From Clostridia bacterium (GTDB lineage Bacteria; Bacillota; Clostridia; Oscillospirales; Acutalibacteraceae), in the NCBI GenBank assembly GCA_029226955.1, contig JAQXZA010000004.1, positions 1-50,999 on the forward strand: DNA of 50,999 nucleotides, given 5' to 3'. Positions 1 through 50,999 of the stretch are shown here, in pieces. The first letter of the stretch is position 1. Each line of letters starts with the position of its first letter. The position numbers and the translations under genes were made by a program. The notes beneath the pieces were generated by a model that saw nothing but the letters and a program-made list of their open reading frames with translations, ran no database searches and had not been told where the DNA came from.

Positions 1-1128
1 GGAGATGTTGCTCGTATTCCAGTTCTAATCAGTTCAAATGATACAGTTGCAGAGATAGCAAATGACTCAGTTGAAAAGTCTAAGAATGACTGGGACTCTT
101 TTGAAACCTCCTGGGATTTCAAAGAGCATCCGCTTGTAAGACTTTCAAAAGACCTGTGGGACGCAACAGCCGTCGGTGCTTCTATGTCTTATTACTACGG
201 CGGTCACCTGAAGGTTGGTTCACCTTTGGAACTCTGCTATATGCTTTGGCAGGGCGAATGTAACGAACGCTTCAACAAATTAAAGGCTAATGAAGAAGAA
301 CTCAACCGTATCTTTATTGATATTTACGGACTTCAGGACGAGCTTACGCCGGAAGTTGAAGATAAAGATGTTACTGTCCGCAAAGCAGACCTTTCGAGAG
401 ATATCAAGAGCCTGATTTCCTATGCGGTTGGTTGTATGTTTGGTCGTTATTCTCTTGATACAGAAGGCATTGCCTATGCAGGCGGCAATTGGGATACCGG
501 CAAGTATGAAACATTTATTCCGGACGCAGATAACTGTATTCCGATTACTGATGAAGAATACTTTGAGGACGATATTGTCGGCTTATTCTGTGCGTGGCTT
601 AAAAAGGTTTATGGTGAGGATAGTCTTGAGCAGAACCTTGATTTTATTGCAAAGGCACTCGGCAACAAAGGTGATACAAGCCGTGAAGTTATCAGGAACT
701 ACTTCCTGAATGATTTTATGAAAGACCATATCAAGACTTATCAGAAACGCCCGATTTACTGGCTCTTTGACAGTGGCAAGCAAAACGGCTTTAAGGCTCT
801 TTGCTATATGCACCGTTGGAATGCCGATACAACCGGCAATATGCGTGTTGAGTATCTGCACCGTATGCAGCGTGTGTATGAAAAAGAGATTATCCGTATG
901 CAGGAAATCATCGACAACAGCCGTGATAACAAGGAAATCTCCAATGCGACAAAACGCAAAGAGAAGCTTCAGAAGCAAATCAAGGAAACCAAAGATTACG
1001 ATGCAAAGGTTGCACACTTGGCTCTTTCCCGTATTGATATTGACCTTGATGACGGCGTAAAGGTCAACTATGAAAAAGTGCAAACTGCATCTGACGGAAA
1101 GAAAATGCAAATTTTAGCGAAGATTTAA
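1..1128 (+). CDS. pglX: BREX type 1 DNA methyltransferase PglX, C-terminal part (5' end outside window)
   Basis: The frame is open from the first base, so the ATG at 184 is an internal Met and about 375 C-terminal residues are visible. PglX is the adenine-specific methyltransferase of BREX: it marks host DNA and is needed for phage exclusion. The catalytic SAM-binding and NPPY motifs lie upstream of the window. What remains is the C-terminal specificity/auxiliary region, starting with GDVARIPV, a Trp-rich DWDSFETSWDF stretch and a charged, probably coiled-coil segment near the end. It is identified mainly by these sequences and by pglZ and brxL following at 9-14 nt spacing in the canonical BREX-1 order. 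Confidence 0.9.
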   Translation, partial: GDVARIPVLISSNDTVAEIANDSVEKSKNDWDSFETSWDFKEHPLVRLSKDLWDATAVGASMSYYYGGHLKVGSPLELCYMLWQGECNERFNKLKANEEELNRIFIDIYGLQDELTPEVEDKDVTVRKADLSRDIKSLISYAVGCMFGRYSLDTEGIAYAGGNWDTGKYETFIPDADNCIPITDEEYFEDDIVGLFCAWLKKVYGEDSLEQNLDFIAKALGNKGDTSREVIRNYFLNDFMKDHIKTYQKRPIYWLFDSGKQNGFKALCYMHRWNADTTGNMRVEYLHRMQRVYEKEIIRMQEIIDNSRDNKEISNATKRKEKLQKQIKETKDYDAKVAHLALSRIDIDLDDGVKVNYEKVQTASDGKKMQILAKI

Positions 1129-1137
1129 GGTGAGTAT

Positions 1138-3660
1138 ATGGCAGAGTTAAACCTAAAACAAATTACAGACAAACTAAATAGTGAGTTTACAGGTGATGTG
1201 CGTAAACTCGTGTTTTGGTATGATGCCAATGCCGAGTTTCAAGAGGATATTGATACCATAGAACTTGAAAATGCTGAGGTTCTGCACCTTGAACCGGATA
1301 ATCAATTCTACATCAAATACTTTTTGGAGTGCGAAGATACCACTACAAACTACCTTATATATGCTCCCTTTGCAAAGCCTGATATAAGAAACAATCACCT
1401 TGCGGACACTATCAGATATTCCAAAGAGTTTTTTGCCGACCGTGCTTCTCTCCTTACCCTTGATTTGGGTATTGATGAACGGTACAAGCCGGTAATACAG
1501 CACTATATTAAATTCTTTGCGAATAAAGAAAGAACACAGAAGTTCTACGATTTTGAAATCGAGAATTTTAACAAATCCACCATCGAGATTGCTTTGATGA
1601 GTGTGCTATGCAAAAGCAAAACAGCTTCTTTTGAAGAAGTCATTCGCTGCATACTGACTGATGACGGATTGGTGGACAACAAATACCTTGCAGAGTTTGA
1701 AAAGTATGATTTGCTGGGTGCTTTTTGGCAACAGGCTGATGTGGCTTTCGGTTATAACGACGCAAAGCCGTCATTGGAAAAGCTCGTTATTACGATGTTT
1801 GTAACCTATGCTTCAAAGAGCATACATACAGATATGCCCGGTGCGTGGAAACCGTTTATTTCCTATAAATCAGGCAACATTATAGCCTTTATTGATAACC
1901 TTATGAACAGTTATCTGTATGGCAACCGTTATGACGAGATTTCCGACATCGTATATAACGCACTAAACGGCAAGTCTTATCTTGCAAAGATGGATGTAGA
2001 AGCACTTATCGACTGCAATATCTTCGCCGGTGTTGATGAGTTGATTACTAACTGGCTCATCAGCCGACTGGAAAATGAGGATATAGGAGCAAAACTCGGC
2101 GGCAAAAGTATTCCACAGATTTGTGCAGAACGCAGAAAGAAACACTTCGGCAGAAGATACCGCAGTGAATACTTCATTCTTGAAAATGCTTTCTATATTA
2201 TTTCAGATGGAAAGTATCAGCCTGTCAGCGGGATTAAAAACTTGGTTAAGGATTACACCGAAACCACCTATAAACTTGACCGTAGATACAGGTACTTCTA
2301 TTACTACTTTGATAGTATGGAAGATACCACTCCGTTTGAGAAGCTCAGAGAACTGGTTGAAAACATTTATACCAATGAATACCTGAACAAGATTACCGTC
2401 AACTGGAACAATGAATTTGCCGACGCTGACGGAGAAACCGGGCTTGTAAAGCAAAAAGATTTCTTCTCGAAATACATCAACTATTCCAAAGACCGTGTTG
2501 TTGTATTTATTTCCGATGCCTTCAGATATGAGGTGGCTTACACTCTGTTTGAAAAACTGCTTGCTGACGAAAAATGCACAGCTTCTCTTACTGCTATGCA
2601 GGGTGTACTTCCATCATACACGCCTTTGGGTATGGCTTCTCTCCTTCCGCATAGGAATATTGAGTATGCCAATAATTTCGATGTACTCGTTGACGGGAAA
2701 GTATGTGCTTCGACAGAACAGCGAGAAGCAATACTGCAAGAGTATAAAATCAATAGCAAGTGTGTCCAGTATGACTCGTTAAAAACGATGAAGCAAGCCG
2801 ACCTGCGTTCTATCTTTACCGGTCAGGATGTAGTTTATATCTATCATAATCAGATAGACGCTCGTGGAGATAAGGTTGCTTCTGAAAACGAAGTATTTAC
2901 CGCCTGTGAGGAAGCAATAGAGGAAATCTATTCAATGATAAAGAAGATTGCTTCGCAGGCAAACACATTACATTTTATGGTTACAGCCGACCACGGATTT
3001 ATCTATAAAAGAGATAAAATTCAGGCAACCGACAAAATCAGCGGAGCTGCTTCGAAATCAAACAGCGTAGGTCAGCGTTATTCCATTTCTGCAAAAGGAC
3101 TCAATGCAGACGGTGTGTGTTCTACCACCATCGGCAAAGTGTTAGACAACAAAGACGAGCGTATTATTTCTTTCCCGCTTGCTTCCGATATTTTCAAGGT
3201 TGCCGGTGCAGGACAGAACTATGTTCACGGCGGTTGCTCGCCGCAAGAAATGCTAATTCCTCTGCTTGATGTTAAAGTGGATAAAGGAAAGAAAGAAACA
3301 AGTTCAGCAGAAATCGCCCTTGTAAGCCTTACAACGAAGATTACCAACCTTATCACCACACTTGACTTCGTACAAACAGAACCGGTTAGTGATGTGGTAA
3401 AGGAAACAACCTATCGAGTTTACTTCATATCAGAAAACAACGAGAAAATCTCTAACGAGAACATCGTTATTGCTGATAAAAAAGACAAGGATACTGCAAA
3501 GCGTATGTTCAGACTGCGTTTTAGTTTCAAGAACAAGAAGTACGACAGATCAAAAAAATATTATCTTGTAGCCTATGATAACAAAAACGATATTGAAGTT
3601 CTCCGTCACGAAATTATTATGGATATTGCATTTGCCGATGACTTCGGCTTCTTTGAATAA
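1138..3660 (+). CDS. pglZ: BREX type 1 alkaline-phosphatase-like protein PglZ
   Basis: The 840-residue protein has the usual length of type A PglZ. It carries the alkaline phosphatase superfamily core: FISDAFRYEVAYTLFEKL with the metal-ligand Asp near residue 460, and TADHGFIYKRD with the Asp-His pair near residue 618. PglZ is an essential BREX component that works with PglX in the exclusion complex; its in vivo phosphatase substrate is not something the sequence tells. The ATG follows a GGTGAG ribosome site 9 nt after pglX, indicating one operon. No truncation or missing metal ligand is evident. Confidence 0.95.
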   Translation: MAELNLKQITDKLNSEFTGDVRKLVFWYDANAEFQEDIDTIELENAEVLHLEPDNQFYIKYFLECEDTTTNYLIYAPFAKPDIRNNHLADTIRYSKEFFADRASLLTLDLGIDERYKPVIQHYIKFFANKERTQKFYDFEIENFNKSTIEIALMSVLCKSKTASFEEVIRCILTDDGLVDNKYLAEFEKYDLLGAFWQQADVAFGYNDAKPSLEKLVITMFVTYASKSIHTDMPGAWKPFISYKSGNIIAFIDNLMNSYLYGNRYDEISDIVYNALNGKSYLAKMDVEALIDCNIFAGVDELITNWLISRLENEDIGAKLGGKSIPQICAERRKKHFGRRYRSEYFILENAFYIISDGKYQPVSGIKNLVKDYTETTYKLDRRYRYFYYYFDSMEDTTPFEKLRELVENIYTNEYLNKITVNWNNEFADADGETGLVKQKDFFSKYINYSKDRVVVFISDAFRYEVAYTLFEKLLADEKCTASLTAMQGVLPSYTPLGMASLLPHRNIEYANNFDVLVDGKVCASTEQREAILQEYKINSKCVQYDSLKTMKQADLRSIFTGQDVVYIYHNQIDARGDKVASENEVFTACEEAIEEIYSMIKKIASQANTLHFMVTADHGFIYKRDKIQATDKISGAASKSNSVGQRYSISAKGLNADGVCSTTIGKVLDNKDERIISFPLASDIFKVAGAGQNYVHGGCSPQEMLIPLLDVKVDKGKKETSSAEIALVSLTTKITNLITTLDFVQTEPVSDVVKETTYRVYFISENNEKISNENIVIADKKDKDTAKRMFRLRFSFKNKKYDRSKKYYLVAYDNKNDIEVLRHEIIMDIAFADDFGFFE

Positions 3661-3674
3661 TACGGGAGGTAATT

Positions 3675-5738
3675 ATGGACGAATTTAATACTTCAGAAGT
3701 CAGTCCAAATGAAGAAATAAACAAAAAACTTCGTGCCTGCTTTGACGGGAAAATAGTCAGGAAAGACTTGACTAAATCAATTAAGGAAGGTGCGAATGTT
3801 CCGGTTTATGTTCTTGAATTTTTGCTTGGTCAGTATTGCAATTCTGATGATTCTTCCGTAATAGAGGAAGGTGTAAATACTGTAAAGCATATTCTCTCCG
3901 ACAATTATGTAAGACCTGACGAGGCACAAAAAATTCTCTCTGTGCTTCGTCAAAAGGGTTGCTATACGGTCATTGATAAGATAACTGTACACCTCAATAT
4001 TAAAAATGATACATACGAGGCAGAATTTTCTAATCTTGGCATTAAAAATATACCGATTGACGAGGAATATCCAAGCAAATTTGACCGTTTGTTATGCGGA
4101 GGAATCTGGTGCATAGTACAGCTTGAATATGAATATATAGAAAACGAAAAAAACGCTTCTCCTATTCATATCCGCAAACTCACGCCTATTCAGATGCCGC
4201 ACGTTGATATTGACGAGTTGAAACAGGGAAGAAAAGCATTTACAAAAGAAGAATGGATTAGTGTTTTACTACGTTCTATCGGTATGGAACCGGATAAACT
4301 TTCTTATAGAGAAAAATGGCTTCTTTTAGCAAGAATGCTTCCGTTGGTTGAAAATAACTTTAACCTTTGCGAACTTGGCCCGAGAAGTACAGGTAAGTCA
4401 CATATTTATAAAGAAATATCTCCGAACAGTATTCTTGTTTCAGGTGGTCAGACAACAGTCGCAAATTTGTTTTATCATATGGGCAGAAAAGCTATCGGAT
4501 TAGTTGGTATGTGGGACTGTGTAGCGTTTGATGAAGTTGCCGGAATAAAATTCAAAGAGAAAGACGGCATACAGATTATGAAGGACTATATGGCTTCCGG
4601 TTCATTTTCAAGAGGTAAAGAAGAAAAATCCGCTTCCGCCTCTATGGTATTTGTCGGAAATATAAATCAAAGTGTAGATGTCCTTTTAAAGACATCAAGC
4701 CTGTTTGACCCGTTTCCGCCTGAAATGGGTACAGATACAGCTTTTCTTGACCGTATACACTGTTATATTCCGGGCTGGGAAATACCTAAATTCAGACCTG
4801 AACATTTTACCGATGATTATGGTTTTATTACTGATTATCTTGCGGAAGTTATCCGTGAACTCAGAAAAGAACAATGCGGTGATGCCATTGATAAATATTT
4901 CCGACTCGGAAAAAATCTTAACCAGAGAGATACTATTGCAGTAAGAAAGACGGTTGGCGGTTTTGTAAAATTACTTTATCCTGACGGAGAATATACCAAA
5001 GAAGATGTAGAAGAAATTTTGCAATTTGCCCTTGAAATGCGTCGCAGAGTCAAAGAACAATTAAAGAAACTTGGCGGTATGGAATTTTACGATGTGAATT
5101 TTTCGTATATTGATAATGACAGTTTCGAGGAACACTTTGTTTCCGTTCCTGAGCAGGGCTGTGGAAAACTTATACCCGATGGCATTTGTAATCCGGGACA
5201 GGTATATACTGTTTCGCAAGGTAAATCAGGAATGATTGGGGTGTTCAGACTTGAATCCCGTATGATGCCCGGTAACGGTAAATTTGATAAAACAGGACTT
5301 GGTTATGACCAAAAGTGCAAAGAATCAGCCAATACGGCATTTAATTATCTTAAAGCAAATTCAAATAGAATCAGTGGTTTGATCAGTACAGCAACAAAAG
5401 ATTATATTGTAAATTATCAGGATTTACAAGGTATAGGTCTTACGGAACGGCTGGCTTTACCTACTCTTATTGCATTGTCTTCTGTTGCACTTGGAAAACC
5501 GACAATAAACAGTCTGGCTGTTCTTGGAGAAATCAGCATTGCAGGTACAATGTTGAAAGTGGATGAACTTGCAAACGTGTTACAGGTATGCCTTGACAGC
5601 GGAGCTAAAAAAGTGTTGCTGCCAATTACATCAGCAGTAGATCTTCCTGCTGTCCCTTCCGAACTTATAGGAAATTTTAATATTATTTTCTATCAGTCAC
5701 CTGAAGATGCTGTTTACAAAGCACTTGGTGTAGAATGA
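3675..5738 (+). CDS. brxL: BREX Lon-like AAA+ protein BrxL
   Basis: The 687-residue protein matches BrxL in length and organisation. A Walker A motif GPRSTGKSH lies at residues 235-243 and a Walker B-like AFDEVAG segment follows. A C-terminal Lon-protease-like fold (about residues 590-687, including VLGEISIAGTMLKV) ends the protein. The usual Lon catalytic GPSAG motif is not visible; the matching region reads ERLALPTLIALSS, so proteolysis is doubtful, and BrxL family members act as DNA-binding AAA+ motors. The start follows GGGAGG, 14 nt after pglZ. brxL is normally the last core gene of BREX-1, so the genes after the 115-nt gap are extra. Confidence 0.93.
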   Translation: MDEFNTSEVSPNEEINKKLRACFDGKIVRKDLTKSIKEGANVPVYVLEFLLGQYCNSDDSSVIEEGVNTVKHILSDNYVRPDEAQKILSVLRQKGCYTVIDKITVHLNIKNDTYEAEFSNLGIKNIPIDEEYPSKFDRLLCGGIWCIVQLEYEYIENEKNASPIHIRKLTPIQMPHVDIDELKQGRKAFTKEEWISVLLRSIGMEPDKLSYREKWLLLARMLPLVENNFNLCELGPRSTGKSHIYKEISPNSILVSGGQTTVANLFYHMGRKAIGLVGMWDCVAFDEVAGIKFKEKDGIQIMKDYMASGSFSRGKEEKSASASMVFVGNINQSVDVLLKTSSLFDPFPPEMGTDTAFLDRIHCYIPGWEIPKFRPEHFTDDYGFITDYLAEVIRELRKEQCGDAIDKYFRLGKNLNQRDTIAVRKTVGGFVKLLYPDGEYTKEDVEEILQFALEMRRRVKEQLKKLGGMEFYDVNFSYIDNDSFEEHFVSVPEQGCGKLIPDGICNPGQVYTVSQGKSGMIGVFRLESRMMPGNGKFDKTGLGYDQKCKESANTAFNYLKANSNRISGLISTATKDYIVNYQDLQGIGLTERLALPTLIALSSVALGKPTINSLAVLGEISIAGTMLKVDELANVLQVCLDSGAKKVLLPITSAVDLPAVPSELIGNFNIIFYQSPEDAVYKALGVE

Positions 5739-5853
5739 TTTTATTGGTCGGACTGTTAAAAGTACGATAGTCGTGCTTGTTAAATCAAAAGAAATCTGTA
5801 ATTATACAGGCAGAAGATGATCTGAATGTCAACTAAATATTAAGGAGCAAAAA

Positions 5854-8412
5854 ATGACAACAATAAAAATTATAAGTAATCCGTACCAAAAGAAAATTGG
5901 CTATCAAATCTGGCAGGAATCAAGTAGTCAATGGAAAGATATAAACTATGAAAATAACAGTAATAGTAAATTATTAAGTTCAAAAATGATCAGTAGCTTT
6001 TTTCCGTTCAAGGTAAAGACAATTATTGATACGATTATAGAAGAGTATCATAAGCCCATAAAAATTGTATTTGAAGGAACGGAAGATGAATATAAAGAAC
6101 TTCAGGATATATGCAAAGAAGAATCATATCAAGAAATTACTCTGACAAAGTCAAACAGGCAGTTAGCAAATGCCCGTGATATTCTTCCCGACATCAATGA
6201 ACTGTTTGATGAAAAATTACGCCCGCTTATAATGAAAAGTGTAAATGACTATGAAAAAGTCAGAACGGAAATCGACAAATATGCTGATGCTTCAAACGAT
6301 ATAATACCAATTTGTGTATTAGGTAATTACAGCACGGGTAAATCTACCTTTATCAATGCTTTAATCGGCAGTGAAATTTTACCAAGCGGTGATGAACCTG
6401 TTACAGCAAAAATATATAAAATAAAGCAGTCTGCGTTTGAAGACAGAGCTTATATTTTTTTCAGATACAATGAAGAACCTATCAAATTGAAATTCAAAGG
6501 TGGCGAAATTCCTTTTGAATTCAGCAAAGGAACGAGCGAAAATCCGCTTACATCTAAATTGCTTGCCGAATTGAGTTTTATTAAAGACGGAACAATTACT
6601 TTTTTAGTGAATAAAGCTTTGGAAATTATTAACAACTTTGATTTTACCGAGGACGGCGACAAGGTGTCCGATTTGATAGAAATAGAAGTGCCATTCGTAT
6701 CAGGACTTTGGGGAGAATCAAAGAACAAGTTTGTGATTTTTGATACACCGGGTTCTAATTCAGCGTCGAATAATAAACACCTGTTGGTTTTGAAAGAAGC
6801 TATGTCAGGATTTTCAAACGGACTGCCGATTTTTGTTTCCGAGTTCGACAAATTAGACAGTACTGATAACGAAGATTTATACAGAGAAATCGAAAATATA
6901 AAGGAATTAGATAATCGTTTTACAATGATTGTAGTGAATAAAGCAGATGCGGCAGAGTTGGACAGAGGTGGCTTTTCAAAAGAAAAGGAACTTAGAATAC
7001 TCGGAGAAACTGTTCCGAGAAATTTGTACTCAGGGGGATTGTTCTTTGTATCGGCAGTAATCGGTTTGGGTTCAAAAAACAATGGTGATTTTATAGACGA
7101 CCACTATGCAGAACTTTATGAAGAAAAAAAGACTAAATTTGAAGATCCGACTTCTCGTTTCTATAAGCGTCTGTATATTTACAATATTATGCCGGAACAG
7201 TTAAAGAGCAGATTTACTGATATGGCAAGTAAAAATCCTAATCTGCTTTTTACAAATAGTGGTCTTTTCAGTGTGGAAAAAGAAATTCAAACATTTGCCG
7301 GAAAATATTCATCATATAACAAATGTCAACAGGCTCAGTTATTCCTGAGCAAAGTGATTGACACAACATTTCAGGAAATTGAAAATGCGATAGCTGAAAG
7401 GGAACAATCTAAAAAGAACCGTGACGAGCATTTAAAGCGTGATGAGAAAGAACTGATTGATAAGTTGGAAAATACAAGTGCTGAATCACAAACAATATAC
7501 TGTGAAGAATACGCAGATATTATGAATAATCTCGACGATAAAGCCGATGCGGTATTTACCACAGAGCAACTTCAATCCCAGGAGAGTGCTATTGAAAAAG
7601 CTAAACAATCAGATAATTCATACGAGGAACGAAAATCTGATGTGAACAATTCCGTTTCAAAATTATGGGGTGGTTTGATGGAAGACATAAAGAATGTGTT
7701 CACATCATTTAGTTTCGACTCAATAAAAGCAGTAGGGGATAATTTTTCTGCCAGTGCAGGAGAACTGGTTAAAAATCGTGAAGAGTTAAGCAATATTGAA
7801 AAGAAGATTGACAAAGAAACAGCTGAAAAACTTTTGAATGATGTTACGGAAGAATTTAATCATAAATTTATTGAGGTTAAAACAATGCTTGATGAAAACT
7901 CTAAAAATTACTGGAGCGATAAAGCAGAGCAGTTCAAAAGGCATTTGGTAGAAATTGTCACAGGTGCATCGGTACTGAATAATGAAAAAAGAATGGAAAT
8001 TGAGAATATTATTCTTACATATGGCGATATAGATTTTGAAAACAATGCAGATACAATTTTTCTCAGGAAAGATTTCAGAAAAGGTATAAGAATTGGCGAC
8101 TGGTCAATATATGAAACTGACAAAGTTGATATTGATAAGTTGACAAGAAGATATAATGATGAAATGAAAAATAAAATTGCTGATGCTCGTGTAAAAATTC
8201 AGGATAGTCACACTGACAGTTTTGCAAAGTGGAAGGAAAATCTTGTAGGGACGATTACAACTAAAATAGTTGATTACAGTCCGTTTCTTCATAGTCAGGC
8301 ACAGATTATAAAAGAGGAAACAGAAAAAATTCTTGAGCTTGAAGCAAAGAAAAAACAATTGTCAGATTATACACAGGAAATCAAATCTATGATGGACTGG
8401 AAAGAACTGTAA
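5854..8412 (+). CDS. Dynamin-like large GTPase
   Basis: 852 residues. The G domain shows G1 GNYSTGKS (157-164), G3 FDTPGSNS (DTPG at 297-300) and G4 VVNKADA (NKAD at 362-365), the pattern of bacterial dynamin-like GTPases. A long helical, Glu/Lys-rich C-terminal half (about 480-850) resembles a dynamin stalk. An N-terminal extension of about 150 residues precedes the P-loop. No transmembrane segment is evident. Dynamin-like proteins remodel membranes and several act in phage defence. Start ATG follows AAGGAG. Its stop codon is embedded in the ribosome site of the next gene, so the two are translationally linked. Function here is inferred from context only. Confidence 0.85.
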   Translation: MTTIKIISNPYQKKIGYQIWQESSSQWKDINYENNSNSKLLSSKMISSFFPFKVKTIIDTIIEEYHKPIKIVFEGTEDEYKELQDICKEESYQEITLTKSNRQLANARDILPDINELFDEKLRPLIMKSVNDYEKVRTEIDKYADASNDIIPICVLGNYSTGKSTFINALIGSEILPSGDEPVTAKIYKIKQSAFEDRAYIFFRYNEEPIKLKFKGGEIPFEFSKGTSENPLTSKLLAELSFIKDGTITFLVNKALEIINNFDFTEDGDKVSDLIEIEVPFVSGLWGESKNKFVIFDTPGSNSASNNKHLLVLKEAMSGFSNGLPIFVSEFDKLDSTDNEDLYREIENIKELDNRFTMIVVNKADAAELDRGGFSKEKELRILGETVPRNLYSGGLFFVSAVIGLGSKNNGDFIDDHYAELYEEKKTKFEDPTSRFYKRLYIYNIMPEQLKSRFTDMASKNPNLLFTNSGLFSVEKEIQTFAGKYSSYNKCQQAQLFLSKVIDTTFQEIENAIAEREQSKKNRDEHLKRDEKELIDKLENTSAESQTIYCEEYADIMNNLDDKADAVFTTEQLQSQESAIEKAKQSDNSYEERKSDVNNSVSKLWGGLMEDIKNVFTSFSFDSIKAVGDNFSASAGELVKNREELSNIEKKIDKETAEKLLNDVTEEFNHKFIEVKTMLDENSKNYWSDKAEQFKRHLVEIVTGASVLNNEKRMEIENIILTYGDIDFENNADTIFLRKDFRKGIRIGDWSIYETDKVDIDKLTRRYNDEMKNKIADARVKIQDSHTDSFAKWKENLVGTITTKIVDYSPFLHSQAQIIKEETEKILELEAKKKQLSDYTQEIKSMMDWKEL

Positions 8413-8426
8413 GGAGGGGCTCGGTT

Positions 8427-11400
8427 ATGGGAATAAAAAATATTATTGCTAAAGTCGGACAAAAAACAGGCAATAAAGTTGCAAAACTATCAGCATTAAG
8501 TCCTGATCAGCTGGTTGAAGTACAGAAGAATCGTGAGAAATACCTGTCTGAAATGCCTGACCCTACTGACAGTGTGGCTGTTGAATTAACAAACAGGCTG
8601 CTTGCAGCAAGCGGTGTAGAAATTTTTAATGCTTATTTACCTCAGCTATCTAAGTTGTATGTGCCGATAAGTAAAGATGTGGAATATACAGAAGAATTCA
8701 GACCAGAACATAACATCAGATATTTCAACATTACAAAATGGGTTACAGATAAAAAAGAAAATAATCTGGAAAAGCTTGTTAATGTATATGAAGTGCTGTC
8801 TAACGAGGAATGTAATATTGCACTGATTTTCCGAAGAAGATGTGAAATTACGGAGGTTTATTTAGCTGTTACCAATACAAAAAATGCTGATAACAGTGTT
8901 GATATTAACAATTTCAAAGAAAGACTTGCAGGAGCAATCAGAGGAAATTTTCCCGGTTCAGAATGGAAAGATGACGGCATAGGTGTTATTCCTTTTCTTG
9001 ATGGAAGAACACCTTACTCAGTGGCGAGTGCATCCAATATTCCGACAGAAAAATCCGAAAAATTTATCAGTCAGACTATCGAAAAGTTATTGGACGGTTA
9101 TATTCCGGATACAGCTGATAAAGAATATACGATAATTCTTTTGGCAACTCCGATTCAGGATGTTGCGGAGCGGAAATTAAGATTGTCAGAAATATATTCT
9201 GGTCTTGTACCATATTCTTCCTGGCAGACAAATTTTACATATAACGAAAACAATGCAGTCAACTCAGCTGCTACAATAGGCGTAAATGTTGGTGCAAGTG
9301 CAGGCATTCAGAACGGACAGAATCAGTCGGTTACAAATTCTGATGGTAAAACAGATTCTTTAAGTAAGTCAGAAACTGATTCTAAAGGTCAAAATATAAC
9401 GGATACGAATACAAAAACAGAAACAAATTCACAAGGAACTACTAAATCGGAAAGTAATTCACATACAAAAGGAAGCAATAAATCACGGACAAAAACAGAA
9501 GGAACAAATGATTCTGTTGGAGTAGGTGCTTTTCAATCTGTATCAGGTGGAGTAAATATTTTTGGTTTAGGAGCAAATGCTACAGCAGGATTAAGTGAGT
9601 CATATAATCATGGCTGGAGCAAAAGTACAGCAGAAACAGTTGCCGATTCTGTTTCAGATTCAGTTACAAAAGCGGTAGCAAAAAATATTACAAAAAGTTC
9701 AGCTGATTCTGTAAGCAAATCCGTTGGTAATACTGTTGGTCATTCTATTGCAAATACTTTGGGACGAGCTGTTTCTCAATCCGTGGCAAAAACGGCCGGT
9801 GTATTCAGCAGTACAAATTTTGGATTAAACTTTGGTGCTAATTTTGCTCGATCTTCAAGCGTTACAGCTACTATTGGTAAAGGTGAGGGCATAACCCAGT
9901 CACATATCAATTATAATATTCAACACGCTCTTGAACTGATTCAGGAACAAATGAAACGTTATGAGCAAAGCACGGCTCTTGGTATGTGGGACTTTGCTGC
10001 ATATGTATTGAGTGAAGACCAAAATGTTGCAAACAATGTTGCACATTCTTATATAGCACTTACACAAGGTGAACAGTCTTATATGTCACAGGTAGCTATA
10101 AACTTATGGCGTGGAGATATGGCTGATAATAGTGGAGATGCAAAAGAAATATGTAAATACCTTCGTGAGCTTCGTCATCCTTTATTTGCTCTTAATCCGG
10201 ATATAACGGAAAAAGACGCTACTTTTAATGTATATCCGGCTGTTGTGACCGCAACTACAAGTTTATCAGGAAAAGAGTTGGCATACTCTCTTAATTTTCC
10301 ACAGAAATCTGTATCAGGACTTCCGGTTATTGAGTGTACGGAATTCGGAAGAAATATTGTTACATACGATACAGAATATAAAAAAGAGATTAAACTTAAA
10401 TTAGGTCATATATTTCATATGAATCACCAGGAAAAAGGTATAGTTTCTGTTTCAAAAAGCTCTTTGGCTTCCCATACATTTATTACTGGTAGTACAGGTT
10501 CAGGTAAAAGTAATGCGGTTTATCAGCTTTTAAATGAGGCAAGAAATAATGATATTAAATTCCTTGTTGTTGAGCCTGCAAAAGGAGAATATAAGTCCGT
10601 ATTTGGAATGGAGAACGATGTATCTGTTTATGGCACAAATCCTGAACTTACACCTATGCTCAGAATAAATCCGTTCAGTTTTCCAAAAGGTATCCATATT
10701 TTAGAGCATTTGGATCGACTTGTAGAAATCTTTAATGTTTGCTGGCCTATGTATGCGGCAATGCCGGCAGTACTGAAAAGTGCCGTTGAAAAATCATATT
10801 CGGATTGTGGCTGGAATTTGAATACATCTAAAAATAAGTATGGAGAAAATATTTTCCCGACTTTTGCAGATGTTGCTGAAAATGTAAAAAAGATTATAGA
10901 TTCCAGCGAATACGATACTGATAATAAAGGAGCATATAAAGGTGCGTTACTTACCAGACTTGAATCTCTTACAAACGGCATTAATGGAATGATTTTTGTT
11001 CAGGATGAGATAGATACTGCCAAACTGTTTGATAAAAATGTCATTATCGATTTAAGCCGTGTAGGTTCAAGTGAAACAAAATCGTTGATTATGGGGATGC
11101 TTGTTCTTAAACTTCAGGAATATCGTATGACTACTACAGACAGCATAAATGCTGAATTGAATCATATCACAGTACTTGAAGAAGCACACAACATATTAAA
11201 AAGAACTTCAACTGAACAATCCTCGGAGGGAGCAAACTTATTGGGCAAGAGTGTTGAAATGCTTGCAAATGCAATAGCAGAAATGAGAACTTATGGTGAA
11301 GGATTTGTTATAGTAGACCAGGCACCGGGGCTTTTAGATCTTTCAACAATCAGAAATACAAATACAAAAATAATTATGCGATTGCCGGATTTATCCGACC

Positions 11401-12029
11401 GTGAATTAGTAGGTAAAGCGGCAAACTTGAATGACGATCAGATTACCGAGTTAGCAAAGCTTCCGTGTGGTGTTGCAGCAGTATATCAAAACGAATGGAT
11501 ACAGCCTGTTTTATGTAAAGTGAATAAGTATTCAGGGGAGGAAGTTCCATATTCTTATGATATAAATGACGATGAGGATATTTACGGAGTGAGTAAAAAC
11601 AACCTTGTAAAAGAGTCTTTGCTTGACTTTATAATGAGCAAAGAAATTTTAAGAAAAGGCGATGTAACAGATATTCAAAAGTTAAAAGATATGGTTATAA
11701 AGTCAAAACTTAATACAGGTGTAAAGTGTGACTTTATCGAATATATATCCTCAGAAAAAGATAATGCAATCCCGGCTTTGAGAAAATTGATTTATGATTT
11801 TCTTGACGCAGGAAAAGCAATTCAAGCGTCAAAAAATTATAATAACATAAGAGAATGGGTACATGCTGTTGTGAATGAATTAGAGCCTTCAATAAAACAT
11901 TATTCCAAACAACAAATTGACTTGGTTATCGCTTTATTGTTATATGAGCAATCAATAAGAGAAGCAGATTATTATGAGCTTTTTGGAAGGTTTACAGAAA
12001 TATATCGTGATGATGGAGGAGTGTTCTGA
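8427..12029 (+). CDS. HerA/FtsK-like P-loop ATPase with Ser/Ala/Val repeat region
   Basis: 1200 residues. The C-terminal half is a HerA/VirB4-like motor: Walker A GSTGSGKS (688-695) and Walker B VLEEAH (916-921), followed by sensor-like DQAPG and RNTNTKIIMRLPD segments. Such ATPases pump DNA or protein through ring-shaped hexamers. The N-terminal part is unusual: residues about 285-375 are Ser/Thr/Asn/Lys-rich low complexity, and about 395-470 form repeated SVxxSV/AxxV units interspersed with Gly-rich stretches. Start ATG sits 9 nt after AAGGAGG, which overlaps the stop of the GTPase gene. Its stop overlaps the next ATG (TGATG). The motor could process or translocate the HNH protein or DNA; that is inference. 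Confidence 0.82.
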   Translation: MGIKNIIAKVGQKTGNKVAKLSALSPDQLVEVQKNREKYLSEMPDPTDSVAVELTNRLLAASGVEIFNAYLPQLSKLYVPISKDVEYTEEFRPEHNIRYFNITKWVTDKKENNLEKLVNVYEVLSNEECNIALIFRRRCEITEVYLAVTNTKNADNSVDINNFKERLAGAIRGNFPGSEWKDDGIGVIPFLDGRTPYSVASASNIPTEKSEKFISQTIEKLLDGYIPDTADKEYTIILLATPIQDVAERKLRLSEIYSGLVPYSSWQTNFTYNENNAVNSAATIGVNVGASAGIQNGQNQSVTNSDGKTDSLSKSETDSKGQNITDTNTKTETNSQGTTKSESNSHTKGSNKSRTKTEGTNDSVGVGAFQSVSGGVNIFGLGANATAGLSESYNHGWSKSTAETVADSVSDSVTKAVAKNITKSSADSVSKSVGNTVGHSIANTLGRAVSQSVAKTAGVFSSTNFGLNFGANFARSSSVTATIGKGEGITQSHINYNIQHALELIQEQMKRYEQSTALGMWDFAAYVLSEDQNVANNVAHSYIALTQGEQSYMSQVAINLWRGDMADNSGDAKEICKYLRELRHPLFALNPDITEKDATFNVYPAVVTATTSLSGKELAYSLNFPQKSVSGLPVIECTEFGRNIVTYDTEYKKEIKLKLGHIFHMNHQEKGIVSVSKSSLASHTFITGSTGSGKSNAVYQLLNEARNNDIKFLVVEPAKGEYKSVFGMENDVSVYGTNPELTPMLRINPFSFPKGIHILEHLDRLVEIFNVCWPMYAAMPAVLKSAVEKSYSDCGWNLNTSKNKYGENIFPTFADVAENVKKIIDSSEYDTDNKGAYKGALLTRLESLTNGINGMIFVQDEIDTAKLFDKNVIIDLSRVGSSETKSLIMGMLVLKLQEYRMTTTDSINAELNHITVLEEAHNILKRTSTEQSSEGANLLGKSVEMLANAIAEMRTYGEGFVIVDQAPGLLDLSTIRNTNTKIIMRLPDLSDRELVGKAANLNDDQITELAKLPCGVAAVYQNEWIQPVLCKVNKYSGEEVPYSYDINDDEDIYGVSKNNLVKESLLDFIMSKEILRKGDVTDIQKLKDMVIKSKLNTGVKCDFIEYISSEKDNAIPALRKLIYDFLDAGKAIQASKNYNNIREWVHAVVNELEPSIKHYSKQQIDLVIALLLYEQSIREADYYELFGRFTEIYRDDGGVF

Positions 12030-12694
12030 TGGAATTAGTAAAAAATGTAAGTGAAGTAAGCGAAAAAAGCAAACCGGAGGTTAATAAGTTCAAAGAAATA
12101 AAAACCGAAACAAACATTACTCCGGAAGAAACCCGGAATTTTTGGGATAAACTTTTTAGCCGTATGGAGGAAGAAAATGATCCTGTAAAAGAAAATTCAA
12201 ATGAAAAATCAGAAAATACAGTTAAAGATGTAACGAAGGAAAATAATCCTGTCAAAGAAACTTCAGATGAAGAATTAGAAAATACAGTTAAAGAGTACAT
12301 TAAAGATGTAAAGGATAAATCTGAAATGCCGGATATAATTTCGGATAAATCGTTTGAAGCGTCTGACCTTAAAAAAATATCTCCCGAAGAAAATGCGAAA
12401 ATGCATGAAGAGTTCGTTGCAAAAAGGGAATTGTTGATTAGTCAATGGGAAGATAAGCATGACTGTTTGTGGCCTACATACAAAGAAGATGTAATTATAA
12501 CAAACAAGAATGGAAAAGAAGTCACTATACACAGTGCCGGAGATAGATATGACGCTCATCACATACAGCCGCTGTGTCTTGGTGGTAAAAATGAAGTCGA
12601 CAATATTACGCCTTTGAGAGCAGAGGTTCACTTTGACCATAGAGGCGTTCACGCAACAGGAAGCCCATATGACAAACTTAATAAAATGTTTTAG
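12029..12694 (+). CDS. HNH nuclease, probable toxin/effector
   Basis: 221 residues. The C-terminal third is an HNH (His-Me finger) domain: DAHHIQPL with paired His at 177-178, then a GGKNEVDNITPL Asn-bearing loop and AEVHFDH, the layout of HNH toxins and restriction nucleases. The N-terminal two thirds are highly charged and probably disordered, with a duplicated block (around NDPVKENSNEKSENTVKD and NNPVKETSDEELENTVKE). The ATG overlaps the stop of the ATPase gene by one base (TGATG) behind GGAGGAG. The next gene is a SUKH protein, a common immunity partner of nuclease toxins, so this is best read as the DNA-cutting effector of the cassette. Confidence 0.8.
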   Translation: MELVKNVSEVSEKSKPEVNKFKEIKTETNITPEETRNFWDKLFSRMEEENDPVKENSNEKSENTVKDVTKENNPVKETSDEELENTVKEYIKDVKDKSEMPDIISDKSFEASDLKKISPEENAKMHEEFVAKRELLISQWEDKHDCLWPTYKEDVIITNKNGKEVTIHSAGDRYDAHHIQPLCLGGKNEVDNITPLRAEVHFDHRGVHATGSPYDKLNKMF

Positions 12695-12707
12695 GAGGTA
12701 ATTAACA

Positions 12708-13064
12708 ATGACAGTAAAAGAGTATTTTGAACTCTTGCCATCATTAAAAATTGATAATAATAAGGTATCTGAAATAGAAAAGGTTTATGGTACGATTTTG
12801 CCTGAAACAGTAAAAAAAATCGTATCTGAATGTGACGAATCGTTTTTTATTGATGATTATCGAGTTTTATCTTTTGATGAAATTCGTGATGCCGAAGAAA
12901 ATCTGGAAGTTAAATTTTCAGATTTTGATATTATTCCGTTGTTTGACTGTGGTAATAATGATTTTATTGTATATCATTTCAAAACCGAAAAATGGTCACT
13001 TTTTAATATTGTGGATGCTTGTATTTTTAAAATAAAATCCAGACTTGACGAACTAATGTATTAA
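12708..13064 (+). CDS. SMI1/KNR4 (SUKH) family protein, probable immunity protein
   Basis: 118 residues with the SUKH fold pattern: short N-terminal helix with a LPSLKIDN start, VYGTILPETVKKIVSEC near residues 25-42, the central YRVLSFDEIRDA strand-helix, and an acidic DFDIIPLFDCGNNDFIVYHF segment. SUKH proteins often neutralise nuclease toxins encoded immediately upstream, which matches the HNH gene 13 nt away. The start follows AGGAGG. No promoter of its own is visible, so it likely shares the cassette transcript. Immunity function is inferred from the family and gene order. Confidence 0.78.
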   Translation: MTVKEYFELLPSLKIDNNKVSEIEKVYGTILPETVKKIVSECDESFFIDDYRVLSFDEIRDAEENLEVKFSDFDIIPLFDCGNNDFIVYHFKTEKWSLFNIVDACIFKIKSRLDELMY

Positions 13065-13715
13065 AATAATAGTTGTCACTGGAATTTTAAATTAGGTACA
13101 ATACTCTATGTTAAAATGGAAGTAGCAGTATATGTATATCACAATTTGCTTTATACAAATCTCCAACCGCCTATATTTTGTCTACAAAAGCACATAAAAC
13201 ATAAAAGATAATATAGATAACAGTATCGAGGGTGTCGCCATATGAACTATTCTTTTGCTTTTTGCCTGCCTGATTATTATTGAATAATTGTCTAACATCT
13301 CTGCCAAGAACATACTGTGATCTCTCTATCAATAAAAATTCTGTAATTTTGCAAACTATTTCTTAAAATAGAGCAACTCTTTTCAAAAAACGCAAACAAT
13401 AGCAAACCATAACTGCCTCCGCAATTCTTCGCTCTATATTTCTTGCCAATCTTATATGCGGATAATATAATAGGCTCTATAATAAATGTTGGGGTAAGCA
13501 AATAGAGTCAAAAAAACTTTTTAAAATTTTTTCAAATTGTACAGTTACAAATACGAAAAAAATTCAGCAAAATTCTAATAAAGAAATAATCGTTGATAAA
13601 TATTTTAGTTTTATTATTCTATAATGGAATTTTATATATCTTTCATATAGCTTATTAAAATTTCATTCATAAAAACTCAACTTGTTCAAAACCCTGTACT
13701 TACTTTTCGGAAATC
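13065..13715 (+). other. AT-rich intergenic region without a supportable gene
   Basis: About 650 bases separate the SUKH gene from the LytTR regulator. Stop codons are dense on both strands. The only open frame is a 69-residue minus-strand stretch (13292-13501) with no ribosome site and no recognisable domain. An imperfect inverted repeat (GGCTCTAT near 13471 and ATAGAGTC near 13502) is followed by A-rich and then T-rich sequence and could be a weak terminator. Otherwise nothing was recognised. Confidence 0.5.
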
Positions 13716-13744
13716 TTGCTAAAATATGAAAAAAAGTTTATAAT
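13716..13744 (+). promoter_or_regulatory. Sigma-A-type promoter for the LytTR response regulator
   Basis: TTGCTA at 13716-13721 and TATAAT at 13739-13744 are separated by exactly 17 bp, a near-consensus housekeeping promoter. Transcription would begin about 13751, leaving a 60-nt leader if translation starts at 13811. Confidence 0.65.
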
Positions 13745-13810
13745 TAAGATTGTTATGTAATATAAACAATGAATGTAGTAAAAAACAATAGAACGAAAGG
13801 TGTGATTGAT

Positions 13811-14533
13811 TTGGAATCCCGAAATCACATTTTTAATATAGCTGTTTGTGATGATGAACCGTATTCTCTTGAAAAGATTTCTGAAATGACTAAGAATATA
13901 TGCGAAAAAGAAAGCATTAAATCGAATATTTCCTGTTTTAAAAACGGAAAAGAATTACTTGATGAAATTAACAACGGTAAGGAGTTTGATTTGCTTTTAC
14001 TTGATGTTATGATGCCGCAACAGAACGGAATGGAACTGGCGGAATTTTTACGCAAAGGTTTGTTTGACGGTTCGATTGTATTTATATCAAGTAACAAGGA
14101 AATGGCTCTGAGAGGATATGAAGTATCTGCCGCACGGTATCTTGCAAAGCCAATTGAAGAAGAACGACTGCACGAGGCAATTCTTCATTGTTTTGGACAG
14201 GTACAGACAAAGCAGGAACTTTTAATTCCCATAAACGGTGGCACTCAAAGATTAAAAACCGAAAAAATAATGTATATTGAAACACAGGGACGAGGTTGCC
14301 ATATTGTTATGGAACAGGACGGATATGTTACTGCAATGCGGATTTCTGAGCTTGAAGAAAAAGTTTCGGAACAGGGATTTATCCGATGTCATCAGGGATT
14401 CCTTGTCAATATGCGTTTTATCGTTGTTGTTCGTGCCACGGAAGTGGAACTTATGAACGGAATTCATATTCCTGTCAGTAAACATCGTATTCAGGAGGTT
14501 CGCAGACAATTCTTTTCCTGGATGGAAAAATAA
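13811..14533 (+). CDS. LytTR-family response regulator (AgrA/VirR type)
   Basis: An N-terminal receiver domain has the acidic pocket VCDDE and phosphoacceptor LLLLDVMMP. A C-terminal LytTR DNA-binding domain follows (from about INGGTQRLKTEKIMYIE to RCHQGFLVNMRFI). LytTR regulators bind pairs of 9-bp direct repeats upstream of target promoters. I chose TTG 13811 because a GAACGAAAGG ribosome site ends at 13800; an in-frame ATG at 13769 would add 14 residues but lacks a ribosome site. The gene converges on the sensor kinase, with only 3 nt between the two stop codons. A matching operator lies upstream of the secreted repeat protein at 16588. Confidence 0.88.
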   Translation: MESRNHIFNIAVCDDEPYSLEKISEMTKNICEKESIKSNISCFKNGKELLDEINNGKEFDLLLLDVMMPQQNGMELAEFLRKGLFDGSIVFISSNKEMALRGYEVSAARYLAKPIEEERLHEAILHCFGQVQTKQELLIPINGGTQRLKTEKIMYIETQGRGCHIVMEQDGYVTAMRISELEEKVSEQGFIRCHQGFLVNMRFIVVVRATEVELMNGIHIPVSKHRIQEVRRQFFSWMEK

Positions 14534-14536
14534 CAA

Positions 14537-16504
14537 TTATTCATACGGAATAATCACAGAAATTTTAAATATATTTCCGTTAGTTTCTATGGAAACCATA
14601 TCATTGAAATTTTTCATAATTCGGCGGATAATTTTCAGACCATACCCATGCTTTGCCATGGGTATTTTTTGTTGCCGTTTATATGTACGGATTTCAGATG
14701 ATTGTTTAATCTGACATTTATCAGGATTCATAGTATTTTCACATAAAAAGATAAAATTGTTGTTTTTGCAGTGAAAGTCAAGTTTTATATACGGCTTTTC
14801 ACTTTCGGAAGAACAGGCATAGTCAATCGCATTATCAAGGATATTCGTAATAAGTGAACATAGCTGTGTATTTGTCAAAGGCAGTTTTTCGGGTGCTTTT
14901 GAACGGATAATTTCAACCTCTATTCCCTTATCAGCGGCAATGCCGAGTTTGCCGTTTATAATAATATCAAGCATTTGGTTTCCGCTTTGTACAACAGGGC
15001 GGATTTCTTTCATTTGTCCGATTAACTGTTCCAGATAGGCAGGCAGCTGTTCGGGATTCTGTTGTGCCATAGTTTGCATTAATGTGTAGTGTTTCATTGC
15101 GTCGTGTCGCAGCATCATTATTTCCTCAGACTGTCGGCACAGATTTTCGTAGCTTTCCATTGCAAGTTCGTTTCTTGCAGTCAACACGGCGTTTTCTGTT
15201 CTTCGGGTGGTTTCATTTTCCACAAGCTCAATTATAATTGCACTGACGCCTGAAAACAGACACAGATTCCATATAAGTTTTAATGTAAAGTCAGGAACAA
15301 GAGTGCTTATGTCACCTGAAATCAAATTAAGTATATTTTGGGCATAATCTGGGAATGTAATTAAACTGATTAAAAAGAACACTGTATAAATTCCGCTTAC
15401 AATAAGTGCTGTCACTGAGAAATGTCGGAAAAATCTGCTACCCTTATTCCATTGTATGAATGAACCGACAAGCACTGCGAGCAGAGATACAAAATCCGTA
15501 TATTGCGGAAGATTTATTATGAATACATAAGCGTCGCCATATTCAATCAATTTTGTGCATTGAATAATACAATACAGGGCAATACTGCACCATTGAAGAA
15601 TTGTGGTGCCAACGAGAAGCCAACGCAATCTTTTGGATTTTATTGTGATAAATATCAGTAATGCTCCTACGGACAGATGAAAACTCAGCCATACAGGATC
15701 TATTGGCAACAGCTTGAAATATTGATAGAAAAACGAAGCCTGAGCCAGTATGCCGCACATCTGAAAGAAAGCGGCTGTGGCAAGTACAGGGAGAGCTGCA
15801 TTTTTGTTTCCAAGCGTTGCATTAAGAACGAAAGCAATCATCAAAAGAATTTCAAGAGCAAAAAGCAGAACAGCAGGAATCATAGTCCGTGCGGTATCTG
15901 CAATCAGTCCGCTTTCGTAGGAATAGCCGCAATAAAGAGTAACCTCACACGGATAAACGGTGTTGTCTTCGCCTTGTTTTTCGGAATACAGCGGCGTTGA
16001 TTGTGCAATAGTCAAAGTGTGTCCGACATAGTCCAGAGGAAGTGACACAACAACAGGTTCGGATTTATCAAATTCGAGCATAGGAAGTTCAAGATAACCA
16101 ATACGGTTGTCAGCGTCAGGGCAGTCCGTATAAATCAGTGAATTATCAAGAAATACACTTATGCTACGGTTGGCAACGCCTATACGCAAAGCAGGGCTGT
16201 CAAGAGTTTCGGTCATTTCACGGGAAAAATAGAAAGTCTGTCCCGCATAGTCCAGACCGTCATATCCGCCGAATCCGTTTGAAATAAGATTTTTGACTTT
16301 TCCCTGTTGGTTGGAATAAACTGTCCAGCCCTTTTCGCCCTCCCATTCCTGACCGTCACCGGCAAGTAATGAAAGATTATAGGACTTGTCCTCCATAGGA
16401 TATGTATAGTAAAAAACGGCTATGGCGGACACAGCACAAAGAATAAGAGATAATATCACCGACAGGCATATTGAAGGTATGGATATTTTTGATGTATGTT
16501 TCAT
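14537..16504 (-). CDS. Sensor histidine kinase with extracellular and multi-TM sensor region (AgrC-like GHKL kinase)
   Basis: 655 residues on the minus strand. An N-terminal anchor (about 8-30) is followed by an extracellular domain of about 170 residues, a block of seven or so transmembrane helices (about 205-420), and a kinase core with H-box MLRHDAMKHY (His near residue 470), N-box NILDNAIDYA near 554 and a KHGYGLKIIRRIM G-box. The architecture resembles 7TMR-DISM sensors joined to an AgrC-type kinase. It is the natural partner of the convergent LytTR regulator. The signal is unknown; exported peptides from this locus are candidates by analogy with agr systems, which is inference. Confidence 0.85.
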   Translation of the reverse strand: MKHTSKISIPSICLSVILSLILCAVSAIAVFYYTYPMEDKSYNLSLLAGDGQEWEGEKGWTVYSNQQGKVKNLISNGFGGYDGLDYAGQTFYFSREMTETLDSPALRIGVANRSISVFLDNSLIYTDCPDADNRIGYLELPMLEFDKSEPVVVSLPLDYVGHTLTIAQSTPLYSEKQGEDNTVYPCEVTLYCGYSYESGLIADTARTMIPAVLLFALEILLMIAFVLNATLGNKNAALPVLATAAFFQMCGILAQASFFYQYFKLLPIDPVWLSFHLSVGALLIFITIKSKRLRWLLVGTTILQWCSIALYCIIQCTKLIEYGDAYVFIINLPQYTDFVSLLAVLVGSFIQWNKGSRFFRHFSVTALIVSGIYTVFFLISLITFPDYAQNILNLISGDISTLVPDFTLKLIWNLCLFSGVSAIIIELVENETTRRTENAVLTARNELAMESYENLCRQSEEIMMLRHDAMKHYTLMQTMAQQNPEQLPAYLEQLIGQMKEIRPVVQSGNQMLDIIINGKLGIAADKGIEVEIIRSKAPEKLPLTNTQLCSLITNILDNAIDYACSSESEKPYIKLDFHCKNNNFIFLCENTMNPDKCQIKQSSEIRTYKRQQKIPMAKHGYGLKIIRRIMKNFNDMVSIETNGNIFKISVIIPYE

Positions 16505-16587
16505 ATAAAAACCCCGTTTTCTTAGTTACAATTTTAGTATAAATATATTTTCATAAAGTGTCAACTCGTTAAGAGGATAAAAAATGC

Positions 16588-16617
16588 CCAGTTATGTCGT
16601 TTTTTTGCCCAGTTTTG
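16588..16617 (+). promoter_or_regulatory. LytTR-type operator: two 9-bp direct repeats, 21 bp apart
   Basis: CCAGTTATG (16588-16596) and CCAGTTTTG (16609-16617) are direct repeats with a 12-bp spacer, so they lie on the same helix face. This is the geometry and close to the sequence of AgrA/LytTR sites. The AT-rich stretch downstream holds possible -10 elements (TATAGG at 16642 and TATAGT at 16656) but no good -35, as expected for an activator-dependent promoter. It would drive the gene at 16701, probably by the regulator at 13811. Confidence 0.7.
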
Positions 16618-16700
16618 CATAAGGCATAGAAAAATTTTTTGTATAGGTTTATATTTATAGTAGGCAAAAAAGCACAATTTTATGAACGGAGGAATATCAA

Positions 16701-19700
16701 ATGAAACTATTTAAAAAAGCAGGACTTGTAATTTCTTTAATGGCTATGGCAACGGCTGTTTTTTCAGCCAATGTATCGGCTGCCACGGTCAGCGACGGAA
16801 TACAGACCGAAATCAGTGTAATTTCACAGGACAGTAATAATGCAAGTATTGAGGCAGTTGTCAAAAATACTAATGACTATGCAATTGACGGAATAAACTG
16901 CAAGCTGTCTGTATCTGAAAATGCCGTATTAAACGGTGAAGATGCAAAAAAGGACATATCACTTGCAGGCGGTAATTCGGAAAGTCTTAAAGCTGAAATC
17001 CGCCTGAATAACGCTGAGGAAACTGACCCGACAGAACAATCCACGACTTCAACCGTGCCTGTTTCTTCTGATGTGGAAGAAAAATCCGATAACAACGCTG
17101 TTCAGACAGGACAAAACAATAATGTTATTCCTGTTGCAATACTTTGCATTGTTTCACTTGCGGTTGTTTCAGCAATTTTATGCAAGAAGAAAAACAAGAG
17201 AATGTTATCAGTAATTCTTTGTCTGTGCCTGACAATTCCGGTATTTTCAGCAGGCTTAATAAGTGTTGATGCTACGGACGGCGACAGCATAAATGTTATA
17301 ACAGATGAGGCTGTCATCACAATAAACGGAACAGATATAACCGTAACATTTACAGTTGAGTACCCTGATGTAAATAACGAAAATAAAATTGAATATCCTA
17401 TAACTATGGAGAAAATAAAAGAGGCTGCTAAAACCGGGAATCTCCTGAAAAGTTACAGCAGTTTTGCAATGAATATTGAAAATCCTACGGTTAATAATCC
17501 GGACGCTTTTATAGATTACTCTTATTGCGATAAAGACTTTTATTATACAGAATGTAAAGCCTACGCTGCATTGTTTGTTGACGGAAAAATGGAATATATC
17601 AATTCTGACGGAAAAAAAGGCAGATATATGTATGTTAAAACAGAACCTATAACTGCCGATACTGAAAATCTTTTCTTTAATGAAGAATTATCCCGTGATG
17701 AAACAATCACAAGCAGTAAAAAAGACGGCGATGTTATCTATGTTTCAACAATAATAAAAAATGCTGAAATAACGGCTCAGATAGAGCAAATGTACAGTAT
17801 GGAATATAAAGAGGGAGATTATATGCATTGTGATTATGTTCTTGATGCTAATACACTTATTCCTCTGTCAGTAAACGAGTCAATTATCAGAAGTGACGGA
17901 ACAAGCGAAGATTTTCTGAATGTCATTACTGAGATAAATGCTGACAGACCTGCAACAGCACAGGAACTTTACGGTTATTATACACAGACAACCGATTTGC
18001 GTACAGTTACTATAATCAGTGACCCCGATACCCCTGAGGAAGAAACTTTCTCGGTAAGTGTGCCGAAGAATGTCGGTGTTTTACCTAATATATCAAAAGA
18101 CTATGGAGAAATTCATATTGACAGGGAATGTACACAAAAATACACAGGCGGTGCTGATCCTGCCAAAGACGCAACATTCTATATCAGGAAAAAGACAGAA
18201 ATCACCGAAAATTATCCGATAACTATGGAGGAAATCAAAGAGGCTGCCAGAACAGTGAACATTCTGAAAAAATACGACAGCTTTGGCTTTAAGTCGGAAT
18301 ATCTGGTGAAGGGTGGAACAGAAACCAACCCGATGTATGTTTATTGCGACCATGATGTATATTACGGCGACTCAATTTTCTATGATGATCCCGACTTAAC
18401 AAAGGCAATATATATTGACGGAGAATTGAAATATTCAAATGCAGGTGGAGTAAGTGGTGCATATCTTTTCGCCAAAATGAATCCTTATGATGATTCATTT
18501 TTCAAAAATATTTTTATGGATGAGGAAAAAACTGCTGAGGAGATTATATTAAGCAGCAAAAAAGACGGCGACAAAATTTATGTTGAAACAAAAAGTACTG
18601 AAAAAAATACAGCTTCTACACTTGAATTTTTTGGGATTGGATACAAAGACGGAGATTATATGAAGGTTGATTATGTTCTTGATGCAGATACATACATACC
18701 ATTGTCTGTATCGGAGAAAATTGTCAGCAAAGACGGAACATCTTATGATTTTTGGAAAGGTGTTACCGAAATAAACACTGACAAACCTGAAATGGCAAAG
18801 GATCTTTACGGCTATTATACACAGACAACAGATTTGCGTACAGTTACCATAATCAGTGACCCGAATACTTCTGAGGAAGAAAGTTTCTCAGTAAATGTAC
18901 CAAAGAATATCAAGGTTTATCCTTATATACCGGAAGAATATGAAGGATTTTATATTGACAGGGAGTGTACACAAAAATACACAGGCAGTGCTGATCTTGC
19001 CAAGGACGCAACATTCTATATCAGGAAAAAGACAGAAATAGTTGAAAATTATCCCATAACCATGGAGGAAATCAAAGAGGCTTCTAAAACCGGGAATATT
19101 CTGAAAAATTACAGCAGTTTTTCAATGAATATTGAAAATCCTACGGTTGATAATCCGAACACTTTTATAGATTACTCTTATTGCGATAAAGACTTTTATT
19201 ATTCAGAATGTAAAGCCTACGCTGCATTGTTTGTTGACGGAAAAATGGAATATATCAATTCTGACGGAAAAAAAGGCAGATATATGTATGTTAAAACAGA
19301 ACCTATAGCTGCCGATAATGAAAATCTTTTCTATAATGAAGAATTATCTCAGGGTGAAACAATCACAAGCAGCAAAAAAGACGGTGATGTTATTTATGTT
19401 TCAACAGTAATAAAAAATGCTGAATTAATTGTTCAGATAGAGAAAATGTACAGTATGGAATATAAAGACGGAGATTATATAAAGTGCGATTATGTTCTTG
19501 ATGCGGATACCCTTATTCCTTTGTCATTAAATGAGTTAATTATCAGAAGTGACGGAACGAGCGTTGATTTTATGAAAATTGTTACCGAAACAAATGTTGA
19601 CAGACCTGAAATGGCAAATGAACTTTATGGCTATTATACACAGACAACCGATCTTCGTACAGTTACTGTAATCAGTGACCCCGATACTCCTGAGGAAGAA

Positions 19701-19883
19701 ATTTTTTCAGTTAATGTTCCAAAAAATATCAATGTTTATCCTTTTATACCAAAAGATTATGAAGGATTTTATATTAACAGGGAATGTACGCAAAAATACA
19801 CAGGCGGTGCTGATCCTGCCAAGGACGCAACATTCTATATCAGGAAAAAAAGCACAGACAACAATAAATCAGGAGGAAATTGA
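16701..19883 (+). CDS. Large secreted/membrane-anchored protein with three tandem repeats
   Basis: 1060 residues. An N-terminal Sec signal peptide (about 1-27, ending VSA) is followed by a Thr/Ser/Glu-rich linker. Then come a sortase-like VQTGQNNN, a hydrophobic segment and KKKNKR (about 135-168), directly followed by a second signal-like hydrophobic stretch (MLSVILCLCLTIPVFSAG). From about residue 232 the rest is three copies of a 270-280-residue unit starting YPITMEEIKEA, each ending in an InlB-like module (TVTIISDPDTPEE ... IDRECTQKYTGGADPAKD). Start ATG follows GGAGG. No family was recognised beyond the InlB-like resemblance. It heads the operon behind a LytTR operator; a role as receptor, immunity or surface protein for the exported peptides is conceivable but unproven. 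Confidence 0.8.
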   Translation: MKLFKKAGLVISLMAMATAVFSANVSAATVSDGIQTEISVISQDSNNASIEAVVKNTNDYAIDGINCKLSVSENAVLNGEDAKKDISLAGGNSESLKAEIRLNNAEETDPTEQSTTSTVPVSSDVEEKSDNNAVQTGQNNNVIPVAILCIVSLAVVSAILCKKKNKRMLSVILCLCLTIPVFSAGLISVDATDGDSINVITDEAVITINGTDITVTFTVEYPDVNNENKIEYPITMEKIKEAAKTGNLLKSYSSFAMNIENPTVNNPDAFIDYSYCDKDFYYTECKAYAALFVDGKMEYINSDGKKGRYMYVKTEPITADTENLFFNEELSRDETITSSKKDGDVIYVSTIIKNAEITAQIEQMYSMEYKEGDYMHCDYVLDANTLIPLSVNESIIRSDGTSEDFLNVITEINADRPATAQELYGYYTQTTDLRTVTIISDPDTPEEETFSVSVPKNVGVLPNISKDYGEIHIDRECTQKYTGGADPAKDATFYIRKKTEITENYPITMEEIKEAARTVNILKKYDSFGFKSEYLVKGGTETNPMYVYCDHDVYYGDSIFYDDPDLTKAIYIDGELKYSNAGGVSGAYLFAKMNPYDDSFFKNIFMDEEKTAEEIILSSKKDGDKIYVETKSTEKNTASTLEFFGIGYKDGDYMKVDYVLDADTYIPLSVSEKIVSKDGTSYDFWKGVTEINTDKPEMAKDLYGYYTQTTDLRTVTIISDPNTSEEESFSVNVPKNIKVYPYIPEEYEGFYIDRECTQKYTGSADLAKDATFYIRKKTEIVENYPITMEEIKEASKTGNILKNYSSFSMNIENPTVDNPNTFIDYSYCDKDFYYSECKAYAALFVDGKMEYINSDGKKGRYMYVKTEPIAADNENLFYNEELSQGETITSSKKDGDVIYVSTVIKNAELIVQIEKMYSMEYKDGDYIKCDYVLDADTLIPLSLNELIIRSDGTSVDFMKIVTETNVDRPEMANELYGYYTQTTDLRTVTVISDPDTPEEEIFSVNVPKNINVYPFIPKDYEGFYINRECTQKYTGGADPAKDATFYIRKKSTDNNKSGGN
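17394..19856 (+). repeat. Three tandem in-gene repeats of about 0.82 kb
   Basis: Copies begin at 17394, 18213 and 19050 (units of 819, 837 and about 807 nt), each starting with the codons for YPITME. Copies 1 and 3 are much closer to each other, with long nearly identical stretches around IENPTV and YSYCDKDFYY, than to copy 2. This suggests duplication or gene conversion between the outer copies. Confidence 0.85.
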
Positions 19884-19885
19884 TT

Positions 19886-20182
19886 ATGACTATCGAAAAA
19901 ACAATTACAGAAAGCACACTTTGCTTAAAGGTAATCGGAAGACTTGACACAACGACAGCACCACAACTGGAATCTGAATTAAAACAAAATATCAACGGAA
20001 TTACAGAACTGACAATGGATTTTTGCGAGCTTGAATATATGTCGTCAGCAGGACTTCGTGTTCTGCTTGCGGCACAAAAGGTAATGAATCGTCAGGGTAA
20101 AATGGTTGTGAAAAATGCAAATGATACGATTATGGAAGTATTTGAAATAACAGGATTTATTGATATTTTGACAATCGAATAG
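19886..20182 (+). CDS. STAS-domain anti-sigma factor antagonist
   Basis: 98 residues, a single STAS domain. The phosphorylation-site region reads MSSAGLRVLL (Ser 53-54), preceded by the strand LTMDFCELEY. In the family, the unphosphorylated form binds the RsbW-like kinase and frees its sigma factor, and a PP2C phosphatase reactivates it. Both partners follow directly. I chose ATG 19886, 8 nt after AGGAGG; a TTG at 19880 would overlap the stop of the previous gene and sits too close to the ribosome site. Confidence 0.9.
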   Translation: MTIEKTITESTLCLKVIGRLDTTTAPQLESELKQNINGITELTMDFCELEYMSSAGLRVLLAAQKVMNRQGKMVVKNANDTIMEVFEITGFIDILTIE

Positions 20183-20208
20183 ACAAGACTTAAAACGGAG
20201 AAAAGAAA

Positions 20209-22668
20209 ATGACTGTTTTTTTACAATTAGCTGTAATTGCGGCACTGCCTGTCTTGTTGTCCGTAATACTTTACATATTGAATAAAAAGACTGCATTCAA
20301 AAAAATTAAATATGTGCCGAAACAGTTGATTTTCGGAATCCTTTTTGGGTTGCTTGCTGTGTGTGCAACCGAGTTCGGTGTGAATGTCGGCGGTGCAACA
20401 ATAAATGTGCGTGACAGTGCTCCGCTTTGTGCGGGACTGATTTTCGGAGGACCGGCAGGTATTATTGCCGGTATTATCGGAGGTGTTGAACGCTGGTTTG
20501 CGGTTTTGTGGGGTGCCGGAGAATATACACGTCTGGCATGCTCTGTTTCAACCGTTCTTGCCGGTATTGTTTCGGCACTGATACGCAAGTTTATGTTTGA
20601 TAACAAAAAACCGTCATGGTTCTACGGTCTTGTTGTCGGTCTTGCCATCGGTATGATAATGGAAGTTATCCACATGCTGATGATTTTCCTGACAAATATG
20701 TCCGATGCCCGTGTAGCATTTTCCTTTGTAAAAATTTGTTCTTTACCTATGATAAGCGTAAACGGTATTGCTGTTATGCTGTCAGTTCTTGTCGTGTCGG
20801 TTATCGGCAAGACAAAAAATGAAAAGCACAGTGAGCTTAAAAATATATCCCAGACATTTCAGAGGTGGCTGTTAGTATGCGTTGTTGTGGGGTTTCTTTG
20901 CACTACGGTGTTTACATGGACATTGCAGACGCAGCTTTCTGAAAGTAATGCCATAAGTCTGATAAAACTCAATATTGATGATGTAAAACAGGATATTACA
21001 GATGCCTCCGACAAGAATCTTTTGTCAATAACCCGTGTTGTTGCAGATGAACTCAACAAGGAGAAGAAGATTGATTCGCAAATGCTTGTTGAATCAGGAA
21101 AAAAATACGATATTGCCGAAATAAATGTTATTGACCGTCGTGGGATAATAACCGCATCAACTTTTCCCGATTTCCTTAATTATAATATGCGTGGAGGCAA
21201 ACAGTCTGCCGAATTTCTTATTTTGTTAGACGGTAAAACAACCGAATATGTGCAAAGCTATCAGCCAACCTCGTCAAATTCGGAAATTTTGCGTAAATAT
21301 GCGGGCATTGTACTCCAACAGGGTGGTTTTGTTCAGGTTGCGTATGATGCGGAACGCTTTCAGAGGGATATTGACGATCAGGTTATCGGTGCAACACACA
21401 ATCGTCATGTCGGTGAGGGCGGCAGTATCATTATAGCTGACGAAAATCTGAATATTGTAAGCGGCAGAAACAATGACGAGGGAAAGAATCTCTCCGTAAC
21501 CGGCATTGAACTTGACACGAATAAGACGGCTGAATATGAACGGTTTGTTGCCGATGTGTATGATACGGAATCATATTGTATGTATGTTGTTTCCGAGGGC
21601 TATTATATTATCGGCGTTATGCCGCAAAGCGAAGCGGTCTTTTCAAGAGATGTTTCCGTATATGTTACGATATTTATGGAATTTGTCGTTTTCGGAATGC
21701 TTTTTGTACTTGTCTATTTTCTGATTAAAAAACTTATCGTTAATAATATAGAACGCATAAATACACTGCTGTCCAGAATCACTGACGGAGATCTGGACGT
21801 AGTTGTCGATGTGCGGTCAAATGAAGAATTTGCATCTCTCTCTGATGATATAAATTCTACCGTTACAACCTTAAAGCATTATATTGACGAGGCTGCGGCA
21901 AGAATTGATAAAGAACTTGAATTTGCAAAAACTATCCAACATTCTGCACTGCCAAGTGTATTTCCGCCGTTTCCGAATAAAACGGAGTTTGATATTTTCG
22001 CCACAATGGACACTGCAAAGGAGGTTGGCGGCGATTTTTACGACTTCTATTTTGTCGGCGAGGATAAGCTGGCGTTCCTTATTGCCGATGTTTCGGGTAA
22101 AGGAATTCCTGCCGCTATGTTTATGATGACAGCCAAAACATTAATTAAAAGCTTTGCGGAAGCCGGAAACACAGTAAATGATGTGCTTACAAAGGCAAAT
22201 GAAAAGCTGTACGAGAACAATGACGCCGGTATGTTTGTAACGGCATGGATGGGAATTATAGATTTAAAAACAGGCCTTGTCGAATTTGCAAACGCAGGAC
22301 ACAACCGACCACTTGTACGGCATAAGGACGGTAAATTTGAATATCTGAAAGTCCGTGCAGGCTTTGTTCTGGCAGGAATGGAGGGAATACGCTACAAAAA
22401 GAATGAATTGCAGCTTAACCCCGGCGATGAAATTTTCCTGTACACAGACGGTGTAACAGAGGCAACCGACGCAAATAACCAGTTATACGGCGATGACCGC
22501 CTGCTTGATTTTATGAATACGCTGAACGGAGTGCCTGCTGACTCTGTTTGCGGTGCAGTTAAAGCAGATGTGGACAAATTTGTCGGCAACGCACCGCAAT
22601 TTGATGATATGACTATGGTATATTTGAAATATAACGGAGGAAAATCTGATGAAAGAATTAATGATTGA
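20209..22668 (+). CDS. Membrane SpoIIE/RsbU-type PP2C phosphatase with LytS-like 5TM sensor
   Basis: 819 residues. The N-terminus is a 5TM-LYT (LytS-like) membrane domain (about 1-200, including GLIFGGPAGIIAGIIGG). A further TM at about 225-245, an extracellular sensor domain (about 245-480), TM (about 485-507), HAMP-like linker and a PP2C phosphatase domain (about 590-815) follow. Metal-binding motifs are visible: GGDFYDFY, ADVSGKGIPAAMFM, GHNRP and TDGVTEA. It should dephosphorylate the STAS protein encoded just upstream when its sensor is engaged. Its last 20 bases overlap the next gene, so expression is coupled. Confidence 0.9.
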   Translation: MTVFLQLAVIAALPVLLSVILYILNKKTAFKKIKYVPKQLIFGILFGLLAVCATEFGVNVGGATINVRDSAPLCAGLIFGGPAGIIAGIIGGVERWFAVLWGAGEYTRLACSVSTVLAGIVSALIRKFMFDNKKPSWFYGLVVGLAIGMIMEVIHMLMIFLTNMSDARVAFSFVKICSLPMISVNGIAVMLSVLVVSVIGKTKNEKHSELKNISQTFQRWLLVCVVVGFLCTTVFTWTLQTQLSESNAISLIKLNIDDVKQDITDASDKNLLSITRVVADELNKEKKIDSQMLVESGKKYDIAEINVIDRRGIITASTFPDFLNYNMRGGKQSAEFLILLDGKTTEYVQSYQPTSSNSEILRKYAGIVLQQGGFVQVAYDAERFQRDIDDQVIGATHNRHVGEGGSIIIADENLNIVSGRNNDEGKNLSVTGIELDTNKTAEYERFVADVYDTESYCMYVVSEGYYIIGVMPQSEAVFSRDVSVYVTIFMEFVVFGMLFVLVYFLIKKLIVNNIERINTLLSRITDGDLDVVVDVRSNEEFASLSDDINSTVTTLKHYIDEAAARIDKELEFAKTIQHSALPSVFPPFPNKTEFDIFATMDTAKEVGGDFYDFYFVGEDKLAFLIADVSGKGIPAAMFMMTAKTLIKSFAEAGNTVNDVLTKANEKLYENNDAGMFVTAWMGIIDLKTGLVEFANAGHNRPLVRHKDGKFEYLKVRAGFVLAGMEGIRYKKNELQLNPGDEIFLYTDGVTEATDANNQLYGDDRLLDFMNTLNGVPADSVCGAVKADVDKFVGNAPQFDDMTMVYLKYNGGKSDERIND

Positions 22669-23056
22669 CGCAACTGTTGAAAATATCGAAAAGGTTACTG
22701 ATTTTGTCAATGAACAGCTTGAAGCGTTTGATTGCCCGATGAAAACCCAGACACAAATTGACATTGCCATTGATGAGTTATTCGGAAATATTGCACACTA
22801 CGCTTATAACCCTGATGTCGGACCTGCTACTGTAAGGGTGGAGGTGACGGACGATCCGATTGCGGTTATCATCACTTTTATCGATCACGGTATTCCTTAC
22901 GATCCTCTTAAAAAAGAAGACCCGAATACCACACTTTCGGCAGAAGAACGAAATATCGGCGGTCTTGGAATTTATCTTGTAAAGAAAAGTATGGACGATA
23001 TTTCTTATGAATATAAGAACGGACAGAATATTCTGAAAATCAAGAAGAAAATATAG
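22649..23056 (+). CDS. RsbW-like anti-sigma serine kinase (HATPase)
   Basis: 135 residues, a single GHKL ATPase domain: N-box DIAIDELFGNIAHYAY, G1 DHGIPYDP and G2 GGLGIYLVKKSMD. RsbW/SpoIIAB-type kinases phosphorylate STAS antagonists and hold a sigma factor inactive. With the STAS protein and phosphatase upstream it completes a partner-switching module. The start follows GGAGG inside the 3' end of the phosphatase gene. The target sigma factor could be the ECF-like one at 30700, which is inference; these kinases can also control non-sigma targets. Confidence 0.88.
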   Translation: MKELMIDATVENIEKVTDFVNEQLEAFDCPMKTQTQIDIAIDELFGNIAHYAYNPDVGPATVRVEVTDDPIAVIITFIDHGIPYDPLKKEDPNTTLSAEERNIGGLGIYLVKKSMDDISYEYKNGQNILKIKKKI

Positions 23057-23067
23057 AGGAAGATGAA

Positions 23068-23541
23068 ATGAATAATCAGATTTTTCGCAAAAAAAGTATG
23101 GAGCGTGTTTCTTCTCCCGAACAGTTGAACGACTATGTTCGTGTATCGAATCCTGGAGTATGGATGATTCTTGTCGCTGTGATAATTTTGCTTGTCGGAA
23201 TATGTATATGGGGAATTTTTGGACATCTGGATACAAAACTCGAAACCGTTGGTGTATGTAAAGACGGAAAAATGTTTTGTTATGTTTCCGACAGCGATAT
23301 TGAATCTGTAAAAACAGGTATGAAGATTACAGTAAACGGTACGGAATATGAAATTACGGAAATATCACCATCTCCTTTCTGTGTAAGTGACGATATGGAT
23401 TCCTATGCAATGTACATAGGTAATCTTACTGTGGGACAGTGGGTTTATGAGATAACGACAGATACTGACCTTAAAGACGGTACATATAAAGCACAAATTA
23501 CAACAGAAAGCGTTTCTCCGCTCTCTTTCGTATTTAATTGA
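23068..23541 (+). CDS. Short NHLP-system membrane fusion-like protein
   Basis: 157 residues. A cytoplasmic N-terminus (IFRKKSMERVSSPEQLNDYV) leads to one transmembrane helix (about 31-53, VWMILVAVIILLVGICIWGI), then a small beta-rich extracytoplasmic domain. The N-terminal pattern and position match the HlyD-like secretion protein of NHLP bacteriocin systems, but those are normally much longer, with a coiled-coil arm. This one lacks the arm entirely. It is probably an accessory of the exporters encoded directly downstream. The ATG follows GAGGAAG. Confidence 0.7.
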   Translation: MNNQIFRKKSMERVSSPEQLNDYVRVSNPGVWMILVAVIILLVGICIWGIFGHLDTKLETVGVCKDGKMFCYVSDSDIESVKTGMKITVNGTEYEITEISPSPFCVSDDMDSYAMYIGNLTVGQWVYEITTDTDLKDGTYKAQITTESVSPLSFVFN

Positions 23542-23551
23542 GGGTGAAAGT

Positions 23552-25738
23552 ATGAAGAATAAAAAAATTGATGTAAAAAAGCCGAAAACAAGCGGAGTAT
23601 GCAAGGTTCCCGTTGTTATGCAGATGGAGGCACTGGAATGTGGTGCTGCTTCTCTTGCAATGATTCTTTCATACTATGAAAAATGGATTCCGCTTGAACA
23701 GGTTCGTTCAGACTGCGGAGTATCAAGGGACGGTTCAAATGCAAAAAATATTCTGCGTGCCGCCAGAAGTTATGGATTAAGTGCAAAGGGATACAGATAT
23801 GAGCCGGAAGATCTTAAAACCAACGGCAAATTCCCGTGTATCATTCACTGGAACTTTAATCACTTTGTTGTTCTGAACGGATTTCATGGCGATAAAGCGG
23901 TTCTGAATGATCCGGCACGAGGAACAGTAACCGTTTCAATGAAAACATTTGACGAATCTTTTACGGGAATTTGCCTTATGTTTGAGCCGACTGAAAGCTT
24001 TGAGCCGGGCGGCAAACCGAAATCTATGCTTTCGTTTGCGAAAAGCCGCCTGAAAGGAACGGGTACGGCGGTTGCCTTTGTAATACTTACAACTATAATT
24101 TCATCTTTGATAGGAGTAATAAATCCTGCCTTTTCAAGAATATTTATTGACCGATTGCTGACAGGTGAAAATCCCGAATGGCTTGTGCCGTTTATTTTAG
24201 CGTTATCGGGTTTCGGAATAATACAGTTGATTGTAGCGTGGATACAGGCGGTGTATTCACTTCGTATCAACGGCAAAATAGATGTTGTCGGCAGTACATC
24301 ATTTATGTGGAAAGTGCTGCGTATGCCGATGGAGTTTTTTTCACAGCGTATGGCAGGCGATATTCAACAGCGTCAGTCCTCAAATGCTCAGATTGCGAAA
24401 AGTCTTGTAGATACTTTTGCTCCGCTTGCACTTAATACCATTATGATGATATTTTATCTTATCGTAATGATTCGCTATAATCTGTTGCTTGCACTTATTG
24501 GGGTTGCCTCCGTATTTATCAATCTGATTGTTTCAAACATTATATCAAAAAAACGCATAAATATTACCCGTGTTCAGATGCGTGACGCAGGAAAACTTGC
24601 GGGAACAACAACAGCCGGTATTGAAATGATAGAAACTATCAAGGCAAGCGGTGCGGAAAACGGATTCTTTGAAAAATGGTCTGGCTATCAGGCAAGTGTG
24701 AACACACAACAGGTCAGATTTGCTAAATTGAATCAGGTTCTCGGCTCAGTGCCTTTGCTTGTAAATTCTCTTACAAATATCATAATATTGATTCTCGGCG
24801 TTTATCTTACAATGAACGGAGAATTTACTGTCGGTATGATTATGGCATTTCAGGGATTTTTGTCTTCATTTACCGCTCCGGCAATGACTCTTATTACAAC
24901 AGGACAGACATTTCAGGAAATGCGTACAGATATGGAGCGTATTGAAGATGTAATGAAATATCCGACAGATGTTAATTATGAAAACGATGATGTTTCTGAT
25001 GATGAGGAATATGATAAGCTGTCAGGCTGTATTGAAATGAAAAATGTAACTTTTGGATATTCAAAACTTTCAGAGCCGCTTATTGAAAATTTCAGTCTTT
25101 CATTAAAAACAGGACAGCGTGTTGCCTTTGTCGGCGGTTCGGGCTGTGGAAAATCAACCCTTGCAAAGCTCATTTCGGGATTGTATAAGCCATGGAGCGG
25201 TGAAATTCTGTTTGACGGAAAGCCGATAAGTCAGATTGACCACAGCATTTTTACAGGTTCGCTTGCCGTTGTAGATCAGGATATTACTCTGTTTGAGGAC
25301 ACAATAGCTAACAATATCAAAATGTGGGATAACTCGATTGAGGATTTTGAAATGATTATGGCGGCAAGGGATGCACAGTTACACGAGGATATTATGCAGC
25401 GTGACGGCGGCTATCAGTACAAAATCACTGAGGGCGGTAAAGATTTTTCAGGCGGTCAGCGTCAGCGTCTGGAAATTGCCCGTGTTCTTGCTCAGGATCC
25501 AACCATAATAATACTTGACGAGGCGACCAGTGCATTGGACGCAAAAACCGAAAGCGAGGTCGTTAAATCCATAAAGGACAGAGGTATAACATGTATTGTT
25601 ATTGCACACCGTCTGTCCACAATCCGTGACTGTGATGAAATTATTGTTATGGATTACGGCAAGGTAGTTGAACGTGGTACTCACGAAGAACTTTATGCCA
25701 AGGGTGGCTTATATACACAGCTTGTATCAAATGAATGA
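23552..25738 (+). CDS. NHLP-type bacteriocin exporter: C39 peptidase/permease/ATPase
   Basis: 728 residues. An N-terminal C39 cysteine peptidase has the catalytic Cys in MEALECGAASLAMIL, His in WNFNHFVVLNGF and Asp in NDPARG. A six-helix ABC permease region (about 165-450) follows, then an ABC ATPase with Walker A GGSGCGKST, signature FSGGQRQRLEIAR, Walker B IIILDEATSALD and H-loop AHRLST. Such proteins cut leader peptides after Gly-Gly and export the core. The many GG-leader genes from 28048 onward are the likely substrates. The start lies 10 nt after the fusion-like gene with a GAGGGTG ribosome site. Confidence 0.93.
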   Translation: MKNKKIDVKKPKTSGVCKVPVVMQMEALECGAASLAMILSYYEKWIPLEQVRSDCGVSRDGSNAKNILRAARSYGLSAKGYRYEPEDLKTNGKFPCIIHWNFNHFVVLNGFHGDKAVLNDPARGTVTVSMKTFDESFTGICLMFEPTESFEPGGKPKSMLSFAKSRLKGTGTAVAFVILTTIISSLIGVINPAFSRIFIDRLLTGENPEWLVPFILALSGFGIIQLIVAWIQAVYSLRINGKIDVVGSTSFMWKVLRMPMEFFSQRMAGDIQQRQSSNAQIAKSLVDTFAPLALNTIMMIFYLIVMIRYNLLLALIGVASVFINLIVSNIISKKRINITRVQMRDAGKLAGTTTAGIEMIETIKASGAENGFFEKWSGYQASVNTQQVRFAKLNQVLGSVPLLVNSLTNIIILILGVYLTMNGEFTVGMIMAFQGFLSSFTAPAMTLITTGQTFQEMRTDMERIEDVMKYPTDVNYENDDVSDDEEYDKLSGCIEMKNVTFGYSKLSEPLIENFSLSLKTGQRVAFVGGSGCGKSTLAKLISGLYKPWSGEILFDGKPISQIDHSIFTGSLAVVDQDITLFEDTIANNIKMWDNSIEDFEMIMAARDAQLHEDIMQRDGGYQYKITEGGKDFSGGQRQRLEIARVLAQDPTIIILDEATSALDAKTESEVVKSIKDRGITCIVIAHRLSTIRDCDEIIVMDYGKVVERGTHEELYAKGGLYTQLVSNE

Positions 25739-25750
25739 GGAGGCGAAAAT

Positions 25751-27964
25751 ATGGGTTGGTTTGATGAACAAATAAAAGAACGTAAGAAAAACGACAATGA
25801 TGTTTTCGCTGATGCGTTTGTGAATATTGCCGGAGCGGTCATTGGCAAAAAAGCATACAATTCCTTAAACGACGATCGAACCGTTACGAAAAATGCCATT
25901 GATGAAATACTGAAATATTATCACGCAAAGACACGGGAAATTCCCGATAATATTACAGATATGAATGATCAGCTTGAATACCTTATGCGTCCCTACGGTA
26001 TTATGCGGCGTAGTGTAAAGCTGTCAGACGGTTGGTATAAAGACGCTATCGGAGCTATGATTGGTACAATGAAAGAGGACGGTCGCATTGTGGCACTGAT
26101 TCCTACAGGTTTGTCGGGATACAGCTATTTTGATTATAAAAAGGGAAAGAAAATCAAAATAAACCGTAAAAATCAGGCATTGTTTAACGAAAATGCTATT
26201 GCTTTTTATAAGCCTTTTCCGCTTAAAAAAATCGGTATTCCCGAACTTATGAAATACATTGTTCAGACGCTGCGTCCTGCTGATTTTGTAATGATTGCGT
26301 TGGCTACACTTGCGGTATCTGTTCTTGGTATGTTTATGCCGAAACTGAATAATATACTTTTCAGCACCGTTATAGAGTCGGGCAGCTTACAGCTTTTATA
26401 CGCAATAGCCGCTTTCTTTGTATGTGTAACAATCAGCAGTTGCATTATGACGGTTGTGAAAACTATGGTGACTGCCCGAATTACCACAAAAATGGATATA
26501 TCGGTGCAAGCAGCAACTATGATGCGTGTGTTGTCACTTCCGGCTGATTTTTTTAAGGAATACAGTGCCGGAGAGCTTTCCACACGTTCACAGTACATAA
26601 ACAGTTTATGCAATCTTCTGGTTTCTGCTGTGATGTCAACGGGACTGACATCATTGTTTTCACTGATTTATATTTCGCAGATTTTCGTATATGCATCCGA
26701 ACTGGTAATTCCTGCACTTTTGGTTATTTTAATTACGCTTATTTTGTCGGTTGTATCTTCAGTAATACAAATGAAAATCACAAAAAAGCAAATGCTTCTT
26801 TCGGGAAAAACCAACGGTCTTAGCTATTCGCTTATTTCAGGAGTGCAGAAAATCAAGCTGTCGGGTTCGGAGAAAAGGGCGTTTTCAAAATGGGGAAATT
26901 TATATGCAAAACAGGTTCAACTTTCTTATAATCCTCCGACCTTTCTGAAAATCAATACCGTTCTGAATACGGCGGTATCGCTTATCGGAACGATTATAAT
27001 GTACTATTCGGCGGTTCAGTCGTATATTTCGGTTGCGGATTATTATGCGTTCAATTCCGCATACGGTATGGTTTCAGGTGCGTTTATGTCACTTGCAGGA
27101 ATTGCACTGACCGTAGCCCAGTTAAAGCCGATACTTGAAATGGTCAAGCCTGTTCTGAATGCTGTTCCCGAGGTTTCAGAGGGAAAACAGGTTCTTACAC
27201 GGCTGTCAGGAGGAATTGAGCTTAACAATGTTTCGTTCCGTTACAGCGAAAATATGCCGATGATTCTTGATGATGTTTCCTTGAAAATCCGTCCGGGTCA
27301 GTATGTTGCCATTGTCGGAAAAACAGGCTGTGGCAAATCCACATTACTTCGCTTGCTTCTCGGTTTTGAAAAGTCGCAGAAAGGTGCCGTATATTATGAC
27401 GGTAAGGATCTGAATTCCATTGACCTTAAATCACTTAGACGGAATATCGGTGTTGTTATGCAAAACGGCAAGCTGTTTCAGGGAGATATTTACTCTAATA
27501 TTGTTATATCTGCTCCGTGGCTTACTCTTGACGATGCGTGGAAAGCGGCAGAGCTTGCGGGTATTGCCGAGGATATACGCCACATGCCTATGGGTATGCA
27601 AACTATAATTTCCGAGGGGTCGGGTGGAGTTTCCGGCGGTCAGCGTCAGCGGCTTATGATTGCCCGTGCAATCGCTCCGAAACCGAAAATTTTAATGTTC
27701 GATGAGGCGACAAGTGCACTTGATAATCTCACGCAAAAAAAGGTATCACAGTCGTTGGATTCACTCAAATGCACACGAATAGTCATAGCACACCGACTTT
27801 CAACAATCAAGCAGTGCGACAGAATCCTTGTACTTGATAAAGGAAAAATCATTGAGGACGGTACATATAACGAATTGATTGAAAAGAACGGATTTTTTGC
27901 AGAGCTGGTTGCACGACAGAGGCTTGATGATGAAACAAGTGAGGAAAAAGCCACCCGGAATTAA
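25751..27964 (+). CDS. NHLP-type bacteriocin exporter: second ABC permease/ATPase
   Basis: 737 residues. An N-terminal cytoplasmic domain of about 170 residues lacks C39 catalytic residues. Permease helices (about 175-460) and an ABC ATPase follow, with Walker A GKTGCGKST, signature VSGGQRQRLMIAR, Walker B LMFDEATSALD and H-loop AHRLST. This is the second half of the paired NHLP transporter, likely a heterodimer with the preceding protein, in which only that one cleaves leaders. The ATG is 12 nt downstream behind GAGGAGG. Confidence 0.92.
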   Translation: MGWFDEQIKERKKNDNDVFADAFVNIAGAVIGKKAYNSLNDDRTVTKNAIDEILKYYHAKTREIPDNITDMNDQLEYLMRPYGIMRRSVKLSDGWYKDAIGAMIGTMKEDGRIVALIPTGLSGYSYFDYKKGKKIKINRKNQALFNENAIAFYKPFPLKKIGIPELMKYIVQTLRPADFVMIALATLAVSVLGMFMPKLNNILFSTVIESGSLQLLYAIAAFFVCVTISSCIMTVVKTMVTARITTKMDISVQAATMMRVLSLPADFFKEYSAGELSTRSQYINSLCNLLVSAVMSTGLTSLFSLIYISQIFVYASELVIPALLVILITLILSVVSSVIQMKITKKQMLLSGKTNGLSYSLISGVQKIKLSGSEKRAFSKWGNLYAKQVQLSYNPPTFLKINTVLNTAVSLIGTIIMYYSAVQSYISVADYYAFNSAYGMVSGAFMSLAGIALTVAQLKPILEMVKPVLNAVPEVSEGKQVLTRLSGGIELNNVSFRYSENMPMILDDVSLKIRPGQYVAIVGKTGCGKSTLLRLLLGFEKSQKGAVYYDGKDLNSIDLKSLRRNIGVVMQNGKLFQGDIYSNIVISAPWLTLDDAWKAAELAGIAEDIRHMPMGMQTIISEGSGGVSGGQRQRLMIARAIAPKPKILMFDEATSALDNLTQKKVSQSLDSLKCTRIVIAHRLSTIKQCDRILVLDKGKIIEDGTYNELIEKNGFFAELVARQRLDDETSEEKATRN

Positions 27965-28047
27965 AAAATTTTAGTATTCATTAGCTCTTTCGGCAAATCA
28001 ATCGTATAAAGTAATGTAACACAAAAACTGAATTGGAGGACTTTACT

Positions 28048-28213
28048 ATGAAAAAAAACAAAGAAAACAATCACAGAAGAAAATTCAAAATCTGCTGATT
28101 CCGCACAGGAATTGAACGAGGAAACCATTGATAAGGAAATCGAACAGATAAGCGACGGTGAACTTTCCGATCCGTATATTCGGTCTATCAATATGAACGA
28201 AAAAACATTTTAA
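28048..28213 (+). pseudogene. Frameshifted GG-leader peptide gene
   Basis: An ATG behind TTGGAGG opens a frame that stops after 16 codons. Removing one A from the eight-A run right after the ATG restores a 55-residue peptide beginning MKKTKKTITEENSKSA and ending PYIRSINMNEKTF, the same tail as the intact gene at 28228. Its cleavage site has also decayed (ISDG in place of VSGG), so real decay or phase variation is more likely than a sequencing error alone. Confidence 0.7.
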
Positions 28214-28480
28214 AGGAGAAATGACAAATGGACTTCAAAGATGAAAAACAAAAGAACCCTTGCGAACAGACAGAAGAACAGGAAACGCTTAATGACGAAG
28301 AACTGGAACAGGTAAGCGGCGGTGAACTTCCCGATCCGTATATTCGGTCTATCAATATGAACGAAAAAACATTTTAAAGGAGAAATGACAAATGGACTTC
28401 AAAGATAAAAAACAAAAGAACCCTTGTGAACAGACAGAAGAACAGGAAATGCTTAATGACGAGGAACTGGAACAGGTAGG
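28157..28480 (+). repeat. Tandem duplication, 164-bp period, in the peptide array
   Basis: The block beginning GGTGAACTT at 28157 recurs at 28321 with few changes. It includes the tail of one peptide gene, the AAAGGAG ribosome site and the leader start of the next gene (MDFKD). The period of exactly 164 bp holds for the start codons (28228, 28392) and stop codons (28213, 28377). Peptide genes here multiply by tandem duplication with out-of-register tails. Confidence 0.8.
28228..28377 (+). CDS. GG-leader secreted peptide precursor
   Basis: 49 residues. The leader begins MDFKDEKQKNPCEQTEEQ and ends LNDEELEQVSGG, a double-glycine cleavage site. The predicted mature peptide is 17 residues (ELPDPYIRSINMNEKTF). 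An AAGGAG site lies 8 nt before the ATG. Likely cut and exported by the C39 ABC transporter upstream. No modification-enzyme gene is nearby, so the core may act unmodified. Confidence 0.8.
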   Translation: MDFKDEKQKNPCEQTEEQETLNDEELEQVSGGELPDPYIRSINMNEKTF

Positions 28481-28538
28481 CGGCGGTTATGGACAAAGTG
28501 GTCAGTATTCCACGATCCAGTCACAAACTATATGTTAA
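28392..28538 (+). CDS. GG-leader secreted peptide precursor
   Basis: 48 residues. The leader is almost identical to that of the preceding gene and ends LNDEELEQVGGG; the predicted core is about 16 residues (YGQSGQYSTIQSQTIC), rich in Gln/Ser with a C-terminal Cys. It has the same AAGGAG ribosome site and spacing. A conserved leader next to a completely different core is the expected pattern for diversified export substrates. Confidence 0.8.
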   Translation: MDFKDKKQKNPCEQTEEQEMLNDEELEQVGGGYGQSGQYSTIQSQTIC

Positions 28539-28631
28539 CAGCTGTGCGGCACGGCAAATTGTACAAAGCACACAGCAAACGCACACCTTGCCGTAACGGC
28601 AAAAAATTTATGTATTAAGGAGATATTTATT

Positions 28632-28811
28632 ATGGACGAAAAGAAAAAGCTCAATGACGAGGAATTAGAAGAAGTATCAGGCGGTGCTGATTCAAAAAAC
28701 TCAGTAGCAGATATTACAATTGGATTGCATCGTGATCCGCATGATAAACAATGTCCATTTACAGATCCACAAGGAGATATTTATTATGGACGAAAAGAAA
28801 ATGCTCAATGA
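28632..28811 (+). CDS. GG-leader secreted peptide precursor
   Basis: 59 residues. A very short leader, MDEKKKLNDEELEEVSGG, is followed by a core of about 41 residues starting ADSKNSVADITIGLHRDP. The 3' end runs through the ribosome site and start of the next precursor (overlap of 26 bases), so its last residues are encoded by that gene's leader DNA in another frame. This suggests a duplication truncated the original tail. AAGGAG lies upstream. Confidence 0.7.
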   Translation: MDEKKKLNDEELEEVSGGADSKNSVADITIGLHRDPHDKQCPFTDPQGDIYYGRKENAQ

Positions 28812-29094
28812 CGAGGAATTAGAAGAAGTATCAGGCGGAAAAGTAACTGTTATTTCAGAAGAAGTAGGCTCAAAGGTTTCATTTGAAATTGAATACAGTG
28901 GACACACTAGCAGATGGGAACTCAAGAATAGAATTCAACAAGAGTTATTGAACAGAGGTGTGCCACAGCATGTGGTAAACACAGTTCCTGTTATGAACCC
29001 TGAAAAGTCTTATATGTCGTATGGAAGCGGTGGTATGAGAGTAGAATGGGAACCGGGTTGGGCAACACCCCAATATACTAAAACGCACGATTAA
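28786..29094 (+). CDS. GG-leader secreted protein precursor with long core
   Basis: 102 residues from ATG 28786, chosen because it has AAGGAG and the MDEKK leader start shared by neighbours; a frame extending upstream to 28720 lacks these. The leader ends LNDEELEEVSGG. The core is about 84 residues (KVTVISEEVGSKVSFEIEYS...), with alternating beta strands and a helix, and looks like a small folded domain, unlike the short unstructured cores around it. No family was recognised. Confidence 0.75.
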   Translation: MDEKKMLNDEELEEVSGGKVTVISEEVGSKVSFEIEYSGHTSRWELKNRIQQELLNRGVPQHVVNTVPVMNPEKSYMSYGSGGMRVEWEPGWATPQYTKTHD

Positions 29095-29100
29095 AACTGT

Positions 29101-29220
29101 ACGGAACTGAACGATAAGGAAATCGAACAGGTAGGCGGCAGTGACATAACAAAATCGCCGTCTGCCAAGGATTTTACATTAACAAAAAGGAGATATTTAT
29201 TATGGACGAAAAGAAAATGA
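29101..29220 (+). pseudogene. Decayed GG-leader peptide remnant
   Basis: A frame without a start codon reads ELNDKEIEQVGGSDITKS, clearly the end of a double-glycine leader plus a short core, and runs into the start of the next precursor. The N-terminal leader half and ribosome site are missing. It is a relic of the repeated duplication and deletion in this array. Confidence 0.6.
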
Positions 29221-29381
29221 ATAAAGTACAAGAAAATCCCGATGAAAATGCAGAAAACAAAGAAGTGCAGAACAACAGACAGCCTATTGATGACACAGAG
29301 TTGGAAAAGGTCAGCGGAGGACGAGCAGGAATTCCGCCATTACCAGTAGATCCCCGACCGGAAGATGCCGGCGTTTTTTAA
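29202..29381 (+). CDS. GG-leader secreted peptide precursor, Pro-rich core
   Basis: 59 residues. The leader MDEKKMNKVQENPDENAEN... ends DTELEKVSGG, with a core of about 19 residues, RAGIPPLPVDPRPEDAGVF. AAGGAG lies 12 nt upstream. The gene at 29446 is a tandem copy with a shortened, partly changed core. Cleavage and export by the C39 ABC transporter are likely. Confidence 0.78.
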   Translation: MDEKKMNKVQENPDENAENKEVQNNRQPIDDTELEKVSGGRAGIPPLPVDPRPEDAGVF

Positions 29382-29445
29382 GTCGGAATTTCCGTGTAAG
29401 AACCTTTTGTATAAAACGTTCTTTATGGCAAAGGAGATATTTATT

Positions 29446-29619
29446 ATGGACGAAAAGAAAATGAATAAAGTACAGGAAAAAACCAATGAAAATGCAGAAA
29501 ACAAAGAAGTACAGAACAATGGACAGCCTATTGACGACACCGAGTTGGAAAAGGTCAGCGGAGGGATATACCCGTCAAAACCAGTAGATCCCCGATCGGA
29601 AGATGCCGGCGTTTTTTAA
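29446..29619 (+). CDS. GG-leader secreted peptide precursor, Pro-rich core
   Basis: 57 residues from ATG 29446 behind AAAGGAG. The leader ends DTELEKVSGG; the core is about 17 residues, IYPSKPVDPRSEDAGVF. It differs from its upstream copy mostly at the start of the core, immediately after the cleavage site. A longer frame to 29365 exists but lacks a ribosome site, and the MDEKK start matches its relatives. Confidence 0.78.
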   Translation: MDEKKMNKVQEKTNENAENKEVQNNGQPIDDTELEKVSGGIYPSKPVDPRSEDAGVF

Positions 29620-29683
29620 GTCGGAATTTCCGTGTAAGAACCTTTTGTATAAAATATTGTTTATGACAAAGGAGATTATCACT

Positions 29684-29968
29684 ATGACAAACGAAAAATT
29701 AACACAGGAATTTATTAAAAAGGTAAGTATGGCAAAATCACCCGAGGAGATTGTTGCTCTTGCAAAGGAAAACGGAATGGAAATTCCACAGGACGAGGCG
29801 GAAATGCTTTATACACAGCTACAATCCCAAAGCGGCGAACTTTCAGATGAAGAACTTGACAATGTTGCAGGCGGATATAGTCCAATGCAAGAATTATATA
29901 TGAAACTTTGGCAAGAAGAATGTAAAAAACGTATGCAAGAAATAGAAGAACAAGAAAAATGTATGTAA
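29684..29968 (+). CDS. Nif11-type leader peptide precursor
   Basis: 94 residues from ATG 29684 behind AAAGGAG. The N-terminal 60 or so residues are a Nif11-like leader (KLTQEFIKKVSMAKSPEEIV...), ending LSDEELDNVAGG. The core (about 30 residues) starts YSPMQELYMKLWQEE and is highly charged and probably helical. Nif11-class leaders are typical RiPP/NHLP precursors. The spacer upstream is shared with the GG-leader gene before it. The in-frame ATG at 29603 lies inside the previous gene and is not favoured. Confidence 0.85.
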   Translation: MTNEKLTQEFIKKVSMAKSPEEIVALAKENGMEIPQDEAEMLYTQLQSQSGELSDEELDNVAGGYSPMQELYMKLWQEECKKRMQEIEEQEKCM

Positions 29969-30009
29969 GACTTATTAACCCCACCGAGCTATAAAGGAGG
30001 ATTATCACT

Positions 30010-30234
30010 ATGACAAGCGAAAAATTAACACAGGAATTTATTAAAAAGGTAAGTATGGCAAAATCACCCGAGGAAATTGTTGCTCTTGCAAAGGAGAACG
30101 GAATGGAGTTTTCCGAGGAAAAGGCAAAGGCTTTGTTTGCTCATCTTAACGGCAGTGGAGAGCTTTCAGATGATGATTTGTCGGCAGTAGCAGGAGGCTA
30201 TAACAGATGGTGGGAATGGAATGACTTACCTTGA
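30010..30234 (+). CDS. Nif11-type leader peptide precursor, Trp-rich core
   Basis: 74 residues. Its first 30 or so residues are almost identical to the gene at 29684 and it ends LSDDDLSAVAGG. The predicted core is only 11 residues, YNRWWEWNDLP, with three Trp. It has an AAAGGAGG ribosome site. The same leader with an unrelated core again points to cassette-like diversification. No cyclase or radical-SAM gene that might modify the Trp-rich core is in the window. Confidence 0.85.
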   Translation: MTSEKLTQEFIKKVSMAKSPEEIVALAKENGMEFSEEKAKALFAHLNGSGELSDDDLSAVAGGYNRWWEWNDLP

Positions 30235-30251
30235 TATTCCCGAACAACCGT

Positions 30252-30407
30252 GAGATTGTTGCTCTCACAAAGGAAAACGAAATAGAGGATTTCACCGAAC
30301 AAAATGCAAATGAGTTTTTTGCACAGCTTAACAAAAACAACGAGCTTTCAGATGAAGAACTTGATAATGTTTTCGGAGGCATAATGTGGTGCAAGCATAG
30401 TATTTAA
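30252..30407 (+). pseudogene. N-terminally truncated Nif11 leader peptide remnant
   Basis: The frame from 30252 reads EIVALTKENEIEDFTEQN and then LSDEELDNVFGG plus a short tail, IMWCKHSI. It matches the middle and end of the two intact Nif11 leaders but lacks their first 20 or so residues. The only in-frame upstream start is a TTG at 30231 with no ribosome site, overlapping the previous gene. It is best read as a deletion remnant. Confidence 0.65.
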
Positions 30408-30425
30408 GATGATTTTTTAGACGAT

Positions 30426-30459
30426 GGTGCTATTGAAGTCAAAATTGACTTTTAGCACC
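30426..30459 (+). other. Nested inverted repeat (RNA hairpin) between the peptide array and the sigma operon
   Basis: GGTGCTA at 30426 pairs with TAGCACC ending at 30459, and inside it AAGTCAA pairs with TTGACTT, giving a 34-nt nearly continuous palindrome. No T-run follows, so a simple intrinsic terminator is not supported. It could be a transcript-end stabiliser, processing site or operator separating the peptide array from the sigma factor genes. Confidence 0.55.
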
Positions 30460-30509
30460 GTGTATGAATTAATGCGGATATTGGTAATAAAAATCAGTAA
30501 GGAGTATCT

Positions 30510-30698
30510 ATGAATAAAGCGTTAAAAGAACTCTTTGAATTTCAAAAATTTGCAGGTAATTCCAAACTTTCTGAACTGATTAAGGAAACGGAAGCTCGTT
30601 GGAACAGTGCATTATCCGATGAGGAACTCGACAGTGTTAATGCCGCAGGAGATATTTTCTCCCAAAATAAATCTGCAAAAAAAGATGAGGATTTTTGA
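30510..30698 (+). CDS. Small leader-like protein coupled to the sigma factor gene
   Basis: 62 residues. The first half is helical (KALKELFEFQKFAGNS), and the centre reads ALSDEELDSVNAAGD, very close to the LSDEELDNVAGG end of the Nif11 leaders but with the Gly-Gly changed to Ala-Gly. The tail (DIFSQNKSAKKDEDF) is short and charged. GTAAGGAG precedes the ATG. The stop is 1 nt before the sigma factor ATG, so translation is coupled. It is either another precursor or a leader-derived regulator; which one cannot be decided from sequence. Confidence 0.65.
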   Translation: MNKALKELFEFQKFAGNSKLSELIKETEARWNSALSDEELDSVNAAGDIFSQNKSAKKDEDF

Positions 30699-30699
30699 T

Positions 30700-31194
30700 A
30701 TGAACCGTACAACAGCAGATATGGAGAAAATATATTCTGAATATCACGAAAAGGTTTTACATTACATAACGCAAAAAGTACCAAATCCTCACGATGCTGA
30801 GGATTTGGTTTCGTGCGTTTTTCTGAAAGTGTACCAAAAGCTTGAAACTTTTGACGGCAATAAGGCATCTGTATCCACATGGATATATACCATTACAAGA
30901 AATACTGTAATCGACTTTTACCGCACGGCGAAAGCATTTTCCGAAATTCCGGAAACATTGGCAAATGATTACTCTGTTGATGAAAAATTAATTAACGAAG
31001 AAACCCTTGAAATTCTTTATTCTGCACTTAAAAGACTTGACGAACGTTCAAGGGATATTATAATTCTGCACTATTACAGCGGAATCACGCTTAAAGAAAT
31101 TGCCAGGAGAATGAATATGTCTTATGCTAATGTAAAAGTCACACACAACAAGGCACTGAATAAACTCAAAAAATTTATGCCGGGAATCTGTTAA
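30700..31194 (+). CDS. ECF-type RNA polymerase sigma factor
   Basis: 164 residues. Region 2 spans about 1-75, including HDAEDLVSCVFLKVYQKLETF and STWIYTITRNTVIDFYR; region 4 spans about 100-160, including LDERSRDIIILHYYSGITLKEIARRMNM with its helix-turn-helix. Start ATG 30700 follows GATGAGGA, and it is preferred over an upstream frame start at 30607 that lies inside the small coupled gene. It probably directs the peptide genes and could be the target of the partner-switching module at 19886-23056, though classic ECF factors use other anti-sigma types. Confidence 0.9.
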   Translation: MNRTTADMEKIYSEYHEKVLHYITQKVPNPHDAEDLVSCVFLKVYQKLETFDGNKASVSTWIYTITRNTVIDFYRTAKAFSEIPETLANDYSVDEKLINEETLEILYSALKRLDERSRDIIILHYYSGITLKEIARRMNMSYANVKVTHNKALNKLKKFMPGIC

Positions 31195-31244
31195 GAATAA
31201 AATCGCTCCGCTAAATATGATTTTGAATCAGGGTGAGTAATTTA

Positions 31245-32140
31245 ATGAAAAAAGGAACGAGAATAATGAAACGAATTGTATGCCGAATCATTCTTGTTGT
31301 ACTGACAGTTTGTGCAGTTTTTTTCTGTATGTGTGCATGCGGAAAAAATGAAAAAAATATTAAAATTGATATGGCTAAGGTAGTTGAGGCGAACAATACA
31401 GACAATCTCTTGCAACAGTATGGCAGTTTTATCTATACATACAACCAGGACGGACAAGAAACTTCTTTGATATATGTGGACAGCGAGCTTTATTATTATC
31501 GGGATAATCTTGGTAATAAAAGTATTACCGGCGACGATTTTCAGTTCTTTTATGAGAACGGAAAATATTATGGTTCTCTTATCTGCGACGGAAATTATAA
31601 CACATGGCTTGAAAATATTATGATGTCCGAGGATACAGTGAAAGAAAAAGTAGAGTCCGCCATAGATGACGGCAACGAAATAACCGTGGTTACCACTATG
31701 AACGAGGAACAGACTGCAGCTTTAACCGAAAGTGCGGAAATAGGGTATCAAAAAGGCGATACGATAAAGATTATGTATCATTTGGACTCAAAAACACTAT
31801 CTCTGTTTCTGCATCAGAGGAACTTGTACATACAGACGGTTCTGCAACCGATATGGGAACGATTAAGGTTACTTATGGTGAAGAAAGAATCAACGAAGCC
31901 AAAGAAATGCTTGAACGCTCAAAACCCGAAAATGACCTTCGTACATTGACGGTTGTGCTTGATCCCAACACCAAAAACGAACAGACATACTTCAAAACAG
32001 TCCGCAAGGGAGATATGTTCGGTTTTGTTGTTCCTGACGGGTATCAGGTTTATGAAGACGAGAAATGTACTGTTCTACATCAATTCAGCGAAACGCCCGA
32101 TACAAATGCCCATGTATTATTGTATGCCAAAAAAGATTGA
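31245..32140 (+). pseudogene. Frameshifted lipoprotein related to the triple-repeat protein
   Basis: An N-terminal lipoprotein signal (VVLTVCAVFFCMCACGK, lipobox Cys) opens a single copy of the domain found three times in the protein at 16701: a short helix, LQQYGSF, beta strands, KGDTIKIMYHLDS, then LRTLTVVLDPNTKNE and EDEKC. The frame breaks at a five-A run (31790-31794). Adding one A restores LDSKNTISVSASEE and joins the downstream frame that ends at 32140. Possible starts are ATG 31245 (AGGGTGAG) and ATG 31266 (AAAGGA). Position after the sigma factor suggests an immunity or sensing lipoprotein; a sequencing error in the homopolymer cannot be excluded. Confidence 0.75.
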
Positions 32141-32185
32141 TTATTTGTTTAATCAATAGAAATGGAAACATTTTTCTGATAGTTA

Positions 32186-32214
32186 AAAATACCCAGTTGT
32201 GTCTTTTTTTGCCC
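32186..32214 (+). repeat. Degenerate copy of the LytTR operator segment
   Basis: The sequence around CCCAGTTGTGTC and its T-run repeats the segment at 16581-16610 with two substitutions and one deleted base. The first 9-bp half-site (CCAGTTGTG, 32193-32201) survives, but the position of the second half-site carries unrelated sequence. It looks like the broken end of a second LytTR-controlled promoter. Confidence 0.6.
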
Positions 32215-32582
32215 GAATGGTTGAAATAAACAGTGGCTATGCCAAAGTAACACTTGTTGGAGCAAATGAGATTGGTTGTAGAAATCCGAACAGGTATGCT
32301 TCCATTTATGTTGCAGTAGATGCCACAATAGAGTTTACATCAGAATCCTCGGGTAGCCTGAATGTTTATAACTCTACAAACAGCGTCAATGGAAATAATG
32401 CTTCTGCAGCAACAATCACTCAGAATACACCCGAGCCGAAAACAACTGACGCTGTTATCACAACATCAATCAAACCTACTTATACGGTTACAATTCCGGC
32501 TGATGTCGCTGTTGCTTTCAACGTTGAAACAACAAACTTCGGACAGATTAAGGTGTTGTTGCGTTTACCGAAAAACATCTGA
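32215..32582 (+). pseudogene. Fragment of a surface/secreted protein
   Basis: An open stretch of about 120 residues lacks a ribosome site, signal peptide and credible start. It is rich in Ser/Thr/Asn (FTSESSGSLNVYNST) and beta-strand-like (TSIKPTYTVTIPADVAVAF), typical of cell-surface proteins. It begins right where the degenerate LytTR operator copy breaks off, consistent with a deletion that fused promoter DNA to the middle of a gene. No specific family was recognised. Confidence 0.55.
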
Positions 32583-32598
32583 AGAGTATGCCATTGTT

Positions 32599-33807
32599 TT
32601 ATGACAACATCCATTTCAGTACATTCAGTTTTTGAATACCGTCGTAATTCATTTCACCGAAGACTTCATCCAAAGTCAGAAGATACTTAGGATAGTTATC
32701 ATCAATTTGTCTTAGTGGTAATAATTCTCTTGTTAATACCTGTTCGTCAAGTGTCGTTTGTGCAACCTGAAAATATGTCGGATTTCCGTTTTCCATTGCA
32801 ACAAAGTCCACTTCACCGCCGGAACCCCATTGTCCTACATAAACTTCCCTATATCGTCTTTTTAGTTCCAGGTAAACAATATTTTCAAGAATATGACCTA
32901 TGTCTGTATCCTTACTTCTGACCAACATATTCCTCATAGCAACATCACAAACATAATATTTGTTCATTGATGTAAGGAACTGTTTTCCCTTAATATTATA
33001 CCGCCTTGCTTCATAGAACAGAAGACTGTCTGTCAGTCCTCGAATATATCTGTCAACGGTTTTAGGATCTATTTTCATTTGATTTGATTTCATTGTATTC
33101 GCTATTGTTGTAGGAGAAGTTCTGTTTCCGATATTATGCAACATAAAGCGTGTCATAGATTCCAGCATATTAACATCAGCAATTTTTAATCTTTTCACAA
33201 CATCATTCAGCAAAATTGTATTATAAATTCCTGACATATACTCTTTTGCTTCCTGTTCTCCATATCCGTATTTTAAAACATAAGGAAATGAACCGGTCAG
33301 AATATAACGATTGAATTTATCTGTCAGTGTTGACTTATCATCTTCCAGACCGGTGCAAAATTCCCCAAATGATAACGGCATCATTGACAGTTCGACATAA
33401 CGCCCGGTCAGTAAGGTGGCAAGTTCTCCTGACAAAAAATATGCATTTGAACCCGTAATATATACATCACAATTTTCTTTGAGTATGAGGCTGTCAACAG
33501 CTTTTTCATACTCTTTGACATGCTGAATTTCATCAAGAAATATATAATTCATCTTGTCAGGAAGAAGTTTTGACTTGATATAACAATATAGTTCCTTATA
33601 ATCTTTTAAATCTTCAAAATCGAGGTCTTCAAAATTTATTGAAATAATCTGTTTTTTTTCGACTCCGCTTTGCAGTAGATAATCCTGAAACATACGAAAC
33701 AAAGTTGATTTCCCGCATCGTCTGACACCTGTTACCACCTTGATGATTTGCTGATTTTTCCATTTGATAAGCCAATTCAGATAGTCTTTTCGTTCAAGCC
33801 GTTTCAT
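32599..33807 (-). CDS. AAA_14/DUF4143 ATP-binding protein
   Basis: 402 residues. The P-loop GVRRCGKSTLF lies near residues 27-37, a Walker B-like IFLDEIQHV near 94 and an arginine-bearing ITGSNAYFLSGELATLLTGR segment follow, as in the AAA_14 family. The C-terminal half has the DUF4143 pattern, ending in a nuclease-like GGEVDFVAMENG ... YFQVAQT segment. Its cellular role is poorly defined; such genes are common in accessory regions. The ATG on the minus strand is preceded by AGGAGG. It stands alone, and convergent to the surface-protein fragment. Confidence 0.85.
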   Translation of the reverse strand: MKRLERKDYLNWLIKWKNQQIIKVVTGVRRCGKSTLFRMFQDYLLQSGVEKKQIISINFEDLDFEDLKDYKELYCYIKSKLLPDKMNYIFLDEIQHVKEYEKAVDSLILKENCDVYITGSNAYFLSGELATLLTGRYVELSMMPLSFGEFCTGLEDDKSTLTDKFNRYILTGSFPYVLKYGYGEQEAKEYMSGIYNTILLNDVVKRLKIADVNMLESMTRFMLHNIGNRTSPTTIANTMKSNQMKIDPKTVDRYIRGLTDSLLFYEARRYNIKGKQFLTSMNKYYVCDVAMRNMLVRSKDTDIGHILENIVYLELKRRYREVYVGQWGSGGEVDFVAMENGNPTYFQVAQTTLDEQVLTRELLPLRQIDDNYPKYLLTLDEVFGEMNYDGIQKLNVLKWMLS

Positions 33808-34443
33808 ATACGAGCCTCCTTTTACTAAGTATTATACTCCGTTTCTGTAATAATATCAATGAAAAATGGAATATATTCCGTTTTCGTTAATTTTACCCAT
33901 TAATTTTTATGCTGATATTTCCGTAATTATCTATAATGAGTTTCAGGTTTTGTATGTATTTATTATGATTGCTATGTGTTGTGTGTTTACAGCCATTTTA
34001 TCCTCCTGTTAAAGTTATTATCTATAAATGAGCAAATCGAAAAAATGCACAAAAAATAAAGACAACGACCGAAAAATGAGTTATAATGGAGTCACTACCC
34101 AACCAAAAGAACTCAAGGAGTCGTTGTCTTATGAATAATAGCATACACCATTCAGAAACAATTTTCAATAATTTAACAAAAATAAATCTTGCCGATAAAT
34201 TTTCAAGGATTGCAATAACTCATATAGTTATATTTTCGTCCAATATCAGTAAGACATTTTTTAAGGGTGTATTCTTGCTGTTTGGTTTTCATCATCAGAA
34301 AGGTCAAGGTCAATAAAAAGCATTTTATATTCTTCTTCTAATATAGCAGTAACGAAACAGCAATCCCCGAAAAGAAAAATATTACGCAATTTCTCGCATT
34401 ATAATTCCAAACCCTAATATTTTCTCCTACAATTACTTAAATT
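33808..34443. other. Gene-poor region with probable insertion-sequence scrap
   Basis: About 640 AT-rich bases upstream of two divergent minus- and plus-facing stretches. It contains an 11-bp inverted repeat (AAGACAACGAC at 34059-34069 and GTCGTTGTCTT at 34120-34130) followed by a 61-codon frame from ATG 34131 behind AAGGAG. On the minus strand an AGGAGG-ATG pair near 33997 opens only 17 codons. These look like leftovers of inserted elements; nothing else was recognised. Confidence 0.45.
34131..34316 (+). pseudogene. Possible N-terminal fragment of a transposase
   Basis: 61 residues starting MNNSIHHSETIFNNLTKIN, with a good AAGGAG ribosome site whose surroundings form one arm of an 11-bp inverted repeat. 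The frame then ends in unrelated-looking sequence (FGFHHQKGQGQ). The short length, the terminal-repeat-like arms and the isolated position suggest the start of a truncated transposase, but I cannot name the family. Confidence 0.35.
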
Positions 34444-36063
34444 TTAGTATTCCATATTGTTTAGCGTTCTTTTTGAAATCAAAAATATCAAAAATGCCAC
34501 CACTAAATTACAGACAGCCGAAGGGAAACATAATCTTGCCGCAAAAAATGTATCATATACTCCATTTGCCAAAAATGCCAAAAATAAAAGTATCGAAACA
34601 ACAATACCCGGTATCAGTGCAATAAAAAGCAAAAGCATATATATAACCATTAAAACTCCTCGGTTGCCTGCCTTGCCCATAAATCTTTGTACAAGTACAT
34701 TAAGTGATGTATATAAAAGTCCACAGCTAAAATACACAGAAATACAAGCCAATATATCAATAAAATTTGCACCGAAAAATATTCCGGCGACCGTAAATGC
34801 AGTTACTCCGTCAATAAACGGCTTTATAACACTTGTTGCACAAGCCATAATAAGCTTTTTTACAGGACTTGCAGGAACAATAAATATGTAGGGCTTTTGC
34901 AGTTCCTTTATCCAATCATCAGATACTGTAAAAAAGAACTGTATATAGCACGAAAGAATTGCGGTTATTGTCAGTATTACAGACGCATTTAAATTTCCTA
35001 ATGTCTTTAATGCAAAACCGATTATGAAAACAAAAGCTGTTAAAACCGCCGTATTTATATTTATAAACGGTATAAATGAGCGTCTTGACATCTCACGATA
35101 CTGCTTAAAGAAAAATGTTGTTGCTCCTGTGCCTCTGTTTATGCCCATTCTTCCGACCTTAATTTTCTTTTTGTCGTTCATCATATTCTTGTCGCTGACT
35201 TTACCGCTTCTGACTGCATTTCTGAACTCATAAACGCTCTCTGTTTTTTGCAGAACATCTTCGTAATAATCAGCCTTACTACGAATAAATACAATAATTG
35301 CAAATACGGTAAACAGCAAAAGCAAGCCACCATAAATCAGGGCTTTTGCAGTATTACCCGATATAATCCCGATAAACATACCGCTTGTCCAGCCTATTAT
35401 CGGAATATAATCAAGATACGGAAGTGATATTGCAGAAAGAAGGTTTTCGTATGTAAAGCCCTTTGCAAAAAGCTGAAAAAGTGCAATGGCTATCGGAAAA
35501 ACTATTATAAGATATATCGCATATTTCATCAGTCGTATTCTTGCAGGTCTGCCGTTGCATACGCAAAAAATCAAAACGGTAATCATCTGCACCTCAAAAA
35601 GCATTACACCGATACCAAGCATAAGCAGTACAGCGTCCAAAACAGTAAGGGCGAAATATCTTACCGCTATTGCTCCATAAGAAACAAAGCAAAGCAACAA
35701 AAGCAAAATTGTTGCCATCTGTCTGCCGACACCGTATATAAGTACACGCTTTTCAGAAACAGGTGCAGTAAATATATTCGCAACATCACTCATTCTGAAA
35801 AATGTTGTCGATGCATTCGTACCTTTAAGCATAATCGGAATACTTATAAAATAAAGTATCATAAGATATGCACCCTGTAATATACGAAAATCGAAAACCC
35901 TTTGCTCCTCAATAATATTTCTTGTAAAAGCAGTAATAAGACCTCCGACAGTTGTCAGTGCCACAAAAAGATAAACTATAAGCTGTAAAGGGTGATGTAT
36001 TATATCTGTTATTCCGTTTTTTATGGTTTTTCTGAGCATATAAATTATAGCTTTCATACGCAC
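34444..36063 (-). CDS. ABC exporter permease
   Basis: 539 residues with about 11-12 predicted transmembrane helices, a basic N-terminus (MRMKAIIYMLRKTIKNG) and a central cytoplasmic loop (about 255-310, rich in Lys/Asp). The protein resembles the large putative ABC exporter permeases encoded with a CcmA-like ATPase. Its gene follows the ATPase gene with one base between them, so the two make one transporter. The substrate is unknown. The start lies just inside an AGGTGCG ribosome site. Confidence 0.75.
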   Translation of the reverse strand: MRMKAIIYMLRKTIKNGITDIIHHPLQLIVYLFVALTTVGGLITAFTRNIIEEQRVFDFRILQGAYLMILYFISIPIMLKGTNASTTFFRMSDVANIFTAPVSEKRVLIYGVGRQMATILLLLLCFVSYGAIAVRYFALTVLDAVLLMLGIGVMLFEVQMITVLIFCVCNGRPARIRLMKYAIYLIIVFPIAIALFQLFAKGFTYENLLSAISLPYLDYIPIIGWTSGMFIGIISGNTAKALIYGGLLLLFTVFAIIVFIRSKADYYEDVLQKTESVYEFRNAVRSGKVSDKNMMNDKKKIKVGRMGINRGTGATTFFFKQYREMSRRSFIPFININTAVLTAFVFIIGFALKTLGNLNASVILTITAILSCYIQFFFTVSDDWIKELQKPYIFIVPASPVKKLIMACATSVIKPFIDGVTAFTVAGIFFGANFIDILACISVYFSCGLLYTSLNVLVQRFMGKAGNRGVLMVIYMLLLFIALIPGIVVSILLFLAFLANGVYDTFFAARLCFPSAVCNLVVAFLIFLISKRTLNNMEY

Positions 36064-36064
36064 C

Positions 36065-36769
36065 TCACTGCTGAGCTTCTTCGGTTATATTAAAGAAAAG
36101 CTCCATTAAGTCCTCTCCGTTTTTTTCAACAGCCTCTCTTGTTCTTTCCGCCTCAATTTTTCCGTTCATCATTATGAGAACCTTGTCCCAAAGCTCGCTT
36201 ACGCTTTCGAGCATATGTGTACTGATAATTACGGACGCACCCTGTCCTTTCAGTTCTAAAATTATCTTTTTCAGTTCTTTGATTGCATGTGGGTCAAGTC
36301 CGACAAATGGTTCGTCAAAAAGCACAGCCTTTGGCTTAATCAATAAGGCACAGCAAATGCTTATTTTCTGTTGCATACCCTTAGAAAGCTCCTTGCCGAG
36401 CTTATTCTTTTTATCCGTAAGCTGAAAACGCTCCATAAGTTCTTCGGCATAGCTTTGCCAATTTTCAAGCGAATAGGCTCTTGCGATAAATTCCATATGC
36501 TCCCATACGGTCAGCAAATCAAATGGTGCGGGAATCTCAGGAATATAGCCTGTAATTCTTTTTGCTTCAAGGCTTTTATTTTTAAAGCCACAAATTTCAA
36601 TTTCGCCCTCATACCTCAGCAATCCGACTATACACTTAATCGCTGTTGATTTTCCTGCACCATTAGAGCCTGCTAGAACAGCTATCTCGCCTGAATTTAC
36701 CATAAATGAAAGATTATCGTTTGCAGGAGTTTTTTTATATTTTTTTGTAAGATGTGAAACATTAAGCAT
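36065..36769 (-). CDS. ABC transporter ATP-binding protein
   Basis: 234 residues with a complete ABC ATPase: Walker A GSNGAGKST (about 34-42), signature LSKGMQQKISICCALL, Walker B KAVLFDEPFVGLD and H-loop STHMLESV. It is the CcmA/drug-exporter type and pairs with the permease gene immediately downstream. A GGTAAAAT sequence precedes the ATG, a weak ribosome site. It is not obviously tied to the peptide locus, but it could export or protect against its products. Confidence 0.88.
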   Translation of the reverse strand: MLNVSHLTKKYKKTPANDNLSFMVNSGEIAVLAGSNGAGKSTAIKCIVGLLRYEGEIEICGFKNKSLEAKRITGYIPEIPAPFDLLTVWEHMEFIARAYSLENWQSYAEELMERFQLTDKKNKLGKELSKGMQQKISICCALLIKPKAVLFDEPFVGLDPHAIKELKKIILELKGQGASVIISTHMLESVSELWDKVLIMMNGKIEAERTREAVEKNGEDLMELFFNITEEAQQ

Positions 36770-36790
36770 ATTTTACCTTCTCCCGTTTTG

Positions 36791-36832
36791 GTGACATACT
36801 CCCCCACTTCTATAAGTAGGGGAGTATGTCAC
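36791..36832. mobile_element. Perfect 14-bp-stem hairpin resembling an IS200/IS605 end
   Basis: GTGACATACTCCCC (36791-36804) and GGGGAGTATGTCAC (36819-36832) are perfect inverted repeats. The 14-nt loop contains a further ACTT/AAGT pair around CTAT. Hairpins of this shape with C-run/G-run junctions are recognition structures at IS200/IS605-family ends. No tnpA or tnpB lies beside it, so it is a remnant or a small non-autonomous palindrome element. It could also serve as a terminator or insulator upstream of the ABC operon. Confidence 0.5.
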
Positions 36833-37029
36833 ATTGTTGTATTCATTCAGCGAAATGGTTATCGTTTTACTGCTTTTTATCTCATTTATTATATGTATAT
36901 TATACTACAAAGCATCAGAAAAGTACAGTATTTGAGCCGTTTTATGAAAATTTTATTTCACTGATTTTCTTGTTGGTGACTTCCAAAATCTTTGGTAACA
37001 ATACATTGAATTGGTGCTGTTATGGAAAT

Positions 37030-39519
37030 CTATTCTGTGGTATTGAGATTTTCAATTATATTCGGTTTTATCATAGAGCCGACAGCCCGTTTTACTGCCA
37101 TTCGACTTCCAACGTACAGTAATATTACAGTTGAAATGAATACAGGTGCAACATAAAACAAATATATATCCCATAGTTTTATATAACTTCCGATTACAGA
37201 TAAAAATGCCACTACTGCCACACCGCATATAGTACCTGATATAATTCCTATGTTGAGTGTGTGATATATTTCATTTATAATCAGTCTTTGTACTGTTTCT
37301 ATCTTTGCACCTATTGCTCTCATCAGAATATAACTTCTCAGGTTTGAACGAACCTGAACATAACTCAAAAAAATTATCGCTATTATAATTACTACAATAA
37401 ATATAAATACGCTGACTATTATTTGCAGTGTTTCTGAATTTACCTGAGTATAAAATACTCTTGACATTTCGGCATAATTATCATATTTTACACCGACTGA
37501 GATTTCTGTTAATGTTTGAAGATTTTGTTCAAGTTCTTCTGTTCGGATTTTGTCGTTGTGGTCAAGATTTTGTATAACCAGATTTTCATAATTCATATTC
37601 GGATAAATCGAAAAAAGATATTCTGTTGATATAATAAGTTCACTGCCCGAATATGTTGCGGCAACCTTTACTTTTGCTGTTTTAAATTTAATATGCTTTT
37701 CTATATTCTGTTCGGTTGCCCCTTTGTCAGCTATCGGAACAATCATAGTAAACTCATCACCAACCAAGCATAATTCATCAGGGGCAATTATTTCAAAGCC
37801 GTTTTTATAACCTTTTTCATCAATCTTGCCGTCAGTAATTGTGCCGGTATTGTTTAATATTGAATCATACGACTGCCATTTTACAGGAAGTTCAATTAGT
37901 TGTTCTTTACTGCTGTCGCCGCCGGCAAGACGAATCATTTTATCAGCATTTTTATGTTCAAAAATATAATTATAACCTTGCTGTGTTGCCTCAATAACAT
38001 ATTTGTGTAAAAGTTTGTTTTCAGGGTTTTTAGTCGTCAGAAAAAACGGTACACACAAATGAGAAACAGACGCATTTAAAACCTTTACTCTGCTGTCTGA
38101 GATAATTTTATCCGCCATTTCGTGAGATATGCCGCAACCGACAGGAAAATTTATATAGTAGCTTTGTTGATTTGAAGTTCCGCCTGTCATATGCAAGGAA
38201 TAATCGGAATTATCCGGAAAATTATCAGGATTATCAAAAGTAGCCCCTCTTGCATTGAATAAAGGTATAAATGACCCGAATATTGATATTCCTACGCAAA
38301 ACAGGACAATCATAATACAGGACAAATTCTGTAAACGATACTTGCAACTGTAAGCCTTATGCCAACAGCGGTTTAAATTTGTTTCAGATTTTCTTTGCTT
38401 TTTCGGCATATAAATTGTTTCTCTCAAAGGTGCGTTTTTATAGAACTTTTTAATCAGGATATTGAATGTTATGGTAATGACAGCTAAAACAAGCAAAGCT
38501 GTTAAAATGAGGCTTGTCGGATTTAAATTCAGGAACAGCGGCTGTGTTGTAAATGATGATATAAGTTTCAGAAACAACAGAACAATTACAGAACCGATTG
38601 TTGAAATAATCAGCGAACCGAGCCATAATACAAATCCCTGAATTAACAATAGTTTTCTTGATTTTTTCTTTGAAAAACCTAAGCACCTCAGTAAATTCAG
38701 ATATGATTCCTGTTCTTTAAAGAAATATACAGAAATTGACGCAACACCAATAATTGTTGTCAGCACAAAAAATATTTGTATCGGTAGGATAACAATTCGG
38801 TTTACGACAAACTTAGAGGCAAGTTCTTCCCGACTGCTATTGAAATATTTATATTGACATTTGATATTTCGCATAAGAAATGAGTCTTTTTCAGAAAATA
38901 TATGCGTGTATTGATGTTTTGCGTTATTATTGACTGTTAATATTGTCGGGAAAGAAATTTCACCGTATTGATAATCGTATAATGTTTTTATCTTGTCGGA
39001 AAAATTATCAATTATGCCCGTCAGCACAAAACTTTTTTTCTTTGTTTTTCCGTCTGTGTCTTTTACTTCAAGTTCGATAGTGTCGCCTGTTTTGTTTTGA
39101 AGTGCAAGAATATCGTATGTGCTTTTTTCTATTGCAATTTCATTTTCAGATGTGGGCATTTTTCCAGACAGGAAGTGCAGTGACAGAATACGGCTTATAT
39201 TTTCGTCAGCGTTGCCAATCCAGATATTATCGGATTTTTCATTTTTAACAGTCCATAGTCCGTTTATTATTCCTGCTTTTTCGTTAAGCAGTTCATCACT
39301 TTTTGCTTGCATATCGTTTTCATCTGCATAAAAACAAATTGTTTCATATTTACCGTTTTTAATTTTATCATTTTCAGTAAGGGAATATTGATAGCTGTCA
39401 CTGTACCAAAGAATTGTAAGAAAAGCAAATAAAAACAATGACAAACAAAGCATTATACCTATACAGCGTTTCGGATATGACTTAATATATTTTTTTGTAA
39501 GATAGATATAGCTTTTCAT
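37030..39519 (-). CDS. FtsX-type ABC transporter permease
   Basis: 829 residues. TM1 lies at about 17-40, followed by a large extracytoplasmic domain (about 45-235), three helices (about 240-365) and a linker. A second TM (about 400-425), a second extracytoplasmic domain (about 430-705) and three C-terminal helices follow. This two-module layout is that of MacB/BceB-like FtsX permeases. The substrate is probably a peptide or lipid. It is encoded right after its ATPase (the stop and start overlap by one base) and next to a two-component pair, resembling antimicrobial-peptide detoxification modules, although kinase and regulator here are AgrC/LytTR type. Confidence 0.85.
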   Translation of the reverse strand: MKSYIYLTKKYIKSYPKRCIGIMLCLSLFLFAFLTILWYSDSYQYSLTENDKIKNGKYETICFYADENDMQAKSDELLNEKAGIINGLWTVKNEKSDNIWIGNADENISRILSLHFLSGKMPTSENEIAIEKSTYDILALQNKTGDTIELEVKDTDGKTKKKSFVLTGIIDNFSDKIKTLYDYQYGEISFPTILTVNNNAKHQYTHIFSEKDSFLMRNIKCQYKYFNSSREELASKFVVNRIVILPIQIFFVLTTIIGVASISVYFFKEQESYLNLLRCLGFSKKKSRKLLLIQGFVLWLGSLIISTIGSVIVLLFLKLISSFTTQPLFLNLNPTSLILTALLVLAVITITFNILIKKFYKNAPLRETIYMPKKQRKSETNLNRCWHKAYSCKYRLQNLSCIMIVLFCVGISIFGSFIPLFNARGATFDNPDNFPDNSDYSLHMTGGTSNQQSYYINFPVGCGISHEMADKIISDSRVKVLNASVSHLCVPFFLTTKNPENKLLHKYVIEATQQGYNYIFEHKNADKMIRLAGGDSSKEQLIELPVKWQSYDSILNNTGTITDGKIDEKGYKNGFEIIAPDELCLVGDEFTMIVPIADKGATEQNIEKHIKFKTAKVKVAATYSGSELIISTEYLFSIYPNMNYENLVIQNLDHNDKIRTEELEQNLQTLTEISVGVKYDNYAEMSRVFYTQVNSETLQIIVSVFIFIVVIIIAIIFLSYVQVRSNLRSYILMRAIGAKIETVQRLIINEIYHTLNIGIISGTICGVAVVAFLSVIGSYIKLWDIYLFYVAPVFISTVILLYVGSRMAVKRAVGSMIKPNIIENLNTTE

Positions 39520-40187
39520 TATATATCACCGCCCAAAATACCGTCACTTATGGTTATAATCCTTGAAAATCTTTTTGCAACGTTTTCATCGTGTGTGACC
39601 GTAATAAGTGTAACCGAAAATTCATTTGCTACTTCAAATAAAAGTTCTGTTACAGTTTTGGTGTTTTCTTTATCAAGATTTCCTGTCGGTTCATCACAAA
39701 GCAAAAGAGATGGTTTGTTGATTAACGCTCTTGCGATTGCTGTTCTTTGTTGCTGACCGCCCGAAAGCTGACCCGGAAGATGATTTATTCTGTCTTGAAG
39801 TCCTAATCGTCTGATAATATTGTTCGTGTATTTTTTATCTTCTTTTTTGTTTCTGAGCATAAGGGGAAGAACAATATTTTCGTATGTGGTAAGTTCAGGA
39901 AGAAGATTAAATGACTGAAAAACTATGCCTATATTTTCAAGACGAAAATCATCACGCTGATTTTGCGTCATACCTGACAAATCAGTTTCATCATATTTAA
40001 TACTGCCATTAGTAGCCTGTTCCAGACCGCCGAGCAAATGAATAAGTGTAGATTTTCCCGAACCGCTTGCACCAATTATGGCGACCTGTTCATTACTGTT
40101 GATTTCAAAGCTGCACTGCTTTAAAGCCTGTACTTCAATACTGCCCTGTTTATAGATTTTTTGTAAATTCTGTACCGATATTTTCAC
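39519..40187 (-). CDS. ABC transporter ATP-binding protein (MacB/LolD type)
   Basis: 222 residues: Walker A GASGSGKST, signature LSGGQQQRTAIARALI, Walker B LLLCDEPTGNLD and H-loop VTHDENV, the MacB/LolD/BceA subgroup that pairs with FtsX permeases. I start it at GTG 40187 because GGGAGGAATTTTC precedes that codon and the protein then begins with the usual KISVQNLQKIY; the longer in-frame ATG at 40223 has no ribosome site. It overlaps the permease gene by one base. Confidence 0.88.
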   Translation of the reverse strand: MKISVQNLQKIYKQGSIEVQALKQCSFEINSNEQVAIIGASGSGKSTLIHLLGGLEQATNGSIKYDETDLSGMTQNQRDDFRLENIGIVFQSFNLLPELTTYENIVLPLMLRNKKEDKKYTNNIIRRLGLQDRINHLPGQLSGGQQQRTAIARALINKPSLLLCDEPTGNLDKENTKTVTELLFEVANEFSVTLITVTHDENVAKRFSRIITISDGILGGDI

Positions 40188-40272
40188 GAAAATTCCTCCC
40201 ATAAATAAAAATAAAACTGTCATAATCTGATTGTGATACTGTACACTTGTTGGTTCAGCTATCGTTAATCAA

Positions 40273-40278
40273 ATTATA
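40273..40278 (-). promoter_or_regulatory. Candidate -10 element for the FtsX-type ABC operon
   Basis: On the minus strand TATAAT occurs at 40278-40273, about 85 nt upstream of the GTG start of the ATPase gene. The matching -35 region is poor (TATTTA), which would fit activation by a regulator such as the adjacent LytTR protein. No clear paired 9-bp LytTR repeats were found here. Confidence 0.4.
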
Positions 40279-40321
40279 ACAGTTTGCAAAAACTTATAAA
40301 TATATGAGTGGTTGTTGGTTG

Positions 40322-41635
40322 TTATTTCGTGGTACTTGGTATGTTTATCATTATATTAACTATAAACATATCGTCTTTTTCTGAAATATCTGAAATGCCG
40401 TTGTATTTTTTTACTATACTGTTGACTGTCTTTAAGCCAAAACCGTGAAACAGCGGATTTTCCTTTGATGTTTTCAAATCTTTATTATCCGTAAGCACAG
40501 ATGAACTTATATGATTTTTAACAGATATTATATAGTTATTCCCCTTTTCAAATAAAGAGATATTAAGTTCTTTGTTATTATTTTCCTTGCAGAGAGCCTC
40601 AATGGCATTATCACAAAGATTTCCCAAAAGTGAGATAATATCTGTTCCGCTGATATATTTTAAATCGGTTTTAATAACAGCCTTTATATCAATATTGTTT
40701 TCTCTTGCTTTTTTATATATAACATTAAGGATTGAGTTTAAGTATATGTTGTCTGTATTGAATATATATGTTGAGTTATTCAATTCTGTCTTAATATCAT
40801 CACAAAGTCGGACTGCCTCGTCTGTATTGCCGTTAGAAATAAGTTCTGAAATGCAGAATATCTGATTTTTCATATTATGCTTTATTTTTGCGATTTCTTC
40901 TATATAGCCGCTTGCCTCTTTTATCTGTTTTTTATATATTTCTTGTTCATTTTGTATTATAAGATTTTGAGTTTTTAATTGGTTGTTTTTGATTATTTTT
41001 TCTGACAGAATAATTATAGCGGCTGTAATAATTATAACCGAAAGAATTATTATCAAAAGATAGTGCATATTCCAGTCGGAAATATGTTCGTTTGAGGCTG
41101 TACCGAAAGGGATAAAAAATACCATACATAATATCAACGGAAAAAACAGTAACAGAAAACTGCCGCCGTTTTTTATTTTGTTGATTATATATATCATCAG
41201 CAAAAACGAAGAATTTGTTACAAGTGAGAAAATAATTCTGTATTCTGTGTTATTTGTAAAAAGATTATTTAAGTCTGTTTTGACAATATATATTGCCATT
41301 AAACAATACAACAACTTAAATATTGTTTGCAGTAAAATTACAAGTACAGGTGTATATATTCTTGCGGAAACTTTATCATCAAAACATAACAAACAGAATA
41401 AAATTGCAGTAATTAAAAATACTACTTCTTTTATAAGTATTCCTGTCAGCAAACCCGAAAAATGTAAAACAGCCTCCTCAGATATATAAACACAAAGCGT
41501 CAGAACAAGTGATGAAGATATAATAACCGTCAATTCTGTTTTTTTATTTAAAGCGGAATGTAAAAATAGTCTATAAATCAGAAAAAAAACAGTATTGAAA
41601 ATAAAATTTGTCAACAAATATAATACACTACTCAT
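40322..41635 (-). CDS. AgrC-like sensor histidine kinase
   Basis: 437 residues. About six transmembrane helices (1-215) are followed by a coiled linker and a GHKL kinase: H-box KIKHNMKNQIFCISEL, N-box LLGNLCDNAIEAL and G-box GFGLKTVNSIVKKY. This is the AgrC/HPK10 design, often sensing peptides. It overlaps the regulator gene by 8 bases (regulator first), so the two are one operon, and lies upstream of the ABC transporter operon on the same strand, which it probably controls. Confidence 0.88.
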   Translation of the reverse strand: MSSVLYLLTNFIFNTVFFLIYRLFLHSALNKKTELTVIISSSLVLTLCVYISEEAVLHFSGLLTGILIKEVVFLITAILFCLLCFDDKVSARIYTPVLVILLQTIFKLLYCLMAIYIVKTDLNNLFTNNTEYRIIFSLVTNSSFLLMIYIINKIKNGGSFLLLFFPLILCMVFFIPFGTASNEHISDWNMHYLLIIILSVIIITAAIIILSEKIIKNNQLKTQNLIIQNEQEIYKKQIKEASGYIEEIAKIKHNMKNQIFCISELISNGNTDEAVRLCDDIKTELNNSTYIFNTDNIYLNSILNVIYKKARENNIDIKAVIKTDLKYISGTDIISLLGNLCDNAIEALCKENNNKELNISLFEKGNNYIISVKNHISSSVLTDNKDLKTSKENPLFHGFGLKTVNSIVKKYNGISDISEKDDMFIVNIMINIPSTTK

Positions 41636-42323
41636 TTACAGACACACTCCGTTTCAGAAATTCGGTTTTTACATATTTTGATTTATTTCTGCTTACGGGG
41701 ATTTTTTCTCCGTTGGATATTTCGACTTCATTATCATTTACTGCAACAATATAGTCAAGATTTACTATATAGCCTATATGAGTTCTTATAAAGCCAAAAT
41801 CCCTTAATGTATTTTCTAAATTTGAAAGAGTGTCAGGAACTTTATATATGTTGTTTTTTGTATGTATAATCACACTGTTTATCTGTTTTTCGATATAATA
41901 AATATCAGAAAATTTACATTTGACAGTGCCGTCTTTTGATTTAACAGGTAAGTAATGTAAGACTTGATTATTTTTTTCAAATCTGATTATAACACTCATA
42001 AAATCATCATATAAATTACTTTTTCTTATAAATCCGAATGTGTTTGTCGTATTATATGCTTCAAACACAAGAGCTTCTTTGTTCGTGACAAATACAATAT
42101 GAGTATTGTTTCCCTTATATTGACGGACAAGCTCTATTCCGCTGATTTCAGGCATATCAATATCAAGAAATATCAGGTCATACAAGTTGATGTTCTTTAA
42201 CAATTCATACGGGTTTATGAATGTATCCAATTTTTCTATCCTGTTTCCGAGTTTATTGTTTATCAGTTCTGACATAGTATTTATAAAAGTCTTTTCATCA
42301 TCACAAACTGCAATTTTCAACAT
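41628..42323 (-). CDS. LytTR-family response regulator
   Basis: 231 residues. Receiver domain with VCDDEKTF acidic pocket and LIFLDIDMPEISG phosphoacceptor; LytTR domain from about residue 130 (VKSKDGTVKCKFSDIYYIE) to 220. It is the partner of the kinase encoded directly downstream and distinct from the regulator at 13811. The likely target is the FtsX-type ABC transporter operon. A GAAGGTG ribosome site precedes the ATG. Confidence 0.88.
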   Translation of the reverse strand: MLKIAVCDDEKTFINTMSELINNKLGNRIEKLDTFINPYELLKNINLYDLIFLDIDMPEISGIELVRQYKGNNTHIVFVTNKEALVFEAYNTTNTFGFIRKSNLYDDFMSVIIRFEKNNQVLHYLPVKSKDGTVKCKFSDIYYIEKQINSVIIHTKNNIYKVPDTLSNLENTLRDFGFIRTHIGYIVNLDYIVAVNDNEVEISNGEKIPVSRNKSKYVKTEFLKRSVSVNE

Positions 42324-42498
42324 TTGAACACCTTCTTTATTGAACCACTGAATAAATCGTTAATGCCGTAATTCTAATCACAAATACATATTAACATACA
42401 AGTGGTATCTATGCAAGATTTGCTTAAAACGCTTGTTACTGTGTTACGGTGTTTTTTGTTTGAATTTTGCTGTTTGTGTCTGTTAAAGCAAAAAAATA

Positions 42499-42768
42499 TT
42501 ACTTATCTTTTTTGTCGGAAGATAACATTGATATATTGTCGATAATGTTTTCATAAATTATAAGGTTTAGTTTTGCGTTTTCTATGTCTTGTGTTGTTTC
42601 GCAAAGAATAATCTTTTTGGCAAAGGCTGATAAGTCAATCACAATGCTTTTGATACATTGAGGACAGGTTTCTTTGTTGTTGATTTCAAACCACATATAT
42701 TTTGCTAAAATGCGATGTGCTTTTTCGTACAGAACCTCAGCCTGAGCAGTAATTAAATAATTCGGCAT
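42499..42768 (-). CDS. Small protein of unknown function
   Basis: 89 residues, mostly helical, with a single CPQC motif (about 35-38) and no signal peptide or membrane segment. AAAGGAAG precedes the ATG on the minus strand, which supports it as a real gene. No family was recognised. It faces away from the small-RNA array that begins 25 bases from its start, and shares that intergenic space. Confidence 0.55.
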   Translation of the reverse strand: MPNYLITAQAEVLYEKAHRILAKYMWFEINNKETCPQCIKSIVIDLSAFAKKIILCETTQDIENAKLNLIIYENIIDNISMLSSDKKDK

Positions 42769-42792
42769 AATATCTTCCTTTCAGAAGTTTTA

Positions 42793-42821
42793 TTGACAAT
42801 ATTGCGACTGTGTTGTATATT
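42793..42821 (+). promoter_or_regulatory. Promoter of small-RNA unit A
   Basis: TTGACA (42793-42798) and TATATT (42816-42821) with a 17-bp spacer. Predicted start about 42828, exactly at the base of the RNA stem. The spacer is nearly the same as in units C and D (AATATT and TGTGTTG are shared). Confidence 0.75.
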
Positions 42822-42827
42822 TGTATC

Positions 42828-42898
42828 AAAGTCAGGGTTTTTTGTTAATCCGAAGTATTGTTCTTCCTATCTTTCAAAAAGTCCTGACTTTACTTTTT
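42828..42898 (+). ncRNA. Small hairpin RNA, unit A
   Basis: AAAGTCAGGGTTTTTTG (42828-42844) pairs with CAAAAAGTCCTGACTTT (42875-42891), 17 bp with two G-U wobbles, followed by a T-tail. The 30-nt loop has an apical helix GAAG/CTTC (42852-42855 with 42863-42866) around a 7-nt loop, TATTGTT. No coding potential. The predicted transcript of about 70 nt is almost entirely this hairpin. Function unknown. Confidence 0.7.
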
Positions 42899-42907
42899 AC
42901 AATATTC

Positions 42908-42936
42908 TTGACGAATTTGAATAAAACTGATATGCT
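42908..42936 (+). promoter_or_regulatory. Promoter of small-RNA unit B
   Basis: TTGACG (42908-42913) and TATGCT (42931-42936) with a 17-bp spacer. The predicted start, about 42943, is one base before the stem of the downstream hairpin. Confidence 0.6.
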
Positions 42937-42942
42937 TATTGC

Positions 42943-43012
42943 TGTACCGTTCAGAACTGAACGAGCTAACGGTTTTCCGTGAACTCTATGCGTTTGAACG
43001 GTACTCTTTTTT
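42943..43012 (+). ncRNA. Small hairpin RNA, unit B
   Basis: GTACCGTTCA (42944-42953) pairs perfectly with TGAACGGTAC (42995-43004), followed by TCTTTTTT. The 41-nt loop contains ACGG/CCGT around TTTT (42969-42980). Stem sequence is unrelated to units A, C and D, but the arrangement of promoter, stem, apical helix and T-tail is the same. It is the most divergent unit. Confidence 0.6.
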
Positions 43013-43022
43013 GAAAATTTTA

Positions 43023-43051
43023 TTGACAATATTGCAAATGTGTTGTATATT
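43023..43051 (+). promoter_or_regulatory. Promoter of small-RNA unit C
   Basis: TTGACA (43023-43028) and TATATT (43046-43051) with a 17-bp spacer; only the three bases after the shared ATATTGC differ strongly from unit A. Predicted start about 43058. Confidence 0.75.
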
Positions 43052-43057
43052 TGTCTT

Positions 43058-43125
43058 AAAGTCAATGCTGTTCAGGCATTTGAGCAATCGTAGCTCCGAC
43101 ACCCTGAACAGTTATTGACTTTTTT
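43058..43125 (+). ncRNA. Small hairpin RNA, unit C
   Basis: AAAGTCAAT (43058-43066) and CTGTTCAGG (43068-43076) pair with ATTGACTTT (43114-43122) and CCTGAACAG (43103-43111), 18 bp around a small internal bulge, followed by a T-run. The 26-nt loop holds an apical helix GAGC/GCTC (43082-43085 with 43093-43096) with a 7-nt loop, AATCGTA. Sequence differs from A and D but the fold is the same. Confidence 0.7.
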
Positions 43126-43126
43126 A

Positions 43127-43155
43127 TTGACAATATTACATTTGTGTTGTATATT
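43127..43155 (+). promoter_or_regulatory. Promoter of small-RNA unit D
   Basis: TTGACA (43127-43132) and TATATT (43150-43155) with a 17-bp spacer. The -35 box follows directly on the terminator T-run of unit C, so units C and D are packed without spacer. Predicted start about 43162. Confidence 0.75.
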
Positions 43156-43161
43156 TAATAT

Positions 43162-43230
43162 CAAAGTCAAGGCTTTTTGTTAATTCGGACAATAGGAGTC
43201 CCCATCTTTCAAAAAGCCTTGACTTTTTCT
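43162..43230 (+). ncRNA. Small hairpin RNA, unit D
   Basis: AAAGTCAAGGCTTTTTG (43163-43179) pairs perfectly with CAAAAAGCCTTGACTTT (43210-43226), followed by TT and CTG. The 30-nt loop has an apical helix GGAC/GTCC (43187-43190 with 43198-43201) around a 7-nt loop, AATAGGA, at the same distances from the stem (7 and 8 nt) as in unit A. The hairpin probably also ends transcription of the TnpV-like gene from the other strand. Confidence 0.7.
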
Positions 43231-43232
43231 GT

Positions 43233-43688
43233 TTATACATATATAAGGTCGTGCAAGACAATTTCATTAACTCTTGAAATAATTGAGTTCATTCGGCGAA
43301 CCCATTCCATCTGGTCATTGGCTTTCAGTTCTTCCGTAACCCCTTCGGCTTGTACCATTTGAGTTTCGAGCTGTTCTGCCATATTTTCGGCAGCCTCGTT
43401 TATTTCGATAAGGTGGTCAACAAGACTGTTGTCGTCAAACATCTGCATATATAAAATTGGTTTTTGTTCTTTAAGATAACTTTTTCTTCTTTGTCCCCAT
43501 ATACCTATGTACCTGTCATCATTTGTTACTGTAAGATTCGGATAATAAACGAAAGTCTTTGTGTCAAGTGTGTATGTAAGACCGTTGTTTTTGTCTTTTG
43601 TGACTAACGGATAATAGTTCATATCATCTTCACACAAAACATACGGAATGTCGTTCACGATTTTAACCTTTTCAATTTTTCCACTCAT
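43233..43688 (-). CDS. TnpV-like transposon-encoded protein
   Basis: 151 residues. The C-terminal 95 or so match the TnpV pattern: YIGIWGQRRKSYLKEQ, then helical INEAAENMAEQLETQM, and EGVTEELKANDQMEWVRRMN. TnpV proteins are small transposon-encoded proteins of unknown function in clostridial mobile elements. GGGAGGAG precedes the ATG. No transposase or recombinase is adjacent, so this is probably a detached element gene. Its stop lies 3 bases from small-RNA unit D. Confidence 0.75.
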   Translation of the reverse strand: MSGKIEKVKIVNDIPYVLCEDDMNYYPLVTKDKNNGLTYTLDTKTFVYYPNLTVTNDDRYIGIWGQRRKSYLKEQKPILYMQMFDDNSLVDHLIEINEAAENMAEQLETQMVQAEGVTEELKANDQMEWVRRMNSIISRVNEIVLHDLIYV

Positions 43689-43924
43689 ACTGATTTCTCC
43701 TCCCGATTTGTAAACAGTTATTTGCTGTAATTATTACTTTAATACTTTACCACGTGAAAGTAAATAGTTTTCCGGGAAATTTTTTATTTTTTAAACGGAT
43801 TTTTGTTTTGTTCATATCTTGCCCTCTTTAATAGAAAAAAATATTGTAAATTTTATGAAAAGTCCGTTTTTTTGGACAATTAGTCTGATATAATCAAATT
43901 ATAGATTAAAAATTTATAAAATTA

Positions 43925-43953
43925 TTGATATTATTTGAAAACATTAGTATAAT
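43925..43953 (+). promoter_or_regulatory. Promoter of the cas operon
   Basis: TTGATA (43925-43930) and TATAAT (43948-43953) with a 17-bp spacer, start about 43960, giving a leader of some 30 nt before cas6. The rest of the 300-base gap to the TnpV-like gene is AT-rich, with a small GTCC/GGAC hairpin around a T-run near 43870, and no gene. No CRISPR repeats were found in it. Confidence 0.7.
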
Positions 43954-43990
43954 ATTTAATAATAAATTGATTATGAAAGCGGGTGATACA

Positions 43991-44719
43991 ATGAAAATTG
44001 TAATGAATTTCACATTGCAAAAATCTGAATTGGTAAAGGATTATTCTCCGGCATTTGTCAGCTTTATAAAAAATGCGTTGTCGGAATATGATGAAAGTTT
44101 ATTCAACGGCATTTATAAGTCAGCACCTGACAAAGAAAAAGATTTCTGTTTTGCGGTAAAACTTGACAAGCCTAAGTTTGAATCCGACAAAATCAGACTT
44201 GACAGTGAAAATGTACAAATGACAATAAGTATGCTAAGTGCTGTTGAGGGAATTGATTTTTACAATGCCTTTTTAAAGCAGAAAAACAAGAGTTATCCTT
44301 TTCCTTGCGGCAACTCAATTACTCTTAATCAGGTGAGAATGGAAAACCACAAGCCTGTACATTCGCAAAAAGTCCTTATCAAGATGTGTTCTCCTTTGCT
44401 TGTAAGAAAACACGAGGCTGATGTTGATACATATCTTGCCTATAATGATGAGGATTTCCAGAGATGTTTTGCGTTGTCTGTAAACAAAATGCTGAATAAC
44501 TTAGTACCTGATGTGAATGATACAAATATTGAAATTGTTCCTGTCAAACCGTTCAAAACAGTAGTGAACACCTTTGGAAACAAGATAACAGGCAATATCG
44601 GTATTTATCAGCTTAATGCAGATACAAAAGTTATTGACCTGTTAAATCATCTTGGAATAGGCAGCCGCAGAAGTCAGGGTTTTGGAATGTTTGAAATTGT
44701 TGCGGAGGTGAAACAATAA
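43991..44719 (+). CDS. cas6: CRISPR repeat endoribonuclease Cas6
   Basis: 242 residues with the C-terminal Gly-rich loop of Cas6, GIGSRRSQGFGMFEIV, and a typical N-terminal ferredoxin-like start (KIVMNFTL). Cas6 cuts CRISPR transcripts within repeats to make crRNAs. I start it at ATG 43991 behind GCGGGTGAT; the longer frame to 43925 would begin inside the promoter. It is the first gene of the operon, directly followed by cas8b. Confidence 0.92.
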   Translation: MKIVMNFTLQKSELVKDYSPAFVSFIKNALSEYDESLFNGIYKSAPDKEKDFCFAVKLDKPKFESDKIRLDSENVQMTISMLSAVEGIDFYNAFLKQKNKSYPFPCGNSITLNQVRMENHKPVHSQKVLIKMCSPLLVRKHEADVDTYLAYNDEDFQRCFALSVNKMLNNLVPDVNDTNIEIVPVKPFKTVVNTFGNKITGNIGIYQLNADTKVIDLLNHLGIGSRRSQGFGMFEIVAEVKQ

Positions 44720-46448
44720 ATGGAAAATGCCATAAAGGTTGAATCGGGCAGTTCTTTCTTTTTAAGTGCGGGTATTTGCGGGGTTATGACTTTTCTCGAA
44801 AAAAATAAAGCCGTGCAAGGCATAGATTATGAAGTTGAAGACCAGTGCTTGTATATCAGCATTGATTATATCAAAAATAACAATATCCCCGAAATGTATG
44901 TTTCAACAATGGCTGACGCTTTGGGTGAAAATACAAAGTTTTACAGGATTGTAAATGACAGATATATTGACAATGCCTATAAAAAAGGTGTTCAGAATTT
45001 AGATAAAGATGAACAGAAAACACTTAGTGATAAATATTCCGAATTTATCGGGAAATTCAGTCAAAGCCGTTATCTTTCAGCCTATAAATTGCTTGAACAG
45101 AAAGACGGAGTTCAGACTGTTACAGAGGCAATGATTACTGACTTGAAAAAGTGTGATGACGCTGATTTGAAATATCAGAAATACAAAAACATTGTCAGTC
45201 TGTTGAATCAGCCTGAGGTTAAAAAAACGCTGATATATACAGAACTCATTTACACTAATTTCAAGCTGTTTTTTGCTGAAAATTCCCAGTCTAAAAAAAT
45301 AAGCTGTTTATGCAAATCCGAACAGAATTATGAAAAAACATACGACGACAATTTCTTTTCACCGCTTTTGGAAGAACTGAAAATTGAGGATAAGAAAAAA
45401 ACTGCCTGTTGTATTGAGTGCAGACGGAATGTATCTCCTAAATTTAAAAAAGCGTTTACATTTTTGTCTGATACTGCTGATGATGTAAACCGCAAAAAAA
45501 GCTACTATTGGTTCTGTAAGTCTGACGCTTTCGTTTGCCCTGTGTGTGCGTTTATATATTCATTTATACCGCTTGGATTTGCATTTATGGGCAGTGATGC
45601 TGTATTTATAAACAACAACAGCAGTATAAAAGACCTTCAAAGAGTTATGAATACCTGTAAGGCAAAGACAGAAGATGAAAACGGTTCGGTAAGACGCCGT
45701 GTTTTGAGAACACTGACATCAGAAAAAATCGACGCTTTGAATAATGTAATGAGTAATATTCAGGTAATAATGAACTCGTCGGATTATTCTCATTTTAAAT
45801 TTGAAGTTATCGACAAAGATATGGTAATGAAACTTCAAAAGGGCAAAAAATATTTATCATATTTTGAAAACAAGAAGATTTGTTTTGAAAAACAAGATAA
45901 AAAACCCGTTTCAACAAAAGGCAAAAACAAGGTCTTAAAGGAAGATAAAAAGTCAGTATCAGTTTATGACCTTGTGCTTGATTACATATATGAAAAACGG
46001 GATTTATACTATCTTCTTGATAAATTGCTGAGAACTGAAATTGACAAGAACGGAAATATAAATTATTTAAAGGGATTGCTGCGTCTGGCAATAATATTTA
46101 ACGGAGGTGCTGAAATGGATAATTTGAACGAAAAAGTAAATTTAGCTTTTCTTGCAGGAAACAATCTGCGAAAAGCAATTCTTGGCAATGACGCTGATAA
46201 AAGCGACAGTGAGGACGACAACAGACTGAGAGGTTTTGTGTATCGTCTTGTTAATTTGTCGTCAGTTGGTGACCGAGAACAGTTTATGGACACGGTTGTG
46301 AGGATTTACTCAGGATTCAGTCTGACAATGCCGTCAATTTTCAAGGACTGTTATATCTCTGACGAAATGTTCAAGGCTATTGCTCACGGTTTTATTTTAG
46401 GTCTTAAATATGTTCCATATAAAAAAGACAACAAGGAGGACGTAAACA

Positions 46449-46456
<8 letters not shown>
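44720..46456 (+). CDS. cas8b: Type I-B Cascade large subunit, Cas8b/Cst1 (CXXC-CXXC) type
   Basis: 578 residues with two CXXC motifs: CCIECRRN near residue 230 and CPVCAFIYSFIPLGF near 272, the hallmark of Cst1-type large subunits that recognise PAM and recruit Cas3. A charged, Lys-rich central segment and a helical C-terminus follow. GGAGGTGA sits 9 bases before the ATG, which immediately follows the cas6 stop. It overlaps cas7 by 8 bases. Confidence 0.9.
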
Positions 46457-48039
<1,583 letters not shown>

Positions 48040-48057
48040 ATTTTAAGGGGTAATATT

Positions 48058-50295
48058 ATGAAAAAACCTGATGAGTTTATAGCTAAAAGTAACGGTGAAA
48101 CCATAAGACAACATACAGATAATCTCATAAAGGCATTTGATGATTTCAAATGCCTTTATGGTTATATGTTTGATGAAAAATTTCAGAAAGCTATACTGTA
48201 TGCGTGTGAATATCACGATTATGGAAAAGCGTCACTGTTATTTCAGAAAAATATAAATAATAAAAACTGTCTGGACGAAACACCAGACAGTGAAAAAATA
48301 TTAAAGATATATAAGGACAACGGATTTGAAAAAAACATTCCGCACGGATATTTAAGTCCGGCTTTTATGTCTTTTAGTGATTTAAAGAAAGATATAGGTG
48401 AACTGCTGGCAATGTGCGTTTATAATGCTGTATATTATCATCATAATAGAGATACAGGCATTAACGCTGTTGAACTGAAAAACATTATTGAATCCGATTT
48501 TAAGCCGAGATTTAATATAAGCAATTCTTCTTATCAGCGGAAAATTTTCGGCGGATATTTGCCTGATGAATGTTGGATTACTTATGCAATAATTGTAGGT
48601 ATGCTTAATAAATTTGATTATTATGCCTCAGATACCCACGAAAAACTCCCTGTTGAAATTGACGGAAATTATAACGGTAAATATCTTGGAGATTTTGTTT
48701 TGCAAAGCCTGAATAACAAGAAATATAAGTTAAGACCTATTCAGGAATATATGAAAAATAATCAGGACAAAAACCTGATTGTAACGGCATCTACCGGAAT
48801 AGGCAAGACTGAGGCGGCGTTACTTTGGGCGGGTAAGCAAAAATTGTTCTATACTCTTCCGCTTAAAATTTCAATCAACGCAATGTATCAAAGAATGAAA
48901 TGTGATTATGGGTACAAAGAGGATAATATAACGCTTTTACATTCGGATTTTATTTCTCAGCTTTCCGAAAGTGAATATGACGATAAGCAGATTGTTTTAA
49001 AATATGATGCGACAAAAAGATTGTCCTATCCATATACGGTTTGTACGGTTGACCAGCTTTTCAGTTTTGTGTATAAATATCGTGGCTGTGAAATTTTGTT
49101 GGCAACATTGAAATATTCAAAAATTGTAATTGACGAGATACAGTCCTACGAACCAACGCTGATTGCAAAATTGATTTACGGTTTAAAACTGATAACAATG
49201 GTTGGCGGTCAGTTTGCAATAATTACGGCAACAATGCCTGATGTGCTTTTGTCCTTTATAAAGCAAGAAAAAATACCATTTACTGCCCCTGAAAAACCGT
49301 TCCTGCTTGATAAAATCCGTCATAAAATCCACTATGAACAGGCTGAGGATTTTGACTATGATAAGATTGCAGACTATGGAAGAAATAAAAAAGTTTTAGT
49401 GATTTGCAATACAGTAAAAAAAGCCTGTGAAGTATGGGAAAATCTGAAAACAGAGTATGAAGACCTGAATGTTTCACTTCTTCATTCTAAGTTTATGCGA
49501 AAAGACCGCCGCACTCTTGAAAATGCTATAATGGAATTTGCAGATAATAAGGATTCAGTGGGAATATGGGTGACAACTCAGCTTGTTGAGGCGAGCCTTG
49601 ATATTGACTTTGATATACTGTTCACTGAAATGTGTACAGCCGACAGCCTTTTGCAGAGAATGGGAAGATGTTACAGAAAAAGAGATTACAGCGGTGAACA
49701 GCCGAATGTAATAATCGTTGACGACAAAAATGGTTACGGTACAGTATATAAATACAAAGAAATATATGACCGTTCTGTTGAATTTTTACAGGAATACAAT
49801 AACCGCTGTTTCAGCGAAAAAGAAAAAATTGATTATGTCAATAAGGTTTATAATGCAAAAGAACTGGAACAATACAGCCGTGACAACAAAAAAGGTTATT
49901 ATCTTGATGTTCGGAATACGCTGAATATGTGCAAAGATTTGATAGCTTTTGACTTTACAAAAGACGAGGCAAAGAAAAAGTTCAGAAACATAACGTCGTA
50001 CAAAATCATTCCGAAATGTATATATAACAAACATATTGATGAATTTGATGAGGCTAAGGAAATTTTAACAAAGCCTAAAAAGCATAGTTTTTCAGAACGA
50101 CAGAAAGCAAAAGAATTTATCGAGGATTACTCAATAAATCTTGGCAATTTTGATGTCAGAACAAAAGAAAGATGTAATTCGTTATTTGATGGACTGGATT
50201 ATTATACATTCGATTACAAGTATGACTTTGACGAAGATACAAAGTCGGGCATAGGTCTTGAATATGACAAGGACGAAGAGGAATATTTCATCTGA
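48058..50295 (+). CDS. cas3: CRISPR nuclease-helicase Cas3
   Basis: 745 residues. An N-terminal HD nuclease domain has His 19 (QHTDNL), the His-Asp pair in YHDYGKAS (53-54) and a YYHHNRD motif. A superfamily 2 helicase follows: Walker A TASTGIGKTEA (about 243-253), DEIQ box (359-362), ITATMPD, and motif VI QRMGRCYRKRD. Cas3 degrades DNA bound by Cascade. Start ATG follows AAGGGG. The next gene is an IS607 transposase on the same strand, with no cas1, cas2, cas4 or CRISPR array between them. Confidence 0.93.
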   Translation: MKKPDEFIAKSNGETIRQHTDNLIKAFDDFKCLYGYMFDEKFQKAILYACEYHDYGKASLLFQKNINNKNCLDETPDSEKILKIYKDNGFEKNIPHGYLSPAFMSFSDLKKDIGELLAMCVYNAVYYHHNRDTGINAVELKNIIESDFKPRFNISNSSYQRKIFGGYLPDECWITYAIIVGMLNKFDYYASDTHEKLPVEIDGNYNGKYLGDFVLQSLNNKKYKLRPIQEYMKNNQDKNLIVTASTGIGKTEAALLWAGKQKLFYTLPLKISINAMYQRMKCDYGYKEDNITLLHSDFISQLSESEYDDKQIVLKYDATKRLSYPYTVCTVDQLFSFVYKYRGCEILLATLKYSKIVIDEIQSYEPTLIAKLIYGLKLITMVGGQFAIITATMPDVLLSFIKQEKIPFTAPEKPFLLDKIRHKIHYEQAEDFDYDKIADYGRNKKVLVICNTVKKACEVWENLKTEYEDLNVSLLHSKFMRKDRRTLENAIMEFADNKDSVGIWVTTQLVEASLDIDFDILFTEMCTADSLLQRMGRCYRKRDYSGEQPNVIIVDDKNGYGTVYKYKEIYDRSVEFLQEYNNRCFSEKEKIDYVNKVYNAKELEQYSRDNKKGYYLDVRNTLNMCKDLIAFDFTKDEAKKKFRNITSYKIIPKCIYNKHIDEFDEAKEILTKPKKHSFSERQKAKEFIEDYSINLGNFDVRTKERCNSLFDGLDYYTFDYKYDFDEDTKSGIGLEYDKDEEEYFI

Positions 50296-50346
50296 TTTAT
50301 AATTTTGATATGGTTATCAATAATATTAAAAATATTAAAATAGATG

Positions 50347-50375
50347 TTTACACTTTATAAAAATTATGGTAAAAT
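50347..50375 (+). promoter_or_regulatory. Promoter of the IS607-type transposase gene
   Basis: TTTACA (50347-50352) and TAAAAT (50370-50375) with a 17-bp spacer, about 20 nt before the ATG. The left end of the element must lie within the roughly 100 bases after cas3, but IS607 ends are short and I cannot place it. Confidence 0.55.
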
Positions 50376-50397
50376 AATTATATAAGGTGGTGATATT

Positions 50398-50999
50398 ATG
50401 AAGGCGAATGAAGTCTTGAATCTTTTGAGAATTACACGACCTACTTTAACCAAATATGTCAAAGAAGGAATTATTAAGGTTGATAAACTTCCCAACGGCA
50501 GATATGAATATGACAGTAACAGTGTATATTCATTTCTTAATAAAGATGTAAAAAGAAAAACATACATTTATGCCAGAGTATCTACTTCAAAACAAAAAGC
50601 TGACCTTGATAATCAGATTAAATTATTAAAGCAATTTTGCTTTACGAATGGATATGTGATTTCAGGTATATATTCAGATATTGCAAGTGGTATCAGATTT
50701 GAAAAACGCAAGAATTACTTTAAAATGCTTGATGATATTATTGACAATAAAGTTGAAAAAGTAGTAATAACATATAAGGACAGATTATCAAGAGTAGGTT
50801 TTGATTTGTTTTATCACTTATTTAAAAAATATAATTGTGAGATAATAGTAATGAGTGAAGTAGGCTCAGAAAAGCTTGACAGTGAGGAAATATTTGAAGA
50901 AATGGTAAGCTTGCTTCACTGCTATTCAATGAAATTATACAGCAAAAGAAAAGTAGCAAAAATAAAAGAGGTGCTATCGGACAATGATAATAACCCGAG
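50398..50999 (+). CDS. tnpA: IS607-family serine transposase TnpA (runs off the window)
   Basis: 200 residues visible, open to the last base. An N-terminal MerR-like helix-turn-helix (1-50, LRITRPTLTKYVKEG) is followed by a serine recombinase catalytic domain: YARVSTSKQKADLDNQ with the nucleophile Ser 62, and VVITYKDRLSRVGFDLF. The DNA-binding domain at the N-terminus is the IS607 hallmark, the reverse of resolvases. GGTGGTGA precedes the ATG. A family length of about 200-215 residues means it is almost complete. Confidence 0.92.
   Translation, partial: MKANEVLNLLRITRPTLTKYVKEGIIKVDKLPNGRYEYDSNSVYSFLNKDVKRKTYIYARVSTSKQKADLDNQIKLLKQFCFTNGYVISGIYSDIASGIRFEKRKNYFKMLDDIIDNKVEKVVITYKDRLSRVGFDLFYHLFKKYNCEIIVMSEVGSEKLDSEEIFEEMVSLLHCYSMKLYSKRKVAKIKEVLSDNDNNP
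50984..50999 (+). CDS. tnpB: Probable start of IS607 tnpB (runs off the window)
   Basis: ATG at 50984 begins MIITR inside the end of tnpA in another frame. IS607 elements carry tnpB overlapping or following tnpA, and TnpB proteins often begin this way. Only five codons are visible, so the call rests on position. Confidence 0.4.

Follow-up and report, generated by a model that had tools for sequence, protein, structure and literature searches.

What four promoter-bearing hairpin units, standing head to tail at one place in a Clostridia genome, are for is the question raised by this locus. The window (the whole stretch of 50,999 bases that was analysed) carried the units at 42793-43228 on the forward strand, each with a promoter, a hairpin and a T-run. 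The first-pass annotation, made from the sequence alone, had described four head-to-tail small hairpin-RNA genes, and all of their parts were found here. The features were as follows:

42793..42821, + strand, promoter of unit A (TTGACA-17-TATATT, 11/12 consensus matches)
42828..42891, + strand, hairpin RNA A (type I; closest nested RNA compared L049, 82% identical)
42908..42936, + strand, promoter of unit B (TTGACG-17-TATGCT, 9/12 matches, weak)
42944..43004, + strand, hairpin RNA B (other type; no counterpart among the nested RNAs compared)
43023..43051, + strand, promoter of unit C (TTGACA-17-TATATT, 11/12 matches)
43058..43122, + strand, hairpin RNA C (type I; closest nested RNA compared L069, 83%)
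43127..43155, + strand, promoter of unit D (TTGACA-17-TATATT, 11/12 matches)
43163..43226, + strand, hairpin RNA D (type I; closest nested RNA compared third copy of L039, 85%)

All four promoters were of the sigma-70 type with the 17-nt spacer that had been annotated, the promoter of B being the weak one. The hairpin of each unit began at the expected transcription start, was closed, measured 61-65 nt and was followed by a T-rich tail. The folding energy of A, B, C and D beat 200 of 200 dinucleotide shuffles in each case, with z-scores of -5.2, -5.0, -6.7 and -7.3, respectively. Units A, C and D were strong and had sequence in common, and the apical 4-bp stem with 7-nt loop described in the annotation was present in all three; unit B was weaker and different. 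The antisense frame of B ended in ..SISVLFKFVK, which is compatible with the protein tail pattern of the nested units given below. When both strands of the window were searched with one unit definition (a promoter matching at 9/12 or more, a closed hairpin of 50-84 nt with an energy below -18 kcal/mol and a T-rich tail), the four array units were returned together with two other sites, a palindromic echo of D on the opposite strand and a site at 34130 (-). No match was produced by Rfam 15 at the gathering score in the whole window, and a loose Rfam search of this array and of the array on contig C25 of the same genome gave sub-threshold hits to implausible families only. BLAST of the window region showed no record among plasmids and a single 53-nt match among phages, outside the array.

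A covariance model, R1, which had been proposed as a check in the annotation, was built from six copies and led to further members. BLAST and R1 showed five tandem copies on contig C25 of the same genome and two on contig C103, on both sides of a helicase-like gene (the names of helicase-, AddB- and flavin-reductase-like neighbour genes were given by eye). A DNA pattern scan restricted to a single genome from each species found 14 loci, of which nine were in MAGs named Lapin, and R. bicirculans 80/3 was also represented. Locus L034 had eight units of at least four types within approximately 1 kb and a ninth unit 1.4 kb off. R1 hits with E values of 0.02-0.1 in G006, G018, G027, G052, G061 and contig 35 of G060 were not accepted as members, model hits on the opposite strand were palindrome echoes, and a BLAST hit in G027 looked like a plain terminator. 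Two longer branched hairpin units of 85-88 nt were also observed on the minus strand of L034 (6540-6624 and 6244-6331), with no counterpart among the nested RNAs compared.

Among 22 orphan type I RNAs, that is, RNAs outside effector-domain genes, 91% of the cells were paired, and 64 double-change cells were counted against a shuffle mean of 20, a count in which relatedness is not controlled and a gap was placed by hand in four 66-nt rows. Extra pair types in these 22 RNAs were not above those of shuffles. In 14 orphan RNAs of one subtype, the internal loop varied by 0.016, the stems by 0.14-0.33 and the apical loop by 0.28. The predicted folds were plain hairpins with covarying stems, by a folding program that is blind to pseudoknots. 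The claim of a hairpin RNA family with a conserved fold and compensatory changes was upheld. The loops had been described as variable and they do differ, but a pattern is present in them, since RAUNNNA occurred in 5 of 6 aligned copies including relatives, with A as the exception. A fixed internal loop between changing stems suggests that the RNA is recognised by its shape and internal loop and is not kept complementary to an mRNA. Roles as CsrA sites, in anticodon mimicry or as 6S-like decoys were considered by eye and set aside.

At several loci the unit was located inside a long reading frame, on the opposite strand. Type I units read in antisense gave the C-terminal tail of one domain, intact or broken, and this domain was identified as MuF_C (PF18819). 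The nested RNA genes were antisense to the 3' end of the MuF_C domain in polyvalent proteins of conjugative elements. MuF-C is assigned to the PBECR domains, which occur in polyvalent proteins and are predicted to be RNases, and the polyvalent proteins are predicted to travel with the DNA on transfer, according to the accessible parts of Iyer et al. (2017, PMC5512222). MuF_C genes gathered by protein HMM alone were present in 2 of 64 genomes of the genus, 21 of 300 of the family sample and 3 of 398 of the phylum sample. These gave 27 distinct places, of which 26 were examinable; L055 was left out because its contig ends at the MuF_C domain. An antisense unit was found in 25 of the 26 genes and a sense-strand unit in none of the 26. 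Copies of the MuF_C genes resampled with synonymous codons had a unit in 54 of 3900 cases when the full search was repeated for each copy, a null that covers MuF_C and leaves out LPD3 and the phages. This null was relied on instead of a separate one at fixed coordinates, which had been picked for a good hairpin and flatters the result. The 17-nt spacer, a T-rich tail and a hairpin directly downstream of the -10 box recurred in 22 of 23 MuF_C loci, and the 15 loci L079-L093 were left out of the unit-script count. Between subfamilies the hairpins and protein tails diverged widely and the position of the unit was kept. In eight type I domains, the same residue was encoded by the same codon at 0.80-0.84 over the RNA gene versus 0.37-0.54 over the rest of the domain; these loci were found by a DNA pattern within the hairpin, which biases the hairpin figure and not the promoter figure. 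That the unit is an RNA gene, with copies nested in coding sequence, is thus far well supported at the sequence level.

Single loci showed further arrangements. Three in-frame tandem units, each with its own antisense promoter, were located at the C-terminus of a single MuF_C frame (L039:7599-7952). At L131 (G311 contig 13), a type I unit ran antisense to a long frame whose start looked ArdC-like by eye, and the MuF_C match of G311 was on contig 23, apart from L131.

The structure model of MuF_C had a pLDDT of 79 and showed a weak likeness to RelE/BrnT-type toxins. BECR-type toxins made up 12 of the 13 rows of structural matches, at low Z, and Foldseek with the model gave no PDB match at E ≤ 0.001. 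The annotation had suggested antisense or protein-sequestering RNAs. This came close: the nested copies run antisense to a domain predicted to be a ribonuclease, and the pattern of conservation is more readily explained by protein binding than by base pairing. In view of this pattern in stems and loops and of the weak likeness to RelE/BrnT-type toxins, we favour an RNA that blocks the domain by binding to it. Overall, the earlier interpretation was partly supported.

The nested arrangement was also found with a second domain. A scan of the 26 MuF_C loci added 11 units, each of them antisense to MuF_C; five of them were tested, and three followed LPD3 (one below the Pfam cut-off), one followed a weak DUF6392 match and one followed nothing. 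LPD3 had an antisense unit in 10 of 16 matches from 250 genomes, 23-74 nt past the domain, with none on the sense strand; the matches at L096, L099, L101, L104, L108 and L109 had no unit. In the controls, a unit was found in 0 of 4 MPTase-PolyVal domains and near the domain end in 0 of 11 PBECR4 domains, with three stray sites elsewhere. PBECR4 is a predicted RNase too, and hence the unit does not accompany every family of this kind. A PBECR4 match was also present in the genome of the window (G000:C104:30403-30810), in a frame that contains stop codons.

Distant relatives of MuF_C in three E. coli phages and one Pasteurella phage showed an antisense hairpin at the same place with weaker promoters, and the hairpins had an apical GGGCAAUUGRAGCCC. 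A relative on an Opitutaceae plasmid had the hairpin, the T-run and a -35 box and no good -10 box. Seven distinct antisense hairpins, some with wholly exchanged stems, were found in 18 enterobacterial prophage contigs, where the strand is less certain because the sense strand of 9 of the 18 also satisfies loose criteria. Phage Mu F had no unit. Viral contigs scanned with the type I and type II DNA patterns gave no match, and with the MuF_C alignment A6 they gave 85 pattern stretches of which none was confirmed. As a separate observation, the phage polyvalent gene, annotated as LPD38 domain-containing, had a match to its tail region in 431 of 5426 complete E. coli RefSeq genomes, and 9 of the 431 matches spanned at least 80% of the query.

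The orphan copies comprised the units of the window, those of C25 and C103, and those of six other loci. Likeness between 18 orphans and 10 nested copies was 0.48-0.76 from promoter to terminator and 0.25-0.32 outside. The genome of the window, rated 100% complete, showed no MuF_C at E ≤ 0.1 and no LPD3, and no MuF_C was detected in the six other orphan genomes (the completeness rating applies to the genome of the window only). Seven genomes with nested units had one to four MuF_C each. R1 hit 7 of the 300 genomes of the family sample; six were among the 21 with MuF_C and the seventh was the genome of the window. When 28 of the 33 orphan units were compared with 28 hand-picked nested RNAs, 25 of the 28 matched a particular nested RNA at 68-92% identity. 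A, C and D were each paired with a different nested RNA, and B and two units of L034 had no counterpart among the 28. The three-unit arrays of L032, L040 and L035 had one chromosomal place in common and differed in unit order and types, and the helicase-like neighbours of L032, L040 and L045 were 96-97% identical. Arrays that differ at one shared place are what a repertoire turning over would look like.

The reading we prefer, to which we give somewhat better than an even chance, is that the array units are orphan members of an RNA family whose nested form is an antidote to the adjoining domain, and that the arrays are collected immunity. In the source setting, a hairpin RNA of 60-70 nt would be made from its own sigma-70 promoter, antisense, inside the 3' coding end of the domain. 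The effector domain (MuF_C, a predicted BECR-fold ribonuclease, or LPD3) would be part of a polyvalent protein from conjugative elements or phages that is predicted to be sent into recipient cells. The folded RNA may bind and block the domain encoded beside its gene, similar in effect to a type III antitoxin, and the nested copy may shield the carrier. Chromosomal arrays would then be a multivalent RNA immunity by which a cell survives the entry of elements bearing such domains. The antidote role is our inference from sequence. A broader statement, which we hold to be an even bet, is that gut Clostridia keep RNA immunity arrays of tandem antidote RNAs with their own promoters, copied from the antisense strands of effector genes, each matched to one domain subtype, that the set of RNAs at a fixed locus is replaced from species to species, and that nesting is general for mobile elements from E. 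coli phages to Ruminococcus elements. If true, toxin and antidote would be encoded in the same base pairs on opposite strands, which would explain how cells withstand the polyvalent effector domains that they themselves carry, and RNA-only orphan immunity would exist in recipients. It would also offer a way to study what MuF_C and LPD3 do and which conjugative elements a given cell accepts.

An unlikely alternative is antisense control resembling type I toxin-antitoxin systems, in which the nested RNA pairs with the domain mRNA and lowers expression in the carrier while orphans act in trans on incoming mRNAs. Its position makes the nested RNA fully complementary to the mRNA, the orphans compared mostly retain the identity to nested RNAs given above, and antitoxin RNAs overlapping the 3' end of a toxin mRNA exist, as described for yonT/SR6 in the literature available. 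However, substitutions are seen in both arms of the stems while the unpaired internal loop stays almost constant, and the RNA is almost wholly folded. In long genes, with frames of up to 3710 aa, its position is also remote from the start codon, so that the translation start would be out of its reach, and pairing with mRNA would not stop effectors that arrive as protein.

Improbable as well is that the RNA is a partner of the domain (a cofactor, guide, bait or autoregulatory ligand), perhaps co-delivered as a ribonucleoprotein, with the orphans as decoys or host-side regulators. The fixed pairing with domains and the near-invariant internal loop demand binding and not inhibition, and RNA binding is suggested for an inactive MuF-C in the accessible text of Iyer et al. 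(PMC5512222). A cofactor role would nevertheless hardly explain why arrays persist in genomes that yielded no MuF_C.

Insertion of a small mobile promoter-hairpin element, functionally unrelated to the domains, into the linkers of large genes would account for dispersed copies, tandem arrays and the three in-frame copies of L039. This is very unlikely, as the unit is always antisense and directly after MuF_C (25/26) or LPD3 (10/16) and not PBECR4 or MPTase, and the hairpins diverge beyond recognition between subfamilies with the place kept. Finally, the -10 and -35 boxes read in antisense do give the protein tail pattern S-I-x(n)-V-[NK]. The view that promoter boxes and hairpin are no more than the reflection of a conserved C-terminal peptide, with the arrays as debris of toxin genes, was nevertheless rejected as hardly credible, since the unit is absent from nearly all codon-resampled copies although their protein is unchanged, the RNA gene is under synonymous constraint, and array units retain likeness from promoter to terminator alone.

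Under the preferred antidote reading, the closest known systems are the type III toxin-antitoxins (ToxIN, CptIN and TenpIN), in which a small structured RNA neutralises an endoribonuclease by binding, as proposed here. These are bicistronic operons with one promoter and a terminator between the genes, and their tandem-repeat antitoxin is processed into pseudoknots, as given in the accessible part of PMC5086642. That operon layout was not found here; instead, a separate antisense promoter is located inside the coding sequence of the domain, each RNA is predicted to be one plain hairpin, the domain is predicted to be BECR-like, and orphan arrays occur. Type I systems with a 3'-overlapping antisense RNA, as described in part for yonT/SR6, are alike in having an antisense RNA gene at the 3' part of the toxin gene. 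The nested copies are likewise antisense to the mRNA of the putative toxin, and the orphans lie outside such genes. According to the text available of PMC6563280, the toxin of a type I system is usually a small hydrophobic protein, whereas MuF_C and LPD3 are globular domains, usually of a long protein, and the RNA here is a closed hairpin whose internal loop hardly varies.

Two other RNAs resemble the units in form or position. IS10 RNA-OUT is a self-contained hairpin RNA of approximately 70 nt that blocks transposase translation by pairing, and is similar in hairpin form. The omega-RNA of TnpB is similar in its overlap, as its gene overlaps the 3' end of the gene of the partner protein; it is on the sense strand and acts as a guide. 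In the acquired interbacterial defence clusters of Bacteroidales, recipients also keep immunity genes without the cognate toxin, but as far as the sources available describe them, those encode immunity proteins against type VI effectors, whereas the units here are RNAs with individual promoters. The PBECR and polyvalent proteins of Iyer et al. (2017) supply the host domains of the nested RNAs; the words antisense, sRNA and promoter do not occur in that paper (PMC5512222), and no RNA gene is mentioned in the portion available. No report of the antisense-nested RNA layout was found in a literature in which subscription papers were sparsely represented, and the accessible text of a 2012 survey (PMC3482391) knew of no polymorphic toxin system with RNA regulators. 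The architecture fits neither the type III nor the type I definition. If neutralisation by binding holds, it could be classed as a new type of RNA antitoxin.

The array in the window was flanked on one side by a LytTR/GHKL two-component system with a small frame and on the other by a TnpV gene, after which type I-B-like cas genes follow. This cas/TnpV setting had been pointed out in the annotation and does not appear to extend to the family: other orphans adjoined helicase-like or peptidase genes, the nested copies were in genes of conjugative elements, and inspection by eye showed no cas gene beside other orphan units. A frame adjoining the array (42499-42768, minus strand, 89 aa) had a weak Epsilon_antitox match of 18.8 bits against a cut-off of 25. 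The cas genes at 43925-50295 were Cas6, Cas_CXXC_CXXC, DevR/Cas7, Cas5 and Cas3. Where adaptation genes might be expected, a frame at 50399-50999 was by eye like an IS607-type serine recombinase, and the contig ends at this frame.
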